A DNA stretch of 64,000 nt, from NCBI RefSeq assembly GCF_002286975.1, contig NZ_NSKB01000001.1:560733-624732 (forward strand), written 5' to 3'. This DNA is from Halomonas salipaludis. GTDB taxonomy: Bacteria; Pseudomonadota; Gammaproteobacteria; Pseudomonadales; Halomonadaceae. The notes beneath the pieces are model-generated. The model ran no database searches. It was not told the DNA's origin and saw only the letters and a list, made by a program, of their open reading frames with translations. Positions 1 to 64,000 of the stretch are shown here, in pieces. The stretch's first letter is position 1, and every line of letters begins with the position of its first letter. The position numbers were made by a program, and so were the translations under genes.

Positions 1-681
1 CTGTTTCGCTGGTCGGCGCTGGAGCGCTCGCTGCACTGGAGCGTTGCCACACTGTTCATCATCCTGGCGCTGTCGGGGCTCAATATCCTCTACGGCAAGT
101 TCGTGTTCCGCTCGCTGTTCGGCGATGCGGTATGGGGCGCGATGATCTCGGCCTCCAAGGTCTCGCACAACTACCTGGGGCCGCTGTTCGGGATCCTGCT
201 GCTGATCATCCTCGCCAAGTTCTTGAAGCATAACCTGCCCAAGAAGCATGACCTGGCATGGTTCAAGAAAGGCGGCGGGCTGATCGGCAAGGGCCACCCC
301 GACGCCGGCTTCGCCAATGCCGGCGAGAAGGTCTGGTACTGGCTGTTGGCCACCGCCGGCGTGGCGGTGATCATCAGTGGCCTGGTGCTCAACTTCCCCA
401 ACTTCGACCAGACCCGCGACACCATGATGTGGGCCAACGTCATCCATGCGGTGGCGGCACTCGGCCTTACCGCCGTGGCACTGGGCCATATCTACATCGG
501 CACCGTCGGTACCGAAGGCTCGCTGGAGGGCATGAAGACCGGCTACGTCGACGAAGCCTGGGCCAAGGAGCACCACAACCTGTGGTACGAAGAGGTCAAG
601 GACCAGGCAGTCGATGCCGAGACCCTCGAGCAGCCGAGTGGCGACGGCGGCGAAAAACCGGCCCCCAGCCAGCCTGGTTGA
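1..681 (+). CDS. Formate dehydrogenase cytochrome b (gamma) subunit, 3' part
   Basis: This is the C-terminal 226 residues of the membrane subunit of a respiratory formate dehydrogenase; the start lies left of the window. The subunit takes electrons from the iron-sulfur subunit through two b haems and reduces quinone in the inner membrane. Four hydrophobic segments are visible. Histidines that can act as haem ligands occur in ERSLHW, SHNYLG, VIHAV and LGHIYIGT, as in the FdnI/FdoI/FdhC gamma family. The protein ends with a low-complexity Gly/Pro/Ser tail. A strong terminator follows at 932-957. The molybdenum cofactor genes moaB and moeA start within 650 bp downstream, which fits a molybdoenzyme locus. 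Confidence 0.9.
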   Translation: MFRWSALERSLHWSVATLFIILALSGLNILYGKFVFRSLFGDAVWGAMISASKVSHNYLGPLFGILLLIILAKFLKHNLPKKHDLAWFKKGGGLIGKGHPDAGFANAGEKVWYWLLATAGVAVIISGLVLNFPNFDQTRDTMMWANVIHAVAALGLTAVALGHIYIGTVGTEGSLEGMKTGYVDEAWAKEHHNLWYEEVKDQAVDAETLEQPSGDGGEKPAPSQPG

Positions 682-710
682 CCCTGATCCCGAAGCAGCT
701 GTTAGCAAGG

Positions 711-900
711 GACACTGGGGGCAGGTCGAAGAGGAGGTTCGATTCCAGGGGTGAGGAGCATTGCTCCGAACGGGCTGGCCATGGATGGCCAGCACCGGAC
801 CTGCAAGCGAAGCAGGATGCGAGAGCGCAGCAGGGAATCGGTAGCGTACAGGGAGGTATTCATAGCGCCTCCTCGTAGGCCTGCCGCCAGACCAGTCCCT
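711..900 (-). repeat. Long palindromic intergenic repeat, copy 1 (long class)
   Basis: This is a long copy of the palindromic repeat family seen again at 5188-5306, 10195-10395 and 35607-35727. It lies in reverse orientation to the other three. Outer arms containing GAAGAGGAGG and CCTCCTCGTAGGCC pair over about 20 bp. Inside are the arms GATTCC/GGAATC and the hairpin CTGGCCATCCATGGCCAG. Its interior is nearly identical, inverted, to that of the copy at 10195-10395. It fills the space between the formate dehydrogenase gene and its terminator. Short reading frames inside it are not considered genes. Confidence 0.85.
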
Positions 901-931
901 TGCGGTGCTGCCATGCGTAGATCGACTAGCG

Positions 932-957
932 GACACCGCCTACGGGCGGTGTCTTTT
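932..957 (+). terminator. Rho-independent terminator after formate dehydrogenase operon
   Basis: A perfect 9-bp stem GACACCGCC/GGCGGTGTC with loop TACG is followed at once by TTTTGTT. It ends the formate dehydrogenase transcript and separates it from the DUF1244-moaB-moeA genes. Confidence 0.9.
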
Positions 958-1007
958 GTTATGCTTGGCGTCAAACGCCAACACCTGTTTTCGACACGAG
1001 GATGACC

Positions 1008-1316
1008 ATGCAACATCTCGACGATGCGACCCGCACCGAACTCGAAGCCGCCGCCTTCCGGCGCCTGCTCAAGCACCTCGACGAGCACAAGGAAGTTCAG
1101 AATATCGACCTGATGGTGCTCGCCGGCTTCTGCCGCAACTGCTTCTCCAAGTGGTTGGTCAACGCCGCCGACGAGCGCGATGTCTCACTCGACCTCGACG
1201 CCGCCCGCGAATACGTCTACGGCATGCCCTACCAGGAGTGGAAGGACAAGCACCAGACGCCGGCCAGCCCCGAGCAGCTAGCCGCCCTCGAGGCCCGCCA
1301 TTCACACAAGGGCTGA
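1008..1316 (+). CDS. DUF1244 family protein
   Basis: This small cytosolic protein of 102 residues matches the DUF1244 family throughout, including the conserved segment around GFCRNCFSKW with two cysteines and the ending PYQEWKDKHQ. The function is unknown. The ATG at 1008 was chosen over the one at 1002 because GAGG lies 6 bp before it, while the earlier ATG touches that ribosome-binding sequence. moaB begins 3 bp after the stop, so the gene is probably co-transcribed with the molybdenum cofactor genes. That link is positional only. Confidence 0.85.
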   Translation: MQHLDDATRTELEAAAFRRLLKHLDEHKEVQNIDLMVLAGFCRNCFSKWLVNAADERDVSLDLDAAREYVYGMPYQEWKDKHQTPASPEQLAALEARHSHKG

Positions 1317-1319
1317 ACC

Positions 1320-1850
1320 ATGAGCGACGATCGCAACACCCTGGTACCGCTCAACGTTGCGGTGCTGACAGTCTCCGACACTCGCACCGAGACCACCGAC
1401 CGCAGCGGCCAGACACTGGTCGAGCGGCTTACCGCTGCCGGCCATCGCCTGGCCGACAAGCGCATCGTGGTCGACGACGTCTATCGTATCCGCGCCCAGG
1501 TCGCCGCCTGGATCGCCGACCCGGCGGTACAGGTGATCCTGACCACCGGCGGCACCGGCTTCACCGGGCGTGACTCTACCCCGGAGGCCGTCCGGGTGCT
1601 GCTCGACAAGCCCATCGAGGGCTTCGGCGAACTGTTCCGCCAACTCTCCTTCAAGGATGTCGGCAGCTCGACCATCCAGAGCCGCTGCCTGGGCGGGCTG
1701 GCCAATGCCACCGTGGTGTTCTGCCTGCCCGGCTCCACCGGCGCCTGCCGCACGGCATGGGACGGCATCCTGCTCGAGCAGTTGGATAGCCGCCACAAGC
1801 CGTGCAACTTCGCCAACCTGGTGATCCCTGAGCGTGGCACCCATGGCTGA
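1320..1850 (+). CDS. moaB: Molybdenum cofactor biosynthesis protein B
   Basis: This MoaB/MogA-family protein of 176 residues belongs to the step that adenylylates molybdopterin before metal insertion by MoeA. The family nucleotide/pterin-binding signature [11 protein letters not shown] is present near residues 79-90, and the second conserved loop is LPGSTGAC. Length is typical of MoaB (about 170-180). Its last codons overlap the start of moeA, so the two enzymes are translationally coupled. The product would supply molybdopterin to both the formate dehydrogenase upstream and the xanthine dehydrogenase at 10.6-15.4 kb. MoaB and MogA are hard to separate by eye; MoaB is favoured by the N-terminal extension. 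Confidence 0.9.
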
Positions 1851-3060
1851 TGACCTGCAGCCCGTGGAAGCCGCGCTGACCGCCCTGCTTGACGGCGTCG
1901 CACCGCTGGCGGCGGAAACCGTGCCGTTGGCGGTCGCCGGCGGGCGCGTGCTGGCCAAGAGCGTCACCGCATGCCTCGACGTACCCCCCTTCGATAACAG
2001 CGCCATGGACGGCTATGCGCTCCATCATCGGGACGCCGGGAAGTGGCTAGCGGTTAGCCAGCGCATCGCTGCCGGCCAGTCGGCCCAGCAGCTACAGCCC
2101 GGCAGCTGCGCGCGCATCTTCACCGGCGGCGAGATCCCGCCCGGGGCCGACTGCGTAGTAATGCAGGAGAGAGTGCAGGAACGCGTCGAGCTCGACGGCG
2201 AGCGGGCCCTGATGCCAACGGACATTCCCGCCGGCGACAACCTGCGCCGGCGCGGCCGTGACGTCAGCGCCGGCGACGTACTGCTCGAGGCCGGCCAAAC
2301 GCTGAATCCCGCAGCGCTAGGCCACCTGGCCGGCCAAGGGATTACTGAGGTGAGCGTGACGCGCCGGCCCAGGGTCGCCCTGCTCTCCACCGGCGACGAG
2401 GTGATCGACCCCGGCCAGCCGCTGGCCGCGGGACAGATCTACAACTCCAACCGGCCGATGCTGCGCCAGCTGCTCGAACAGTTCGGTGCCGAGGTGGTGT
2501 TGGCCGAACGCGTGGCCGACGACTTCGATGCCACCTGCCGCTGCCTGGCCGATGCCGCCGCCCGGGCCGACGTCGTGGTGACCACCGGCGGCGTCAGCGT
2601 CGGCGAAGAGGATCACGTCAAGGCAGCGCTGACGCAGCTCGGCGAGCTCGACCTGTGGCGGCTCGCCATGCGCCCCGGCAAACCGCTAGCACTCGGCCGC
2701 CTGCCGCGCACCGACGACAGCACGGCGCGCTTCGTCGGCCTGCCGGGCAATCCGGTCTCGAGCTTCGTCGGCGCCTGGCTGTTCCTGCGCCCGCTGACCG
2801 GCGCCCTGCTCGGCTGCCCGGCACTCAACGAGTTGCCGCGGCTGCGCGCCCGCGCCGAGTTTGCCACCACCACCCAGGCCCGTCAGCACTATATGCGCGT
2901 GGCACTGGACTTCACTGCCGAGGGCATCGGCGCCCGCGCCTTTCGCGACCAGAATTCAGGTGTTCTCTCGTCCTGCATTCAAGCCGATGCGCTGGCGGTG
3001 ATCCCGGCCCATAGCGAGGTGCGCCAGGGTGACGAGATCGACTGCCTGTGGCTGCAGTGA
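1843..3060 (+). CDS. moeA: Molybdopterin molybdotransferase MoeA
   Basis: MoeA inserts molybdate into adenylylated molybdopterin. The 405-residue protein has the family layout: an N-terminal extended domain with [13 protein letters not shown] near residue 50, the MoaB/MogA-like domain with STGDEV and [15 protein letters not shown], the RPGKPLALG and [10 protein letters not shown] loops, and a C-terminal beta domain. Length matches the family (about 400). The ATG at 1843 overlaps the moaB stop; a GTG at 1834 in the same frame is less likely. It converges on acpH, with only 4 bp between the two stop codons and no visible terminator. Confidence 0.93.
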
Positions 3061-3064
3061 GCGT

Positions 3065-3643
3065 TTACGCGGGCCTGCGACCGTCGCTCTCCAGCGCCGC
3101 ATGCACGGCAGGCCACAGCCGCTGAAAGTCATGCTCCAACGCCGCATAGTCGTCGTATAGCCACGGCACCAGCTCGGCCAGCCGGTTGGGACCCGACAGG
3201 CGCCGGCCGATGCCGGCCACCGCGCGGCAGGTGAAATCGAAATCGGCGTAGCCGCGCAGCCAATCGTGCGCCACCAGCGACGGTACCATGTGCTCCAGGC
3301 GCGCCGGCGCCGAGCGTGCCGACAGCAGCCGATAACAGCGCTCGACCAGCTGCTGCTGCTCGGCCATCGCCGCGGTGTCGCGAGAAAGGAAGTGATCCCA
3401 CACCAGGTCCAGGGCAATCGCCGCATAGCGCCGCTGGGCGCGCGGCGCTCGATGACGCGCCGCCAGTACGCTGGGATGACGATCGACCCAGGCGTCGACG
3501 CGCCGGTGATGGCGAATGCCCACCGCCGTGGCATCGGGCCAGTCACCGAGATCGCTGCCCTTGACTCCATCGGCGATCAGGTTGCCGTAAAGGAAGTCAT
3601 CGCTGCCGCGACGCGCCAGCCAGGCGTGGGCGAGAAAGTTCAT
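3065..3643 (-). CDS. acpH: Acyl carrier protein phosphodiesterase
   Basis: AcpH removes the 4'-phosphopantetheine arm from holo-ACP. The protein has 192 residues, the usual family length. It opens with the characteristic MNFLAHAWLA and carries the family segment LYGNLIADGVKG plus HHRRVDAWVD, whose His and Asp residues are likely metal ligands of this HD-like alpha-helical fold. It starts 8 bp after tusE, so it is probably the last gene of the tusDCB-tusE transcript. No functional link between the two activities is obvious. Confidence 0.88.
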   Translation of the reverse strand: MNFLAHAWLARRGSDDFLYGNLIADGVKGSDLGDWPDATAVGIRHHRRVDAWVDRHPSVLAARHRAPRAQRRYAAIALDLVWDHFLSRDTAAMAEQQQLVERCYRLLSARSAPARLEHMVPSLVAHDWLRGYADFDFTCRAVAGIGRRLSGPNRLAELVPWLYDDYAALEHDFQRLWPAVHAALESDGRRPA

Positions 3644-3651
3644 GGGCAGGC

Positions 3652-4005
3652 CTAGAGGCAGTTGGCAGGCTTGGGCAGCCCCGCCAGCCGCGCCCCGACC
3701 TTGGCCGGACTGTCCGGAAACAGCCGCATCAGATGCAGCGACTTGCCCTTCTCCGGCCCTAGTGCCTGGCCCACCGCCTTGACCAGCGGCCGCATTGCCG
3801 GCGACGCCTCGAAGCGGGCATAGAAGTCACGCAGCACCTCGATCACCTCCCAGTGTTCGGCGGTCAGCGTCCGCGACTCTTCGGCAGCGAGTGCTTCGGC
3901 TACCGCTGGTGACCAGTCATCGAGATCGATCAGGAAGCCTTCGGGATCGAGTGGCACCTGTTGAGCACCCACCTGAAGATAACGGTATATTTCCGAGGAG
4001 GCCAT
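3652..4005 (-). CDS. tusE: Sulfur relay protein TusE (DsrC family)
   Basis: TusE accepts persulfide sulfur from the TusBCD complex and hands it to MnmA for 2-thiolation of tRNA wobble uridine. The 117-residue protein has the DsrC/TusE fold signature, with LDPEGFLIDLDDWSP near the start. It ends in GLPKPANCL, where the penultimate Cys is the sulfur-carrying residue of the family. The second conserved Cys of dissimilatory DsrC is absent, which favours the tRNA role. The start codon overlaps the tusB stop in a TAATG arrangement, showing translational coupling. Confidence 0.92.
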   Translation of the reverse strand: MASSEIYRYLQVGAQQVPLDPEGFLIDLDDWSPAVAEALAAEESRTLTAEHWEVIEVLRDFYARFEASPAMRPLVKAVGQALGPEKGKSLHLMRLFPDSPAKVGARLAGLPKPANCL

Positions 4006-4295
4006 TAGAACCAGCTCACCGTCTTGTCCGCTTCTTCGGTCAGGGTGACGAAACCGTCGGCATCCACCACCAGCACCTCGGCGGCACAGCGGCCGGCCAG
4101 GCCACGCGCCTCGAGGTCCTCGCGCAGCGCAAACAGCCGCCCGTTGAGCTCACCGAAGTGGCGTATCAGCGACGGCAGCGCCCCCTGCACGCCGTCCTCG
4201 ATCAACAGCAGGCGGTCGTCGGGGCCCATCGCCGCCAGCGCCTGCCGATAGACACGGCTCTCGGTGGGGGAACGGTTCAAGGTGTGCAGGATCAT
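4005..4295 (-). CDS. tusB: Sulfurtransferase complex subunit TusB (DsrH family)
   Basis: TusB is the small, non-catalytic subunit of the TusBCD heterohexamer that relays sulfur during mnm5s2U synthesis on tRNA. At 96 residues it matches family length and opens with MILHTLNRSP, typical of TusB/DsrH. The phrase DRLLLIEDGVQGAL is also characteristic. GGGAG sits 6 bp before the ATG. It lies between tusC and tusE, as in Escherichia coli. Confidence 0.9.
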   Translation of the reverse strand: MILHTLNRSPTESRVYRQALAAMGPDDRLLLIEDGVQGALPSLIRHFGELNGRLFALREDLEARGLAGRCAAEVLVVDADGFVTLTEEADKTVSWF

Positions 4296-4310
4296 CGCAG
4301 TCTCCCCGCC

Positions 4311-4685
4311 TCAGAAATTCAGGACCAGCGGATGGGCCGCCAGCGTCGCCGCCAACTCGGGCGGTGCCAGCGTCGTTACCGGCAGCAGCAGATCGGCCGT
4401 GCCAAGCCCGCGCTCGTCGAGGGCCTGGCAATCGACCAGCAGCGTGTCGATATCATACATCGCCAGCATCTCCAGCGTCGGTTGGGTGCCCTTCTGTCCC
4501 AGCGCTCCGGCTGCCTGGCCGGCAACCAGCGCGGTGACGCCCTCACCAACGAACAGCAGCGTCACCCGGCGGCCGAAGGCGGCGGCCACCAGGGCAGCAT
4601 CCAGGCCTTCGCGCAGCCAGCTGCTGCCGTGGGGGGCATGGCGCAGTATCACCAGCACCTCGCCCTTCATGCTGTCATCGTGCAT
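4311..4685 (-). CDS. tusC: Sulfurtransferase complex subunit TusC (DsrF family)
   Basis: TusC is a structural subunit of the TusBCD sulfur relay complex. The 124-residue protein shows the DsrE/DsrF fold pattern: HAPHGSSWLREGLDAALVAAAF followed by VTLLFVGEGV and a C-terminal helix. GAGG 5 bp before the ATG supports the start at 4685. It starts 7 bp after the tusD stop, in the order tusD-tusC-tusB-tusE. Confidence 0.9.
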   Translation of the reverse strand: MHDDSMKGEVLVILRHAPHGSSWLREGLDAALVAAAFGRRVTLLFVGEGVTALVAGQAAGALGQKGTQPTLEMLAMYDIDTLLVDCQALDERGLGTADLLLPVTTLAPPELAATLAAHPLVLNF

Positions 4686-4692
4686 GGCAACC

Positions 4693-5085
4693 TCACGGGG
4701 AGAAGGTGATCAGGCGGTCGTGGCTGAGCCCGGCATCGATCAGCTGGCCGAGGCCAGTGAGCTCGAACGGCGCCTCGAGGCTATGGCCCTGCTTGCCGTG
4801 GCGGGCCGCCTCGCGCTCATCGAGCAGGCCGCGACGCAGCCCGGCGGCGATACACACCTTGAGCTGGGTGCCGTGGTTGTCATGCAGGGCACGGAAGCGA
4901 TCGACCAGATGCGGTTCATCCTGGGGCGGTGCAGCCAGCCGGGCGGCATTATAGACCCCGTCATGGTAGAAGAATACCGTCTCAAGACGATGTCCACGGG
5001 CAATCGCGGCCTCGCCGAAGCGCAGCGCCGAGTGCGCCGCCTGACGGCTGTAGGGCCCACCCTGCACCAGCAAGGCGTATCGCAT
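4693..5085 (-). CDS. tusD: Sulfurtransferase complex subunit TusD (DsrE family)
   Basis: TusD is the catalytic subunit of TusBCD. It takes persulfide from TusA and passes it to TusE. The 130-residue protein has the DsrE fold and a cysteine at residue 78 in LKVCIAAGLRRG, the same position as the active Cys of E. coli TusD. The start at 5085 is set by a strong ribosome-binding site AAGGAGG 8 bp upstream; the reading frame continues farther 5' but would translate that site. It is the first gene of the tusDCB-tusE-acpH cluster. No tusA is in the window. Confidence 0.92.
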   Translation of the reverse strand: MRYALLVQGGPYSRQAAHSALRFGEAAIARGHRLETVFFYHDGVYNAARLAAPPQDEPHLVDRFRALHDNHGTQLKVCIAAGLRRGLLDEREAARHGKQGHSLEAPFELTGLGQLIDAGLSHDRLITFSP

Positions 5086-5119
5086 AGGACCAACCTCCTT
5101 CTTGCTTGACAGCCTACCC

Positions 5120-5153
5120 AAACAAACAGGCCCCACCATCTAGGCGGGGCCTG
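5120..5153 (-). terminator. Terminator between yccA and tusD
   Basis: The stem CAGGCCCC/GGGGCCTG (5127-5153) is followed, reading leftward, by TTTGTTTG. It would end leftward transcripts coming from yccA before the tus operon. Confidence 0.75.
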
Positions 5154-5187
5154 CTTGACCCAGGGCTATCGCAGATAGATAGCACCG

Positions 5188-5306
5188 CTCAGAACTGATC
5201 CGTCGACAGGCCTGCGAGGAGGCGCTGTAAACCCATCCCTGGGCGCTATCTTGCGCCATCCATGGCGCAAACCTCCTCTTCGTCCTGTCCCCGGCGTCCT
5301 TCGCTT
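5188..5306 (+). repeat. Palindromic intergenic repeat, copy 2 (short class)
   Basis: This is a short copy of the family. GACAGGCC-TGC-GAGGAGG on the left pairs, with small loops, with the complement of CCTCCTCTTCGTCCTGTC on the right. Centrally lies the hairpin TTGCGCCAT-CC-ATGGCGCAA. It is nearly identical to copy 4 (35607-35727) except in the central arms, which differ in a compensating way. It lies in the gap between yccA and the terminator before tusD. Confidence 0.88.
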
Positions 5307-5351
5307 AGCGGCAACTGCGACCACCCTGCTGCACAACCGCGAGCCCTAGGC

Positions 5352-6020
5352 TCAGTCGCTGCTCATGATCCCCAGGATCGACAGCAGGCTGACGAACAGA
5401 TTGTAGATCGACACGTACAGGGTAATCGTGGCGAGGATGTAGTTGGTCTCGCCGGCACGGTGCACGATCTCGCTGGTCTGGAACAGGATCGCTGCAGAAG
5501 CGAACAGCACGAACCCGGCAGATACCGCCAGCGACAGGGTCGGAATGTTGAAGATCAGCGCCGCGACCATGGCCAGGATCAGCACGATGGCGCCGGCCAG
5601 CAGGAAGTTACCGAGGAAGCTGAAGTCCTTCTTGGTGATCAGCGCCACCGCCGACAGGCCGATGAAGGTCGCGCCGGTCATGGCCAGGGCGTTCATGATC
5701 AACGCCGCGCCATTGGGCATGGCCAGATAGGCGCTGAGGATCGGCCCCAGCGTAAAGCCCATGAAGCCGGTGAAGGCGAAGGTTGCCAGCAGGCCGGCGG
5801 CGGAGTTGGCGGTCTTGTGGACCAGGAACATCAGGCCATAGGCGCCAATGAAGAACACGAAGATATTCATCCGCTCGATACCCATGGCCATGGCGGCCCC
5901 AGCGGTCACCGCAGAGAACAGCAGGGTCATGGCCAGCAGGGCGTAGGTATTGCGCAGCACCTTGTTGGTACTGACAGCGCTCGCCTGGCGCTGTGTCACA
6001 TGGGACTCTTGGTAAGCCAT
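5352..6020 (-). CDS. yccA: Bax inhibitor-1/YccA family inner membrane protein
   Basis: This integral membrane protein of 222 residues has seven hydrophobic segments and belongs to the BI-1/YccA family. In E. coli, YccA is a substrate and modulator of the FtsH protease. Family features are the N-terminal cytosolic stretch ending LRNTYALLAMTLLFSA, the polar GFTGFMGFTLGPIL loop, and a C-terminal Asp (GIMSSD). CAGGGAG lies 9 bp before the ATG. It is a single gene: hrpB ends 118 bp upstream, and a terminator plus repeat lie downstream. Confidence 0.9.
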   Translation of the reverse strand: MAYQESHVTQRQASAVSTNKVLRNTYALLAMTLLFSAVTAGAAMAMGIERMNIFVFFIGAYGLMFLVHKTANSAAGLLATFAFTGFMGFTLGPILSAYLAMPNGAALIMNALAMTGATFIGLSAVALITKKDFSFLGNFLLAGAIVLILAMVAALIFNIPTLSLAVSAGFVLFASAAILFQTSEIVHRAGETNYILATITLYVSIYNLFVSLLSILGIMSSD

Positions 6021-6138
6021 CGATCAATGCTCCCTGAAATTGTAGATCTTGCGTGAACCAAGGATGCCGTCTCGCGGGTGTCGGTGCAAGACTTTCGGTT
6101 AACGCTTTGAACAACAATGTCTAAGCCGAGTTCCACCG

Positions 6139-8598
6139 TTACTGAACGCGACGCTTGGTGCGCGCCGTGGCCTCGGCGCTGAGAGGATCCTCCGGCCAGG
6201 GGTGCTTGGGGTAGCGCCCGCGCATGTCCTTGCGCACCTGCGGATAGCCGTTGGCCCAGAAACTGGCGAGATCCCGCGTCACCTGCAGCGGGCGGCGGGC
6301 CGGTGACAGCAGGTGCACCAGCGGCGTCACCCGGCCGTCAGCCAGGCGCGGCGTTGACTGCCAACCGAACAGCTCCTGCAGCTTGGCGGCCAGCAGTGGA
6401 TCGTCCCCAGCGAGGCAGGGCCGGTAGTCGAGGCGCACGGCATTACCGCTGGGCAACGTCATGCGCTCCGGGGCCAGCACCGCCAGGCGTTGGCGCAGCG
6501 TCCAGTCGAGCCTGTCTAGAGCGTCCAGCAGGTAGCGCCCCAGCGGCAGTCGAGGGATTGCCTCGAGCCGCGTGATGCCATCCAGATAAGGGCCCAACCA
6601 CTCATCAAGGGCGTCCAGCAGTGCCGCCTGGGACCAGTCGGGCCAGGGCTCGCCGAATTCACGCCGCAACAGCGCCACCCGCCCACGCAGCTGGTCAGCC
6701 ACGTCATCGAAGGGCAGCGTTGCGTTGCGCATCAGCGCCGCGAGGAGCGCGCCGCGAACCGCCTCGGGTGGCAGCGAGGTCATTGGCCGTCTGGCCACCA
6801 CCAGCGCATCCAGCGCACGCACCTGCTCGCCAAGCAGCCGCCCCTCCTGCTGCGACCACTCGACCCTGTCCTGCCACTCGGCAAGCGACGGAAAGCACGC
6901 CTCGAGACACGCCAAACTGACCGGCGCCGCCCGGTAGATACTCGCCGCCGTAGCGTCGCCGTCGAGTTCGGCGGCCACCAGCAGCTCGGCGTGGGCCAGC
7001 GGATGGCGCTCAGGCAGCGTCGCCTGACCGCCGCCGGCCAGACGAAAGCGCCCCACAGCCAGTTGCTGGGCAATCCGCTCGGGAAAGGCCAGCGCCAGCA
7101 GTTCGCCTAGTGCATCCAGATGTTCGACCGACAGCGACACCCCTGCGCTGCGGCATAGCCGCTTGGCATCGCGCTGCCACTGGCGGTGCTCCTCGGGATG
7201 CGCGAGACGCTGCTCGAGGGCGCGGGTCAGGTCCACCTCACGCTCGGCGTCGCGCCCTTCCAACAGCGCCACCAGGGCACAGGCCAACGCAACGCAGCCG
7301 CGCTCGGCGGCGTGCTCGAGCATCACCGCCAGGCGCGGATGCGTCGGCCAGCGCGCACAGCGCCGGCCGCGCTCGGTCAGATGATACTGCGCATCGAGCC
7401 CCCCCAGGCGCTGCAAAAGATCGCGGCCTGCAGCCAGCGCGGCGGCCGGCGGCGGGGTGACCCAGCTCAGCGCAGCGGCGTCGCTGATCCCCCAACGCGC
7501 CAGCTCGAAGGCCAGCGGCGCCAGATCGGCCTGGCGTATTTCCGGCTCGGCATGGGCCACCAGCGGCAGCTCCTCGGCCCACAGCCGATAGCAGACGCCG
7601 GGGGCCTGACGCCCGGCGCGCCCGCGTCGCTGGTCGGCGCTGGCGAGGTTGACGTGACGGGTGGTCAGGCGCGTCAGGCCGGTGCGGGGCTGAAACAGCG
7701 GCACACGCTCGCGTCCGGCATCGATCACCACCCGCACGCCGTCCACGGTGACGCTCGACTCGGCAATCGCCGTGGCCAGCACCACCCGCTGGCGCCCGTC
7801 GGGGTCTGGACGCAGCGCGCGGCTCTGCGCCTCCAGCGGCAGCCGGCCGTGAAGCTCGACCACCGCAGGTGCTGCCGAGCGCTCAGCGAGCACCCCGGCC
7901 AGGCGACGGATCTCGGCCACCCCGGGCAGGATCACCAGCACGTCGCCCGCCGCCTCGGCGAGCGCCTCCGCCACCACATCGGCCTGCTGGCGGGCCGTGT
8001 CGTGGGGGTGGTGTGCAGCACGCAGTGGGCGATAGTGGGTAATGACCGGATGACTGCGGCCCGGGCATTCGATCAGCGGGGTCTCTGCGCCCAGCAGCGC
8101 CTGAAGCGCCGCCACGTCAAGGGTCGCCGACATCACCAGCAGGCGCAGGTCATCACGCAGGCCCCGCTGTACGTCGAGGGTCAGTGCCAGTCCGAGATCA
8201 GCCTCGAGGCTGCGTTCATGGAATTCGTCGAACAGGATGCCGTTCACGCCCTCGAGCAGCGGATCGTCCTGCAGCAGGCGGGTCAGTACCCCCTGGGTGA
8301 CCACCTCGATGCGCGTATGCGGCCCGACCCGGCTCTCGCCGCGCATGCGATAGCCCACCGTCTCCCCTACTGTTTCGCCGAGCTGCTCGGCCATATAGCG
8401 CGCCGCCAGCCTGGCAGCCACCCGCCGCGGTTCGAGCAGCAGCAGCTTGCCGCGACGGCACCAGTCAGCGTCGAGCAGTGCCAGGGGCACGCGGGTGGTC
8501 TTGCCGGCCCCGGGCTCGGCGACCAGCAGCGCCGTGTTCGACGCCTCCAGGGCGCCGACGATGGCCGGCAGCCGCGCCTCGATCGGCAATACGGACAC
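6139..8598 (-). CDS. hrpB: ATP-dependent helicase HrpB
   Basis: HrpB is a DEAH-like (DExH) superfamily 2 RNA helicase. The protein has 819 residues, typical for HrpB. Motifs in order are: Walker A AEPGAGKTTRVP near residue 25, DEFHERS (motif II), SATLD (motif III), QRRGRAGR (motif VI), then the HA2/ratchet region and the HrpB-specific C-terminal domain with WSQAALLDALDEWL and LASFWANGYPQVRKDMRGRYPKHPWPED split across its end. The start is a GTG at 8598, 4 bp after the GntR gene stop. The frame stays open farther upstream inside the GntR gene, but those residues do not resemble a helicase. The cellular role in most bacteria is unclear. Confidence 0.93.
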   Translation of the reverse strand: MSVLPIEARLPAIVGALEASNTALLVAEPGAGKTTRVPLALLDADWCRRGKLLLLEPRRVAARLAARYMAEQLGETVGETVGYRMRGESRVGPHTRIEVVTQGVLTRLLQDDPLLEGVNGILFDEFHERSLEADLGLALTLDVQRGLRDDLRLLVMSATLDVAALQALLGAETPLIECPGRSHPVITHYRPLRAAHHPHDTARQQADVVAEALAEAAGDVLVILPGVAEIRRLAGVLAERSAAPAVVELHGRLPLEAQSRALRPDPDGRQRVVLATAIAESSVTVDGVRVVIDAGRERVPLFQPRTGLTRLTTRHVNLASADQRRGRAGRQAPGVCYRLWAEELPLVAHAEPEIRQADLAPLAFELARWGISDAAALSWVTPPPAAALAAGRDLLQRLGGLDAQYHLTERGRRCARWPTHPRLAVMLEHAAERGCVALACALVALLEGRDAEREVDLTRALEQRLAHPEEHRQWQRDAKRLCRSAGVSLSVEHLDALGELLALAFPERIAQQLAVGRFRLAGGGQATLPERHPLAHAELLVAAELDGDATAASIYRAAPVSLACLEACFPSLAEWQDRVEWSQQEGRLLGEQVRALDALVVARRPMTSLPPEAVRGALLAALMRNATLPFDDVADQLRGRVALLRREFGEPWPDWSQAALLDALDEWLGPYLDGITRLEAIPRLPLGRYLLDALDRLDWTLRQRLAVLAPERMTLPSGNAVRLDYRPCLAGDDPLLAAKLQELFGWQSTPRLADGRVTPLVHLLSPARRPLQVTRDLASFWANGYPQVRKDMRGRYPKHPWPEDPLSAEATARTKRRVQ

Positions 8599-8602
8599 GG
8601 AA

Positions 8603-9325
8603 CTAGGCGGGCTGAGCGAAAATGGCGGCAAGATCGATCTCCGCCGTCTGCGGACGCAGGTCGAGCAGCGCTTCGAGACTGTCGAGATGAGCGTGCAGCG
8701 CAGCCCGTGCCGCGCCGCTGTCGCCTGCGGCCAGCGCGTCGCGCAGCCGTGGGTGGTCGCCTTCCAGGTAGCAGGAGGCAAGCCCTGAGTGCTTGTAGAG
8801 GGCGATCACGATCGAGGTGCGCAGGATCAGGTCGCTGAGCATGGCGCCGAGGATGCGGTTGGGCGAATGCTTGGCCAGGGTGTGGTGCAGCGCCAGCGAG
8901 TGCTCGATCCGCTGCGGCTCGTCACCGCGGGCATGGGCGTCCGCCTCGGCCTCGCATAGCTCGCTCAGGCGCGCGTGCCAGGAGGGGGCCGGCTCGAGCG
9001 CCAGCAGGGCCACTACTTCGCCCTCCACCAGGCGCCGCGCGGCGAATATCTCGCGGGTCTCGTCGACGCTGGGCGCACTGACCCGCGCCACCTGGTTAGG
9101 CTGCTGGGTGATCACGTGGTCCGCGGCCAGGCGCGTCAGCGCTTTGCGCACCACCGAGCGGCTGACGCCGAAGATGTCGCCCAGTGCCACTTCCGGCAAC
9201 CGGGTATTGGGCGGCAGGCGCTGCATCAGCACCGCCTGGCGGATACGCTCGACGATATGCTGGTCGTTGATGCGGACGCCCGAAGCGACGTCGGCGAGTA
9301 CCTCGTCCTGCCAGCGGCTACTCAT
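8603..9325 (-). CDS. GntR-family transcriptional regulator (FadR/FCD type)
   Basis: This regulator has 240 residues. An N-terminal winged helix-turn-helix spans residues 15-85, with LPEVALGDIFGVSRSVVRKALTRL split over the recognition region. An all-helical FCD ligand-binding domain follows, with the repeated Asp/His metal or carboxylate-ligand positions expected of FadR-type proteins. The ATG at 9325 follows GAGGA by 9 bp and is preferred to an earlier Met at 9352. It is probably transcribed with hrpB, which begins 4 bp after its stop. A perfect 12-bp palindrome of GntR-operator type lies upstream at 9420-9431, which suggests autoregulation. The ligand is unknown; the neighbouring purine genes are a possible but unproven target. 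Confidence 0.85.
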   Translation of the reverse strand: MSSRWQDEVLADVASGVRINDQHIVERIRQAVLMQRLPPNTRLPEVALGDIFGVSRSVVRKALTRLAADHVITQQPNQVARVSAPSVDETREIFAARRLVEGEVVALLALEPAPSWHARLSELCEAEADAHARGDEPQRIEHSLALHHTLAKHSPNRILGAMLSDLILRTSIVIALYKHSGLASCYLEGDHPRLRDALAAGDSGAARAALHAHLDSLEALLDLRPQTAEIDLAAIFAQPA

Positions 9326-9419
9326 GGTGTGCTGTCCTCGACGCGTGTCCACGCGCTACGCTCTTGGGAAGTGTCATCCAGACATGATGCAATACGACTG
9401 CTGACCATTACATCATCTA

Positions 9420-9431
9420 TTTGTATACAAA
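9420..9431. promoter_or_regulatory. Putative GntR operator
   Basis: The perfect palindrome TTTGTATACAAA fits the loose TNGTNNACNA pattern of FadR-subfamily operators. It sits about 95 bp upstream of the GntR start and just outside the stop codon of the TetR gene, in the leader region of the GntR-hrpB transcript. Confidence 0.5.
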
Positions 9432-9432
9432 G

Positions 9433-10077
9433 TCAGCCTTGCCGACGCCCGGTGACGCCGCACCCCTTGAGTATCACCGTGCACAGGAACTCGGTGATGC
9501 GCTGGTAGTCCTCGTCGCTCAACTCGTTGCGGTCGGTGATGCCCAGCACCTGGGCCTCGAAATCGGCGTAGTGCTGGGTCGACGACCAGATCAGGAAGAT
9601 CAGCCACACCGGGTCGATGCGATCCATCAAGCCGCGTTCGGCCCACTGCTCAAAGACCCGCGCCCGCGCCTCGACCCAGTCGCGCAGTTCGCCGCGCAGG
9701 TACTCCTGCAGGAACGGCGCCCCGCCGAGGATCTCGGCGGCGAATAGCCGCGAGCCGCGGGGATGGTCGCGGGTCAGCTGCATCTTGCTGCGAATGAAGG
9801 CTTCGAGCACCTCGGCGGGGTCGTCGTCGACGCTGATATCGTCGAGCATGGCGTTCCAGCGCGCCATCATGCGTTCGAGCAGGGTCACGTAGAGCTTCTG
9901 CTTGCTGCCGACGTAGTAGAGCACGTTGGACTTGGGCAGCCCGGCGGCCTCGGCGATGGCCTGGACGCTGGCGCCGCGGTAGCCGTGCTGGGCGAACACC
10001 TGCTCGGCCGCCTCGAGGATGGCCTTCTCGTTGCGCAGGCGGGTGACGGTGGATTCGGCCACTGGGGTCGCGGTCAT
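9433..10077 (-). CDS. TetR-family regulator, RutR-like
   Basis: This repressor-type regulator has 214 residues. The N-terminal TetR helix-turn-helix spans residues 15-60 (AILEAAEQVFAQHGYRG, then SVQAIAEAAGLPKSNVLYYV). The C-terminal domain is of the YcdC/RutR type, with SRLFAAEILGGAPFLQEYL and WLIFLIWSSTQHYADFEAQV. E. coli RutR (212 residues) binds uracil and recognises TTGACCANNTGGTCAA. A near-perfect copy of that palindrome lies at the xdhA promoter (10534-10549), 460 bp away on the other strand. The likely role is ligand-responsive control of the xdh-guaD purine operon; the ligand cannot be read from sequence. I do not assign the symbol rutR because no pyrimidine-degradation genes are present. 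Confidence 0.85.
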   Translation of the reverse strand: MTATPVAESTVTRLRNEKAILEAAEQVFAQHGYRGASVQAIAEAAGLPKSNVLYYVGSKQKLYVTLLERMMARWNAMLDDISVDDDPAEVLEAFIRSKMQLTRDHPRGSRLFAAEILGGAPFLQEYLRGELRDWVEARARVFEQWAERGLMDRIDPVWLIFLIWSSTQHYADFEAQVLGITDRNELSDEDYQRITEFLCTVILKGCGVTGRRQG

Positions 10078-10194
10078 GGCTCAAGCTCTTGCGAATGGAG
10101 CCCACAAGCTTGCCGCAGGCGCCTGCGCCCTGCAACGGCTGGCCCCGATAACGATAAGCTCTACGATAGCATCACCCTCCTCTGTAGCATCACC

Positions 10195-10395
10195 GCTCGA
10201 GACTGATCCGGGGGCAAGCCTACGAGGAGGCGCTGTAAATCGTCCCTGAGCGCTACCGATGCCCTGCTGCGCTCTCGCATCCTGCTCCGCTTGCAGGACC
10301 GGTGCTGGCCATCCATGGCCAGCCCGTTCGGAGACATGCTCCTCACCCATGGCATCGAACCTCCTCTTCGGCTTGCCCCCGGCGTCCCTCGCTGC
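10195..10395 (+). repeat. Palindromic intergenic repeat, copy 3 (long class)
   Basis: This is a long copy. Outer arms GGGGGCAAGCC-TAC-GAGGAGG and CCTCCTC-TTC-GGCTTGCCCCC pair over 18 bp with a 3-nt internal loop. The next arms are GATGCC/GGCATC, and a central hairpin CTGGCCAT-CC-ATGGCCAG follows. Compared with copy 1 the outer and second arms differ by paired changes. It occupies most of the divergent gap between the TetR gene (leftward) and xdhA (rightward); the rest, 10078-10194 and 10396-10533, shows no gene. Confidence 0.88.
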
Positions 10396-10533
10396 GTCCT
10401 GGTAGCTGCCCCGTCGGCAATACCCCCCGCTTGGCCTGTCCCTGGCACTAGTCCCTCTAGGCCTAACCCTCTCGAGAATTTTCTGCGCCAGAACCTTGCG
10501 CTCTCACCGAGGATGGGCCACGCTTATCCATAG

Positions 10534-10562
10534 TTGACCATTTGGTCAGAACCCGACAATAT
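10534..10562 (+). promoter_or_regulatory. xdhA promoter with RutR-type operator
   Basis: TTGACCATTTGGTCAG at 10534-10549 matches the RutR operator TTGACCANNTGGTCAA at 13 of its 14 defined positions. The same TTGACC serves as a -35 box, with CAATAT 17 bp downstream (10557-10562) as the -10. A bound TetR/RutR-like protein would cover the -35 and repress the operon. The leader to the xdhA ATG is about 60 nt. Confidence 0.7.
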
Positions 10563-10626
10563 CACCCTAGCGTTACCTTGTCAGGCCGGCACGGCCTGGC
10601 GAGCACAACAACGAGCGGATCCTGCG

Positions 10627-12078
10627 ATGATCGACTTCTACCTCAACGGCAAGCGTCAGCGGTGCGACGACGTGCCCGCCGACACCAGCATTCTCGAACT
10701 GCTGCGCACCCGCCTGGGCCAGACCGGCACCAAGGAAGGCTGCGCCTCCGGCGATTGCGGTGCCTGCACCGTGGCCATCGGCGAACCCGGCGACGATGGC
10801 GCGCTACGCTATCAGGCCGCCAACGGCTGCATCACCCCCGCCCACCAGCTCGACGGCTGCCACCTGGTGACCGTCGAAGGGCTGGCCCGCGGCGATGCAC
10901 TGCACCCGGCCCAGGCCGCCATGGTCGAGTGTCACGGCAGCCAGTGCGGCTTCTGCACGCCGGGCATCGTGATGTCGCTGTTCACCCTGCACGAGGAGCA
11001 GCGCCGCGCGCCGGCGCCGTTGAGCCAGCAGCGCCTCGAGGAGGTGCTGGGCGGTAACCTGTGCCGCTGCACCGGCTACCGGCCGATCCGCGATGCCGCC
11101 CTGAGCATGAGCGACTATCCCGACACCCACCCGCTATGGGCCGATGACCCCGACCTGGCCAGCAACGTCGCGCGGCTGCGTGCAGCCAAGGCCGCCTCTA
11201 ACAACGGCGGCCACTATGTGGCGCCGCGCGACCTCGCCGCCCTGCGCAAGCTCAAGGCCGAGCGCCCCGAGGCGCGGCTGGTGGCCGGCGCCACCGACCT
11301 GTGGCTGGAGACCACCCAGCAGCTCAAGGCACTGGACGATCTGATCGATGTGCGCCAGGTGGCCGAGCTCAACGCCATCGAGGAGACGCCGCAAGGCTGG
11401 TGGGTCGGCGCCGCGGTCACCTACTCGCGCCTCGAGCCGCTGTTCGGACAGCACTACCCCGCCTTCGCGCACCTGCTACATCGCTTCGCCTCCAAGCAGA
11501 TCCGCAATCGCGGCACCTTGGGGGGCAACGTCGCCAACGCCTCGCCGATCGGCGACTCGCCGCCGGTGCTACTGGCCCTCGACGCCCGCGTCAGCCTCGA
11601 CGGCCCCAACGGCGAGCGCGAGCTGCCGCTTGGCGACTTCTTCCTCGACTACAAGCAGACCGCGCTTGCTGCCAACGAATTCATCCGCGCCATTTTCCTG
11701 CCGCGGCCCAGCGAGACGCAGAATCTCAAGGTCTGGAAGCTGTCCAAACGCCGTGAGGACGATATCTCGGCAGTGCTGGGCGCCTTCGCCTGGCGCCTCG
11801 AGGGCGGCGTGATACGCGACGTACGCCTGGCCTTCGGTGGCATGGCGGCGATTCCCAAACGCGCCACCGCCGCCGAGGCTGCCCTCGAGGGCCAAGCGCC
11901 AAGCGCCGATGCCTTCGCTGCGGCGCGGGCAGCGCTCGCCGGTGACTTCCAGCCGATGAGCGACGTGCGCGGCAGCGCCGAGTATCGACAGGTGGCGGCG
12001 GGCAACCTGCTCGAGCGCCTGCGGCTGATGATCGACACTATCGACGCGGAGGTGACCCTGCATGCGTACGCTCACTGA
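10627..12078 (+). CDS. xdhA: Xanthine dehydrogenase small subunit (FeS/FAD)
   Basis: XdhA carries the two [2Fe-2S] clusters and FAD that move electrons from the molybdenum site to NAD. The 483-residue protein has a plant-type ferredoxin domain with Cys39, Cys44, Cys47 and Cys68, then the second-cluster motifs SQCGFCTPG and GGNLCRCTGYRP. From about residue 195 comes a FAD-binding domain with LVAGATDLWLE and RNRGTLGGNVANASPIGD. The ATG at 10627 begins the conserved MIDFYLNGK; upstream in-frame codons lie in the promoter. The xdhB start overlaps its last codons. It is the first gene of the operon xdhA-xdhB-xdhC-guaD. Confidence 0.95.
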   Translation: MIDFYLNGKRQRCDDVPADTSILELLRTRLGQTGTKEGCASGDCGACTVAIGEPGDDGALRYQAANGCITPAHQLDGCHLVTVEGLARGDALHPAQAAMVECHGSQCGFCTPGIVMSLFTLHEEQRRAPAPLSQQRLEEVLGGNLCRCTGYRPIRDAALSMSDYPDTHPLWADDPDLASNVARLRAAKAASNNGGHYVAPRDLAALRKLKAERPEARLVAGATDLWLETTQQLKALDDLIDVRQVAELNAIEETPQGWWVGAAVTYSRLEPLFGQHYPAFAHLLHRFASKQIRNRGTLGGNVANASPIGDSPPVLLALDARVSLDGPNGERELPLGDFFLDYKQTALAANEFIRAIFLPRPSETQNLKVWKLSKRREDDISAVLGAFAWRLEGGVIRDVRLAFGGMAAIPKRATAAEAALEGQAPSADAFAAARAALAGDFQPMSDVRGSAEYRQVAAGNLLERLRLMIDTIDAEVTLHAYAH

Positions 12079-14539
12079 TATTTCGCCCGCTTCCGTCAAG
12101 GCGCGCGCCGACCAGCAGGGCCGCAACAAGGGCGATGGCCCGCTGGCCCGCGAGGTCAGCGACGTCACCCGCCAGGGGGCGGCAGGTGCCAGCCGCGCCC
12201 ACGAAAGCGCCATCAAACACGTCACCGGCCGCGCCGCCTATATCGACGACCTCCAGGCACCGGCGGATACCCTGCACGTGGCGCTGGGGCTGTCGCCGGT
12301 GGCCCACGGCCGCCTGACCCGCCTCGACCTGGAGAAGGTCAAGGCCGCTCCCGGTGTGGTCGATGTGATCACCATCGTCGACGTGCCCGGCCATACCGAT
12401 ATCGGCCCGGTGTTTCCCGGCGACCCGATCTTCGCCGACGACGAGATCAGCTACGTCGGGCAGTGCCTGTTCGCGGTGGCCGCGGATAGCCACCAGGCGG
12501 CGCGCCGCGCCGTGTCCCTGGCCGAGATCGAGATCGACGAGCAGCCGGCCAGCCTCGACCCGGTGGCCGCCGCCGAGCGCGAGGAGTTCGTGCGCCCCAC
12601 CCACGTGCAGCACAGCGGCGACTGGCAGGCAGCGCTGAGCGGTGCCGCCCACGTGATCGAGAGCGAGCAGTTCGTCGGCGGCCAGGAGCACTTCTACCTC
12701 GAGGGCCAGGCCTGCCTGGTACAGCCCACTGAGGACGAAGGGGTGATCGTGCACACCTCCAACCAGCACCCCAGCGAGACCCAGAAGCTGGTCGCCGAGG
12801 TGCTCGACATTCCCTTCCACGCAGTCACCGTGGAGATGCGCCGCATGGGCGGCGGCTTCGGCGGCAAGGAGACCCAGGCCTCGCCGTGGGCCTGCATCGC
12901 CGCGATCATCGCGCGGCGTACCGGGCGCACCACGCGCGTGCGCCTGCCGCGCGCCGAAGACATGCGCGCCACCGGCAAGCGCCACCCCTTCCACAACCGC
13001 TATACGCTCGGCTTCGATGCCCAGGGCGTGCTGCAGGGCGGCGACATCACCGTGATCGGCGACTGCGGCTACTCGCCGGACCTCTCCGAGGCGATCGTCG
13101 ACCGCGCCATGTTCCACGCCGACAACGCCTACTCATTGGGCCGCGCGCGGGTCACCGGCCACCGTGCCCGCACCCATACCGCGTCCAACACCGCCTTCCG
13201 CGGGTTCGGCGGCCCCCAGGGCATGATGATCATCGAGGCAGCGCTGGACGATATCGCCCGGCGCCTCGGCGAGGACCCGCTGACCATCCGCAAGCGCAAT
13301 CTCTATCGCGCCGCCGAGGAGCACGGCATCAAGCGCGACGTCACCCACTACGGCCAGCCGGTGGAGCAGCTCGGCCTGCTTCACGACCTGATCGCCCAGC
13401 TCGAGCAGAGCAGCGACTACTGGGCGCGCCGTGAGGCCGTGGCCGCCCACAATGCGCGCAACCCGATCATCAAGAAGGGCCTGGCGCTGACGCCGGTGAA
13501 GTTCGGCATCTCGTTCACCGCCAAGCATCTCAACCAGGCCGGCGCCCTGCTCCACGTCTATACCGACGGCAGCGTGATGATCAATCACGGCGGCACCGAG
13601 ATGGGCCAGGGCCTGCACACCAAGGTGTGCCAGGTGGTGGCCCGCGAGCTGGGCCTCGACCTGGAGCAGGTACGCATTACCGCCACGCGTACAGACAAGG
13701 TGCCCAACACCTCGCCCACCGCGGCCTCCAGCGGCGCCGATCTCAATGGCCAGGCCGCCCGCGATGCCAGCCTCAAGCTCAAGGAGCGGCTGTTCGACTT
13801 CGCCGCCGAGCACTTCGGTGCCGACCGTGGCGGCCTCGACCGCGAGGGCATGCGCCTCGAGGGCGGCGAGCTGATCGCCGGCAGCGGCGAAGCGGAGCGC
13901 CGCATCGCCTGGGGCGAACTGGTGCAGGCCGCCTACCTGTCGCGCATCTCGTTGTCGGAGAAGGGTTTCTACTCCACGCCGCTGATCCACTACGACCGCG
14001 AGACCGCCAAGGGCCGGCCGTTCTACTACTACGCCTTCGGCGCCGCGGTGGCCGAGGTCAGCGTCGATACCCTGAGCGGCGAGTACCAGGTGGATCGCGT
14101 CGATATCCTCCACGACGTCGGCGACTCGCTGAACCCGGCTATCGATATCGGTCAGGTCGAGGGCGGCTTCATCCAGGGCATGGGCTGGCTGACCAGCGAG
14201 GAGCTGAAATGGAACGACGCCGGCCGCCTGATCAGCGACGGCCCCGCCACCTACAAGATCCCCGCCTTCGGCGATCTGTCGCCGCTGTTCAACGTCGCAC
14301 TGATGCAGGGCCACCCCAACTCCCAGGCCAGCATCTACCGCTCCAAGGCGGTGGGCGAGCCGCCGTTTATGCTCGGCATGAGCGTGTGGTCGGCGCTGCG
14401 CGACGCGCTATCGAGCCTCGTCGACTATCGCCTCTGCCCACGGCTGGATACGCCAGCGACGCCGGAGCGGGTGCTGATGGCCGCCGAGGCGCTGCGCCAA
14501 GGTGCTGATACTCGAGAGACGCAGCATGCACCGGCCTGA
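12062..14539 (+). CDS. xdhB: Xanthine dehydrogenase large (molybdopterin) subunit
   Basis: XdhB holds the molybdenum cofactor and oxidises hypoxanthine to xanthine and urate. The 825-residue length is slightly longer than the typical bacterial XdhB because of a 40-residue N-terminal stretch before HVTGRAAYIDDL. Catalytic landmarks are present: GGGFGGKE at about residue 264, AFRGFGGPQ with the substrate-binding Arg, GGTEMGQGLHTK, and the active-site Glu in KAVGEPPFMLG near residue 765. Translation is coupled to xdhA by a 17-bp overlap and to xdhC by overlap at the other end. Cofactor would come from moaB/moeA 9 kb upstream. Confidence 0.95.
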   Translation: MRTLTDISPASVKARADQQGRNKGDGPLAREVSDVTRQGAAGASRAHESAIKHVTGRAAYIDDLQAPADTLHVALGLSPVAHGRLTRLDLEKVKAAPGVVDVITIVDVPGHTDIGPVFPGDPIFADDEISYVGQCLFAVAADSHQAARRAVSLAEIEIDEQPASLDPVAAAEREEFVRPTHVQHSGDWQAALSGAAHVIESEQFVGGQEHFYLEGQACLVQPTEDEGVIVHTSNQHPSETQKLVAEVLDIPFHAVTVEMRRMGGGFGGKETQASPWACIAAIIARRTGRTTRVRLPRAEDMRATGKRHPFHNRYTLGFDAQGVLQGGDITVIGDCGYSPDLSEAIVDRAMFHADNAYSLGRARVTGHRARTHTASNTAFRGFGGPQGMMIIEAALDDIARRLGEDPLTIRKRNLYRAAEEHGIKRDVTHYGQPVEQLGLLHDLIAQLEQSSDYWARREAVAAHNARNPIIKKGLALTPVKFGISFTAKHLNQAGALLHVYTDGSVMINHGGTEMGQGLHTKVCQVVARELGLDLEQVRITATRTDKVPNTSPTAASSGADLNGQAARDASLKLKERLFDFAAEHFGADRGGLDREGMRLEGGELIAGSGEAERRIAWGELVQAAYLSRISLSEKGFYSTPLIHYDRETAKGRPFYYYAFGAAVAEVSVDTLSGEYQVDRVDILHDVGDSLNPAIDIGQVEGGFIQGMGWLTSEELKWNDAGRLISDGPATYKIPAFGDLSPLFNVALMQGHPNSQASIYRSKAVGEPPFMLGMSVWSALRDALSSLVDYRLCPRLDTPATPERVLMAAEALRQGADTRETQHAPA

Positions 14540-15404
14540 GGCATCCCTGCAGCAGCAAGGCACTGCCCTGCCCTGGCACGCCGCACTGCATTCGCTGCAG
14601 CGCGAGGCGCAGCCGCATGCCCTGGCCAGCGTGGTCGGCGCGGCAGGCTCCACGCCCCGCGAGCCCGGCGCCAAGATGGTGATCACCGAGGACGCCGTAC
14701 ACGACACCCTGGGTGGCGGCAGCTTCGAGTTCCAGGTCATCGCCTGCGCCCGCGAGGCGCTGGCCCAGGGTGAGTCCGGCACCCGCCTCGAGGCCTTTCC
14801 CCTGGGCGGGCGCAGCGGCCAGTGCTGCGGCGGCTATGTGCATGTACTGATCGAGCTGTTCGCCGGTGCCGAGATGCAGGTTGCGGTGTTCGGCGCCGGC
14901 CACGTTGGCCAGGCCCTGGTGGGCTTGATCGCCCCGCTGGCCTGGCGCGTGCACTGGTTCGACAGCCGTGACGACGTCTTTCCGGCAACGCAGCAGCCAC
15001 GCCTGGTAAAGCACCACGCGCCGGACCCGGCCGTGGCGGTGGCCAAGCTGCCCCGCGGTTGCCATGCGCTGGTGATGACCCACGACCACGGCGAGGACTG
15101 CGCGCTGGTCGATGCGCTGCTGGCCCGCGGCGACTGCGCCTCCATCGGCCTGATCGGCTCGCATAGCAAATGGGCCAGCTTCCAGCGCCGTCTGCGCGAT
15201 GCCGGGCACCCACAGGCGCGCCTGGAACGCGAGGTGCGCTGCCCGATCGGGGTGGCCGGCGCCAAGGGCAAGCTGCCCTACGAGATCGCGCTATCGGTAG
15301 TAACCGAGCTGTTGACGCTCAAGCCTGCCGTAGCGCACGACGATCGCCGCGGCGTGGCCCCGGACACCCTGCGCGAGGCGTTTGCGCCCCCGACGAACGA
15401 ATGA
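14526..15404 (+). CDS. xdhC: Xanthine dehydrogenase accessory protein XdhC
   Basis: XdhC binds molybdenum cofactor, promotes its sulfuration and delivers it to XdhB. The 292-residue protein has the XdhC/CoxI N-terminal domain (SVVGAAGSTPREPGAKM, and GGGSFEFQVI with the conserved Gly-rich stretch) and a C-terminal Rossmann-like domain (VAVFGAGHVGQALV; DSRDDVFP; TIGLIGS-type SIGLIGSHSKW). The Cys pair in GRSGQCCGGYVHV is the expected cofactor-binding region. The ATG at 14526 overlaps the end of xdhB; a GTG at 14502 is possible but has no better ribosome-binding site. Confidence 0.93.
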   Translation: MHRPEASLQQQGTALPWHAALHSLQREAQPHALASVVGAAGSTPREPGAKMVITEDAVHDTLGGGSFEFQVIACAREALAQGESGTRLEAFPLGGRSGQCCGGYVHVLIELFAGAEMQVAVFGAGHVGQALVGLIAPLAWRVHWFDSRDDVFPATQQPRLVKHHAPDPAVAVAKLPRGCHALVMTHDHGEDCALVDALLARGDCASIGLIGSHSKWASFQRRLRDAGHPQARLEREVRCPIGVAGAKGKLPYEIALSVVTELLTLKPAVAHDDRRGVAPDTLREAFAPPTNE

Positions 15405-15441
15405 CGGCCGGGGCCAAGCCCCCGCCCAGACGGAGAACGAC

Positions 15442-16782
15442 ATGACCAACGCTGCCCCTTCAGCGGGACGCCTGCTGCGCGGCCCCGTGGTGAGCTTTCT
15501 CAACGACCCCGGTGAAGGCGACACGCCGGAGCCGGGAAGCCTGCTGCACCTCGAAGACGGCGCCATCTGGCTGGTCAATGGCCGCATTCAGGCGATCGGC
15601 GACTATGCCGAGCTGGCCCCGCAGCTGCCCGCCGGCATCGAGCGGGTCGACTATGCCGGCAAGCTGATGATGCCCGGCTTCATCGACAGCCACGTGCACT
15701 ATGTGCAGCTCGATATCATGGCCTCCTACGGCCGCCAGCTGCTCGACTGGCTCAACGAGTACACCTTCCCCGAGGAGTGCCGCTTCGCCGAGCGCGCCCA
15801 CGCCGAGAACGTCGCCGAGGCATTCCTCGATGAGCAGCTGCGGGTCGGCACCACCACCGCCCAGGTGTTCTGCACCTCGCACCCGGTGTCGGTGGACACC
15901 TTCTTCGCCGCCGCCCAGCGCCGCGGCCTGCGCATGCTGGCCGGCAAGGTGCTGATGGATCGCCACGCTCCCGAGGCGCTGACCGACAGCGTCGACAGTG
16001 GCGTACGCGACAGCGAGCGGCTGATCGGCGACTGGCACGGCAAGGACCGCCTCGGCTATACCCTGACGCCGCGTTTCGCGCCGACCTCCAGCCCGGCCCA
16101 GCTGGATACCGTGGGCGGCATCCTGCGCACCGCCCCGGACCTGCACCTGCAGACGCATCTGTCAGAGAACAAGGGCGAAATCGACTGGGTCGCCGAGCTG
16201 TTCCCGGACTGTCGCGACTATCTCGGCGTTTACGAGCGCTATGGCCTGGTGGGGCCGCGCAGCACCTTCGCCCACGGCATCCACCTCGACCAGCCGATGC
16301 GCAACCGACTGGCCGCCGCCGGTGCCAATATCGCCTTCTGCCCGACCTCCAACCTGTTCCTCGGCAGCGGGCTGTTCGACCGCCTGGCATGCCGCGAGGC
16401 GGGCCTCAACACCACCTTGGCCAGCGACGTCGGCGGCGGCACCGATCTGTCGGGACTGGCCACCCTCAAGGCGGCCTACCAGGTCGGCCAGCTGCTCGGC
16501 CAGCCGCTGACCGCCTGGCAGGGCTTCTACCGCCTGACCCTGGGCAATGCCCGGGCGCTGCACCTCGATACCCATATCGGCAGCCTGCGCCAGGGCAAGG
16601 AAGCCGACATCGTGGTCCTCGACCCCGCCGCCACCCCGCTGCTGGCCCGCCGCAGCGCCAGGACCCGCAACCTCGCCGAGCAGCTGTTCGCGCTGATGAT
16701 GCTCGGCGACGACCGCAGCGTCTATGCCACCTGGGCAGGCGGTGAATGTGTGCACCAGCGCGACGTCGCCTCTACGCCCTGA
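15442..16782 (+). CDS. guaD: Guanine deaminase
   Basis: GuaD hydrolyses guanine to xanthine and ammonia, feeding the xanthine dehydrogenase encoded upstream. The 446-residue protein is an amidohydrolase-superfamily TIM barrel. The metal-binding HxH is in GFIDSHVHYVQ near residue 82, with further ligands in THLSENKGE (His) and the Asp of ASDVGGGTDLS. The guanine-deaminase signature around QLLDWLNEYTFPEE is present. GGAG 6 bp before the ATG at 15442 sets the start; the frame opens 60 bp earlier inside xdhC. It is the last gene of the purine operon, followed by a terminator. Confidence 0.94.
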   Translation: MTNAAPSAGRLLRGPVVSFLNDPGEGDTPEPGSLLHLEDGAIWLVNGRIQAIGDYAELAPQLPAGIERVDYAGKLMMPGFIDSHVHYVQLDIMASYGRQLLDWLNEYTFPEECRFAERAHAENVAEAFLDEQLRVGTTTAQVFCTSHPVSVDTFFAAAQRRGLRMLAGKVLMDRHAPEALTDSVDSGVRDSERLIGDWHGKDRLGYTLTPRFAPTSSPAQLDTVGGILRTAPDLHLQTHLSENKGEIDWVAELFPDCRDYLGVYERYGLVGPRSTFAHGIHLDQPMRNRLAAAGANIAFCPTSNLFLGSGLFDRLACREAGLNTTLASDVGGGTDLSGLATLKAAYQVGQLLGQPLTAWQGFYRLTLGNARALHLDTHIGSLRQGKEADIVVLDPAATPLLARRSARTRNLAEQLFALMMLGDDRSVYATWAGGECVHQRDVASTP

Positions 16783-16832
16783 TAGCCATCCACGGGACTC
16801 CGTGTAGCAGGTACATGAGCGTTGCGCTGATT

Positions 16833-16864
16833 GGGCGGCCATCCACAATGGTCGCCCCTTTTTA
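16833..16864 (+). terminator. Terminator of the xdh-guaD operon
   Basis: The stem GGGCGGCCAT/ATGGTCGCCC (one G-T pair) with a short loop is followed by CCTTTTT. It lies 50 bp after the guaD stop. The rest of the 16783-17000 gap shows no gene. Confidence 0.88.
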
Positions 16865-17000
16865 TGCCTGCGTCATATGCTTGCTTGACCCAGCTCAAGG
16901 CACGTTTCCCTGCTGCCCCTTAGCCTGATATGGCACCGCTTTCTCGTCTCTGATGTGGTGTGAAAAACGGATATAGGGATAAGAAGAGGGGAAACCAAAC

Positions 17001-17990
17001 ATGCAACACAAGACATCCTGGATCGGTGCAATTGGCGCAAGCGCGCTGCTGGGAATATCGCTCAGCGCCAGCGGCGATGACGGCTTTGCCGACTATCGTG
17101 AGCGCTTCGAACCACTGCCACATTTTCCGCCGATTCCTGCCGATAACTCGCTGACCGAGGAGAAGGTCGACCTCGGCAACATGCTGTTCTTCGAGCCGCG
17201 CATTTCCGCCAGTGGCGTGATCAGCTGCGCCACCTGCCATAACCCGGCGCTGGGTTGGAGCGACCGTATCCCACGCGCCACCGGCCACGACGGCCAGATC
17301 GGCGAGCGCAACACCCCCACCGTACTCAACGCGGGATTCCTCGAATCGCAGTTCTGGGACGGTCGCGAACCGGATCTCGAAGGCCAGGCGCTGGGGCCCA
17401 TTGAGGCCGATATCGAGATGGCCATGCAGCTCGAGCACGCCATCGAACGGCTGACCGAATTCTCGCTGTATCAGGAGAAGTTCGCTGCCGCCTATCCTGA
17501 TGACGACGACCCCATCAGCACCGACAACCTGGCCAAGGCGCTGGCCAGTTTCCAGCGTACCTTGAATACGCCGAACTCGCCCTTCGACCGCTACCTACGC
17601 GGCGATCTCGACGCGCTCAACGAGCAGGAAAAGCGCGGCATGGCGGCCTTCGTCGATAACGGCTGCGCCGCTTGTCACAGTGGCCCCGCCTTCACCGACA
17701 GCAACTTCCACCGCATCCAGGTGCCGGGTTCCAGCGACGTGGGTCGCTACGAGGTTACCGGTGAGGAGCGCGACATGTACCGCTTCCGCACCCCAACGCT
17801 GCGCAACGTCGGCGTGACCTACCCCTACATGAACAACGGCGCCACCGCGACCCTCGAGGAAGCTGTCGCCATCATGGGCAGCGAAATGCTCGGCCGCGAG
17901 TTCGAGGAGGACAAGATCGACGATATCACCGCCTTCCTGCACACTCTCACCGGTGAGATGCCGGAGTTCGAAGTGCCGGCACTGCCGTAG
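17001..17990 (+). CDS. Periplasmic di-haem cytochrome c peroxidase
   Basis: This enzyme would reduce hydrogen peroxide in the periplasm with electrons from cytochrome c. The 329-residue precursor has a signal peptide of about 25 residues. Two c-haem sites are visible, CATCH at residues 76-80 and CAACH at 222-226, the spacing expected for the CCP/MauG family. The segment FRTPTLRNVGVTYPYMNNG near residue 265 is typical of bacterial peroxidases. GAGGGG lies 9 bp before the ATG. It is a single gene between two hairpins. A MauG-type role is not excluded, but no methylamine genes are nearby. Confidence 0.9.
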   Translation: MQHKTSWIGAIGASALLGISLSASGDDGFADYRERFEPLPHFPPIPADNSLTEEKVDLGNMLFFEPRISASGVISCATCHNPALGWSDRIPRATGHDGQIGERNTPTVLNAGFLESQFWDGREPDLEGQALGPIEADIEMAMQLEHAIERLTEFSLYQEKFAAAYPDDDDPISTDNLAKALASFQRTLNTPNSPFDRYLRGDLDALNEQEKRGMAAFVDNGCAACHSGPAFTDSNFHRIQVPGSSDVGRYEVTGEERDMYRFRTPTLRNVGVTYPYMNNGATATLEEAVAIMGSEMLGREFEEDKIDDITAFLHTLTGEMPEFEVPALP

Positions 17991-18017
17991 CACCGTATCG
18001 TCAGGACGGCCAGCATG

Positions 18018-18043
18018 ACGATACCGGCTCAGGCCGGTGTCGT
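18018..18043 (+). terminator. Stem-loop after cytochrome c peroxidase gene
   Basis: The arms ACGATACCGGC and GCCGGTGTCGT form an 11-bp stem (one G-T pair) with loop TCAG. Only a weak T run follows, so termination is probable but not certain. Confidence 0.6.
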
Positions 18044-18137
18044 TGTCTGAATACCCAAGCAGCACCAGGTGGCGATCTCGGCCCTCGATGGTAGTCTGGA
18101 CATAGCGCCAATGCCTTTATCCAGCGGAGAATCGCCC

Positions 18138-18587
18138 ATGACCGTCACCCTGGCCTCCCCCCAAGCCGTCGATCAGCCCGAGTGGATTCGCCTCTATCGC
18201 GGCTACGCCGACTACTACGGCGTGGCGATGACCGAGCAGACGCTGGACACCGTATGGGGGTGGATACATCTGGAGGACATGGCTTTCTACTGTCGGCTGG
18301 CGAAGAACGAGGACGGCCAGGCCATTGGCCTGATGCACTACCGCGCCATGCCGTCGCCGCTGCGCGGCACGTACATCGGCTTTCTCGATGACCTCTATGT
18401 CGACCCGGCCCACCGCGGCGGCGGTGCAGTCGACACGATGCTCGACGCGCTGCGTGAAGAAGCGCGCGGCCACGGCTGGCCGTTCGTGCGCTGGATCACC
18501 CGCGAGCAGAACTATCGCGGCCGCGCCGTCTATGACCGCCACGCCACGCATAGCGATTGGCAGACCTATCAGCTCGACATCCAGTAA
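18138..18587 (+). CDS. GNAT family N-acetyltransferase
   Basis: This acetyl-CoA-dependent acetyltransferase of 149 residues has the GNAT core. Motif A contains FLDDLYVDPAHRGGGAVDTMLD, where the Gly run binds the CoA pyrophosphate. A C-terminal part with RWITREQNYRGRAVYDRH includes the usual Asn and Tyr. The ATG at 18138 is chosen for GGAG upstream; the frame opens 69 bp earlier. The acceptor substrate cannot be told. The next gene starts 29 bp downstream. Confidence 0.85.
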   Translation: MTVTLASPQAVDQPEWIRLYRGYADYYGVAMTEQTLDTVWGWIHLEDMAFYCRLAKNEDGQAIGLMHYRAMPSPLRGTYIGFLDDLYVDPAHRGGGAVDTMLDALREEARGHGWPFVRWITREQNYRGRAVYDRHATHSDWQTYQLDIQ

Positions 18588-18616
18588 ACAAGCGACGCGA
18601 ACAGGACGTTCACCCT

Positions 18617-19237
18617 ATGCAATGGATCAGCGATCACGCCCCGGCGATCAATGCGATCGCCGGTGTCCTCACCCTCTTCGTCTGGCTGTTCTACGCCCAG
18701 CTGCTCTACAACGGCTATATCCGCCAGCGTCGTGCGCGGTTGATCATCAACCGCGGCCAGGGCAAGGACATCGACTCACTCTGCCTGATCAGCAACATGA
18801 GCGCCGAGGCGATCTTCATCCAGCACATCGTGGTACGCATCGAGACCTCGCAAGAGCCGCTGCTGCTCGATGTCAGCGACTACCAGCAGTCCAACGACGA
18901 CGGGCAAACCGAGTATCGCAGCCATCAGGGGCCGCTCTCCTCCGGCGGTTACCTGCATATCGGCACTTTCCAGGCGCTGATAGAACGGGTTGCCGAGGCC
19001 TACGATATCCAGCTTGACGGCCACCGCCCCACCGCTGAGCTGACCTTCAAGGCCATCGAGCTGCGGGTGATCGCCATCTACGGCTCAGAGGATCGGCCAG
19101 TGGGCGCGCGACGTCGCTTTCTACTGGACGATGACGGCGACGCCTGCTCGATCACCCCGGCCCAGATCGATACCCAACGTCTGGCGAGTCGCCGCGACCG
19201 GCGCCTGGTCAAACAGTGGATGCGCAATCTGGAGTAA
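18617..19237 (+). CDS. Membrane-anchored protein of unknown function
   Basis: I do not recognise this 206-residue protein. One hydrophobic segment (about residues 10-31, INAIAGVLTLFVWLFYAQLL) is followed by RQRRARL, which by the positive-inside rule places the rest in the cytosol. The soluble part has alternating hydrophobic strands such as SLCLISNMSAEAIFIQHIVV, resembling a beta-sandwich, then an Asp-rich stretch FLLDDDGD and a very basic C-terminal helix. AGGA precedes the ATG. It follows the GNAT gene by 29 bp and may be co-transcribed, and it converges on the adenine deaminase gene. Confidence 0.7.
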   Translation: MQWISDHAPAINAIAGVLTLFVWLFYAQLLYNGYIRQRRARLIINRGQGKDIDSLCLISNMSAEAIFIQHIVVRIETSQEPLLLDVSDYQQSNDDGQTEYRSHQGPLSSGGYLHIGTFQALIERVAEAYDIQLDGHRPTAELTFKAIELRVIAIYGSEDRPVGARRRFLLDDDGDACSITPAQIDTQRLASRRDRRLVKQWMRNLE

Positions 19238-19252
19238 TAAGCTCGGCTTGCT

Positions 19253-20248
19253 TTAGGCCATTGAATCCAGACGCGCCAGCAGCTCACTGCGCCGCGCGTC
19301 GTCCATGAAGGCCACCTCGATGGCATTGCGTGCCAGTCCCAGCAGGGTGGCCTCCGTCCAGCCGAAGGCGCGCTGGCAAGCCAGGAAGTTGTCGCACATA
19401 CCACCGCCGAAATAGGCCGGATCATCGGAGTTGATGGTCAACAGCAGCCCAGCCTCCAGCAGCTGCGGCAGCGGATGGTCGTCGATGCGCTCGACGACCT
19501 TGAGCTTGACGTTGGAGAGCGGGCAGACCGTCAGCGGCATCCGCAGTGCGCGCAGCCGCTCGACCAGAGCAGGATCCTCGAGGCAGCGCACGCCGTGATC
19601 GATGCGGCACACGTCGAGCAGATCCAGTGCCTGGGTGATATAGGCCGGCGGCCCCTCCTCGCCGGCGTGGGCGACCCGTGCGATCCCCAGCGCCCGGGCG
19701 CGCTCGAACACCTCGACGAACTTCTCCGGTGGATGACCGTGCTCGGCGCTGTCCAGCCCGATGGCGTCGAGCATTTCCCAATAGGGCGCGGCGCGCTCGA
19801 GCACCTGCATCGCCTCGTCCGCCGGGCGGTCGCGCAGAAACGCCATGATCAGGGCGCTGCTCAGGTCGAGCTCGCGCCGGGCCAGCCGGCAGGCACGGGC
19901 CAGCCCTTCGATCACCGCGCCGAGTTCGATGCCCCGCGCCAGATGCGCCTGGGGGTCGAAGTGCAGCTCGACGTGGACCACGCCTTCGGCGCTGGCGCGG
20001 CGGAAGTAGTCCATGGCCAGGTCGAAGAAATCCTCGGCCGTGCGCAGCACGCTCATGCCCTGGTAGTAGAGATCCAGGAACGACTGCAGGTCATCGAACT
20101 GGTAGGCCGCACGCACCTCCTCGACGCTTGCATAGGGCAGCGCCACAGCGTTGCGTTCGGCGAGGGCGAACATCAGTTCGGGCTCCAATGAGCCCTCGAT
20201 ATGCAGGTGCAGTTCGGCCTTGGGCAGGCGGGTGATGAAGTCTTGCAT
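19253..20248 (-). CDS. Adenine deaminase (adenosine deaminase superfamily, type 2)
   Basis: This enzyme probably converts adenine to hypoxanthine, the substrate of the xanthine dehydrogenase encoded at 10.6-15.4 kb. The 331-residue protein has the deaminase metal and catalytic sites: HLHIEGS near residue 14, the His and Glu of HAGEEG, and NSDDPAYFGG with the catalytic Asp. The phrase CRIDHGVRCLED and the shorter length favour adenine deaminase type 2 over adenosine deaminase, where GHG is usual. Adenosine remains possible. AGGA lies 7 bp before the ATG at 20248. A possible RutR-type half-conserved site lies upstream at 20300-20315. Confidence 0.88.
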   Translation of the reverse strand: MQDFITRLPKAELHLHIEGSLEPELMFALAERNAVALPYASVEEVRAAYQFDDLQSFLDLYYQGMSVLRTAEDFFDLAMDYFRRASAEGVVHVELHFDPQAHLARGIELGAVIEGLARACRLARRELDLSSALIMAFLRDRPADEAMQVLERAAPYWEMLDAIGLDSAEHGHPPEKFVEVFERARALGIARVAHAGEEGPPAYITQALDLLDVCRIDHGVRCLEDPALVERLRALRMPLTVCPLSNVKLKVVERIDDHPLPQLLEAGLLLTINSDDPAYFGGGMCDNFLACQRAFGWTEATLLGLARNAIEVAFMDDARRSELLARLDSMA

Positions 20249-20299
20249 GATGAGTTCCTGATCAGGCAGCGGCACGGATTTACTCCATCCTGCGACACT

Positions 20300-20315
20300 T
20301 TGACCGTTTGCGCAA
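20300..20315. promoter_or_regulatory. Possible weak RutR-type operator upstream of adenine deaminase
   Basis: TTGACCGTTTGCGCAA agrees with TTGACCANNTGGTCAA at 11 of 14 defined positions. It lies 52 bp before the adenine deaminase start. The adjacent stretch 20338-20355 also holds a small inverted repeat GTTGGATACCCAAC. This site is suggestive only. Confidence 0.35.
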
Positions 20316-20419
20316 AACCACCCAGAGCGACGCGTGCCAACGTTGGATACCCAACATTGCCGCACGCAGCATCGTTCGGGACTATGCCGTCGCCAGGCCT
20401 CACAAGGCGTTATCCGAGG

Positions 20420-22141
20420 CTAAGTGTGCTTCGAGGCCACCACCCGCCCCGCCGCTAATTGCGTCCAGTCGCTCACCCCTAGCGTCGCCAGCGGCTGCCC
20501 CTGCCGCTGATGGCAGAGCAGCAGCAGGCTGCGTCCAGCAAGCCAGTGGTCGAGGCGCGCGGCGATGCGCTCGGCGAGCGCCGCATCGAGGCCGGCGAAG
20601 GGCTCGTCGAGAATCACGATGCGCGGCTCGGCCAGCAGCAGCCGCGCCAGGCACAGGCGCCGGGCCTGGCCACCCGAAAGCTGTTGGCCGCCCTCGCCGA
20701 CCCGCGTTGCCAGGCCCTGAGCCTGCTGCGCCCAGACCTCCAGCTCGACCGTCGCCAGCGCCTGCCACAGCTGGGAGTCGCTGGCCTGGGGAGCGCCCAA
20801 GCGCAGATTGGCGGCCAGGCTGTCGTCGAACAGCTCGCCCTGCTGGGTCAGCAGCCCGACGCAGCCGCGCACCTCGTGCAGTGCCAGCTCCGCCAGCGGC
20901 TGGTCGTCGAGGGTCACCCGGCCCACCTGGGGGTCGATCAGCCGAGTGGCCAGCTGGGCCAGGCTCGACTTGCCGGCCCCCGAGGCACCCAGCAGCGCCA
21001 GCCGCTGTCCGGCCTCCAGGCACAGCGAGACTTGCTCCAGCGCCGGCTGCAGCGCCCCCGGATAGCGCAGCGACACTGCCTCGAACGCGAGGCGAGGCGT
21101 GGCCGAGTCTAGCGCCGCCGGCTGCTTGGGGTCGTCTATCGCCCCCTGGGCGGCGCCCAGGGCGTTGAGGCGCCGGGCCGCGGCACGGGTCGCCCCCAGC
21201 TGGGTGAAGGCGCTGGGCAGCAGCCCCAGCGTCTCGGCCAGCGCCAGCACCGCCAGCGGCATCATCACCACCAGCGGCCCGCTCAAGACGCCGCCAGCAT
21301 AGGCCAGGCTGGCCAGCCACAGCACCGCCAGCAGCGTCACGCCAACCCCCAGCCCCACCAGGGCATTGCCGAGTGCCGCACGCCGACCGAGCAGACGCTG
21401 ATCGGCATACAGCGCCTGCTGGTGCTCGTCCAGGCGCCGACGATGGGCCGCCAGGCTGGTATAGGCGCTGAGCTCGGCGAGCCCCTGGACATGCTCGATG
21501 GCGCGGCTGCGCAAGCGGTCCAGGCTGGCCACCCGACGCTGGCTCGCCGCCATGCCCAGGCGCGCCTGCCCCAGGGTAAGCAACATCCACAGCCCCAGCA
21601 GCAAGCCGCCCGCCAGCGCCCCCGCCCAAGGCAGGAACACGCCAATCAGCAGCGTCAGGCCGGCAATCGCCAGCAGTGCCACCAGCGGCGGCGCGAGCAG
21701 GCGCAGGTAGAGGCTGTCGAGGGTGTCGATATCGGCGGTCAGGCGGTTCAGCCACTCGCTGGCGCGCCGCTTCGACAGCGCCTGGCCGTCGAGGCGCACC
21801 AGCACCCGGAACATGCCGCCACGCAGGTCGGCCAGCAGGCGCAGCACGCTGTCGTGGTTGTAGACTCGCTCGAGATAGCGGGCCACGGTGCGGGTCAGCG
21901 CGAAGAAGCGAATCCCACCGCCGGGCACATAGACGTCGAGACTCGCCGCCACCCCGGCTGCCAGCAGCATGCCGGTCAGCGCGGTGGCGGTAATGAACCA
22001 GCCCGACAGCGCCAGCAGGCCGATACCGGCGAAGGCAGTGATCGCCATCAGCAACGCGCCCAGCGCCAGCCGCCCACGGCGTCGGCCGAGCAGCTTGAGC
22101 CAGGGGCGTAGCTCGCGGTAGATGCTCGCCAGCCGGCTCAT
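20420..22141 (-). CDS. cydC: Cysteine/glutathione exporter subunit CydC
   Basis: CydC pairs with CydD as a heterodimeric ABC transporter whose activity is required to assemble cytochrome bd. The 573-residue protein has six transmembrane helices in its first 300 residues, with IRFFALTRTVARYLER near the start as in CydC. An ATPase domain follows with Walker A LGASGAGKSS, signature LSGGQARRLCLARLLL and Walker B VILDEPFAGLD. The start overlaps the cydD stop (ATGA). It is the last gene of cydA-cydB-cydD-cydC; no terminator is obvious before the adenine deaminase gene. Confidence 0.94.
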   Translation of the reverse strand: MSRLASIYRELRPWLKLLGRRRGRLALGALLMAITAFAGIGLLALSGWFITATALTGMLLAAGVAASLDVYVPGGGIRFFALTRTVARYLERVYNHDSVLRLLADLRGGMFRVLVRLDGQALSKRRASEWLNRLTADIDTLDSLYLRLLAPPLVALLAIAGLTLLIGVFLPWAGALAGGLLLGLWMLLTLGQARLGMAASQRRVASLDRLRSRAIEHVQGLAELSAYTSLAAHRRRLDEHQQALYADQRLLGRRAALGNALVGLGVGVTLLAVLWLASLAYAGGVLSGPLVVMMPLAVLALAETLGLLPSAFTQLGATRAAARRLNALGAAQGAIDDPKQPAALDSATPRLAFEAVSLRYPGALQPALEQVSLCLEAGQRLALLGASGAGKSSLAQLATRLIDPQVGRVTLDDQPLAELALHEVRGCVGLLTQQGELFDDSLAANLRLGAPQASDSQLWQALATVELEVWAQQAQGLATRVGEGGQQLSGGQARRLCLARLLLAEPRIVILDEPFAGLDAALAERIAARLDHWLAGRSLLLLCHQRQGQPLATLGVSDWTQLAAGRVVASKHT

Positions 22142-23832
22142 GGCATCACCTCATCGATGCGCCTGCCGTTCTCGAGGCGTACCACGCGGCCGGCCATTCC
22201 CATCAATGCCGGATGGTGGGTGGCGATGACCAGGGTCCGCCCCGCCGCCGTCAGCGCCTTGAGCGCCTCGATGAGCGCCATCTGGGTGTCGTCGTCGACA
22301 CTCGCGGTAGGCTCGTCGAGCAGCACCAGCGATGCGCCCGACAAGAACACCCGTGCCAGCGCCAGGCGCTGGGCCTGGCCGCCGGAGAGCCCGGCGCCGC
22401 GCTCACCCAGCGCGGTGTCGATCCCCGCCGGCAGCTCGGTGAGCAGCTCGCCGAGCCCCGCCTGCTCGAGCGCCCTCTCGATATCCGCGTCGCTTGCCTC
22501 CGGGGCCGCCAGACGCAGGTTATCGGCCAGGCTGCCGTGGATCAGCAGCGGCCGCTGATCCATCCAGGCGACCTCGCCGGCCGGCACCGTCACGCGTCCC
22601 GTGTCGCTGTCGACGAAGCCGGCAATCAGCTGCAGCAGCGTCGACTTGCCGGCCCCGGAGGGGCCTACCAGGGCGACGCACTCGCCGGGTGCGATGGTGA
22701 GATCCAGCGGCCCCAGCACTCGCCCGCGACCGGCAAAGGTGACACTCACCCCATCCAGCGACACCCCCGACTGGCCGTCGCTTGGCTGGCGCCGGGCGGT
22801 GCCTTTCGCCAGCGGCACATTGAGCAGCGCCACCAGCGCATCGGCGGCGCCCAGCGCCGCGGCACGGTCATGATAGTGCTGCGACAGGGTGCGCAACGGC
22901 TGGAAGAATTCCGGCGCCAGCAGCAGGATCAATAGGCCGCTGAACAGCGTCAGTTGCGGCGAGGGGCCGTAGTCGATATAGCCAAGCAGGCCGAAGCCGA
23001 TATAGATCGCCAGGACCGCGATGGCCACCGCGGCAAAGAACTCGAGTACCGCCGAGGAGAGGAACGCCAGCCGCAGGGTGCGCATGCTCAGGCGCCGATA
23101 GTCGTCGGCGGCGGCGTGCACCTCGGCGCTGGCCTGCTCGGCGCGATTGAACAGCTGCAGGGTGGTGATGCCGCGCACGCGGTCGAGAAAATGCCCCGCC
23201 AACCGGCTGACGGCGGCGAACTGCTGCCGGTTGAGGCGCTCGGCGCCGATCCCCACCAGCGCCATGAACAGCGGGATCATCGGCGCCGCCAGCAGCAGGA
23301 AGATCGCCGCCAGCCAGTCGAGCCACAGCACCAGCACGGCGATGACCGCGGGGATCGCCACGGCCAGGCGCAGCTGCGGCAAGAAACGCGCGAAGTAGCC
23401 ATCCAGCGCCTCGACCTGTTCCACCAGCTGGCCACCCAGGGCGGCGCTGTGGCGCCCACCCAGCCGCACCGGCCCCAGCGCCTCGATATGCGCCAGCAGC
23501 TCGGAGCGCGCCGCCTGGCGAATGCGCAGGCTGGCTTCCTGGCCGGCCACCTCCTGTGCCCACTGGGCCGCCGCGCGCAGCGCCAGTACGACGATCAGCG
23601 CCACCCCCAGGCCGGCAAGCGCCGCCGGTTCGGCATCATCCACCAGCAGTGCGCTGAGCCAGCCGGCAATCAGTGCCATCTGCACGATGGTGGCCAGTCC
23701 GACGCACAGCCCCGCGCCCATCGACAGGCCGATCAGACGCCGCTGGCGGGCGGCCAGGCGGCCCAGCCAGCGGCGCGGCGTCAACGCTGCGTCTTGCGGC
23801 CCCACGCTGGCGACCTCAGTGATAGCCCTCAC
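22138..23832 (-). CDS. cydD: Cysteine/glutathione exporter subunit CydD
   Basis: CydD is the partner subunit of CydC. The 564-residue protein has an N-terminal six-helix membrane domain, including LALRAAAQWAQEVAGQEASLRIRQ spread over the first coupling region. Its ATPase domain has Walker [11 protein letters not shown], signature LSGGQAQRLALARVFL and Walker B LVLLDEPTASVD. The start is a GTG at 23832, overlapping the end of cydB by 17 bp, so translation is coupled. In E. coli cydDC is separate from cydAB; here all four genes form one operon. Confidence 0.94.
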   Translation of the reverse strand: MRAITEVASVGPQDAALTPRRWLGRLAARQRRLIGLSMGAGLCVGLATIVQMALIAGWLSALLVDDAEPAALAGLGVALIVVLALRAAAQWAQEVAGQEASLRIRQAARSELLAHIEALGPVRLGGRHSAALGGQLVEQVEALDGYFARFLPQLRLAVAIPAVIAVLVLWLDWLAAIFLLLAAPMIPLFMALVGIGAERLNRQQFAAVSRLAGHFLDRVRGITTLQLFNRAEQASAEVHAAADDYRRLSMRTLRLAFLSSAVLEFFAAVAIAVLAIYIGFGLLGYIDYGPSPQLTLFSGLLILLLAPEFFQPLRTLSQHYHDRAAALGAADALVALLNVPLAKGTARRQPSDGQSGVSLDGVSVTFAGRGRVLGPLDLTIAPGECVALVGPSGAGKSTLLQLIAGFVDSDTGRVTVPAGEVAWMDQRPLLIHGSLADNLRLAAPEASDADIERALEQAGLGELLTELPAGIDTALGERGAGLSGGQAQRLALARVFLSGASLVLLDEPTASVDDDTQMALIEALKALTAAGRTLVIATHHPALMGMAGRVVRLENGRRIDEVMP

Positions 23833-24817
23833 CCACCTTGACCTTGCCGCGGAACACCCAGTAGGTCCAGGCGGTATAGGTCAGGATGATGGGAATCACG
23901 AACAGCACCCCGATCAGCAGGAACAGCTGCGACTCGGGCGCCGAGGCGGCATCCCAGATGGTGTAGTCCGGCGGCACGATCACCGGCCACTTGCTGACCA
24001 CCAGGCCCAGGTAGGTGAACAGGAAGATCCCCAGTGTCGACATGAACGGCAGCAGCTCGCGGCGCTGCCTGATCGACATCACCAGCAGCGCCATGCACGC
24101 TGCGGCCAGTCCCGGCAGCACCCAGATGATCTGGATATTGCCGAACCAGCGCTGCCAGACGACGGGATTGACGAACGGCGTCCACAGGCTGATGGCAAGG
24201 AAGATCACCACCACACCTACCAGCAGCTTGGGCGTCAGTCGGTAAGCCCACTCCTGAATGTAACCCTCCGACTTGAGGATCAGCCAGGTGGTACCCAGTA
24301 GCGCATAGCCGATCATCATGCCGATGCCGGTGAGTACGGTGAACGGCGTCAGCCAGTCGAAGGCCCCGCCCACGTAGGCGAAGTTCTCGGTCTCGAAGCC
24401 CTGGATATAGGTGCCGACCACCGCGCCCTGGGCGAACGCCGCCACCGACGACCCCCAACAGAAGGCGCGGTTCCACCAGTGGCGATTCTTGCGCGACTTG
24501 AAGCGTAGCTCGAAGGCCACGCCGCGGAACACCAGCCCGGCCAGCATCAGGAACACGCCGATATAGAGCGCCGGCAGGAACACCGAATAGACCAGCGGGA
24601 AGGCTCCCAGCAATCCGGCACCGCCCAGCACCAGCCAGGTCTCGTTGCCGTCCCACACCGGCGCCACCGAGTTCATCATCACGTCGCGGGCGTCCTCGTC
24701 GGGGGCGAAGGGGAACAGGATCCCCAGGCCCAGATCGAAACCATCCATGAGCACGTACATCATGATGCCGAAGCCGATGATCACCGCCCAGATCAATGAC
24801 AGGTCGAACATTTCCAT
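23816..24817 (-). CDS. cydB: Cytochrome bd-type quinol oxidase subunit II (CioB-like)
   Basis: Subunit II of a bd-type terminal oxidase. The 333-residue length and sequence fit the cyanide-insensitive CioB group (about 335) better than E. coli CydB (379). Visible features are the N-terminal MYVLMDGFDLGLGILFP, VAPVWDGNETWLVLGG, and eight or so membrane helices. GGAGC lies 6 bp before the ATG, right at the cydA stop. No room remains for a separate cydX gene, because cydB overlaps cydD. Confidence 0.93.
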   Translation of the reverse strand: MEMFDLSLIWAVIIGFGIMMYVLMDGFDLGLGILFPFAPDEDARDVMMNSVAPVWDGNETWLVLGGAGLLGAFPLVYSVFLPALYIGVFLMLAGLVFRGVAFELRFKSRKNRHWWNRAFCWGSSVAAFAQGAVVGTYIQGFETENFAYVGGAFDWLTPFTVLTGIGMMIGYALLGTTWLILKSEGYIQEWAYRLTPKLLVGVVVIFLAISLWTPFVNPVVWQRWFGNIQIIWVLPGLAAACMALLVMSIRQRRELLPFMSTLGIFLFTYLGLVVSKWPVIVPPDYTIWDAASAPESQLFLLIGVLFVIPIILTYTAWTYWVFRGKVKVGEGYH

Positions 24818-24820
24818 GGC

Positions 24821-26239
24821 TCAGCTCCTCTGTGCCGGTGCGGGATCGTCGTCGAAGGGAATATGCGTCGCCGACCACGGCCGCTTGGGCCGCTCGACCT
24901 CATCGATCAAGCGCTCCTCGTCCTTGGGCAACATGCCGTTACGCACCACCCGGGTCAGGTAGTAGACCCCGGCATAGAACACCACCGCATAGACCGCTGC
25001 ATAGCCAATCAGGGTAAACAGCGCCATGCCGCCGGTCAGCGACGGCGTCAAGCCCTCGGCGTGGCTCATCATGCCGTAGACCAGCCACGGCGCGCGCCCC
25101 GACTCGGTGACGATCCAGCCAGCCAGTACTGCAATGAAGGGTGTGACGCTCATTAGCCGCAGCAGCTGCAGGTAGCCGCGATGCTCATAGACCCGGCCAC
25201 CGCGACGCAGCACCAGCCCCGCCAGCGCTACCGCAATCATCACAAAGCCCAGGCCGACCATGACCCGGAAGGCCCAGAACACCAACGCCACCGGCGGTTG
25301 CTGCTCAACGCTGACCTCGTTGAGCCCCGGCACCTCGCCGTCCAGATCGTGGGTCAGGATCAAGCTGGCCAGGCGCGGAATGCCGATCTCCAGGCGGTTC
25401 TCCTGGGCCGCCTGATCAGGCAGCGCGAACAACAGCAGCGGGACGCCTTGGGCGGTCTCCCAGTTGCCCTCCATCGCCGCCACCTTGGTCGGCTGATGCT
25501 CCAGGGTATTGAGCCCGTGGAAATCGCCCATCAGCGCCTGGGCCGGGGTCAGGAACAACAGCAGCCACAGGCACATCGACAGCGCACGCTTGTTGGCGTC
25601 CACGTCGCGCCCCTGGAGCAGGTACCAGGCGCTTACCCCGGCGACCACGAAGCCGCCGGTGATGAACGACGCCAGCGCCATGTGTCCGAAGCGATACGGG
25701 AACGACGGATTGAAGATCGCCTCCATCCACGACACCACGTAGAAGGAGTTGTCACTGAACTCGACCCCCGCCGGGGTGTGCATCCAGCTATTCGCCGAGA
25801 GAATCCAGAACGTCGAGATGAAGGTGCCCAACGCCACCATGATCGCGGCGAATAGGTGTACGCCCTGGGGCACCTTGCCGCGCCCGAACAGCAGCACGCC
25901 GAGGAACCCGGCCTCGAGGAAGAAGGCGGTCACCACCTCGTAGCTGAGCACCGGCCCGAGGAAGTTGGCGGCGGCCTGGGAGAAGTTGCTCCAGTTGGTG
26001 CCGAACTGGAAGGACATCACGATGCCCGACACCACCCCCATGCCAAAGACCACGGCGAAGACCTTGGTCCAGAACACCGCCAGGCGCTCCCAGGCGGGGT
26101 TTTCGGTCTTGTAGAACAGGCCGTGCAGCAAGGCGATATAGGATGCCAGGCCGATGGTGAAGACCGGAAAGATGGCGTGAAACGAGACGACGAAGGCGAA
26201 CTGCATGCGTGACAGGACGAGCGGATCAAGCTCCATCAT
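24821..26239 (-). CDS. cydA: Cytochrome bd-type ubiquinol oxidase subunit I (CioA-like)
   Basis: Subunit I holds the haems and quinol site of the oxidase. The 472-residue protein begins with SRMQFAFVVSFHAIFP, whose His is a haem ligand; SYEVVTAFFLEAGFLG carries the conserved Glu pair. QPTKVAAMEGNWE keeps the Lys and Glu known for quinol binding in E. coli CydA. The loop after that point is short, as in cyanide-insensitive oxidases. The normally invariant GRQPW motif reads GRAPW here. Two adjacent ATGs (26239, 26236) follow GGGAG; either could be used. Confidence 0.93.
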   Translation of the reverse strand: MMELDPLVLSRMQFAFVVSFHAIFPVFTIGLASYIALLHGLFYKTENPAWERLAVFWTKVFAVVFGMGVVSGIVMSFQFGTNWSNFSQAAANFLGPVLSYEVVTAFFLEAGFLGVLLFGRGKVPQGVHLFAAIMVALGTFISTFWILSANSWMHTPAGVEFSDNSFYVVSWMEAIFNPSFPYRFGHMALASFITGGFVVAGVSAWYLLQGRDVDANKRALSMCLWLLLFLTPAQALMGDFHGLNTLEHQPTKVAAMEGNWETAQGVPLLLFALPDQAAQENRLEIGIPRLASLILTHDLDGEVPGLNEVSVEQQPPVALVFWAFRVMVGLGFVMIAVALAGLVLRRGGRVYEHRGYLQLLRLMSVTPFIAVLAGWIVTESGRAPWLVYGMMSHAEGLTPSLTGGMALFTLIGYAAVYAVVFYAGVYYLTRVVRNGMLPKDEERLIDEVERPKRPWSATHIPFDDDPAPAQRS

Positions 26240-26529
26240 GATACTCCCTACGAAGACACTGACTCGTGATCGCCGCGATCGATGCGAAGGGATGGCGGCT
26301 CGCCACCACGTCTTGTCACTCGGGCCTGGCAGGCCGTTGCGCATTTCTGTGCGACTGACGGGGCGTTGCAGCCTAAGCCTAGACGCTTGGCAGCGTTAAT
26401 ACCCGTTACCGGCGCCCTATTGCGCCGGCTTGGTCATGTTACGTATAGGAGGCGTACGACTAAAGAAGGTTTCTTCGCTAACGGTGTGTCGCGTTGCCGC
26501 AGGGCAGCACACCAGCTCTCGTGCATGGC
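26240..26529. promoter_or_regulatory. Intergenic region upstream of cydA, with a stem-loop at 26409-26428
   Basis: This 290-bp gap must hold the cydA promoter. The only clear element is the hairpin CCGGCGC/GCGCCGG with a 6-nt loop at 26409-26428. It may weakly end the phn transcript, since no T run follows on either side. No FNR-type TTGATNNNNATCAA site was found by eye. Confidence 0.5.
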
Positions 26530-27345
26530 CTAGATGATGGCGCGACGCACCCGTGCCGACACCCACTCCGAGGCCAGTACCGTGACGAATATCATCAGGA
26601 AGATCACGCTGACCTGGTTCCACGCCAGACTGTTGATCGCCGAGTTGAGCTGCAGGCCAATGCCGCCGGCGCCGACCAGCCCCAGCACCGTCGACTCGCG
26701 GATATTGATGTCCCAGCGGTAGACGCTGATCCCGGCAAAGGCGGGCATTACCTGGGGCAGCACGGCATAGCTCATCACCTGCATGCGACTGGCACCGGTG
26801 GCGTTGATCGCCTCCACCGGGGTCGGGTGGATCTCCTCGATGGCTTCATAGAGCAGCTTGCCGACGAAGCCGATGGAGCGTAGCGCGATGGCGATGATCC
26901 CGGCGAGCACGCCTGGCCCGAGGATGGTCACCAGCAGCATCGCCCAGATCAGTGAGTTGATCGAACGCGAGGAGACGATGACGACCAGTGCGGCGCTACG
27001 CACCAGCGGATGCGGGCTGGTATTGCGCGCCGCCAGAAAGGCCACCGGAAAGGCCATGGCGATGCCCAGCAGCGTACCCAGGGTGGCGATGTTGAGGGTA
27101 TCCCACATCGGCTGCCACAGCCGCTGGGCATAGCTCCACTGCGGCGGCAGCATGCGGCTGATCAGGTCGCTGCCCTGGCGGCCGGCGTCTTCGACGAACA
27201 CCCACATGGTGTTGTCGGAAATCAGCTTCCAGCACAGCAGGAACAGCGAGATCCCTGCCAGCCAGGCGAGATAGCCCAACCACTGGGCGCGGGTGGTGCG
27301 CAGGCGCCAGATCGGTTCACCCTGCTCATTGGTCGAAACCGGCAT
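26530..27345 (-). CDS. phnE: Phosphonate/phosphite-type ABC transporter permease PhnE (second copy)
   Basis: This is an inner-membrane permease of 271 residues with about six helices and the BPD-transporter coupling motif EAINATGASRMQVMSYAVLPQVMP spread over residues 170-195. It is the second of two PhnE-type genes and probably forms a heterodimer with the one upstream. GAGGAG lies 7 bp before the ATG. It is the last gene of phnD-phnC-phnE-phnE. No C-P lyase or phosphite dehydrogenase gene is present, so the substrate could be phosphonate, phosphite or phosphate. Confidence 0.88.
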   Translation of the reverse strand: MPVSTNEQGEPIWRLRTTRAQWLGYLAWLAGISLFLLCWKLISDNTMWVFVEDAGRQGSDLISRMLPPQWSYAQRLWQPMWDTLNIATLGTLLGIAMAFPVAFLAARNTSPHPLVRSAALVVIVSSRSINSLIWAMLLVTILGPGVLAGIIAIALRSIGFVGKLLYEAIEEIHPTPVEAINATGASRMQVMSYAVLPQVMPAFAGISVYRWDINIRESTVLGLVGAGGIGLQLNSAINSLAWNQVSVIFLMIFVTVLASEWVSARVRRAII

Positions 27346-27390
27346 TTATTTACTCCTCTATAAGACGATGCAATGCGCGCAGCCATTGCA

Positions 27391-28206
27391 TCACTGGGTC
27401 CAGCGGCGCACGTGGCTGGAGCTGTACTCGCTCAGCAGCACGATGCCGATGATGATCAGCAGGATCGCCGCCGAGGTATCGTACTCGTAGCGGCTGATCG
27501 ACGTATTGAGGGTCGCGCCGATGCCACCGGCACCGACGATGCCGATCACCGCCGACTCGCGGAAGTTGATGTCCAGCCGGTACATGGAGAGACCGATCAG
27601 GCGCGGCATCACCTGCGGCTGCACCGCGTGGTTCATGGTCTGCAACCAACTGGCGCCAGTCGCTCGCACCGCCTCGACCTGGCGCCAGTCGAGGTCTTCG
27701 ATGTCCTCGGCGAGCAGCTTGGCCATGAAGCCGATGGTGGCAAATGCCAGGGTGATCATCCCCGCCAGCGGGCCGAAGCCGAACATCACCACGAACAGGA
27801 TGGCGATGATGACCTCCTGGAAGGTGCGCGATACGGTGATGATGCCGCGACACAGCAGATACACCGGCAGCGGCGAGATATTGCGTGCCGCGCCGAGCCC
27901 TACCGGGATCGCCAGCACGACGCCGATCACCGTCGAGGTCAGGGTCATGGTCAGGCTTTCCAGCAGGCCGTTGACGATATCGCCGCGTCGGCTGACGAAG
28001 TCCGGCTGAGCGAAGGCGGACAGGAAATTGAGCCCGCGGCTCATGCCCTCGGCGACCCGTTCCCAGTTGACGCTGATCGTGCTCAGCGCCAGCACCAGGT
28101 ACAGCACCACGCCAATCACCAGCAGCCAGCGCAGCCGCGCATCGCCGATCAGCGCCAGCCGACGCCACTCGCCCTGCTCGGCCAGGCGTTCACGTGCAGC
28201 ACTCAT
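27391..28206 (-). CDS. phnE: Phosphonate/phosphite-type ABC transporter permease PhnE (first copy)
   Basis: This permease has 271 residues and six predicted helices, with the EAA-type loop [24 protein letters not shown] near residue 180. The same-length neighbour at 26530-27345 shares the core VPIGLGAARN / WDINIRES-like pattern, as expected for duplicated permeases. Its ATG overlaps the phnC stop (ATGA), so it is translationally coupled to the ATPase. Confidence 0.88.
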
Positions 28207-29027
28207 CGCCCGCCCCCCATGGCCAGCGCCGGTGCCGGCGTTACCTGCATGGCATCGTCAGCGTCTTCTTCGCCCTCTTCGTTGCTCCAGTCCTCTTCAC
28301 CGTAGATGGTGGTAAGGATCTCGGCGTTGAGTTCGCCGGGCTTGCCATCGAAGACGATCTCGCCGCCACGCAGCCCGACGATGCGATCGGCAAACTGCCG
28401 CGCCAGGCTGACATCGTGGATATTGATGATCGCCGCCAGGTCGCGCTCGGCACACAGCTCGCGGATCAAGCGCATGATCTGGCGCGAGGTCTTGGGATCG
28501 AGGCTTGCGGTGGGTTCATCGACCAGCAGCAGGCGCGGGTCCTGCAGCAGTGCACGGGCGATACCCACCCGCTGGCGCTGGCCGCCGGAGAGCGCATCGG
28601 CGCGCTTGTCCAGCGCATGCCCCAGGCCGACCCGCTCGAGCAGCCGAAACGCCTCGATCACATCGGTCTTCGGGTAGCGGCGCAGAAAGCTGCGCCAGAA
28701 ACCGACGTAGCCGAGCCGCCCGGAAAGCACGTTCTCCATCACCGTGAGGCGATCCACCAGCGCATACTCCTGGAAGATCATCGCCATGGCCCGACGCGCC
28801 TGACGCAGGCGTCCGCTCGAGAGCCCGGTGAGCTCGGTATCCTCGAGGTGAATGCTGCCACCGCTGGGCTCGACCAGACGATTGACGCAGCGAATCAGGG
28901 TGCTCTTGCCGGCCCCCGAGGGGCCGATCAACGCCATCACCTGGCCGCGTGGCAGCGACAGATGGATGTCGTTCAAGGCCAGATCGCCGGTGGCATAGCG
29001 CTTAGTCACCGCGCTTAAGGTAAGCAT
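28203..29027 (-). CDS. phnC: Phosphonate/phosphite-type ABC transporter ATP-binding protein
   Basis: This ATPase of 274 residues energises the PhnE pair. Walker A is GPSGAGKST near residue 38, the signature is [16 protein letters not shown] and Walker B is [12 protein letters not shown]. The PhnC-like segment [18 protein letters not shown]-type (here [17 protein letters not shown]) is typical of this subfamily. A C-terminal acidic tail ([15 protein letters not shown]) is unusual for PhnC and of unknown meaning. The ATG at 29027 follows GGGAG by 8 bp. A large stem-loop separates it from phnD. Confidence 0.9.
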
Positions 29028-29046
29028 CTGAGTATCTCCCGTCGCG

Positions 29047-29084
29047 ACGTGCCGCCGGGGGATATGCATCCCCCGGCGGCACGT
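29047..29084 (-). terminator. Perfect 17-bp stem-loop between phnD and phnC
   Basis: ACGTGCCGCCGGGGGAT and its exact complement flank the loop ATGC. There is no T run, so full termination is unlikely. As in other transporter operons, it may protect the upstream phnD mRNA from 3' exonucleases or attenuate, so that binding protein is made in excess over the ATPase and permeases. Confidence 0.8.
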
Positions 29085-29105
29085 CCGTCACGTCGTTGGC
29101 AGCGG

Positions 29106-30071
29106 TCAGTCGCAGTCGTAGGTCACGCCGTTAGCGTCGGCAATGGTGCGAATCACCGCCCAGTGCTCCTGGTAGGTGATCGGAATGAACTGCGACTCGC
29201 CGGAGTTGGCGAACTCCTCCTCCAGCGCACTGCCCTCCCACTCGAAGGTCTCGAACGCCTCAGTGACCCGCTCAACCAGCTCGGGGTGCAGGTTGTAGAC
29301 ATGGCCATAGGCGGTGGTAGGGAACGTCTCGGAGGTGTAGATGACGTCATAGTCACCCTCCTCGACCACGCCGCGGGCGATCATTCGGTTGCTCACCGAG
29401 TTGGCGATGGCCGCTGCGTCATAGTCGGCATTGACCACGCCCAGAATGGAGTTGTCGTGGCTGCCGGAGAATGCCGCTTCGAAGTCTTCATCGGCTTCGA
29501 GGCCATACTCCGAGCGCAGCAGCGCCGACGGTGCACGGAAGCCTGAATTGGAGGTCGGCGAGGTAAAGGCCAGGTTGCGACCCTCGAGGTCTTCGACACG
29601 CTCGATGCCGCTGCCCGGGTAGGTAATGATCTCCATCTCGTAGCCGAACGAGCCATCCTCGGAGGCCATCATGGTGAAGGGCACAAAGCCCGAGCAGTTG
29701 ACCGCTACCGGCACGCCACCGGTATTGAAGCCCGCTACATGCAGGCGGCCGGCACGCATCGCCTCGAGCTGGGCCGAGTTGGACTGCACCGGGAAGAACT
29801 GAACCCGCTTGCCAGTGACCTCCTCCATGTGCTCCAAAAAACCCGCCCAGACTTCGGCATAAACCGCCGGATCTTCCACCGGGGTGTAGGCAAACACCAG
29901 CGTATCCGGATCTACCCACTGCGACTCGTCGCTGGGGGCATCGGCGACCATGTCGCCATCGGCATCGCTGAAGCGTTCTGCCAGGTCGGCGCTGGCCAGG
30001 CTCGAGCAGAGCACCAGGCCGGCGGCGCCGGTGCTCAGAAGGGTGCGATACAGTGCATGCGGAAATGCCAT
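29106..30071 (-). CDS. phnD: Phosphate/phosphite/phosphonate substrate-binding protein
   Basis: This periplasmic binding protein of 321 residues belongs to the PhnD family. A signal peptide covers about residues 1-28 (ending SSLASA). The ligand-binding core shows VFAYTPVEDPAVYAEVW, FFPVQSNSAQLEAMRAGRLHVAGFNTG spread over residues 92-118, and TSPTSNSGFRAPSALL, with the Ser/Thr/Asn residues that hold the phosphonate group. GAGG lies 7 bp before the ATG. It is the first gene of the transporter operon; a Pho-box-like site lies about 90 bp upstream. Confidence 0.9.
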   Translation of the reverse strand: MAFPHALYRTLLSTGAAGLVLCSSLASADLAERFSDADGDMVADAPSDESQWVDPDTLVFAYTPVEDPAVYAEVWAGFLEHMEEVTGKRVQFFPVQSNSAQLEAMRAGRLHVAGFNTGGVPVAVNCSGFVPFTMMASEDGSFGYEMEIITYPGSGIERVEDLEGRNLAFTSPTSNSGFRAPSALLRSEYGLEADEDFEAAFSGSHDNSILGVVNADYDAAAIANSVSNRMIARGVVEEGDYDVIYTSETFPTTAYGHVYNLHPELVERVTEAFETFEWEGSALEEEFANSGESQFIPITYQEHWAVIRTIADANGVTYDCD

Positions 30072-30156
30072 GGGAGTGCCTCGTCTTGGTGGAGTCTACG
30101 GGGCACCACCCTAGGCGGCGTGGATGACAATCCGGCAACTGTTGCGTGTCAATTTG

Positions 30157-30174
30157 GCGACACGCCGATGACAC
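30157..30174 (-). promoter_or_regulatory. Putative Pho box upstream of phnD
   Basis: On the leftward strand GTGTCAT-CGGC-GTGTCGC has two heptamers 11 bp apart. They match the Pho box CTGTCAT-N4-CTGTCAC at 11 of 14 positions. It would allow PhoB activation under phosphate starvation. It starts immediately after the stop codon of the upstream antiporter gene. Confidence 0.4.
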
Positions 30175-31161
30175 TCAGGGGGTCAGTACGTTGCCTACCA
30201 GATAACCGCTATAGGCCACGAACAGTGCCAGCAGCGTCGCCCCTTCATAGCGGTTGATACGCCCCGCCCGGCCGCGCCAGCCCAGCGCAAACAGCGCCAG
30301 CAGACCGGTCATCACGGCCATCGCCAGCCAGTCACGGGCCAACACCTCGGGAGCGGCCTCGATGGGCGTGATCACGCCGGCGAGCCCCACGACCGCCAGG
30401 GTATTGAACAGGTTGGAGCCGACCACATTGCCCAGTACCAGATCGTGCTCGCGGCGGCGCAACGCGCTGATCGACGCGGCGAGCTCGGGCAGCGAGGTGC
30501 CCACCGCCACCACCGTCAAGCCAATGATCAGGTCGCTGACGCCGAAGGCCGCCGCGATCTCCACCGCGCCCCACACCAAGATCCGCGAGCTGACGATCAG
30601 CAGCGTCAACCCCAGCAGGGTCCACAGCACGCCGCGCGACAGCGACATCGACTGCTGTTCGAGGCTTTCGGCGGTGTCGCTGGCCAGGGCATCCTCGCGG
30701 CTACCGCGCTGGCGACTGCGCCAGATGCTGAAGCCGATGAACAGCGCCAGTACCACCAGCAGCACGGCGGCCTCGGTGCCACTGATCATGCCGTCGCGCA
30801 GCTGCCAAGCGGCCAGCAGGGTCACCGCGCCCAGCATCGGCAGCTCCTGGCGTAGCACCTGGGAGTGCACCGCCAGCGGCGAGACCAGCGCCACTAACCC
30901 CAGGATCAGACCGATATTGGTGATATTGGAGCCATAGGCATTGCCCAGCGCCAGCCCCGGGCTGCCTTCCAACGATGCCAGCGCCGAGACCATCAGCTCC
31001 GGGGCCGAGGTACCGAAGCCGATCACCAGCATGCCGATCAGCAGCGGCGACAGCCCCAGGTGGCGGGACGTCGCGACCGCGCCGTCGACGAAGCGCTCGG
31101 CGCTCCACACCAGAATCACCAGCCCAACCACGATCGCCGCTAGCGGCAGCCATATCATCAT
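30175..31161 (-). CDS. Calcium/sodium antiporter (CaCA family, YrbG-like)
   Basis: This inner-membrane cation exchanger of 328 residues has ten or so helices in two inverted halves. The two alpha-repeat signatures are present: GFGTSAPELMVS in the first half and AVGTSLPELAAS in the second, with the Glu residues that bind the cation. GAGGA lies 7 bp before the ATG at 31161. The gene is transcribed away from pqiA and could share a control region with it. Halophiles often carry several such exchangers. Confidence 0.9.
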   Translation of the reverse strand: MMIWLPLAAIVVGLVILVWSAERFVDGAVATSRHLGLSPLLIGMLVIGFGTSAPELMVSALASLEGSPGLALGNAYGSNITNIGLILGLVALVSPLAVHSQVLRQELPMLGAVTLLAAWQLRDGMISGTEAAVLLVVLALFIGFSIWRSRQRGSREDALASDTAESLEQQSMSLSRGVLWTLLGLTLLIVSSRILVWGAVEIAAAFGVSDLIIGLTVVAVGTSLPELAASISALRRREHDLVLGNVVGSNLFNTLAVVGLAGVITPIEAAPEVLARDWLAMAVMTGLLALFALGWRGRAGRINRYEGATLLALFVAYSGYLVGNVLTP

Positions 31162-31200
31162 ATGCCGTCCTCTTCGTATCCCCGGAGACCACTTGCATCG

Positions 31201-31220
31201 AACATTCACGATTGAATGTT
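31201..31220. promoter_or_regulatory. Inverted repeat in the antiporter/pqiA divergent promoter region
   Basis: AACATTC-ACGATT-GAATGTT is a perfect 7-bp inverted repeat with a 6-bp spacer. It lies between two divergent genes, with a possible -10 (CATAAT at 31242) for pqiA just downstream. It looks like an operator for a dimeric regulator; none is encoded beside it. Confidence 0.5.
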
Positions 31221-31317
31221 TAACTGTGGTGTCACAGTCGGCATAATGCCAGACTGGATGGGCTGCACGGCACTAATTCAGTGATTGCCGGCTCACCCCT
31301 CGACGGTACCGCTGACC

Positions 31318-32640
31318 ATGACCGACAACGCCATCGACACGTGCCAGGAACCTGGACCACCGCCCCGCACGCGGCGGCGCCTGCGCGCCTGCCATGAATG
31401 CGATCTGGTGGTGGCGTTACCGCCGCTGCGCGCCCGTGAGCGAGCCGACTGTCCGCGCTGCGGCCACACCCTCAGCAAGCGCCATTACCGCCCTGCCCAG
31501 CGCAGCATGGCGCTGGCCTGCAGCGCTCTGGTGGCACTGATGATGGCGGTGAGCTTCCCATTCATCAGTTTTCAGGTCGGCGGCGTCGGCAATCGCATCG
31601 AACTCTCCGAGACCGCCTCCACCATGCTCGGCTTCCACCAGCCGCTGGTGGCGATCGCCGTGGCGCTGACCATCATCGTACTGCCGGCGGTCTACCTGTG
31701 TGGCATGATCTGGCTGCAGTTCGGGCTACTGCGCCGCCAACCGCTGCCGTTCAGCCGCGGTATCGCCCGCTCGCTGGCACACCTGCATCCATGGATGATG
31801 GCCGACGTCTTCATCATTGGCGCCCTGGTCAGCCTGATCAAGGTCGCCGGCATGGCCCAGATCGAGTTCGGCGTGGCGTTCTGGGCCTTCTGCGCCTTCG
31901 CCATTCTGCTGCTGTATACCACCCAGTCGGTTGACTCGGATTGGATGTGGTTCTCGCTGGCCGGCGAACCGCTGGCGCCCCGCGGCGTGCGCACCGGCGA
32001 GACCGCTGCCCCACAGAAAGTCACCGGCTGCCCCACCTGTGGCCTGATCAACCGCCTTACCGCCGACGGCCACGGCCAGTGCCGACGCTGTGGCGAACGG
32101 CTGCATGCACGTCTACCGCACAGCCTGCAGCGCACCTGGGCACTGCTGGCCGCCTCGGTGGTGATGTACGTCCCGGCCAACGTCTACCCGATCATGACCA
32201 CCACCTCCTTGGGTCAGACCTCGCCGTCGACGATCATCGGCGGAGTGGTCGAGCTATGGCAGATGGGCGACTGGCCGGTAGCCACGGTGATCTTCGTCGC
32301 CAGCGTGATCGTGCCGGTAGGCAAGATCCTGGCACTGGCCTGGCTGTGCCTGATGATCAACCGCAGCGACGAGTTGAGCAATGCCAGCCGGACCGTGCTC
32401 TATCGCATCACCGAGTTCATCGGCCGCTGGTCGATGATCGATGTCTTCGTGGTCGCCATGCTGGTGGCGCTGATCCGCGCCGGCGCGCTGATGTCGATTA
32501 CGCCTGGCCCCGCAGCGCTTGCCTTCGGCGCGGTGGTGGTGCTCACCATGCTCGCCGCCATGACCTTCGACCCACGCCTGATCTGGGACGAACCGCCCGC
32601 CCTCGACAGCACCGAGCGCGACGCTCGAGGAACCGCCTGA
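31318..32640 (+). CDS. pqiA: PqiA family membrane protein
   Basis: PqiA is the inner-membrane component of the PqiABC lipid-transport system of the envelope. The 440-residue protein has two homologous halves. Each begins with a zinc-ribbon-like module (CHECD...CPRCG near residue 26 and CPTCG...CRRCG near residue 237) followed by four membrane helices. The ATG at 31318 is preferred to an in-frame TTG 33 bp upstream. Its stop overlaps the pqiB start (ATGA). Confidence 0.9.
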   Translation: MTDNAIDTCQEPGPPPRTRRRLRACHECDLVVALPPLRARERADCPRCGHTLSKRHYRPAQRSMALACSALVALMMAVSFPFISFQVGGVGNRIELSETASTMLGFHQPLVAIAVALTIIVLPAVYLCGMIWLQFGLLRRQPLPFSRGIARSLAHLHPWMMADVFIIGALVSLIKVAGMAQIEFGVAFWAFCAFAILLLYTTQSVDSDWMWFSLAGEPLAPRGVRTGETAAPQKVTGCPTCGLINRLTADGHGQCRRCGERLHARLPHSLQRTWALLAASVVMYVPANVYPIMTTTSLGQTSPSTIIGGVVELWQMGDWPVATVIFVASVIVPVGKILALAWLCLMINRSDELSNASRTVLYRITEFIGRWSMIDVFVVAMLVALIRAGALMSITPGPAALAFGAVVVLTMLAAMTFDPRLIWDEPPALDSTERDARGTA

Positions 32641-34307
32641 TGACCGAAGAACGCCCCGCTGCCCCGCCCCACAAGGCCAAGCGCCGCCGCCAGGCGCGCC
32701 TGTCGCCGATCTGGATCGTGCCCTTCATCGCGGTCCTGATCGGCCTGTGGCTGGCCTATGACAACTATCTGCAGCGCGGCACCCAGATCACCCTGGTGAT
32801 GGAGAATGCCGAAGGCATCGAGGCCGGCAGCACCTTGATCAAGACGCGCAACGTCGAGATCGGTCGAGTCGAGCGAGTGGGCCTCTCCGACGATCTGCGC
32901 AGCACCGAGATCACTGCCCGCATCAACCCCGATGCCGAACGCATGCTGGTCGACGATACACGCTTCTGGGTGGTCAAGCCGCGTATCGGCCGCGAAGGCA
33001 TCAGCGGGCTTGGCACCGTCCTGTCGGGGGCCTATATCCAGTTGCAGCCTGGCAGCAGCGATGCGCCGCGCCGCGAGTTCGAGGTCCTCGACCAGCCGCC
33101 GGTCGCCGCCCAGGACGCCGAAGGCATTCGCATCAATCTGCTCAGCCAACTGGGCAACTCGCTGCGACTCGGCGACCCGGTCACCTATCAGGGCTACACC
33201 GTGGGCCGCGTCGAGGCCACCGAGTTCGACGCCGACAACCGTCAGATGCGCCAGCGACTGTTCATCGAGAGCCCCTATGACGTCCTGGTTACCGAGAGCA
33301 CCCGTTTCTGGTCAGCCAGCGGCATCGACCTGCGCCTCGACTCCGAAGGGGTGCGCGTCAACGTCGAATCCTTCGAAGCGCTGCTGGGTGGCGGTGTGAC
33401 CTTCGGCGTGCCAGAGGACGTCCCTCTCGGACCGAGGGTCGCCCCCGACACCACCTTCAACCTCTATCCCGACGAGGACAGCGCCCTGCAGGGTAGCTTC
33501 AACCGTTACCTGGAGTACGTGATGCTGATCGATGGCACCGTGCGCGGCCTGTCGCGGGGCGCCCCGGTGGAGTTCCGCGGCGTGCGTATCGGCACCGTGG
33601 CCAGCGTGCCATGGAACTTCAGCGCCACCCAGCCAGAGGGTCGTCAGGGCTTTGCCATCCCGGTACTGGTGCGTATCGAGCCGCAGCGCATCGCCAACGA
33701 TGATGACAATGGTCGCTTCGACCTGGACGAATGGGAGGCGCGCTTCGAGCGGCTGTTCGATATCGGCCTGCGCGCCTCGCTCAAGAATGGCAACCTGCTC
33801 ACCGGGGCGATGTTCGTCGACCTCAACTTCCAGCGCGACCTGGAGGGCGAGTACGTCGCCGAGGTCTTCGAGGAGCGGCGTGTATTCCCCACCACCTCCG
33901 GCGGGTTCGCCCAGATCGAGGCCCAGGTCACCAACCTGCTCGACAAGCTCAACAACCTCGAGATCGAGCCGATTCTCAGCGGCCTCGACCGCAATCTGGC
34001 GCAGTCCGAAGCGATGCTCGATGAAGTCCGCCAGTTGACCGCCACCTTCCAGGCGATTGCCGACGATCCGGCCACCCGGGAGATGCCGGATAACCTCAAC
34101 CGCAGCCTGATCGAGCTGCGCGAGACGCTCTCCGGGCTATCGCCGGAGTCAGACGTCTATCGCGAGTTGACCGGCGCCATGCAGCGCCTCGAGCGGCTGA
34201 TGCGCGACCTGCAGCCGGCCGCCCGCACCATCAGCGAGCAGCCCAGTGCGCTGATCTTCGACCGCCGTGGCGACGACGACCCGGAGCCCAGGGCACCGCG
34301 GGACTAG
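32640..34307 (+). CDS. pqiB: PqiB, MCE-domain intermembrane transport protein
   Basis: PqiB forms the periplasm-spanning MCE tube between inner and outer membranes. The 555-residue protein has one N-terminal membrane helix (about residues 22-41), then three MCE domains. The first starts TQITLVMENAEGIEAGSTLIK. Helical segments near the C-terminus (EAQVTNLLDKLNNLEIEPIL and following) form the needle-like coiled part. E. coli PqiB has 546 residues. The ATG overlaps the pqiA stop. An open frame extends far 5' into pqiA but is out of frame with it and meaningless there. Confidence 0.92.
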   Translation: MTEERPAAPPHKAKRRRQARLSPIWIVPFIAVLIGLWLAYDNYLQRGTQITLVMENAEGIEAGSTLIKTRNVEIGRVERVGLSDDLRSTEITARINPDAERMLVDDTRFWVVKPRIGREGISGLGTVLSGAYIQLQPGSSDAPRREFEVLDQPPVAAQDAEGIRINLLSQLGNSLRLGDPVTYQGYTVGRVEATEFDADNRQMRQRLFIESPYDVLVTESTRFWSASGIDLRLDSEGVRVNVESFEALLGGGVTFGVPEDVPLGPRVAPDTTFNLYPDEDSALQGSFNRYLEYVMLIDGTVRGLSRGAPVEFRGVRIGTVASVPWNFSATQPEGRQGFAIPVLVRIEPQRIANDDDNGRFDLDEWEARFERLFDIGLRASLKNGNLLTGAMFVDLNFQRDLEGEYVAEVFEERRVFPTTSGGFAQIEAQVTNLLDKLNNLEIEPILSGLDRNLAQSEAMLDEVRQLTATFQAIADDPATREMPDNLNRSLIELRETLSGLSPESDVYRELTGAMQRLERLMRDLQPAARTISEQPSALIFDRRGDDDPEPRAPRD

Positions 34308-34387
34308 ATGCAAAACCGCGTCCGATCGACCATCATGGTGCTCACCGGCACGGCCCAGGCCGTGCCGCCTAACACGGAGATCACGAC

Positions 34388-35017
34388 GTGCTGCAGTTTC
34401 GCTCATGCGACCACTCGACCCCGTTCGGCCCACGCTGGCCTAGCATCGCCGTACTGCTGCTGGCACTCACCCTGCTGGCCAGCTGCGCCAGCGGTGGTGG
34501 CACCAGCGCCCAGCGCTATAGCCTGCCGGAGGGTGCCGAGCTCGACCAGACCAGCCGCGTCGAGATGCCCAGCCAGCGGCTGGTGGTATCGCGGGTACGC
34601 GTCACCGACTACCTCGACGCCGAGGGCATCGTCATGCAGCTCGACGACATCACCGTCAATCGCGCCCGCCAGCACCTGTGGGCCGAGGACCTGCCGCGGC
34701 AGCTGCAGCGCGGTTTGCGCCAGCGGCTCGCCGAGCGCCTGCCGGACACCCAGGTATTCGGCGAGGATGGGCGCCGCGACGGCGCTTACGAGCTGCGCCT
34801 CGACGTCACCCACTTCCAGGGCCGTTACGATGGCCAGGCCATCGCCCGCGGCGAGTGGCAGCTGCGCGATGCCCGCGGCGAGGTGATCGCCCTGGAGCCA
34901 TTCGCGGCGAGCACCACCCTGGACGCCGACGGCTATCCGGCGCTGGTACGCGCGCTGGGCAGTAGCTGGGACAGCGTCGCCGACCAGCTGGCCGACCGCC
35001 TGCGAGAATTGCGCTAG
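34388..35017 (+). CDS. pqiC: PqiC-like outer membrane lipoprotein
   Basis: This lipoprotein of the ABC-transport auxiliary (DUF330/PqiC) family docks PqiB at the outer membrane. The 209-residue precursor has a lipobox LLASC with Cys33 as the lipidated residue, then YSLPEGAEL and a two-layer alpha/beta domain. The start appears to be a GTG with GGAG about 8 bp upstream. It follows pqiB by 80 bp and completes the pqiABC operon. Confidence 0.85.
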   Translation: MLQFRSCDHSTPFGPRWPSIAVLLLALTLLASCASGGGTSAQRYSLPEGAELDQTSRVEMPSQRLVVSRVRVTDYLDAEGIVMQLDDITVNRARQHLWAEDLPRQLQRGLRQRLAERLPDTQVFGEDGRRDGAYELRLDVTHFQGRYDGQAIARGEWQLRDARGEVIALEPFAASTTLDADGYPALVRALGSSWDSVADQLADRLRELR

Positions 35018-35104
35018 GCTGGATACGTAAACTGCCTGCACCTGGCCATACGGCGTTAAAACTGCCTGACGACTAACGTCATCACCCGCCACAGGACTCA
35101 TGAC

Positions 35105-35584
35105 ATGGACGACCAGCAGCAACAGCGACACGCCCTGGCTCTCGAACTCAAGGCCCGCGCCGAGCGAGTCGAACACGCTCTGATCCAGGCCATCGACGGC
35201 CAGGACGCCACCGAGAAACGCGCTCTGCTGGGTCAGGCGCTCGAGGATATCGTCGCTCTGGAAGCCCTGGCCGAGGCTCACCCCGACATCCAGCTGCCAC
35301 CGCTGCCGCGCATCCGCCAGGGCATGGCCGGGCTGGCGCTGATGCTCTACCAGCAGGGCGCCTGCGACGGCTTGAGCGAAGACCAGCAGCACGCCTTCCT
35401 CGACGCCCATGCCGCGCCGCTGACGGCGGTCGATGGTGTCGGCACGGTGACCGCCCGACGCCTGCTGCTGGCCGGGATCACCAGCGTGGAGGCACTACGC
35501 GCTCTGTCCCGCGAGCAGCTCGAGGCCATCCCCGGCATTACCAACGCCACCCTGGCGCGCCTCCAGACCGGTCTTAGTCAGTAG
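35105..35584 (+). CDS. Helix-hairpin-helix domain protein, function unknown
   Basis: This is a soluble protein of 159 residues. The first 100 residues are helical, charged and Gln-rich. The C-terminal 50 residues hold a helix-hairpin-helix pair (AVDGVGTVTARRLLLAG, then ALSREQLEAIPGITNATLARLQ) like those that bind DNA backbone. No catalytic motif is seen. The name of a precise family is not clear to me. It stands alone between pqiC and repeat copy 4. Confidence 0.7.
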   Translation: MDDQQQQRHALALELKARAERVEHALIQAIDGQDATEKRALLGQALEDIVALEALAEAHPDIQLPPLPRIRQGMAGLALMLYQQGACDGLSEDQQHAFLDAHAAPLTAVDGVGTVTARRLLLAGITSVEALRALSREQLEAIPGITNATLARLQTGLSQ

Positions 35585-35606
35585 GACGAGTGCAGACAGG
35601 CCGTCT

Positions 35607-35727
35607 CGCTCAGGACTGATCCGTCGACAGGCCTGCGAGGAGGCGCTGTAAACCCTCCCTGGGCGCTACCTACGCCATCCATGGCGTAGAACCTCCTCTT
35701 CGGCCTGTCCCCGGCGTCCTTCGCTCG
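35607..35727 (+). repeat. Palindromic intergenic repeat, copy 4 (short class)
   Basis: This is a short copy, nearly identical to copy 2. Outer arms GACAGGCC-TGC-GAGGAGG pair with CCTCCTC-TTC-GGCCTGTC, and the central hairpin is TACGCCAT-CC-ATGGCGTA. The ends (GGACTGATCC... and ...CGGCGTCCTTCGCT) place an inverted GGAC at both borders. It lies between the helix-hairpin-helix gene and the rhlE leader. Confidence 0.9.
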
Positions 35728-35848
35728 GGGCTTCTGCAACACTCCTGCCTTAATCAGTAAATCATTAGCAGGCAGGGGATATTTCTGTCATCATACTGCG
35801 CTGCGGCACTTTACGGTCCCCTCTTGCCGCGCCTGTCATCGATTTTTT

Positions 35849-35910
35849 TCACGTCGTGCCCCGGGACTCACGCCTCTCAGCTGATACAGAGGCGAGCGGT
35901 CACGTCGTGC
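35849..35910 (+). promoter_or_regulatory. rhlE leader with direct repeats flanking a hairpin
   Basis: TCACGTCGTGC occurs twice, at 35849-35859 and 35900-35910. Between them CGCCTCT (35871) and AGAGGCG (35888) form a stem. This lies within 75 bp of the rhlE start and could act in RNA-level feedback or cold response. That role is inference. Confidence 0.45.
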
Positions 35911-35924
35911 TATCCGGAGTTTGC

Positions 35925-37244
35925 ATGAGCTTTTCCGACCTCGGCCTGCGGGCCGAACTGCTGCGCGCTGTCGAAGAACAGGGCTATACCACCCCCACGC
36001 CGATTCAGCTCAAGGCGATTCCCGCCGTGCTTGAAGGCCGCGACATGCTCGCCAGCGCCCAGACCGGCACCGGCAAGACCGCCGGCTTCACCCTGCCGCT
36101 GTTGCAGCGCCTGGCCGATGGCTCGCGCCCCAAGCCGCGCCAGATCCGCGCCCTGGTGCTGACCCCGACCCGTGAGCTGGCCGCACAGATCGGCGAGAAC
36201 GTCACCGGCTACGGCCGCTACCTCAAGCTGCGCTCCCACGTGATCTTCGGCGGTGTCGGCCAGCAGCCCCAGGTCGATGCGATCCGTGGTGGCCTGGACA
36301 TCCTGGTGGCCACCCCCGGCCGGCTGCTCGACCTGCACCAGCAGAAGCACGTCGACCTCTCCCAGGTCGAGACCCTGGTGCTCGACGAAGCCGACCGCAT
36401 GCTCGACATGGGCTTCATCCACGACATCAAGAAGATCCTGCGCGTGCTGCCGGCGCAGCGTCAGAACCTGCTGTTCTCGGCGACCTTCTCCGACGAGATC
36501 CAGCGCCTGGCCGGCGGCCTGCTCGACAACCCCACCATGATCGAGGTGGCGCGCCGCAACACCACCGCCGAGCTGGTCGACCAGGCCGTCTACAAGGTCG
36601 ACCGCGAGAAGAAGCGTGAGCTGCTCGCCCACCTGATCAGTACCCAGCAGTGGTATCAGGTGCTGGTCTTCACACGCACCAAGCACGGCGCCAACCGCCT
36701 GGCTGAACAGCTCTCCAAGCAGGATATCCCGGCCATGGCGATTCATGGCAACAAGAGCCAGTCGGCGCGCACCAAGGCACTGGCCTCTTTCAAGGCGGGT
36801 GACCTGCAGGTGCTGGTCGCCACCGATATTGCCGCTCGCGGCCTGGATATCAGCGAACTGCCCCACGTGGTCAACTTCGAGCTGCCCAACGTTGCCGAGG
36901 ACTACGTGCACCGCATCGGCCGCACCGGCCGCGCCGGCAGCGAAGGCAAGGCGGTATCGCTGGTCTGCGTCGACGAGCATGGCCTGCTCAAGGGCATCGA
37001 ACGGCTCATCAAGCGCGACCTCGAGAAGCGCATCGAGCCGGGCTTCGAACCCGACCCCAACGCCAAGCCAGAGCCGATCGAGAACGGTCGCCGCGGCCAG
37101 CAGAAGCGCAGCGGCGGTGGCAACGGTCGCGGCAACGCCGGTGGCCAGCGCGCCAGCGGCAACCGCAGCGACCAGCCGCGGCGCAGCAGCGATGACGCCC
37201 GTGCACCGCGCCGCCGTCGCGGCGGCCGCTCCAAACAGGCCTGA
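35925..37244 (+). CDS. rhlE: DEAD-box RNA helicase, RhlE type
   Basis: This ATP-dependent RNA helicase is likely active in ribosome assembly or RNA turnover. The 439-residue protein has the full DEAD-box set: Q motif TPTPIQ, Walker [30 protein letters not shown] and HRIGRTGR. After about residue 370 comes a basic tail rich in Arg, Gly and Asn, typical of RhlE, which binds RNA. The ATG at 35925 follows CCGGAG by 5 bp and begins MSFSDLGL, as in the family; the frame opens 69 bp earlier. A terminator follows at 37266. Confidence 0.93.
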
Positions 37245-37265
37245 GCGTTATTCGCCACCACGCCA

Positions 37266-37295
37266 ATGGCCACCCTCCGGGGTGGCCATTTTCGT
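37266..37295 (+). terminator. Terminator after rhlE
   Basis: ATGGCCACCC and GGGTGGCCAT pair as a 10-bp stem with a TCCG loop, followed by TTTCGTT. It lies 22 bp after the rhlE stop. Confidence 0.88.
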
Positions 37296-37376
37296 TAGTA
37301 GATCGCGCTGTCGCTGAATTGCCACTCCGGCGCCGACGTTAGCCCCGTGCAGCACTGGTGAATACGGCCGACGCGC

Positions 37377-38342
37377 TCATAGCCCCTGGGCGCCACGCCG
37401 CAGCCAGTCGTGTACGAAGACCAACTTGCGGCGCGCCACTTCGGAGAGCACGAAGGGATAAAGGTCCGACAGCCCCATCGCACGATTGATATGGTTGACC
37501 GCCATCACCTGATGCGTCGCGACATGGATCAAGCGCTCGGCATCTGCCTCCATGTAAGGGTCCCAGCCGTGATACGGCAGGTCGCTGGAGGAGAGTCCCG
37601 CGGCGACGAAGCTATCGGCGATATCCGTAAGGTGCAGCAGATGGGCCGCGGTTTCGGCCCAGTCCTCGTGGGGGTGCGCGGAGGCATAGGTGCTGACGAA
37701 GCTCGAGCGCCAGCCGGCGGGCGGGCCTTGTTGGTAGTGCCGCTGCAGGGCTGCGGCGTAATCTTCACGCTCGTCGCCAAACATCGCCCGGAAGGCCTCG
37801 AGAAAGTCATCTCGCAGGCTGAGCCGCCACCACAGCATGTGCGAAATTTCATGGCGCATATGACCGATCATGGTCCGATAGGGCTCTTCGAGCGCCTCTC
37901 GACGCGTCGCGCGCAGCACCGGGTCCGCTTCCGCCACGCTGATGGTCACCACGCCACCCGCATGCCCCATGGCCACCGGCGTCGGCCCTTCGGCCAGCAT
38001 GTAGAACACCGGGGGTGCGCCGGGGTCTTCCGGGCGGAACCAGTTCCAGCGCCCCAGATTGTCCAGCACCCAGCGCTTGGCGGCCTCGGTCTTGGCCCAG
38101 TGGGGCATGGCATCGGGAATCGCGGGATCCGGCGCCAGTGCGGTCATCGCGCAGGCGCGACAGAACGCCCCCTGCTCGGGGGCGATCCAGTTGCAGCCGA
38201 TCACGTCGCGATTGGCGCAAAACGGCGGCATGGTGATCATCGCCCTGGCCTGCGGGTCATAGGCGACAGGCGTACCCGTGGCAGTAGCGAGGTTGTCGAA
38301 CCACAGGGACCCGGGACCGACCGGGTTGGCAAAGACGCGCAT
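37377..38342 (-). CDS. Putative zinc-binding metallopeptidase
   Basis: This protein of 321 residues belongs to the bacterial putative zinc-binding peptidase family. The N-terminus has a zinc-ribbon-like set of cysteines (Cys42, Cys50, Cys61, Cys64). A gluzincin-type HEISH at residues 164-168 lies in a long helix (GHMRHEISHMLWW), and HEDWAETAAHLLH downstream offers the third ligand. No signal peptide is visible, so it is probably cytosolic. AGGAGG precedes the ATG at 38342. The substrate is unknown. The stretch 38343-38533 upstream shows no other gene. Confidence 0.8.
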   Translation of the reverse strand: MRVFANPVGPGSLWFDNLATATGTPVAYDPQARAMITMPPFCANRDVIGCNWIAPEQGAFCRACAMTALAPDPAIPDAMPHWAKTEAAKRWVLDNLGRWNWFRPEDPGAPPVFYMLAEGPTPVAMGHAGGVVTISVAEADPVLRATRREALEEPYRTMIGHMRHEISHMLWWRLSLRDDFLEAFRAMFGDEREDYAAALQRHYQQGPPAGWRSSFVSTYASAHPHEDWAETAAHLLHLTDIADSFVAAGLSSSDLPYHGWDPYMEADAERLIHVATHQVMAVNHINRAMGLSDLYPFVLSEVARRKLVFVHDWLRRGAQGL

Positions 38343-38533
38343 AAGGCAGCCCCTCCTGGACAAACGCCAGAGCGCGGCACTCTGGTAAAGATAGCGGCTG
38401 AATGCAGCACTCCACCCTACAGCCTACCATTGAAGCGTCAGGCGCCCAGCCACCTATCGTTGCGCGAAGGAAAAAACCAAGACGCTCGGCGACGACATCA
38501 CCAGCGCGGGGAGTCTCGATCTGCATGTGCCGG

Positions 38534-39229
38534 CTAGGTCAAGCGTGCGCGCAGCCGTGTCACTGCCTGGCTATGCAACTGGCAGACCCGCGATTCGCTG
38601 ACGCCCAGCACCGCGCCGATCTCCTTGAGGTTGAGCTCTTCCTGGTAGTAGAGCCCCAGCAGCAATTTCTCGCGCTCGGGCAGCAGCTCGATGGCGTCCA
38701 CCAGCCGCTGGCGCTGCTCACCGTCGACCAACGCGGCGAACGGCGACGGCGGTGCGCCCTCGCCATTGCCCGGTTCGACGCCCTCCGCCACCAGCTCCTC
38801 GTAGGGCAACAGCTGGCCACCGTTGGTGTCGCCCAACTGCTGATGGTATTCGGCAAGCTCGATGCCCAGCTCGTCGGCGATCTCCTGCTCGTCGGCAGCC
38901 CGCCCCAAGCGCTGCTCGGTTCGCCGCACCGCTTCGTCCAGCGCCCGCGCGTTGCGCCGCACACTGCGCGGCACCCAGTCGCGACTGCGCAGCTCATCGA
39001 TCATCGCCCCGCGAATGCGCTGGCTGGCGTAGGTCGCAAAGCTCGCTCCCTGCCCCGCATCGAAGCGGTTTAGGCAGTCGAGCAGGCCGACCATGCCGGC
39101 CTGTATCAAGTCGTCGAGTTCGACGCTCGCCGGCAGCTTGACCTGCAGCGCCAGCGCCTGACGGCGCACCAGCGGCAGATACTGCTCGAGCAGTGCGCCT
39201 TGATCGATCTTGCCCTTTGCCGTGTACAT
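38534..39229 (-). CDS. fliA: Flagellar sigma factor sigma-28
   Basis: FliA directs RNA polymerase to late flagellar and chemotaxis genes. The 231-residue protein has sigma region 2 (LVRRQALALQVKLPASVELDDLIQAGMVGLLD over residues 20-51, with FATYASQRIRGAMIDELR), region 3 (DWVPRSVRR) and region 4 (LPEREKLLLGLYYQEELNLKEIG, with the SESRVCQLHSQA recognition helix). Length is typical (about 239). Three promoters matching its consensus are read in this window. It is the last gene of the leftward flagellar island; a hairpin at 39270-39285 lies between flhE and fliA. Confidence 0.95.
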   Translation of the reverse strand: MYTAKGKIDQGALLEQYLPLVRRQALALQVKLPASVELDDLIQAGMVGLLDCLNRFDAGQGASFATYASQRIRGAMIDELRSRDWVPRSVRRNARALDEAVRRTEQRLGRAADEQEIADELGIELAEYHQQLGDTNGGQLLPYEELVAEGVEPGNGEGAPPSPFAALVDGEQRQRLVDAIELLPEREKLLLGLYYQEELNLKEIGAVLGVSESRVCQLHSQAVTRLRARLT

Positions 39230-39269
39230 CGCTGTCGTTGCGACCTCAGTCAGCCTGGAAATCGAATCG

Positions 39270-39285
39270 TGACCGCCGCAGCGGT
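39270..39285 (-). terminator. Small stem-loop between flhE and fliA
   Basis: The perfect 6-bp stem GACCGC/GCGGTC has loop CGCA and no T run. It may attenuate rather than end the flagellar transcript before fliA. Confidence 0.4.
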
Positions 39286-39340
39286 CTCATCACTCTGGCA
39301 TTATCGCGCGACAGGCCACAGCACCAAGCCGGGAATAGCC

Positions 39341-39778
39341 TCATTGGCCAACGGTTTTTTGCGCCTTTGCAGCGGCCGGCCGGCGATGATCGACGATCAC
39401 CTGCAGCCCGTTTACCTGCACCGGCTTTGCGCCCTGGCCAAGGCGGAAACGGAAGTGCAGCGGCTGCACCGCGGACAGCCCTGCCAGCCCCTGGCTCTGC
39501 CCCCTGACACCATTCAGGCGCAGGCAGCGCTGAGGATGACACAACCACGCCTCGAGCAGCGCCCCAGGCGGGGTGGCATACTGCCAGCTGATACGCGCAA
39601 TCTGCGCATCGGGTGGTGCAGCACCACTCAGCGCGCGGCTGTCGGTGTCACGCCCGGGCACCGCCACTCGCACGCCCTCCGCCTGGGCGACCCAGCTGCC
39701 CGACACCGCGGGCGTCCCGGCCTGCCCCCAGGAAGCGCCGGCCAGCAGTACCATCAGTGCCCCCAGCCACGCCTTCAT
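39341..39778 (-). CDS. flhE: Flagellar protein FlhE
   Basis: FlhE is a periplasmic protein that in enteric bacteria prevents proton leak through the flagellar export apparatus. The precursor has 145 residues with a signal peptide ending near GASWGQA (residue 20). The mature part has the FlhE core SGSWVAQAEGVRV, a Cys80/Cys85 pair in WLCHPQRCLRL that can form the family disulfide, and FRFRLGQG near the end. The start overlaps the stop of the FlhG-like gene (ATGA). In E. coli flhE follows flhA directly; here flhF and the FlhG-like gene lie between. Confidence 0.85.
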   Translation of the reverse strand: MKAWLGALMVLLAGASWGQAGTPAVSGSWVAQAEGVRVAVPGRDTDSRALSGAAPPDAQIARISWQYATPPGALLEAWLCHPQRCLRLNGVRGQSQGLAGLSAVQPLHFRFRLGQGAKPVQVNGLQVIVDHRRPAAAKAQKTVGQ

Positions 39779-40302
39779 GACCGCTGCCCCGCTTGACGCA
39801 CCATCAGCAGGCGAATCCCCAGAAAGTCGGCGGCGGCCTGGCGCAGGTTGTTGAGCAGCCCGCGCGACACGCCCAGCCTCGGGTGCAGCAGCAGCAGTCC
39901 ATGGGGCCCGCCACGTTCGGCGAGTCTTCGCAGCAGGCAGTAGCTGCGCCGGAAGGCGTCTGGATCGCTGTCGACCCACAGCGCCCAGCGGGTCTGCTGG
40001 GCGGCCAGCGTGGCCAGGTGTGGGCTGTTCTCATCGAGCGCTACCACCCGCCACCCCTGGGGATCACCCACCCAGGCCTGTCCCTGGTGTCGCCAGGCAT
40101 CGAGCAGGCGATAGACCCGGGCGGTATCGCCGTCGGGCAGCCCTACCACCAGCAGCGCCCGGTCGCCCGAGCAGGACACCGCTGCATCGCGGCGCGGCGT
40201 AACGACCGATGGCGTATCGACATCCGCCGCCGTTGTCTGGTCAAGCTCACCGGCCCACTGGCGCAGCCCCGCGGCCTGGTCCTTGAACGTCATGCTCGAC
40301 AT
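39775..40302 (-). CDS. FlhG/FleN-like protein lacking the ATP-binding loop
   Basis: This protein of 175 residues sits exactly where fleN/flhG is found in polar flagellates, directly after flhF. Near its start, FKDQAAGLRQWAG carries the DQAxxLR motif by which FlhG activates the FlhF GTPase. No Walker A loop (KGGxGKT) exists. Residues 110-170, with DAFRRSYCLLRRLAERGG and LRQAAADFLGIRLL, resemble the C-terminal half of the MinD-like FleN. So it looks like a shortened FlhG that kept the FlhF-contact helix but lost ATPase function. It starts 1 bp after the flhF stop and overlaps flhE, so all three are coupled. Assignment rests on position and two motifs. Confidence 0.6.
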   Translation of the reverse strand: MSSMTFKDQAAGLRQWAGELDQTTAADVDTPSVVTPRRDAAVSCSGDRALLVVGLPDGDTARVYRLLDAWRHQGQAWVGDPQGWRVVALDENSPHLATLAAQQTRWALWVDSDPDAFRRSYCLLRRLAERGGPHGLLLLHPRLGVSRGLLNNLRQAAADFLGIRLLMVRQAGQRS

Positions 40303-40303
40303 C

Positions 40304-42619
40304 TCAGGCGGCCACCTCCCGGAACACGTCGCGCGCGGTGAACAGATGAATCAGTGCATCGAGCAGCGTCGCTGCCTGGCGGCTGCGCTGGCTACCGAGC
40401 AGCGCCAGCAGCTGAGCGCGTACGTCCATGGCCCAGTCGCCGTCAGCGGCGGCCAGGCTGAGCGCCACATTGGCCAGCCCATGGGCGAGCTGCAGCCGCA
40501 GCTCGGCGTCGCAGGCGCCCAAACCGGCATCGGCCAAGCCCTGCCAGGCGCGACGCGTCAGCGCCGGCATCTCCGCCAGCAGCAGCTGCTGGGCGATCAG
40601 CGCCTGGTCATCCGGCGCCTCGGGCGCCAGCCAATAGCGCCGCGCCAGGCGCTTGCCGCTGTCGCGATCAACGGGTATAGCGGTGAACAGCGACAGCGGA
40701 ATCGCCGCCTCGCCGCCGCGCCGCGCCGCATACTCGACCGTCATGCGCTGCAGCGGAAGCGTCACAAGACGCCCCTGGTGGCGACACGCCAGCTCGCTGT
40801 CCGGGGCCGCCAGCGCGGCCAATTCGGATACCGCCACCCGCCGCCCGTCGGCCAGCACGCGCTGATTGGGCTTGGCCGCGGCCAGCCACGGCAGTTGCCA
40901 GGCGCTCAGCCAGGCCAGCGCATCCGGTGCCGGTAGCGTGGCCAGCACGTGGGCCTGGGGGCCGAGTTGCTGGGCACTCCACTCGAGTCGCTCGACGTCG
41001 CCCGCCGGCAGGCGCTGAGTCTGCCAACCGCTGGCCAGCAGCTGGCCTTCGCTAGTTACCGCCCCGCACGGCAGGCGCCAGTCGCAGCCGTTGACCCTTT
41101 GGGTGCCCCACAATAGGGTCAGGGCACTGCTGTCACAGGCCTCGCGGGCCGCAGCTAGCTGTGCAGCGTGCAGGCCGTCAAGGGCGGCACGCTGATGCCC
41201 CAACGGCTGGCTGGCAAGCTGCCAGGCACCCTCGACCAGCGCGAAGCCGGGCTGCTGGGCGCGTAGCGCGTCGAGCGCCGCGCGCAGGGCACGCCCCTGG
41301 CCGAGCAGGCCTCGCGACAGCGCCGTAAGACGCTTCTGACCGCTTGCCACCGGCTCGCGCAGCGCGCTGAACTCAGGCGTGAACGGCGAATCGTTCTCGA
41401 CCCATAGCGCCTCGGCGACCAGCGCCCCGGCATCGGCCAGGCTCAGATCTTCCGGCACCTGCTGGCCGTGGGACACATAGTGCAGGCACAGCCCGTGGCG
41501 AATCACGCTATCCAGCAGCGGGCCCAGGCGCGCGGATTCGTCACGCTTGGTCAGGATGCAGTCGTCGAGTCGGTTGCCAGCCGCCCGCGCCGCCTGGCGA
41601 TAGCTGACGATGACATCCTCGAGGGTATCGCCATGGCTGGCGGCATTGAGCAGTAGCAGCAGTCGAACCTGGCGCCCGCTGGCGGAGAGCTGCTCGATCT
41701 GCTTCACCAGGCGCTGATCGCGCTGGCTCATGCCCACGGTATCGATGATGATCAGCCGCTTGTCGCTGAGCCGCGCCAGCGTATCGTCCAGGGGGGCATC
41801 GGCCTCCTGGGCATGCACCTCGACACCCAGCAGACGCGCGTAGATGCGCAGCTGCTCGTGGGCACCGATGCGGTAGCTGTCGGTGGTCACCAGCGCCACC
41901 CCGTCGCCACCATGGCGCATCACGTAGCGCGCCGCCAGCTTGGCGGTGGTAGTGGTCTTGCCGACCCCGGTCGGCCCGACCAGGGCAATCACCCCGCCCT
42001 GGTCCAGCAGCACCGCCTCGTCGCCAGGCGTACTAAGCCGTGCGCCGAGCTGACGGCCCAGCCAGGCGTCTTCGGCGGCAACGTCGCAGACAGCATCCAG
42101 CTCGGCGGGCAGCTCGGCGAGCAGTTCCGCCGCCAGGCGCGGACCGACCCCCGCCGACCACAAGCGCTGATGCAGCCGCGCCAGCGGGTCACGATCGCTG
42201 CGCTGGTCGCGCTGCTGGCGCCCCAGCATGTCGCGCATCTCCTGCATTTCACCGAGCAACCGCTCGCTGAGCGCGGCAAAATCGGGCTGTGCGGCGGCCG
42301 GTGCCGCGGCAGCGGTTGGCGGCTCAGGGCGATATTGAGGCTCGGGCGCCGAACGTGCCGCGGCCTGGCTGGCATAGGCCCGCGCCTGGCGCGAAGCGTC
42401 GGCGGGCGAACGCAGTCCCGGCGCAGCTTCCGTTGCGGGCGGCGAGGCTGCCCCAGCGGGCGCGGTCATGCGCCCATGGGCATCGTCGGCCAGGGCGAGG
42501 ACTTCCACGCCGCCCTCGACGTTGCGATTGGAAAGAATCAGGGCGTCATCGCCCAGGGCAGCACGCACCTGGCGCATTGCCTCGCGGCTATTGACGCCGA
42601 GGAAACGTTGAACACTCAT
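40304..42619 (-). CDS. flhF: FlhF-type SRP-like GTPase with long C-terminal extension
   Basis: FlhF is a signal-recognition-particle-type GTPase that sets flagellar site and number in polar flagellates. This protein has 771 residues against the usual 400-500. Residues 1-45 have the FlhF start (QRFLGVNSREAMRQVRAALGDDA). A Pro/Ala-rich linker follows. The NG domain spans about residues 115-405, with P-loop GPTGVGKT (215-222), the SYRIGAHEQL segment, DTVGMSQRD (293-301) and TKRDE (357-361). The last 360 residues form an extra region that I do not recognise, rich in Leu, Ala and Trp and ending near LIHLFTARDVFREVAA. GAGGGG precedes the ATG. It follows flhA by 49 bp. Confidence 0.88.
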   Translation of the reverse strand: MSVQRFLGVNSREAMRQVRAALGDDALILSNRNVEGGVEVLALADDAHGRMTAPAGAASPPATEAAPGLRSPADASRQARAYASQAAARSAPEPQYRPEPPTAAAAPAAAQPDFAALSERLLGEMQEMRDMLGRQQRDQRSDRDPLARLHQRLWSAGVGPRLAAELLAELPAELDAVCDVAAEDAWLGRQLGARLSTPGDEAVLLDQGGVIALVGPTGVGKTTTTAKLAARYVMRHGGDGVALVTTDSYRIGAHEQLRIYARLLGVEVHAQEADAPLDDTLARLSDKRLIIIDTVGMSQRDQRLVKQIEQLSASGRQVRLLLLLNAASHGDTLEDVIVSYRQAARAAGNRLDDCILTKRDESARLGPLLDSVIRHGLCLHYVSHGQQVPEDLSLADAGALVAEALWVENDSPFTPEFSALREPVASGQKRLTALSRGLLGQGRALRAALDALRAQQPGFALVEGAWQLASQPLGHQRAALDGLHAAQLAAAREACDSSALTLLWGTQRVNGCDWRLPCGAVTSEGQLLASGWQTQRLPAGDVERLEWSAQQLGPQAHVLATLPAPDALAWLSAWQLPWLAAAKPNQRVLADGRRVAVSELAALAAPDSELACRHQGRLVTLPLQRMTVEYAARRGGEAAIPLSLFTAIPVDRDSGKRLARRYWLAPEAPDDQALIAQQLLLAEMPALTRRAWQGLADAGLGACDAELRLQLAHGLANVALSLAAADGDWAMDVRAQLLALLGSQRSRQAATLLDALIHLFTARDVFREVAA

Positions 42620-42668
42620 CGCACGCCCCTCACAGGCTGGGATTCAATGGCAGATTCAATGCACGGGC

Positions 42669-44753
42669 TCATCCGCGCGCCCCCACCGTACTGGTCACGC
42701 GCAGAGGGCGGTCGTCGGGTATTTCGGCCTGGGACAGCACCACCAGCTGACGCAGGCGGCGTCGCAGGAAGCGTGACAGCACCGCGCGCAGGCTGTGCTG
42801 GACCACCAGCACCGGCGGCTCGCCGGCCATCTCCTGGTGGTTCAGGGCCTGCTCGGCCTCGCTCATCAGGGTATCGGCGAGACCAGGCTCGAGCGCCCCG
42901 CCGTTGTTCATGGCCTGCATCAGTACCTGTTCGAGGTTGGCATCCAGGCCAATGACGTGGAGCTCCTCGGTGCCGGGGAACCACTGCTGGGTGATCGAGC
43001 GGCCCAGTGCCACGCGCACCACCTCGGTGAGGCTGGCTGCGTCGCTCTGCGGGCTGGCATGCTCGGCCAGGGTATCGAGAATGGTGCGCATGTCACGGAT
43101 CGACACCTCCTCGTCGAGCAGATTCTGCAGCAGCCGCTGCAGCGTGGTGAGGGTGATTGCCTTGGGCACCACATCCTCGACCAGCGCCTTGCTGTCGTCG
43201 CCCAGCTTGTCGAGCAGCTGCTGCACCTCGTTGCGGCCCAGCATCTCACTGGCATGGCGATACAGCAGGTGGTTGAGGTGGGTGGCCACCACAGTGCCGG
43301 CATCGACCACGGTGTAACCGTAGACCTGGGCGTGCTCGCGCTGGGCGGTATCGATCCATACCGCCGGCAGGCCGAAGGCCGGGTCGGTGGTCTCCGTGCC
43401 CTCGACATGCCCGGAGACCTGCCCCGGATCGATGGCCAGCCACTTGCCCGGGAAGGCCTCGCCGCGCCCGACTTCGACGCCCTTGAGCGAGATCACATAG
43501 GTGTTGGGTCCCAGCTCCAGGTTGTCACGAATATGCACCACCGCCGGCAGGAAGCCGACGTCCTGGGCGAATTTCTTGCGCACGCTCTTGATCCGCCCCA
43601 GCAACTCGCCCTGCTGACGATGATCGACCAGTGGAATCAGCCGATGACCGACCTCCAGGCCCAGCGTATCGACCAGCTGCACGTCGTCCCAGCTGGCCTC
43701 CGGGGCCTCGGGTGGCGGCGGCGCTTCGGCCTTGATCTCTTGCTCGGCGATGGCACTCTCCTGGCGACGCATCAGCCACCAGGCCAGGCCGCCGAGCAGC
43801 GCGGTGAAGAACAGGAACACGAAGTTGGGCATGCCCGGGACCAAGCCCAGCATGCCCATCACGCAGGCCGACAGGATCAGCACCTGGGGATTGACGAACA
43901 GCTGGCTGATCATCTGCTGGCCGACATCTTCATCGGTCGTGACCCGCGATACCGTCACCCCTGCCGCGGTGGAGATCACCAGTGCCGGGATCTGCGCCAC
44001 CAGGCCATCGCCGATGGTCATCAGGGTGTAGGTGCGCGCCGCATCGCCGAAGCCCATGCCGTGCTGCAGCATGCCGATCAGCAGCCCACCAATGATGTTG
44101 ACCACCATGATCACCAGGCCGGCCATGGCATCACCGCGCACGAACTTGCTGGCGCCGTCCATGGAGCCGTAGAAATCAGCCTCCTGGGCCACCTCGGCGC
44201 GCCGCTTGCGGGCGTCATCCTCACCGATCAGGCCGGCGTTGAGGTCGGCATCGATGGCCATCTGCTTGCCGGGCATAGCGTCGAGCATGAAGCGCGCGCC
44301 GACCTCGGCAATGCGCCCGGCGCCCTTGGTGATGACCATGAAATTGATGATCACGAGGATCAGGAAGACCACCAGGCCGACCGCAAAATTGCCGCCGACC
44401 AGAAACTGGCCGAACGCCTCGATCACCTTGCCCGCGGAGTCGCCCCCGCTGTGGCCCTCCATCAGGATCACCCGGGTCGAGGCCACGTTCAGCGACAGCC
44501 GCAGCAGCGTGGTAAACAGTAGAATCGCCGGGAAGGCGGCAAAATCGAGGGGTTTCTGGGTGAACATGCTGACCAGCAGCACCATCACCGCCAGGGCGAT
44601 ATTGAAGGTGAAGAACATATCCAGCGCAAACGGCGGCAGCGGCAGGATCATCATCGACAGGATCATGAGGATGAGGATCGGGCCGGCCAGCAGCTTCATA
44701 CGCACGCTGCCCATCCAGTCGTGGCGGCTCATCAGGTCAGTCAGCGCTCTCAT
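42669..44753 (-). CDS. flhA: Flagellar export gate protein FlhA
   Basis: FlhA is the major membrane component of the flagellar type III export gate and the docking site for chaperone-substrate complexes. The 694-residue protein has eight membrane helices in its first 330 residues, with FHIPEP-family signatures such as RLSLNVASTRVILMEGH and FMLDAMPGKQMAIDADL, then the cytosolic domain with VWIDTAQREHAQVYGYTVVD. The start overlaps the flhB stop (ATGA). Confidence 0.96.
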   Translation of the reverse strand: MRALTDLMSRHDWMGSVRMKLLAGPILILMILSMMILPLPPFALDMFFTFNIALAVMVLLVSMFTQKPLDFAAFPAILLFTTLLRLSLNVASTRVILMEGHSGGDSAGKVIEAFGQFLVGGNFAVGLVVFLILVIINFMVITKGAGRIAEVGARFMLDAMPGKQMAIDADLNAGLIGEDDARKRRAEVAQEADFYGSMDGASKFVRGDAMAGLVIMVVNIIGGLLIGMLQHGMGFGDAARTYTLMTIGDGLVAQIPALVISTAAGVTVSRVTTDEDVGQQMISQLFVNPQVLILSACVMGMLGLVPGMPNFVFLFFTALLGGLAWWLMRRQESAIAEQEIKAEAPPPPEAPEASWDDVQLVDTLGLEVGHRLIPLVDHRQQGELLGRIKSVRKKFAQDVGFLPAVVHIRDNLELGPNTYVISLKGVEVGRGEAFPGKWLAIDPGQVSGHVEGTETTDPAFGLPAVWIDTAQREHAQVYGYTVVDAGTVVATHLNHLLYRHASEMLGRNEVQQLLDKLGDDSKALVEDVVPKAITLTTLQRLLQNLLDEEVSIRDMRTILDTLAEHASPQSDAASLTEVVRVALGRSITQQWFPGTEELHVIGLDANLEQVLMQAMNNGGALEPGLADTLMSEAEQALNHQEMAGEPPVLVVQHSLRAVLSRFLRRRLRQLVVLSQAEIPDDRPLRVTSTVGARG

Positions 44754-45931
44754 CGAGGCTCCTCGTTTGCATCATTCTCTCCTGACGCCGCGCCTGGCGA
44801 CTTGACGTCGAGTTCGGCCGGTACCGGCAGGTCACTAGGCGTATCGGGCATCTCTTCAGCTCCGGCGTGGGCTCGCTTGAGGCGGAACGCCCAGGCCAGG
44901 ACCTCGGCCACCGCGGTATACAGTGCGAACGGTATCTCGCGGTCGAGGTCGACGTGGTGGTAGAGCGCTCGCGCCAGTGGCGGTGCCTCGAGCAGCGGCA
45001 CGCCGTGCTCCTCGCCCAGCTCACGAATCCTCGTGGCCACCGCGTCGGCGCCCTTGGCGACCACCCGCGGCGCCGACATCAGGCCATCGTCGTAACTCAG
45101 CGCCACTGCATAATGGGTCGGGTTGGTAACGATCACATCCGCCTCGGGCACCTTGCTCATCATGCGGTTACGCGCCATCGACTGCTGCTGCGAGCGGATC
45201 CGCGCCTTGAGATGCGGGTCACCCTCGGACTCCTTGTGCTCGCGCTTGACCTCATCCTTGCTCATGCGCAGCTTCTTGGCATGGCTCCATAGCTGATAGG
45301 GCACGTCGATCAGGATCACCACCAACAGTGCCAGCACGATCAGCCCACAGGCCAGCGCCGCCAGCTGCATCGCACTGGCCAGCGCCTGCTGAATGGGCTG
45401 GTCCATCAGGCTCAGGTAGCGGCCGCGATTGGTATACAGGAAGGTCAAGGCCACGCCCCCCACCAGCGCCGACTTGGCGATCGCCTTGAGCAGTTCGATC
45501 ACCGCCTGGACGCCGAACATGCGCTTGAGGCCCTTGAGCGGGTTGAGCTTGGACAGTTTGGGCTGCAGCGACTTGGCGGAGATCAGCCAGCCGCCGAGCA
45601 GCGCCGGAGCCACCAGCGCCACAACCATCAGCAGCAGGAACAGTGGCAGCATGGTCAACAGGGTGTGCTGGCCGATATTGAAGATATGCGTCAGCATCGG
45701 CATCACCTCGAAGGCGTGCCGGCGCTCGAACAGGAACGCCTGCTCCATGGCCAGGCCCAGCTGGTCGTAGAGCATCGCGCCCATGGTGTACAGGCCGATG
45801 ACCCCACCCAGCAACAGCATGAAGGTGGTCAACTCCCGGGAACGCGCGACCTCGCCATCCTCGCGCGACTTCTGCAGGCGGCGTGGCGTGGCTTCTTCGG
45901 TCTTTTCCTGATCGCTGCTCTGGTCGGCCAT
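44750..45931 (-). CDS. flhB: Flagellar export switch protein FlhB
   Basis: FlhB switches export from rod-hook to filament substrates by self-cleavage. The 393-residue protein has the N-terminal EKTEEATPRRLQKSREDGEV, four membrane helices and the autocleavage motif NPTH at residues 270-273 (E. coli N269-P270). The C-terminal cytosolic part ends in an acidic/Pro tail. The 150-bp gap upstream (45932-46081) has no recognised promoter. A second copy of the post-cleavage domain alone is encoded at 62816-63103. Confidence 0.96.
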   Translation of the reverse strand: MADQSSDQEKTEEATPRRLQKSREDGEVARSRELTTFMLLLGGVIGLYTMGAMLYDQLGLAMEQAFLFERRHAFEVMPMLTHIFNIGQHTLLTMLPLFLLLMVVALVAPALLGGWLISAKSLQPKLSKLNPLKGLKRMFGVQAVIELLKAIAKSALVGGVALTFLYTNRGRYLSLMDQPIQQALASAMQLAALACGLIVLALLVVILIDVPYQLWSHAKKLRMSKDEVKREHKESEGDPHLKARIRSQQQSMARNRMMSKVPEADVIVTNPTHYAVALSYDDGLMSAPRVVAKGADAVATRIRELGEEHGVPLLEAPPLARALYHHVDLDREIPFALYTAVAEVLAWAFRLKRAHAGAEEMPDTPSDLPVPAELDVKSPGAASGENDANEEPR

Positions 45932-46081
45932 GGCGCTTAGGCGTCTTCACGAAGCTGAGGGGTGGACGCTGGCCATTGTCGAGAAAGGTGGGCAAGGGTG
46001 ATACGCCAAACAGCGCGGCAATCGTGGCGTTATTCACGACTACCGCGCCAGGGTACAGGCTGCAGGGGCTATCCGCTCGGC

Positions 46082-46771
46082 CTAGAAACCCAGCTCATCG
46101 AGCAGGTCGTCGACCTGATCCTGAGAGCTCACCACGTCGGCGCCTTCGGGTTTGATCTGGGGGCCGTTGAGCAACGACTCCTCGCGCTTCTTGGCATCCG
46201 CCTCCCACTGCCCCTCAGCACGGCGCTGCATCTTCTCGCGCTCCTCGCCTTCGGGCACGCTGTCGAGCAGCACCTGGACCAGCTGATGCTCGATCTCGCG
46301 GATCACCTCCATCATCTTCTTGATGACCTGGCCGGTGAGGTCCTGGAAATCCTGCGCCATCATGATTTCCATCAGCTCGGCGCTGGTGGCCTGGGTCTGG
46401 GCCGGCACCTTGCCCAGATAGCCGCGGGTCTCCTGAACCAGCGCCTTGGCCTCGTCGAGCTCCATGGGGTTCTCGAACCACGCTTGCCACTGCTTGTCGA
46501 GCGCCTCGGCCTGCTCACCCAGCGAGTCCTGGATCGGCTGGGCGCGATCGATGGCATTGAGCGCGCGATCGGCGGCCTGCTCGGTCATCGACGCCACATA
46601 GCTGAGGCGGTCGCGGGCATCGGGAATCGCCTCGGCAGCACGCTCGATCTCCTTGTCCAAACCCAGCTCACGCATGCTCTCGCGCAGCATTCGCGTCAGG
46701 TGGCCGATTCGCTGAACCAGATCTTCATCGCCGGCCGCCCCCTGGGCAGACGCACGCTGTGCATCGCTCAT
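46082..46771 (-). CDS. cheZ: CheY-P phosphatase CheZ
   Basis: CheZ removes phosphate from CheY-P and ends the tumble signal. The 229-residue protein is mainly a long helical hairpin. The conserved AQDFQDLTGQVIKKMM (with the catalytic Gln) lies near residue 138, and the CheY-binding C-terminus ends SSQDQVDDLLDELGF. The start at 46771 is chosen because AAGGAG lies 9 bp upstream; an ATG three codons earlier is too close to that site. The gene follows cheY by 55 bp, in enteric order. Confidence 0.93.
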   Translation of the reverse strand: MSDAQRASAQGAAGDEDLVQRIGHLTRMLRESMRELGLDKEIERAAEAIPDARDRLSYVASMTEQAADRALNAIDRAQPIQDSLGEQAEALDKQWQAWFENPMELDEAKALVQETRGYLGKVPAQTQATSAELMEIMMAQDFQDLTGQVIKKMMEVIREIEHQLVQVLLDSVPEGEEREKMQRRAEGQWEADAKKREESLLNGPQIKPEGADVVSSQDQVDDLLDELGF

Positions 46772-46826
46772 AATCGTCATCTCCTTGAGGCCGGCTGTTG
46801 GCCATCGATTAATGAAACCACCCTGC

Positions 46827-47216
46827 TCACATGCCCAGCTTCTCGAAGATCTTGTTGAGCTTCTCTTCGAGGGTAGCGGCGGTGAACGGCTTGACCACAT
46901 AGCCATTGGCGCCGGCCTGGGCGGCAGCGATGATGTTCTCCTTCTTGGCCTCGGCAGTCACCATCAGCACCGGCAGGTCCTTGAGGGCGTCGTCGGCGCG
47001 AATCTGCTTGAGCATCTCCAGGCCATCGAGGTTGGGCATGTTCCAGTCCGAGACCACGAATTCGAAGTTGCCGCTGCGCAGCTTGGAGAGCCCTTCCTGG
47101 CCGTCCTCGGCCTCTTCCACGTTGGTGAACCCCAGCTCCTTGAGCAGGCTACGCACGATCCGGCGCATGGTCGGAAAGTCGTCCACCACCAGAATACTCA
47201 TGTTCTTGTCGGCCAT
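46827..47216 (-). CDS. cheY: Chemotaxis response regulator CheY
   Basis: CheY-P binds the flagellar switch and changes rotation. It is a single receiver domain of 129 residues with the acid pair in VVDDF (Asp12, Asp13), phospho-acceptor Asp57 (SDWNMP), Thr in MVTAEA and Lys in VVKPFT. Residue numbering equals that of E. coli CheY. AGGAA lies before the ATG. Confidence 0.97.
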
Positions 47217-47249
47217 CGGTGTTCCTCGTTACGTCATGACGGTCAATCA

Positions 47250-47268
47250 GGGCCGGCGCGGCCGGCCC
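47250..47268 (-). terminator. Stem-loop between receptor 1 and cheY
   Basis: GGGCCGGC-GCG-GCCGGCCC forms a perfect 8-bp GC stem, and a second small hairpin CGTCGC-AA-GCGACG lies at 47282-47295. Neither has a T run, so partial termination or RNA processing between the receptor gene and cheY is more likely than full termination. Confidence 0.5.
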
Positions 47269-47298
47269 GCTAGGGGCATTACGTCGCAAGCGACGCGT

Positions 47299-49002
47299 TC
47301 AAAACTCTTCCCAATCGTCTTCGGTCACCGCCTCACGGCGTTTGCGCGTGGCGGGTTCCGGCGTCTGGGAGCGCGTCAGTTGGGCTGGCGTCTCGTGCTG
47401 GGCGTGGCCCTCTTGTGCTGCCGGCAGCGCGGCGGCCTGGTCGCCGGCCTGCAGGCGGAACACCGCTACCGCCTGCTCGAGCCGGCTGGCCTGATCCTCC
47501 AACGACATCGCCGCGGCAGCGGCCTGCTGTACCAGGGCGGCGTTCTGCTGGGTGACCTCGTCCATCTGGCTGACGGCCTGACTGACCTGCTCGATGCCGT
47601 CGCTCTGCTCCTGGGAGGCCGCCGATATCTCGTCCATGATATCGGTGACGCGCCTTACCGCCGCCACCACCTCCTGCATGGTCTCTCCGGCCTGCTCGAC
47701 CAGCGTCGAGCCCGCCTGGACCTGGGACACCGAGCCCTCGATCAGCGTCTTGATCTCCTTGGCGGCATCCGCACTGCGCCCCGCCAGGTTACGCACCTCG
47801 CCAGCCACCACCGCAAAGCCACGGCCCTGCTCGCCGGCCCGCGCCGCCTCCACCGAGGCGTTGAGCGCCAGGATATTGGTCTGGAAGGCAATCGAGTCGA
47901 TCACCCCGGTGATATCGGCGATCTTCTGCGAGCTGCCGGAGATACCGTGCATGGTGGTGATCACCTGGTCGACCACCTCGCCGCCACGACTGGCGGTGCT
48001 CGAAGCGTCAAAGGCCAGGCCACTGGCCTGACGCGCGTTGTCGGCGTTCTGTTTCACCGTCGCGGTCAGCTGTTCCATGCTGGTGGCGGTCTCTTCGAGC
48101 GAGGCTGCCTGCTGCTCGGTGCGCGACGACAGATCGGCGTTGCCGCTGGCGATCTCGCGGGTCCCGACGTGGATCGAGTTGCTGCTCTGGCGCACATCGC
48201 CGACGATACGCATCAGGCTCTGCTGCATATTGCGCATGGCGTTGAACAGCTGGCCAATCTCGTTGCGACCCTGGACGTCGATCCGTTCGGACAGGTCCGC
48301 CTCGGCGATGCGCTCGAGACTCTTCACCGCCCGACCCAGCGGCCTGACCAGCAGCGCACGCAGCACCACGAACAGTGTGATCACCAGCAGTGCCACCAGC
48401 GCCAGCATGCCAATTTCGAGCCAAGTAAACAGCTGCGCCTGGCGGTCATAAGCGGTGCGCTGTTCCGCCACTCGACCGCCCGCATGTCTGACGAAGGCCG
48501 CCGATGCCTCGGCCAGCTGCGCGCCGGGTTCCTGCATCTCGGCGCGTACCCGGGCGAAGCCGCTGGTATCCATCTGCTCCAAGGTCTCGGCCTGTTCCCT
48601 CGCCATCGTCATCAGCGTCGCGAAGTACTCGATGACCGGCTCGGCCAAGGCCTCTCCCTCATGGCTCTTGGGGGCATCAATAAAGTGCTGCATCCGCACC
48701 TGAGCACGCTCCAGAAACGCTTCGGCCGTCTCGCCGGCGTCGCGAGCCTCGCCCATGCGGCCGACCATCATATGCCCGAGCCCCGCTTCCAGATTGACCC
48801 TGGCCTGATTGAGCAGGGATTCGGCGCGATTGAATTCATTGAGCTGTCGATCGCTGACGTGCGCCTGCAGTTCGATGGTCTGGCTGGCGCTGCGCGACTC
48901 CAGTGTATTAAGTACCAGTAGCGCAGCAAACATCACAACAAAAGCAGCCAGCACCGCGTTGACCAGTAGACTTATCTTGAGATTGCGCAGTAGTCCCATC
49001 AT
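47299..49002 (-). CDS. Methyl-accepting chemotaxis protein (receptor 1)
   Basis: This transmembrane chemoreceptor of 567 residues has TM1 (about 8-30), a helical four-helix-bundle-type periplasmic sensor domain of about 160 residues, TM2 (near 195-215), HAMP, and a signalling hairpin with the conserved tip [20 protein letters not shown]-type sequence. It ends in DDWEEF, a CheR/CheB tether pentapeptide like NWETF of Tar and Tsr. It lies between cheB and cheY. The ligand cannot be told. The 87-bp gap before it holds a hairpin ACTCCGCC/GGCGGAGT at 49035-49058. Confidence 0.93.
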
Positions 49003-49088
49003 CCCGGCGTTTCCTTAATGGTATTTTTTATCCCACTCCGCCCACTTACCGGCGGAGTGACGTTGCTCAATTGCAGGCAGCCCCACAT

Positions 49089-50150
49089 CTATACCCGCTG
49101 TGCACGGCCTGACGCCGCGACCAGCGCCATCAGCCGGGGGGCGATATCATCCAGGCTGACGACTTCGCTGGCACCGCCCAGTGCAATCGCCTCGCGGGGC
49201 ATGCCAAACACCACGCAACTCGCCTCGTCCTGGGCCAGGGTCACCGCCCCCGCCTCGCGCATGGTCACCAGCCCCTTGGCCCCGTCCTTGCCCATTCCGG
49301 TCAGTAGCACGCCGATGGCATTGCGTCCGGCGTGCTTGGCCGCCGAATCGAATAGCACGTCAACCGAGGGGCGATGCCGGTTGACCGGCGGCCCGTCGTT
49401 GAGGCGTGCCACATAGTTCGCACCGCTGCGCGCCAGCTCCAGATGCTGGTCCCCCGGGGCGATATAGGCGTGCCCCGGCAGTACGCGCTCGCCGTCCTGG
49501 GCCTCCTTGACAGTGATCCGGCACAGCTTGTCGAGGCGCTCGGCAAACGACCGGGTAAAACCGCCCGGCATATGCTGGGTGATCAGGATCGCCGGGCTGT
49601 TGGCCGGCAGCGGCTCGAGTACGTGGCGGATCGCCTCGGTACCACCGGTGGAGGCGCCGATGATCAGCAGCTTCTCGCTGGTGATCAGCGGCGCCTTCAG
49701 CGCCTGGGGCGCCGGCGCATCGCTGCGCCGGGCCTGGCGCGGCCGCGAACGCGCCGCGGCACGAATCTTGTCGGCGATCAGCTCGGCATAGTCGAGCATG
49801 CCGCTGCGAATTCCCAACGCCGGCTTGGCCAGGAAGTCCACCGCGCCCAGCTCGAGGGCACGCAACGTGACTTCGGAGCCGGCCTGGGTCAGCGACGAGA
49901 CCATCAGCACCGGCATCGGCCGCAGCCGCATCAGACGCTCGAGAAAGTCGAGGCCATCCATGCGCGGCATCTCGACATCGAGGGTCAGCACATCAGGGTT
50001 GTGCTGCTTGATCAGGTCGCGCGCGGCGAGCGGATCGGGTGCTACCGCGACCACTTCCATATCGTCATGGTCGTTGATGATCTCGCTGAGCAGATCACGA
50101 ATCAGCGCCGAGTCATCGACACACAGCACCTTGATCTTGGCTGCACTCAA
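49089..50150 (-). CDS. cheB: Chemotaxis methylesterase/deamidase CheB
   Basis: CheB demethylates and deamidates chemoreceptors when phosphorylated by CheA. The 353-residue protein has an N-terminal receiver domain ([11 protein letters not shown], phospho-acceptor Asp58 in [11 protein letters not shown]), a linker, and the methylesterase domain with GASTGGTEA (catalytic Ser), QHMPGGFT (His) and [10 protein letters not shown] (Asp). The start is a TTG at 50150 preceded by AAAGGAGG at 6 bp, far stronger than any other candidate. A FliA promoter lies 60 bp upstream. Confidence 0.95.
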
Positions 50151-50209
50151 GGCAGACCTCCTTTTCAACAATCAGCCGCAGCTTCGTCCAGCGAAGCGTC
50201 ATGCTAGTG

Positions 50210-50236
50210 ATATCGGCGCATACCGGGGAGACTTTA
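50210..50236 (-). promoter_or_regulatory. FliA (sigma-28) promoter of cheB
   Basis: Reading leftward: TAAAGTCT, 11 bp, GCCGATAT. This matches the sigma-28 consensus TAAAGTTT-N11-GCCGATAA in its key positions with exact spacing. It drives cheB and probably receptor 1 downstream. Confidence 0.85.
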
Positions 50237-50294
50237 GGCGCTTGCTCAAAACCGCCACTACTCGACGATGTAGCGGCCAACGCCTGGCGAAACA

Positions 50295-51164
50295 TCAACG
50301 CTTCGGGGTCAGCACGTAGACGGTCTGGCCGCGCAGCCGAAACACCTCGCTGATATAGGAAAAATTCTCGGAATGCCCGGCGAACAGCAGGCCGTCCGGC
50401 TTCAACAGCGGCGCGAAGCGCGCCAGTATCTTGGCCTGGGTGCTCTTGTCGAAATAGATCATCACGTTGCGGCAGAAGATGGCGTCGAAGGGCCCTTTCA
50501 CCGCCCAGCTAGGCGCCAGCAGGTTGAGCGACTCGAATTCGACCATCTCGGTCAGCTCGGGTCGCACCTTGGCCAGGCCAATACGCTCGCCGCCGCCCTT
50601 GAGGAAGAAACGCTTGACCCGCGACTCATCGAGCTTGCGCACCTGCTCCATGGGGTAGATGCCGGCTCGGGCACGCGTCAGCGCTTCGGTGTCGATATCG
50701 GTCGCCACCACCCGCGCCTCCTTGGCCCGCGGCCCCAGTGCCTCGGTCAGGCACATGGCGATGGAGTAGGGCTCCTCGCCGGTGGAGGCAGCAGCGCTCC
50801 ACACCCGCACCGGGCCGCTCTGGCGCGCCACGTGCTCGGCCAGCAGTGGAAAGTGATGCGCCTCGCGAAAGAAAGCGGTCAGGTTGGTGGTCAAGGCGTT
50901 GGTGAAGGCCTCCCACTCCTTGGCCGCCGGCTGGCGTTCGAGCCGTGCCAGGTAGTCGCCGAAGCGCGTCAGCCCGTGGTGGCGCAGGCGCTTGGCGAGG
51001 CGGCTATAGACCATCTCGCGCTTGTGCTCGGCGAGCACGATGCCGGCACGCTCATAGATCAGCTGACGGATACGCGTGAAGTCGCTTTCGGTCAGCTCCA
51101 GATCCCGTTCCAGCATACTGCTGGAGGCCCAGCCGGCGCTGCTGGCCTCCTGTCCCGGCGGCAT
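50295..51164 (-). CDS. cheR: Chemoreceptor methyltransferase CheR
   Basis: CheR methylates receptor glutamates using S-adenosylmethionine. The 289-residue protein has the N-terminal helical domain (SRLAKRLRHHGL), the SAM-binding motif VWSAAASTGEEPYSIAM near residue 125, VVATDIDTEAL, and CRNVMIYFDKSTQ near the end, with the beta-subdomain that binds receptor tethers. The start is uncertain among a GTG (51185), TTG (51173) and ATG (51164); the ATG is given. It begins right after the receptor 2 stop. Confidence 0.94.
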   Translation of the reverse strand: MPPGQEASSAGWASSSMLERDLELTESDFTRIRQLIYERAGIVLAEHKREMVYSRLAKRLRHHGLTRFGDYLARLERQPAAKEWEAFTNALTTNLTAFFREAHHFPLLAEHVARQSGPVRVWSAAASTGEEPYSIAMCLTEALGPRAKEARVVATDIDTEALTRARAGIYPMEQVRKLDESRVKRFFLKGGGERIGLAKVRPELTEMVEFESLNLLAPSWAVKGPFDAIFCRNVMIYFDKSTQAKILARFAPLLKPDGLLFAGHSENFSYISEVFRLRGQTVYVLTPKR

Positions 51165-51169
51165 ATTGC

Positions 51170-53377
51170 TCAAAACTCCTCCCACTCATCGGCGGTTGCC
51201 GGCTGAGGTGCCTTGGCGGTGGGCTTGCGATGATCGTTCGCCTCGCCGTCATCAATACGCTCCACGCGCTTCTCGACGCGTTCGGCTCGCGCCTCGACGC
51301 GCTGCTCCTGATGCTGCTGGCTGGCAAGCGCCGCCTGGACGCGCTCGACCTGCTCCATGCCGGCGCCGCGCAGGCGGAAGGCCGCCACCGCGTTGGCCAG
51401 CATCAGCGCCTGGTTCTCGAGTTCCGCGGCGGCACGCGCCGAGGACTGGACCCGGGCGGCGTTCTGCTGGGTCACCTCGTCCATCTGCGCGATGGCCTGA
51501 TTGATCTGGGTAATACCGCCACTCTGTTCGTCCGAGGCCGCGGTAATCTCCCCCATGATGTCGTTGACCCGGGTCGCCGCGGACACCACCTCGCCGATCG
51601 AGGTCTCGGCGCGCTTGACCAGCTTGGCACCGCTGTCGATCTCGGCATTGGAGCCGTCGATCAGCTGGCGAATCTCGCGCGCGGCATCGGCGCTGCGCCC
51701 GGCCAGGCTGCGTACTTCACCGGCCACCACCGCGAAACCGCGGCCCTGCTCGCCGGCCCGCGCCGCCTCAACCGAGGCATTGAGCGCCAGAATATTGGTC
51801 TGGAAGGCGATCGAGTCGATCACGCCGATGATCTCGCTCATCTTGCGCGAGCTCTCGGTGATGCGCTGCATGGTCGCGACCACATCGTTCATCACCTCGC
51901 CGGTACTGCGCACGCTGCTGGCGTTCTCCACCGCCAGGCTACTGGCCTGACGGGCGTTGTCGGCGTTCTGCCGCACCGTGGCGGTCATCTCCTCCATGCT
52001 CGAGGCAGTCTCCTGGAGGGAGGCAGCCTGCTGCTCGGTGCGCGCTGAAAGGTCCTCGTTGCCGCTGGCGATATCCCGCGCCGCAGGCGTCACCACGCTG
52101 ACCCCCTGATTGACGTCACCGACGATGCTGCCAAGGCTCTTGCGCATGGTGTCCAGGGCGCCGAGCAGCCGCCCGACCTCATCGTTGCGCCGCGCCGGCA
52201 CCTCGGCGGCGAGATTGCCGCCGGCGATCTGCAGCGTGAAGTTCATCGCCTCGCGCAGCGGCCTGACCAGCGCGCGAATGGTCATCACGCCCATGCCGAT
52301 CAGCAGCAGCAGGCCGGCCAGCAGCACCCCCAGCTGAGCCACCAGCATCAGTTGCTGCCCCGCCTCGGCTTCAGCGGCAAGCGCCTGGGCGTCGGCCTGC
52401 TTGTCGGCGATCAGCGCATTGATGTCGCCGGCCAGCGCCTGGCCCATCTCGTTGCTGATCTCGTTATGCGAGGTGTAGGCCTGGTAGTAGTCGCGCGCCT
52501 CCAAGTGGCGAACCGACATCATCAGGCCATCCTGCAGGACGTGTTCGAGCTGCTCGCCGAACGCCGTAACCTCGGGCGTCTGATTGACCTCACGAGCGGT
52601 AAACTCAGCCCAGATCTCGCCAATCCGGTCGACCACCATCTGGGTGTCGCGGCGCGCGGCCTCGAGGTCGGCGCTCATGGCGTTGCTGATCGGCCGGTCC
52701 ATGCCCTGACGGCCCTGGGTCAGCAACTGGTCGACCTGCTGCAGGCGCGCCACGTCCTCGAGGCCATCGCGGTTCAGGGTCTGCAGCCGTTCGCCGGAGA
52801 CTTGCAGGCCGTAGAGGCCCAGGCTGCCGCTAACCACCAGCAGCGTCACCGCCACCACGACCATGGTGGTCATACGGGCGCGCATGGTGCGCAGGTTGAG
52901 CCTTGCTGCCAGGCCAGCCAGGCCGCGCCGGCGCAGCTTGCCGCGCTCCAGGGTCAGATGCTTGCCCTGGCCATCGCGGATCTTGCGATAGGCAGTCTCG
53001 GTGGCATCGATGGCCTCACGGCTTGCCTTGATCCGCACCGAGGTGTAGCCCGCCACCTGGCCGTTCTCGATGATCGGTGTGACGTTGGCATCGACCCAGT
53101 AGTGATCGCCGTTCTTGCGGCGATTCTTGACCATTCCACGCCAGGTCTCGCCGGCCTGTAGGGTCTGCCACAGATTGGCGAAGGCCTCAGGCGGCATGTC
53201 GGGGTGGCGCACCAGGTTATGCGGCGCACCGATCAGTTCCTCATGGGTGAAGCCGCTAACCTCGATAAAGGCCGGATTGGCATAGGTGATGCGGCCCTTG
53301 AGATCGGTGCGCGAAATCAGGAAGTGCTCATCGTCGAGCACAAACTCACGTTGGGTAACTGGTTGATTATTCTTCAT
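51170..53377 (-). CDS. PAS-containing methyl-accepting chemotaxis protein, Aer-like (receptor 2)
   Basis: This is a large chemoreceptor of 735 residues. An N-terminal cytosolic PAS domain (residues 10-120; [48 protein letters not shown]) is of the Aer type that holds FAD in E. coli. Then come TM1 (about 170-190), a periplasmic helical region of about 160 residues, TM2 (about 350-372), HAMP and signalling hairpin. Unlike E. coli Aer (506 residues, no tether) it has a periplasmic sensor and ends DEWEEF, a CheR/CheB tether. Likely role: redox or energy taxis plus a second input. GGGAG precedes the ATG at 53377. Confidence 0.92.
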
Positions 53378-53421
53378 TCTCACTCTCCCGGAACGGCCTC
53401 GACGATGATGGATGGCATGAC

Positions 53422-55110
53422 TTAAAAGGTTTCCCACTCGGCTTCTGACTGACGACTGGCAGGCTGCTGCGGCAGCGCAGCTGGCCTCTCCGACGCCGTC
53501 AGTGAGGATTTCACAGGCGCCGCGTTTGCCCGCTCGGCGGCCTGAGCCAGGCGAAAGGCCGAGACGGCTTCGCGCAAACGGCTCGACTCGAGCTCTAGTT
53601 CGCTTGCCGCGCTGGCCGCCTGCTGAACCAGGGCGGCGTTTTGCTGGGTCACCTGATCGAGCTGGGTGATGGCCTGGTTGACCTGGCCGATGCCGTTGCT
53701 CTGCTCCTGGGAGGCCGAGGCGATCTCGTCCATGATGTCGGTGACCTTCTGCACCGAATCGACGATCTCGGCCATGGTCTTGCCGGCCTGATCCACCAGC
53801 GCGGTACCCGCCTCGACCTTGCTCACCGAGGCCTCGATCAGCTTACGAATCTCGCTGGATGCCTCACTGCTGCGCCCGGCCAGGTTGCGCACTTCACCGG
53901 CAACCACCGCGAAACCGCGACCCTGCTCGCCGGCCCGCGCCGCCTCCACCGAAGCGTTCAGCGCCAGGATATTGGTCTGAAAGGCAATCGAGTCGATGAC
54001 CTTGATGATCTCGGTGACCTGGTGCGAACTGTCGTTGATTTCACGCATGGTGCTGACCACGTTGCCCACCACCTCGCCACCACGGCTGGCAGTCTGCGAG
54101 GCGGTAGTGGCCAGTTGGCTGGCCTGGCGAGCGTTATCCGCGTTCTGGCTCACCGTCGACGTCAGCTGCTCCATGCTCGAGGCGGTCTCCTCGATGGAGG
54201 CGGCCTGCTGTTCGGTGCGCGCGGAGAGATCATTATTGCCCTGGGCGATCTCCTGGGCACCGACAAAGATCGACTGACTGCTGTTGCGCACGCTACTGAC
54301 CGTGGTCGACAGGCCCTTCTGCATATGCTCGAGCGAGGCAAACAGCTGGCCGATCTCATTGTTGCCACGCCGCTCGATGGCCGCCGACAGGTCGCCCTTG
54401 GCCATCTGCTCGAAGTGCACCACTACCCGCTTGAGCGGGCGAATCACATTGACGGTCACACCCCACAGCACGATCACGATGGTGGCAGCAGCCGCAGCTA
54501 GCGCCGCGATGATGGCCATCATCAACCAGCCGGCGATATTCATGAAATCGCTGTAGAGTGCCTGCCCCTCGGCGTCGGCACGGTCGAAGAAGGCGACCGA
54601 GTCGCGATAGAAACGATCCGTGTAACGATTTGCCAGGTCGCGCAGCTCGAGAAAGGCCTGTGGGTCGTTGTTGGCCAACGCCTGCTGCTGTGGGCGCAGC
54701 ACATCGGCCATCAGCGTCTGGAACGCAGCCTCGATCTCATGCAATATCGCCCGGTGCTCAGGCTGGGCCGGCACGGCTTGAAAATTGGCGAAGGTCGATT
54801 CGATACGCTCGAGCTCAGACGCCATGCCCTCCGCCTGCTGCCGGGCCTGCTCAATCTGCTGGCGGGAGCGCGCCTCTCCCAGCTCCTCCTGAATATGACT
54901 CAACGCCAGCCGAGTCGAGAGCAGCTGGGAGTTAGTGCGGTTCAACTCGGCACGCTGATCGACATTGACTCGATTAAGTGTCTCAAGCGAACGTTCACTA
55001 TAGTTGACGGCATACAGACCCAGTGCACTGAGCACCGCGATCAACACAGCAAACACGGCCAATACCAATCCCCAGCTCACGCGTACCGTCATATTGTCGA
55101 GTAGCTTCAC
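53422..55110 (-). CDS. Methyl-accepting chemotaxis protein (receptor 3)
   Basis: This is a chemoreceptor of 562 residues with TM1 (about 10-32), a periplasmic helical-bundle sensor of about 155 residues, TM2 (about 190-212), HAMP and signalling domain, ending in the tether AEWETF. The sensor sequence ([25 protein letters not shown] region) is of the Tar/Tsr four-helix type. Its own FliA promoter lies 90 bp upstream. Receptor 2 and cheR follow closely, so the three are probably one transcript. Confidence 0.93.
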
Positions 55111-55199
55111 GTCAGTCCTTTCTCCATTTCGACATTACCCCCTCCCCAACAGGCGCTAGCGCTCTAGCACGCAGGCATGCATGAAAGGTCACTTATCAA

Positions 55200-55226
55200 C
55201 TATCGGCAGAAGAGCTCAAGTCTTTA
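55200..55226 (-). promoter_or_regulatory. FliA (sigma-28) promoter of receptor 3
   Basis: Reading leftward: TAAAGACT, 11 bp, GCCGATAG. Both boxes and the spacing fit sigma-28. It lies just after the terminator of the motA-cheW-receptor 4 transcript and starts the receptor 3-receptor 2-cheR unit. Confidence 0.85.
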
Positions 55227-55239
55227 GCCTGGAAGGGAA

Positions 55240-55274
55240 ATATCTAAATAAATCAGGAGGCCGAAGCCTCCTGA
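55240..55274 (-). terminator. Terminator after receptor 4
   Basis: TCAGGAGGC-TTCG-GCCTCCTGA (leftward strand, 55274-55253) is a perfect 9-bp stem with a stable TTCG loop, followed by TTTATTTAG. It ends the motA-motB-cheA-cheW-receptor 4 transcript. Confidence 0.88.
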
Positions 55275-55301
55275 CATGATCGCTAGTGGCCACAGCGGTG
55301 A

Positions 55302-56909
55302 TCAGCTGGTGGCCTCTGACACCTGCAAGCGTGCCGGAGGCTGCCACTGAAAGCCGCCAGACGGCGCGCCCGCAATCCGGAAGCGTGCGATGTGCTGGCG
55401 AAGCAGACCACTCTGCGCCTCCATGCGCTGGGAGGCCGCGGCGCTCTCCTGGACCAGCCCCGCATTCTGCTGGGTCATCTGATCCATCTGTGTGACGGCC
55501 TCGTTGACCTGCTCGATGCCGTGACTCTGCTCGACAGAGGCAGCCGAGATCTCGCTGACCAAGGTGCTCAGCTGGGTAATGCTATCGACCATCCCGGTGA
55601 TGATGACGCCGGTATCGCGCGCCTGCTGGCTGCCCTTAGCGGTCTGGCTATCGGAATTCTCGATCAGCGACTTGATCTCGCTCGCCGCCTCGGCGCTGCG
55701 GCTGGCCAGATTGCGCACCTCGCCGGCCACCACGGCAAAGCCGCGCCCCTGCTCACCTGCACGGGCTGCCTCCACCGAGGCATTGAGGGCCAGAATATTG
55801 GTCTGAAAAGCGATCGCTTCGATGGTATCGACAATCGTGCTCATCTGACTGGCACTGGCGTTGATGCTCTCCATGCTGGAAACCAGGGTCTCCATGGACT
55901 GCCCGCCACGCTGGGCGCTGTGCGTCGTATCCTCGGCCAGCGCACGAGCATGCTCGGCGTTCTCGGCATTCTGCTTCACTGTCGCCGTCAGCTCTTCCAT
56001 GCTCGAGGCCGTCTCGGCAAGGGAGGCAGCCTGCTGCTCGGTGCGGGTTGCAAGCTCATCGTTGCCGGCGGTGATCTGCACCGCAGCCGCGCTGACATCA
56101 TCGGCACTGAGATGAATATCGCCGATGGTACTGACCAGCGCCTCGCGCATACGGTTGATATCGTATAGCAGGCTGTGGCGATCGCCTTCTGTGAGTGCCG
56201 CCTGATGCGTCAGGTCACCGTCTGCGATGAGGGTTACCACCTCGGCCGCATAGCGGGGATCGCCGCCTAGACGCCTGGAGACATCGCGAATCACCAGCCC
56301 CATCAGCAGTGTCAAAGGCAACCCGATCGCCAGCAGAATGACGGCCGTGCGCAGTAGACCGGTCATGAACGCTGCATTGATGTCGTCGATATAGACACCG
56401 GTGGCGACATACCAGTCCCACTCTGCGAAACGCTCTACATAGCTGACCTTGGCCGACTGCTCCTCGCCGCCTGCGCGGCGCGAGTAATACTCGACGAAGC
56501 CGCCCCCCTCGCTGCGAGCGATATCGAGCAGATTGACATAGGTACGATTGCCCCTTGGATCCTCGAAACCACTCATGTCATCGCCTGCGCTGCGCCTGGC
56601 GTGGGAGACGATATGCATCTGGCTGTCGAAGGCGAAGATATACTCGTCTTCCCCGAAGCGCACGCTACCCAGGTTGTCCAGTGCGCGCTGCCGAGCCTCT
56701 TCCTCGCTCAGTTCACCGGCCACGACACGCTGCTGCAGCGATTCCAGCTGGCTCATGACGCTCTCGATGACGTAGCGTACGCTCTCGCGCCGTTCGCTCT
56801 CGATGGTCTGGCGATTCTCCCAGCTCATCCATCCAACCAGCATCAGCATTGCCAGCCAGATACCCCCCAGCAAGCTCCACAGCTTGCTGGTCGTCGTCAT
56901 TTGCGTCAC
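55302..56909 (-). CDS. Cache-domain methyl-accepting chemotaxis protein (receptor 4)
   Basis: This chemoreceptor of 535 residues has a single-Cache (sCache_2) periplasmic sensor: TM1 (about 9-27), then [23 protein letters not shown] and [12 protein letters not shown] and [14 protein letters not shown], the usual sCache_2 landmarks. TM2 is near residues 185-205, then HAMP and signalling hairpin. Such domains usually bind small organic acids. The C-terminus ([16 protein letters not shown]) has no xWExF tether, unlike the other three receptors. The GTG start at 56909 follows AGGAA by 7-8 bp; an ATG three codons later is possible. It follows cheW by 38 bp. Confidence 0.92.
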
Positions 56910-56947
56910 TTCACAATTCCTCTACCGCAAGCCGCAACGATTGCGCC

Positions 56948-57445
56948 TTACTCGGCAACGTGGTCGACCAGCGCCATCTCTTCGCTGGTCAACAATTTTT
57001 CGATATCGACCAGCACCAGCATGCGGTCCTCGAGGCTACCCAGGCCGCTGAGGTAATCGGAGGACAGCGTGACGCCAAACTCCGGCGCCGGCTTGATCTG
57101 TTCGGGCGTCAAGCTCATCACGTCGGACACGCCGTCGACCACGATGCCAACCACCCGTTCGCCAACGTTGACCACGATGACCACGGTCTGGCCACCATAC
57201 TCGACGCTGTCGAGGTGGAACTTGATGCGCAGGTCGACGATCGGCACGATCACCCCGCGCAGGTTGGTCACCCCCTTGATGAAGTCAGGCGCATTGGCGA
57301 TCCGCGTGACATTCTCGTAGCCACGAATCTCCTGCACCTTGAGGATATCCACGGCGTACTCCTCTTCACCCAGCGAGAACACCAGGAATTCGCGGCTATG
57401 GGCGTCGGCCGCGGCGACGTTGGCAGCGTTGAGGTTGCTGGTCAT
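56948..57445 (-). CDS. cheW: Chemotaxis coupling protein CheW
   Basis: CheW joins CheA to receptors in the signalling array. The 165-residue protein consists of the CheW SH3-like double barrel: [49 protein letters not shown] around residues 50-75, and [15 protein letters not shown]. The start overlaps the cheA stop (ATGA). Confidence 0.96.
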
Positions 57446-59541
57446 GACGGTTCTACCTCCTTGAAAGGCACGGGCGCGTTGACGCCCGAGGGAAGACGCG
57501 AGGCGTGACGTGCCTCTTTCTTGGTTCGACTCAGGCGGTGCATATCGGCGATATCCAGGATCAGCGCGACGCTACCGTCGCCGAGGATGGTGGCGGCGGA
57601 GACACCGGGCACCTTGCGATAGTTGGTTTCGAGGTTCTTGACCACCACCTGCTGCTGGCCGATCAGGTCGTCGACCAGCAGCGCATAGCGGCGCCCTTCG
57701 CCCTGCACGATCACGGCAATCGAGTCGGTGAGCTTGGTGCGCGCGTTTTCCACGTCGAGCACCTCGTGCACGGCGATCACCGGCAGGTACTCGTCACGCA
57801 CCTTGAGCAGGATGTCGTCGCCGGCCATGGCGTACAGCTCCTCCTCGGTGGGCTGCAGCGACTCGAGCACCGCGCCCAGCGGCAGGATGAAGATCTCTTC
57901 GCCAACCTTGATCGACATGCCATCGAGGATCGCCAGGGTCAGCGGCAGCACGATGCGGGTGGTAGTGCCCTCGCCAGGACGCGATAGGATCTCGACGTGA
58001 CCGCCCATGCCCTGGATATTGCGCTTGACCACGTCCATGCCCACACCACGCCCGGAGACGTCGCTGACTTCCTGGGCGGTGGAGAAGCCGGGGGCAAAGA
58101 TCAACTGCCAGACCTCATCGTCGCTCATGCTGTCAGAGACGCTCAGGCCGCTCTCACGGGCCTTGGTCAACAGCTTGTCACGGTTGAGGCCAGCGCCGTC
58201 GTCGATCACTTCGATCAGGATATTGCCACCCTGATGCTGCGCGGAGAGCGTCAGGCGACCGGTGCGCGGCTTGCCGGCAGCCTCGCGCTTGTCGGGCGTT
58301 TCGATGCCGTGGTCGAGGCTGTTGCGCACCAGGTGGGTCAGCGGATCGATGATGCGCTCGGTAAGACTCTTGTCGAGTTCGGTGGACTTGCCCTCGGTGA
58401 CCAACTCCACGTCCTTGTCGAGCTTGGCGGCCAGGTCACGTACCAGCCGCGGAAAGCGGCTGAACACATAGTCCATCGGCACCATGCGGATCGACATCAC
58501 CGCCTCCTGCAGGTCCCGCGCATTGCGCTGCAGCAGGCTCATGCCGTTGACCATCGCGCCGTGGGCCACGCCATCGAGCTCGCTGGCGGTCTGGTCGAGC
58601 ATCGATTGGGTGATGATCAGCTCGCCGACCAGGTTGATGATCTGGTCGACCTTGTCCACCGGCACGCGTATCGACGTCGACTCACCGCCGGCTGCCTTGG
58701 CCTTGGGTTTACTGCTCGGCGCCTTGGCAGGCGCGGCCTTGGGCGCCGTGCTGGCAGGTACTGCAGGCTCGGCGGCAGATGGCGGAGCGGCAGGCTCGCT
58801 GGCAGGCGCGCTATCGCCACTGTCCTGCACAGCAGCGGGCAGCGAGCGCACTTCGACCTGATCGGCGTCGATGATAAAGCACATCACCGCCTCGATATCG
58901 TCAGCGCTGGCGCTGGTATCGAGCGCTACCAGGTAGCGCTCTCCCTCACTGCGCTGTGACAGCACCTCGCCCAGCTGCCCCAGCTCCTCGACCAGCAGCT
59001 CGCGGTCCTTGTCGGCGACCTTGATCAGCGCCACCTCGAGATGACTGCCACCGTCACCGGCCGCTGCCGACTCGGGTTGGGCCTCGGGCTCGGGGTCGGG
59101 GTCAGGCTGAGGCTTGGCAGCGGGGGCCGGTGCGCCCTCGTCGACCGCGACGCCCATCTCTTCGAGAGCCATCTGCTGCAGGGTCTGGCAGATTCGCGCG
59201 TAGGCCTCGGCGTCGGGCTGCTGGCCATTGCGGTAGGCATCGAGCTGGTCGTGCAGCATATCCTTGGTTTCCAGAAAGGTGTCGACGATGTCGCGGCGCA
59301 GCGCCAGCTCGCCGCGACGTGTGTGATCGAGGATGTTCTCGAACAGGTGGGTGGTGTGCTGTAGCACATCGAAGCCGAAGGTGCCGGCACCGCCCTTGAT
59401 CGAGTGGGCGGCACGGAAGATGGCATTGAGCTGCTCGGCGTCGGGATCGTCGAGATCCAGCTCCAGCAGGTGCCGCTCCATATCGCCGAGAAGCTCTTCG
59501 GCTTCTTCGAAAAATGTGTCGTAAAAGTCGGTGATATCCAT
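57442..59541 (-). CDS. cheA: Chemotaxis histidine kinase CheA
   Basis: CheA phosphorylates CheY and CheB in response to receptors. The 699-residue protein has the full domain set: P1 Hpt with phospho-acceptor His46 in [16 protein letters not shown]2 near 170-245; a Pro/Ala-rich linker of about 45 residues; P3 dimerisation ([18 protein letters not shown]); P4 kinase ([47 protein letters not shown]); and P5 CheW-like domain. The ATG at 59541 follows AGGGA by 6 bp; one two codons earlier is too close. It follows motB by 25 bp. Confidence 0.96.
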
Positions 59542-59566
59542 GCGCATTCCCTGAAAGATTAAACCG

Positions 59567-60508
59567 CTAGTCGTTACTCAGCGTTTCGTCGAGCCCCTGG
59601 CGGAACTGCTCGACCGGCGAGGCGTCGATCTCGTCGGCCAGCCGCGAGGCAGCAGGCGAAGGTATGCTTCCGCCACCCGGCAATCCCTGCGAGCGAATCG
59701 CCTGGGCCGAGCGCTCGTCGAGCACCACGATGGCAATCCGCCGATTGACCGGATCGTCGGGCTGGGTCTCGGACAGCGGCACGCGATCGCCCATGCCCGC
59801 CACCCTCAGCAGCTTGTCCGGGTCGAGCCCGCCGGCCACCAGTTCACGCCGTGAGGCGTTGGCACGGTCACTGGACAACTCCCAGTTGCTGTAGCCGCGA
59901 TATCCCCCGGAGTAGGGAATGCTGTCGGTGTGGCCGCTGAGGCTGAGCGGATTGTCCATATCGTTGAGCAGCGGCGCGATGGCGCGCAGCAGGTCGCGCA
60001 TATACGGCGCTACCGCATCGCTGCCGAGCTCGAACATCGGCCGCTGCTCGGTATCCACCAGCTGTATCCGCAACCCTTCGGGGGTCATGTCGAAGCGGAT
60101 CTGACGGCGCAACTCGCGTAGCTGCGGGTCGCCCTCGATCAGGGTCTCCATGCGCTGCTGGAGGTTGCGGAAACGGCGAATCTCATCGCTGCTGCGGCTC
60201 TGGGTACGCATGTCGATGCGCATCCGTTCGCCTTCTTCATGAACCGGGTCCGGGCCGCCGCCTGGAATCGCACTGTCACTGGAGGAGGTACGGTCGCCGC
60301 CAGCAATCGCCACCGCCAGCGGCGTACGAAAGTACTCGGCCACGCTCTCCAACTGCTCTTCACTGGCCGTGGACAGGATCCACAGCACCAGGAACAGCGC
60401 CATCAGCGCGGTCATGAAGTCGGCCAGCGCTATCTTCCAGCTACCACCATGATGCGCATGTACGACCTTCTTGCGCTTGATGATGATCGGGCGGCGGTCG
60501 TCGCTCAT
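59567..60508 (-). CDS. motB: Flagellar motor stator protein MotB
   Basis: MotB anchors the stator to peptidoglycan and forms the ion channel with MotA. The 313-residue protein has a basic N-terminus, one membrane helix (about 27-48) containing the ion-binding Asp of ALADFMTALMALFLVLWI, a plug region, and an OmpA-like domain with LSGHTDSIPYSGG and SSDRANASRRELV. The helix composition (LADFMTALMALFLVLW) is of the proton-driven MotB type rather than sodium-driven PomB. The start overlaps the motA stop. Confidence 0.95.
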   Translation of the reverse strand: MSDDRRPIIIKRKKVVHAHHGGSWKIALADFMTALMALFLVLWILSTASEEQLESVAEYFRTPLAVAIAGGDRTSSSDSAIPGGGPDPVHEEGERMRIDMRTQSRSSDEIRRFRNLQQRMETLIEGDPQLRELRRQIRFDMTPEGLRIQLVDTEQRPMFELGSDAVAPYMRDLLRAIAPLLNDMDNPLSLSGHTDSIPYSGGYRGYSNWELSSDRANASRRELVAGGLDPDKLLRVAGMGDRVPLSETQPDDPVNRRIAIVVLDERSAQAIRSQGLPGGGSIPSPAASRLADEIDASPVEQFRQGLDETLSND

Positions 60509-61380
60509 GCGCCCCCCGTGCCCGTGCTCTTGGCGGCACGAACGTGATCCTCGAGCTCATTGAAGGTCGGGCGTTCGGCGGTGTGCAGCGCCTTGCGGCC
60601 GAATTCCACCGCCAGCTGCGGCGCATAGCCGTTGAGACTGGCCAGCAGTGTGACGCGGATGCACTGCAGCATCTTCACCGCTTCACCGACCTGGCGATCG
60701 ATGCGGCTGGCCAGCGGATTGACGAAGCCGTAGGCCAGCAGGATGCCGAGGAAGGTGCCGACCAGGGCGTGGGCAATCATGTAACCCATCTCGTCGGGGC
60801 CGGCATCGGCAGCGCTCAGTGCCTTGATGACCCCCAGCACGGCGGCGACGATACCGAACGCCGGCAACGCATCGCCGACCTTGGCCAGTGCATCGGCGGG
60901 GATGTGCGCCTCGTGCTCGAAGGCCTCGATCTCATGCTCCATCAACTCATCGATTTGGTGCGGATCCATGTTGCCGCTGATCATCAGGCGCAGGTAATCG
61001 GTGAGAAACCCCATGATCATGGGATCCGCCTGGATCTTGGGATACTCGGAGAACAGCGGGCTCTCCTGGGGATTGTCGATATCGCGCTCGATGGCCAGCA
61101 TGCCATCGCGACGAGCTTTGGCCAGCAGCTTGTACTGCAGCGCCATCAGCTCCATGTAGGTTTCCTTGTTGTACTTCACCGTGCGCTTGAGCTTGGAGGT
61201 TGTACGCAAGGTCGCGAGCATCGCCTTACCGTTATTGGCCGCAATGAAAGCACCAATCGCCGCACCGCAGATCATTAGGATCTCGGTGGGTTGGTAGAGC
61301 GGGCCGAGGTGGCCGCCGGCAAGCGCAAAGCCGCCAAATACGGAGAATGCAACGATCAAAAATCCAATGGGTATCAGCAC
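60505..61380 (-). CDS. motA: Flagellar motor stator protein MotA
   Basis: MotA forms the rotor-facing part of the stator. The 291-residue protein has four membrane helices, the cytosolic loop with charged residues, and the conserved PAFGIVAAVLGVIKAL near residue 170. The start is a GTG at 61380, 8 bp after AAAGGA. It begins MLIPIGFLIVAFSVFGGFALAGG in two runs, matching the family N-terminus; the frame is open for 270 bp more upstream through the terminator and promoter, which cannot be coding. Confidence 0.93.
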   Translation of the reverse strand: MLIPIGFLIVAFSVFGGFALAGGHLGPLYQPTEILMICGAAIGAFIAANNGKAMLATLRTTSKLKRTVKYNKETYMELMALQYKLLAKARRDGMLAIERDIDNPQESPLFSEYPKIQADPMIMGFLTDYLRLMISGNMDPHQIDELMEHEIEAFEHEAHIPADALAKVGDALPAFGIVAAVLGVIKALSAADAGPDEMGYMIAHALVGTFLGILLAYGFVNPLASRIDRQVGEAVKMLQCIRVTLLASLNGYAPQLAVEFGRKALHTAERPTFNELEDHVRAAKSTGTGGA

Positions 61381-61423
61381 GACCGGTATCCTTTGGGCTA
61401 CGGCATGGGTGGCTTCAACACAG

Positions 61424-61450
61424 TTATCGGCACGCACTGCGCTGGCTTGA
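61424..61450 (-). promoter_or_regulatory. Probable FliA (sigma-28) promoter of motA
   Basis: Reading leftward: TCAAGCCA, 11 bp, GCCGATAA. The -10 box is perfect and the spacing exact, while the -35 is partial. It lies 44 bp before motA, just past the flhDC terminator, and would drive motA-motB-cheA-cheW-receptor 4. Confidence 0.7.
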
Positions 61451-61494
61451 GGGCCAATCGACAAAAACTTGTGGTGCAGCTGCGTCATCCAGAC

Positions 61495-61525
61495 ATGAAA
61501 AACCCCGCACCAGGCGGCACGGGGT
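61495..61525 (-). terminator. Terminator after flhDC
   Basis: On the leftward strand the arms ACCCCG and CGGGGT flank a partly paired loop (GTGCCGCCTGGTGC region), followed by TTTTTTCATG. It separates flhDC from the motA transcript. Confidence 0.85.
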
Positions 61526-61544
61526 GGGCGATACAGCAATGGGT

Positions 61545-62117
61545 CTAACGCGCGGCGGCGACGGCCTGCTCGGTTGACGCCGCGGCCCTGGCCTCGGCCA
61601 GGCGTTTGCGAGTCTTGCCGGCACGCGACGGCGGCTGACAGATGCCGCACACGAAATCCTGGCTGGGAGTGTGCGCATGGGCCACGAAGTGACCACCGCA
61701 GCTGGTGCAGGGATTGAGTTCGAGCATGTCGCTTTCGAAGAATCGAATCAGCGTCCAGGCGCGCGTCAGGCCAAGCACCGGCTCGGCCTCGTCGAGGTCG
61801 ACCTGCTCGAGATACAGCCGAAACGCCTTGACGAAGGCCTCCATCCGCTGGCAGCCATGATCCTGCTTGAGGCGAAGGTAAATGTTGTAGAACAGCGAGG
61901 AGTGGACGTTGGGCATCCAGGTGATGAACCAGTCGGTCGAGAACGGCAGCATGCCCTTGGGCGGTGACATGCCGCGCACCTCCTTGTAGAGGCGAATCAA
62001 GCGAGCACGGCTCAGGTCCGTCTCGGTCTCCAGTACCTGCAGACGCGCCCCCAGCTCGATCAGCTCGATGGCCATCTGCACCTGCAGCATTTCGCTGACG
62101 AGGCTCTTGTCCGCCAT
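61545..62117 (-). CDS. flhC: Flagellar master regulator subunit FlhC
   Basis: FlhC joins FlhD as the FlhD4C2 activator of class 2 flagellar genes. The 190-residue protein matches FlhC throughout, including LIELGARLQVLETETDLSRARL in its first third. The four zinc-binding cysteines are in CTSCGG and CGICQPP near residues 140-165. GGAGG lies 7 bp before the ATG at 62117, 2 bp from the flhD stop. Confidence 0.95.
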   Translation of the reverse strand: MADKSLVSEMLQVQMAIELIELGARLQVLETETDLSRARLIRLYKEVRGMSPPKGMLPFSTDWFITWMPNVHSSLFYNIYLRLKQDHGCQRMEAFVKAFRLYLEQVDLDEAEPVLGLTRAWTLIRFFESDMLELNPCTSCGGHFVAHAHTPSQDFVCGICQPPSRAGKTRKRLAEARAAASTEQAVAAAR

Positions 62118-62119
62118 GC

Positions 62120-62449
62120 CTAGCCCTCCTGCAGCGCAGCCGCGCCCGTCGGTGCAGCCGCCATCAGCAGTGAGGCATGGGTCTGGGAGAGCCCCTGCTC
62201 GCGCTGGTTGTGGGTCAGCTTGCGCAGTTGGTCGGCATCCTCGTAGCACAGTCGGCACAGCAGCTGGTTGGTCCGCGACAGCTTGCCGAGCTGTTTGGCA
62301 GAGAGGGTTGCCAACAGCTCGGCCATCTCTTCGGTTAGCTTGAGGCGGAACATCGCCGAGGCGCGGTCTTCGCTCAGCAAACGCTGCACCAGCAGCAGAT
62401 AGGACAGGTTGAGATCCTGGATCTCATCCAGAATGGAATCGGTAGTCAT
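62120..62449 (-). CDS. flhD: Flagellar master regulator subunit FlhD
   Basis: FlhD is the partner of FlhC and the DNA-recognition helper. The 109-residue protein matches FlhD over most of its length (ILDEIQDLNLSYLLLVQRLL, then AMFRLKL and LTHNQREQGLSQTHASLLMA regions). AGGGA lies 9 bp before the ATG. FlhDC is the enteric/peritrichous type of master regulator; a polar-type regulator (FleQ/FlrA) is not in the window. Confidence 0.95.
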   Translation of the reverse strand: MTTDSILDEIQDLNLSYLLLVQRLLSEDRASAMFRLKLTEEMAELLATLSAKQLGKLSRTNQLLCRLCYEDADQLRKLTHNQREQGLSQTHASLLMAAAPTGAAALQEG

Positions 62450-62815
62450 AGTAAGTGTTCCCTGCGTTATTCGTTATAAGGCCGAGCTCTTATGGCTCTG
62501 GGCAGTGCGTAATGCGCCATTGTGCCCTTATTATCTTCGCCCCTCATGATCACTCTTGGGCGATCACTCTTGGGCGCCTGCTCAGTTGTCGGTGATCGAC
62601 ACGAGCTAGGATGTACATAGTTTGAGACTTTTATATGACGCCTTTCAACACCTAGCTTCAGCAGGCTGATGTAAAGGCACTAGACCTTGCTCTGGGTCCA
62701 GTGGCAGAGAGGAATGGAAAAACAGCAGGTTAAGCGAAATTGCAAAATTTGCACGTAGCGATTTAGAGACAACAGGGCGCGCACGCAGAGACAATTTATT
62801 ACAATTTGTCTCTCA
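62450..62815 (-). promoter_or_regulatory. flhDC upstream region with a 14-bp tandem duplication
   Basis: This 366-bp gap has no gene and is AT-richer than its surroundings, as expected for a heavily regulated promoter. GATCACTCTTGGGC is repeated head to tail at 62548-62561 and 62562-62575. No clear -10/-35 pair or CRP site could be fixed by eye. Confidence 0.6.
62787..62813. repeat. Inverted repeat downstream of fhlB
   Basis: AGAGACAA and TTGTCTCT flank an AT-rich centre, and a third copy of AGAGACAA lies at 62765-62772. It sits just after the fhlB stop. No T run follows, so it may be an operator of the flhDC region rather than a terminator. Confidence 0.5.
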
Positions 62816-63103
62816 TTACTGACGGTTTTCTTCCTCCAGGGACAGCTCCCGGGCCCAGATCAGCAACTCGGCAATCACTTCGTAGAGGGTCGAGGGTATC
62901 CGCTCGTCGATATCCAGCTGCATCAACAGGCTGACCAGCTCCGGAGCGTCGTGCACGAAGACCCCCTGGCGTCGCGCCTCGGCGATGATGCGCTCGGCCA
63001 GGTCTCCGTAGCCGCGCGCCAGCACCCGCGGTGCGCCATCGCTCTCCTGATAGGCCAAGGCCACGGCCTGGCGACGCCTGGGTGGCGTAGCACGCTCACT
63101 CAT
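62816..63103 (-). CDS. FlhB C-terminal-domain-like protein (FhlB)
   Basis: This 95-residue protein resembles only the part of FlhB after its NPTH cleavage site: AVALAYQESDGAPRVLARG, GVFVHDAPELVSLL and ERIPSTLYEVIAELLIWA align with FlhB residues 275-350 of this same window. It has no membrane helix and no NPTH. Homologues (FlhX/YlqH/FhlB) can stand in for the FlhB C-terminal domain in some bacteria. It overlaps the upstream fliK-like gene by 8 bp, the usual partner. Confidence 0.88.
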   Translation of the reverse strand: MSERATPPRRRQAVALAYQESDGAPRVLARGYGDLAERIIAEARRQGVFVHDAPELVSLLMQLDIDERIPSTLYEVIAELLIWARELSLEEENRQ

Positions 63104-64000
63104 GACGATCTCCCTCCTCGACGCGCAGACGCGCCAGCAGCGCTACCTCCTGGAAGCCGCGAGCCGTCAATCGGTCACGTAGGCTCTCCTTGCCCTCTTC
63201 CAGGCGCTGGACCACGTCACGGGACACGCTCTCCAGGGTCAGTGCCACCCGCTCGCCTTTGAGGCGCAGATCGACATGGATCTCGCCCAGGGCAGGCAGC
63301 GTCAGCGACAGCGTCGAGTGCCAGGGCGGATCTTCTTCCTCCTGCGCACTGCCCTCCCCACCCTGTGGGGGGGGCTCACGTTCGTCGGGCAGCTGGATCA
63401 TCAGCGCCATGAAGATACCCGACCATACATCCCCCTCCCAGCGCAGTATCGGCGTTACCAGCACCTCCAGCTGGTGGCGGATCAAGCCCTGTAGCAGTTC
63501 GTTTGCCGACTCCGTCAACTGCCCCGCGGCGCGCGAGGCGACTGGCTCAGTGCCTTCCGCCGCCTGGGCAGCGAAAGCTGCGGCGGCCTGGGCAGGCAAG
63601 GCCGGCGGAGCAGTGTTAGACGCGGGTGGCGCTGACGCCAAGGAGCCTGGCGCGGCGAATGATGGCTGTGAAGATAACGGTATATATCCACCTGTACCAA
63701 CTGCGTTGGTCGCACTACCAAGGCCCTGCTGGGCCGCCGGCATGATACCCAGCGGCGCCGACGCAGTACGGCTACCGAGCGGCACGAAGGGGCCGCTGAA
63801 CACCAGGGCTCCACGCGGCGACACCGGCGCCGCCGGCCACTGCATGGCACCACCGCCAGCGGGTGGCGCCAACGCAGCGGATGCCACCTGGGGCGCTCGC
63901 TGCCCCTGACTCAGTTGCATCTGGGGCTGGGCATCCAGCACCTGGCGCGGCAGCTCACCGCGGAACCAGCGCCCCAGGTGGGATTCATAGAACAGGCCGC
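63096..64000 (-). CDS. FliK-like flagellar hook-length control protein, 5' end outside window
   Basis: The reading frame runs through the right edge of the window; the start lies beyond 64000. Near the edge it reads GLFYESHLGRWFRGELPRQ, a segment typical of FliK-like proteins paired with FhlB. A long Ala/Pro-rich linker follows, then a C-terminal domain with VDLRLKGERVALTLESVS and LRDRLTARGFQ, which fits the FliK C-terminal substrate-switch domain. It overlaps fhlB. In many bacteria this pair is additional to the main fliK and flhB. Confidence 0.8.
   Translation of the reverse strand, partial: GLFYESHLGRWFRGELPRQVLDAQPQMQLSQGQRAPQVASAALAPPAGGGAMQWPAAPVSPRGALVFSGPFVPLGSRTASAPLGIMPAAQQGLGSATNAVGTGGYIPLSSQPSFAAPGSLASAPPASNTAPPALPAQAAAAFAAQAAEGTEPVASRAAGQLTESANELLQGLIRHQLEVLVTPILRWEGDVWSGIFMALMIQLPDEREPPPQGGEGSAQEEEDPPWHSTLSLTLPALGEIHVDLRLKGERVALTLESVSRDVVQRLEEGKESLRDRLTARGFQEVALLARLRVEEGDRHE

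Follow-up and report, generated by a model that had tools for sequence, protein, structure and literature searches.

An FlhG-like protein without a P-loop encoded directly behind flhF in Halomonas salipaludis and its relatives

The stretch of Halomonas salipaludis DNA analyzed here, called the window, is 64,000 nucleotides long (contig NZ_NSKB01000001.1, positions 560,733 to 624,732) and carries a flagellar gene cluster. The genes that concern us, and the parts of the protein under study, designated X, are as follows.

37377-38363, minus strand: putative zinc metallopeptidase (Peptidase_Mx, 2.1e-82), adjoining the flagellar cluster
38534..39229, minus strand: fliA (PRK06986, 1.3e-93)
39341..39778, minus strand: flhE (Pfam FlhE, 3.5e-18)
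39775..40302, minus strand: X, an FlhG-like 175-aa protein without a P-loop (open reading frame and translation, family search, dN/dS)
39796..40167, minus strand: predicted five-stranded alpha/beta core of X, residues 46-169, its C-terminal half similar to FlhG (pLDDT, fold matches, core profile)
40168..40245, minus strand: variable linker of X, residues 20-45 (pairwise identity, pLDDT)
40261..40281, minus strand: DQAAGLR, the FlhF-activating motif of FlhG, residues 8-14 of X (translation)
40304..42619, minus strand: flhF, 771 aa, long type (SRP54, 1.1e-32; PRK14723, 1.2e-131; TIGR03499 over its cut-off)
42669..44753, minus strand: flhA (FHIPEP, 1.2e-273)
44750..45931, minus strand: flhB (Bac_export_2, 5e-131)
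61602..62117 (match range), minus strand: flhC, a master regulator gene (PF05280, E = 3.2e-84, contig positions 622334-622849)

X starts one base after the flhF stop, its end overlaps flhE by 4 bases, and fliA follows. Upstream of flhF are flhA and flhB, then cheZ, cheY, a receptor gene, cheB, cheR, further receptor genes, cheW, and cheA, with flhC at ~61602-62117. Apart from flhF and X, we take this cluster to resemble the E. coli flhDC-mot-che-flhBAE region; with flhF and X set between flhA and flhE, it looks like a halfway stage. Behind its GTPase domain, the long FlhF continues in a large extension (the C-terminal ~350 residues, window positions 40304-41400), which has no Pfam domain among the matches listed and is shared with the PRK14723 family.

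A preliminary description of this DNA had marked the open reading frame of X without giving its strand. The frame is confirmed, running from 40302 to 39775 on the minus strand and encoding 175 residues, as are two features claimed for its product. First, the DQAAGLR motif stands near the N-terminus, at residues 8-14, and is kept throughout the strong family matches described below. Second, X lacks a P-loop, as the deviant Walker A pattern KGGxGK[ST] occurs in 0/187 X sequences, taken from three overlapping sets, versus 31/34 FlhG proteins; seven of these 187 have a stray GK[ST] outside any Walker A pattern. No Pfam, NCBIfam, or PHROG family is matched by the X of the window, its single NCBIfam row (HpxZ, E = 0.16) being regarded as chance. 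When 48 members were scanned against family models, whatever families came up were each matched by a single member, and MinD, ParA, and Mrp models are absent among the families listed at E ≤ 0.1, the nearest in kind being one AAA_25 match (0.053) in one member. Plasmid records gave no match to X.

Conservation is uneven along the protein. Pairwise identity is 0.15 over residues 19-44 and 0.50 over residues 47-169, and relatives differ greatly in the length of the linker that joins helix and core. Compared with its nearest relative (L117, from Halomonas socia), X has a dN/dS of 0.15, which indicates purifying selection; the median over 1017 pairs with dS between 0.1 and 1.5 is 0.41. X is more than a free activating helix, as a folded, conserved domain of ~125 residues is kept, and the protein ends 8 residues past the last predicted strand.

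Judged by sequence, X is a conserved gene family. We searched 151 Halomonadaceae genomes with the whole protein, the motif playing no part, and obtained matches at E ≤ 0.01 in 74, of which 69 are strong (E ≤ 4e-21). Four of the five weaker ones (G092, G100, G115, and G133) proved on reading to be diverged family members, and the fifth (G022), a frame of 5689 residues, is regarded as spurious. All 69 strong proteins have DQA[ASQT]GLR followed by xW, the forms being DQAAGLR in 60, DQASGLR in 5, DQAQGLR in 2, and DQATGLR in 1, plus DQAAGLR in L039. Because the search that gave this conservation (69/69) was blind to the motif, a chance occurrence was rejected. In the genera labeled g2, g4, and g15, a DQA[AS]GLR protein of ~130-160 residues is encoded at the long flhF in 11/11 genomes, a count confined to those genomes read that have an FlhF over the family cut-off; even the 131-aa versions retain DQAAGLR.

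An FlhF over the family cut-off is found in 69/69 genomes with a strong X and in 123/151 Halomonadaceae genomes overall, and genus g20 divides into 12 genomes with both and 12 with neither. Genomes that have FlhF and no strong X number 54; among them are those of the genera with diverged X, of genus g8, with no X at the two loci read, and of genera with a short FlhF. In one genome (G136, locus L049), the X frame is cut short and the flhF match is truncated too, and both genes seem to decay together.

Wider samples place X mainly, and not only, in this family. A sample of 244 genomes of the order added one further family with 2 genomes, and a sample of 369 genomes of the class gave, besides family members, six weak matches (E from 0.02 to 0.09). 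Scanning one genome per species in 84,980 species for DQAAGLRxW yielded 193 places, of which 111 encode relatives of X; 80 of these form the set of named loci used below, in which motif conservation was not counted because they had been found with that very pattern. The named loci are mostly from Halomonadaceae, the others coming from Azotobacter vinelandii, Stutzerimonas stutzeri, Pseudomonas linyingensis, Aliidiomarina, Idiomarina, and Pseudidiomarina.

X lies directly behind flhF in the window and at 79/80 named loci, the remaining locus being cut by its contig. The order flhA-flhF-X-flhE-fliA is found at 71 of the 80 and flhA-flhF-X-fliA at 7, all of them Idiomarinaceae, with flhA-flhF-X and X-flhE-fliA at one each. 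At two loci of genus g8 (L046 and L047), flhE (Pfam FlhE, 3.9e-23 and 2.2e-22) comes immediately after a long flhF, with no X between them, so the FlhF of g8 does without X. In the short-FlhF genera g3, g5, g22, and g24 (four loci: L041, L042, L043, and L044), flhF is followed by a gene for a fliA-type sigma factor.

According to a recent review, flhF and flhG are consistently encoded together (PMC12826062). The genomes with X are an exception, as X stands where flhG would be. A profile built from five FlhG proteins (A2), for which matches of about 1e-15 to 1e-19 are taken as the MinD level, matches 166/274 genomes of the class at E ≤ 1e-15, with values down to 2.9e-111. At E ≤ 1e-25, it finds FlhG in 0/151 Halomonadaceae genomes, including that of the window, with up to 16 candidates scored per genome. 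The preliminary description had left it to be checked whether a full-length flhG exists elsewhere in the genome; none was found, the best profile match (3.3e-15) being MinD. Eight matches to the FlhG profile were obtained in this genome, of which seven were named, L116 (E = 1.5e-4) being left aside. MinD, ApbC, a ParA-type protein, a ParA partition ATPase, a ParA-like protein, and a GET3/ArsA-type ATPase were rejected as FlhG by NCBIfam, and L110 was rejected as it reads by eye like a Wzc-type tyrosine kinase. From its locus behind flhF, the presence of FlhC, and the failure to find FlhG in the genome, X belongs to FlhDC-type flagellar systems and occupies the place of FlhG. The genomes with short, polar-type FlhF (g3, g5, g22, and g24) also have no FlhG at 1e-25, and their FlhF is apparently without any FlhG. 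In A. vinelandii, which is described as peritrichous and driven by FlhDC, the available part of a report states that fleN is not linked to flagellar genes (PMC2885672).

The C-terminal part of X had been likened to the end of FleN, and this resemblance appears real but is weak. With hhalign, 24 X sequences (profile A1) against five FlhG gave an alignment of 85 columns in the C-terminal half with E = 3.6e-5 (probability 71%), 48 X sequences (A3) against 34 FlhG gave E = 0.0011 (20%), and 48 X sequences against three Burkholderiaceae FlhG gave 6e-4 (29%). Among controls, the best of 60 column shuffles reached 0.0076 and a reversed alignment 0.25. A core-only profile of X, from residue 46, was then run on a set of 34 FlhG, three other P-loop ATPases, 1384 decoy open reading frames, and reversed and shuffled FlhG. 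The first 19 rows, from 13.3 bits downwards, are all FlhG, followed by a decoy at 6.8 bits, and FlhG ranks above the MinD, ApbC, and ParA-type protein of the window genome. With a shorter profile, from residue 96, the same decoy, which is the C-terminal extension of an FlhF (L187, residues 634-685), appears already at row 12 with 8.0 bits. The best FlhG against the core is that of Cupriavidus metallidurans, and that of Burkholderia glumae is only 14th. A PDB sequence search with profile A1 reaches FleN at E = 0.37-0.43, a position that six designed proteins and one periplasmic binding protein outrank, and with profiles A3 and A4 FleN is absent from the matches at E ≤ 10. The C-terminal half of X appears to have a weak but specific similarity to FlhG, and X shares with Burkholderiaceae FlhG an N-L stretch ahead of the last strand.

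Predicted structures agree with such a relationship in part. The AlphaFold2 model of X, built with 48 sequences, has a mean pLDDT of 82.7, with values above 90 over most of residues 46-169, where five strands alternate with four helices; the motif helix (residues 12-19) and the linker are of low confidence, the linker block having a pLDDT of 53-66. Foldseek against the PDB places apo-FleN first (E = 3.8e-4), and six of the top ten rows are FleN or FlhG; TM-scores are low, about 0.39, and flavodoxins stand high in the list. VIA-align likewise places FlhG first (4rz3; Z 7.6, 3.6 Å, 120 residues), with a CheY-like domain (6.9) and others tied. When the Pseudidiomarina protein was modeled as well (pLDDT 84.3), FlhG came at rank 6 in Foldseek, after pinoresinol reductases and a designed protein, and at rank 2 in VIA-align (Z 7.9, 3.6 Å, 123 residues) versus 8.2 for EF-Tu. 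The structural alignments of X start at the P-loop strand of FlhG (residue 21 of 4rz3 and residue 8 of 5j1j), unlike a global hhalign, which pairs the first strand of X with a later FlhG strand. In the comparison with the FlhG fold that the preliminary description had called for, FleN and FlhG are among the best matches of both models, but Z stays below 8 and is tied with CheY-like and G-domain folds. The predicted fold is compatible with FlhG; it is neither diagnostic nor proof of descent.

These fold matches bear on an alternative in which X is a chimera of the FlhG activating helix and a flavodoxin- or receiver-like alpha/beta domain of unrelated origin, so that X would still activate FlhF while its core serves another partner. 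The very variable linker would suit such a fusion, as would the similar Z values of CheY-like TadZ, response regulators, and G domains, the position of flavodoxins in the Foldseek list, and the failure of profiles A3 and A4 to find FleN in the PDB. However, the core stripped of motif and linker still ranks FlhG in its first 19 rows, above the decoys and the other ATPases, the N-L stretch is common to X and Burkholderiaceae FlhG, and the X gene sits where flhG sits in B. glumae. We consider a chimera unlikely.

The FlhF proteins paired with X keep their GTPase motifs. Among 73 collected from the 80 named loci, the P-loop is present in 73/73 and DTxGMSQRD in 71/73, as in four betaproteobacterial FlhF. 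Three FlhF from genus g8, which are not paired with an X, have DTVGVGQRD. A tree of 27 FlhF, in which Azotobacter, Stutzerimonas, and P. linyingensis are left out, sets six polar-type proteins apart from the X-paired, betaproteobacterial, and g8 rows with support of 100/99; the split between X-paired and betaproteobacterial rows is not firm (84/78). The g8 FlhF lies on a very long branch, with 2.44 changes per column, as if freed from constraint.

X might instead bind FlhF through its helix and brake or stabilize the FlhF dimer without activating the GTPase, the Trp after the motif changing the outcome. This Trp stands two residues past the motif in 69/69 X proteins, while most of the 29 FlhG listed have Met, Leu, or Ile, but the catalytic Gln and the other fixed residues of DQAxxLR are likewise kept in 69/69, which makes a braking role rather improbable. 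Least credible of all, and very improbable, is that X is a decaying flhG relic on its way to loss with no present role: the short, diverged X of g2, g4, and g15, its absence from two g8 loci, its shortening together with flhF in G136, and the enteric bacteria that have neither flhF nor flhG (PMC12826062) could be so read, but dN/dS is 0.11-0.31 in 15 of the 25 closest pairs listed (0.37-0.70 in the other 10), X co-occurs strictly with FlhF, and the motif is kept in 69/69 and in the 131-aa versions too.

We therefore favor a reading in which X is a reduced FlhG. Like FlhG/FleN/YlxH/MotR, the MinD-type ATPase that partners FlhF, X has DQAxxLR near its N-terminus, a gene behind flhF, a weakly similar C-terminal half, and a compatible predicted fold. 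Its place is that of flhG in B. glumae, whose FlhG runs ~70 residues past the aligned end, a segment that X is without; the C-terminal end of FlhG holds a membrane-targeting sequence (PMC12826062). The FlhG of Burkholderiaceae (B. glumae and Cupriavidus) resembles X in lacking KGGxGK[ST] in the three examined and in partnering an FlhF from the non-polar side of the FlhF tree, but it is of full length (~270 aa) and still has vestiges of the P-loop region as well as the C-terminal part. By analogy, the SRP RNA, activator of Ffh/FtsY, is also a non-ATPase stimulator of an SRP-type GTPase pair (PMC12826062); it is an RNA and not a protein, and has no homology to X.

In FlhG, activation of FlhF is coupled to an ATP-driven cycle tied to flagellar number and gene control, and the Gln of DQAxxLR is reported to be co-catalytic in the FlhF dimer, where it acts at the active site (PMC12826062). 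The available part of a Bacillus subtilis study indicates that this Gln is needed, Q8A resembling loss of flhG, and that its authors infer FlhF stimulation to be the central function of FlhG (PMC12327844). While bound to FlhF, FliG is unable to accept FliM/FliN, and FlhG lifts this block (PMC12826062; PMC11236974, the latter as far as its available text goes). In the same available part of the B. subtilis study, FliY binds FlhG without nucleotide via Lys177, an arginine (printed as both 277 and R207), and Phe215 (PMC12327844). In an alignment with FlhG made by eye, covering the X of the window and the 80 named loci, the equivalent of Lys177 is Lys or Arg in 67/81, that of Arg207 is Asn in 79/81, and that of Phe215 is Phe, Tyr, or Trp in 72/81.

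On this basis, the DQAxGLR helix of X, on its flexible tether, would insert its Gln into the FlhF homodimer as in FlhG and stimulate GTP hydrolysis, after which FlhF would release FliG and FliM/FliN could join. By sequence, the ATP-binding loop and the C-terminal membrane-targeting end are gone, with ~100 residues missing in all; X should thus not dimerize with ATP or cycle to the membrane, and FlhF would be switched off constitutively and not under ATP and membrane control. As residues of the Lys177 and Phe215 type and the motif are kept, X could retain both FlhF activation and contact with the C-ring. From its sequence, X is most likely a miniaturized FlhG of FlhDC-type systems, a constitutive activator of the FlhF GTPase without ATP switch or membrane anchor. 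That X is an FlhG of which only the parts facing FlhF and the C-ring are left seems probable. The fuller proposal, that X is a natural separation-of-function FlhG that activates FlhF, docks on the C-ring via a kept FliM/FliN-binding face, and has neither ATP switch nor membrane cycle, is tenable, at somewhat less than even chances.

For the best explanation we count the locus behind flhF, the motif, the co-occurrence with FlhF, the lack of FlhG at E ≤ 1e-25, the sequence link to FlhG, the fold rank of FleN, the intact GTPase motifs of FlhF, and the Gln requirement in B. subtilis; against it, the weakness of that sequence link, the higher score of EF-Tu (8.2) than of FlhG (7.9), and the g8 loci without X. 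The free-standing FlhF activator envisaged in the preliminary description is supported in part, by the motif, the place behind flhF, the missing P-loop, the failure to find a full-length FlhG elsewhere in the genome, FlhC, and the FleN/FlhG fold matches, and is qualified in that the fold is not diagnostic and X is not just a helix.

Should X be FlhG reduced to the FlhF part of its two jobs, these would be separable in nature, and a widespread protein keeping only FlhF stimulation would make the claim about the central function of FlhG testable in living cells without mutants. If the separation-of-function proposal is true, FlhDC-driven systems would run FlhF with a constitutive activator, and X would mark an evolutionary step between the FlhF/FlhG switch of betaproteobacteria and the enteric bacteria, in which both proteins are missing. 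X may indeed be such an intermediate. The review does not settle whether flhF and flhG were lost from enteric bacteria or never reached them (PMC12826062). Our literature search found no report of an ATPase-less FlhG-like protein such as X, and the available part of a paper on Halomonas bluephagenesis reports flhF and FlhCD and makes no mention of the X gene (PMC10185862).

In a search for further betaproteobacterial FlhG, the class sample gave matches in 24/369 genomes, with at most 38% identity to B. glumae FlhG. New records from a plasmid search for FlhG were a Paraburkholderia MinD-like protein, with no flhF annotated nearby, and an Aquicella P-loop protein. The FlhG of B. glumae and of two Cupriavidus (L066:4761-5570, L065:6002-6817, and L068:6041-6850) lack the Walker A lysine, reading GVGCTS, GAGATT, and GVGTTT, respectively, and may thus already be pseudo-ATPases.
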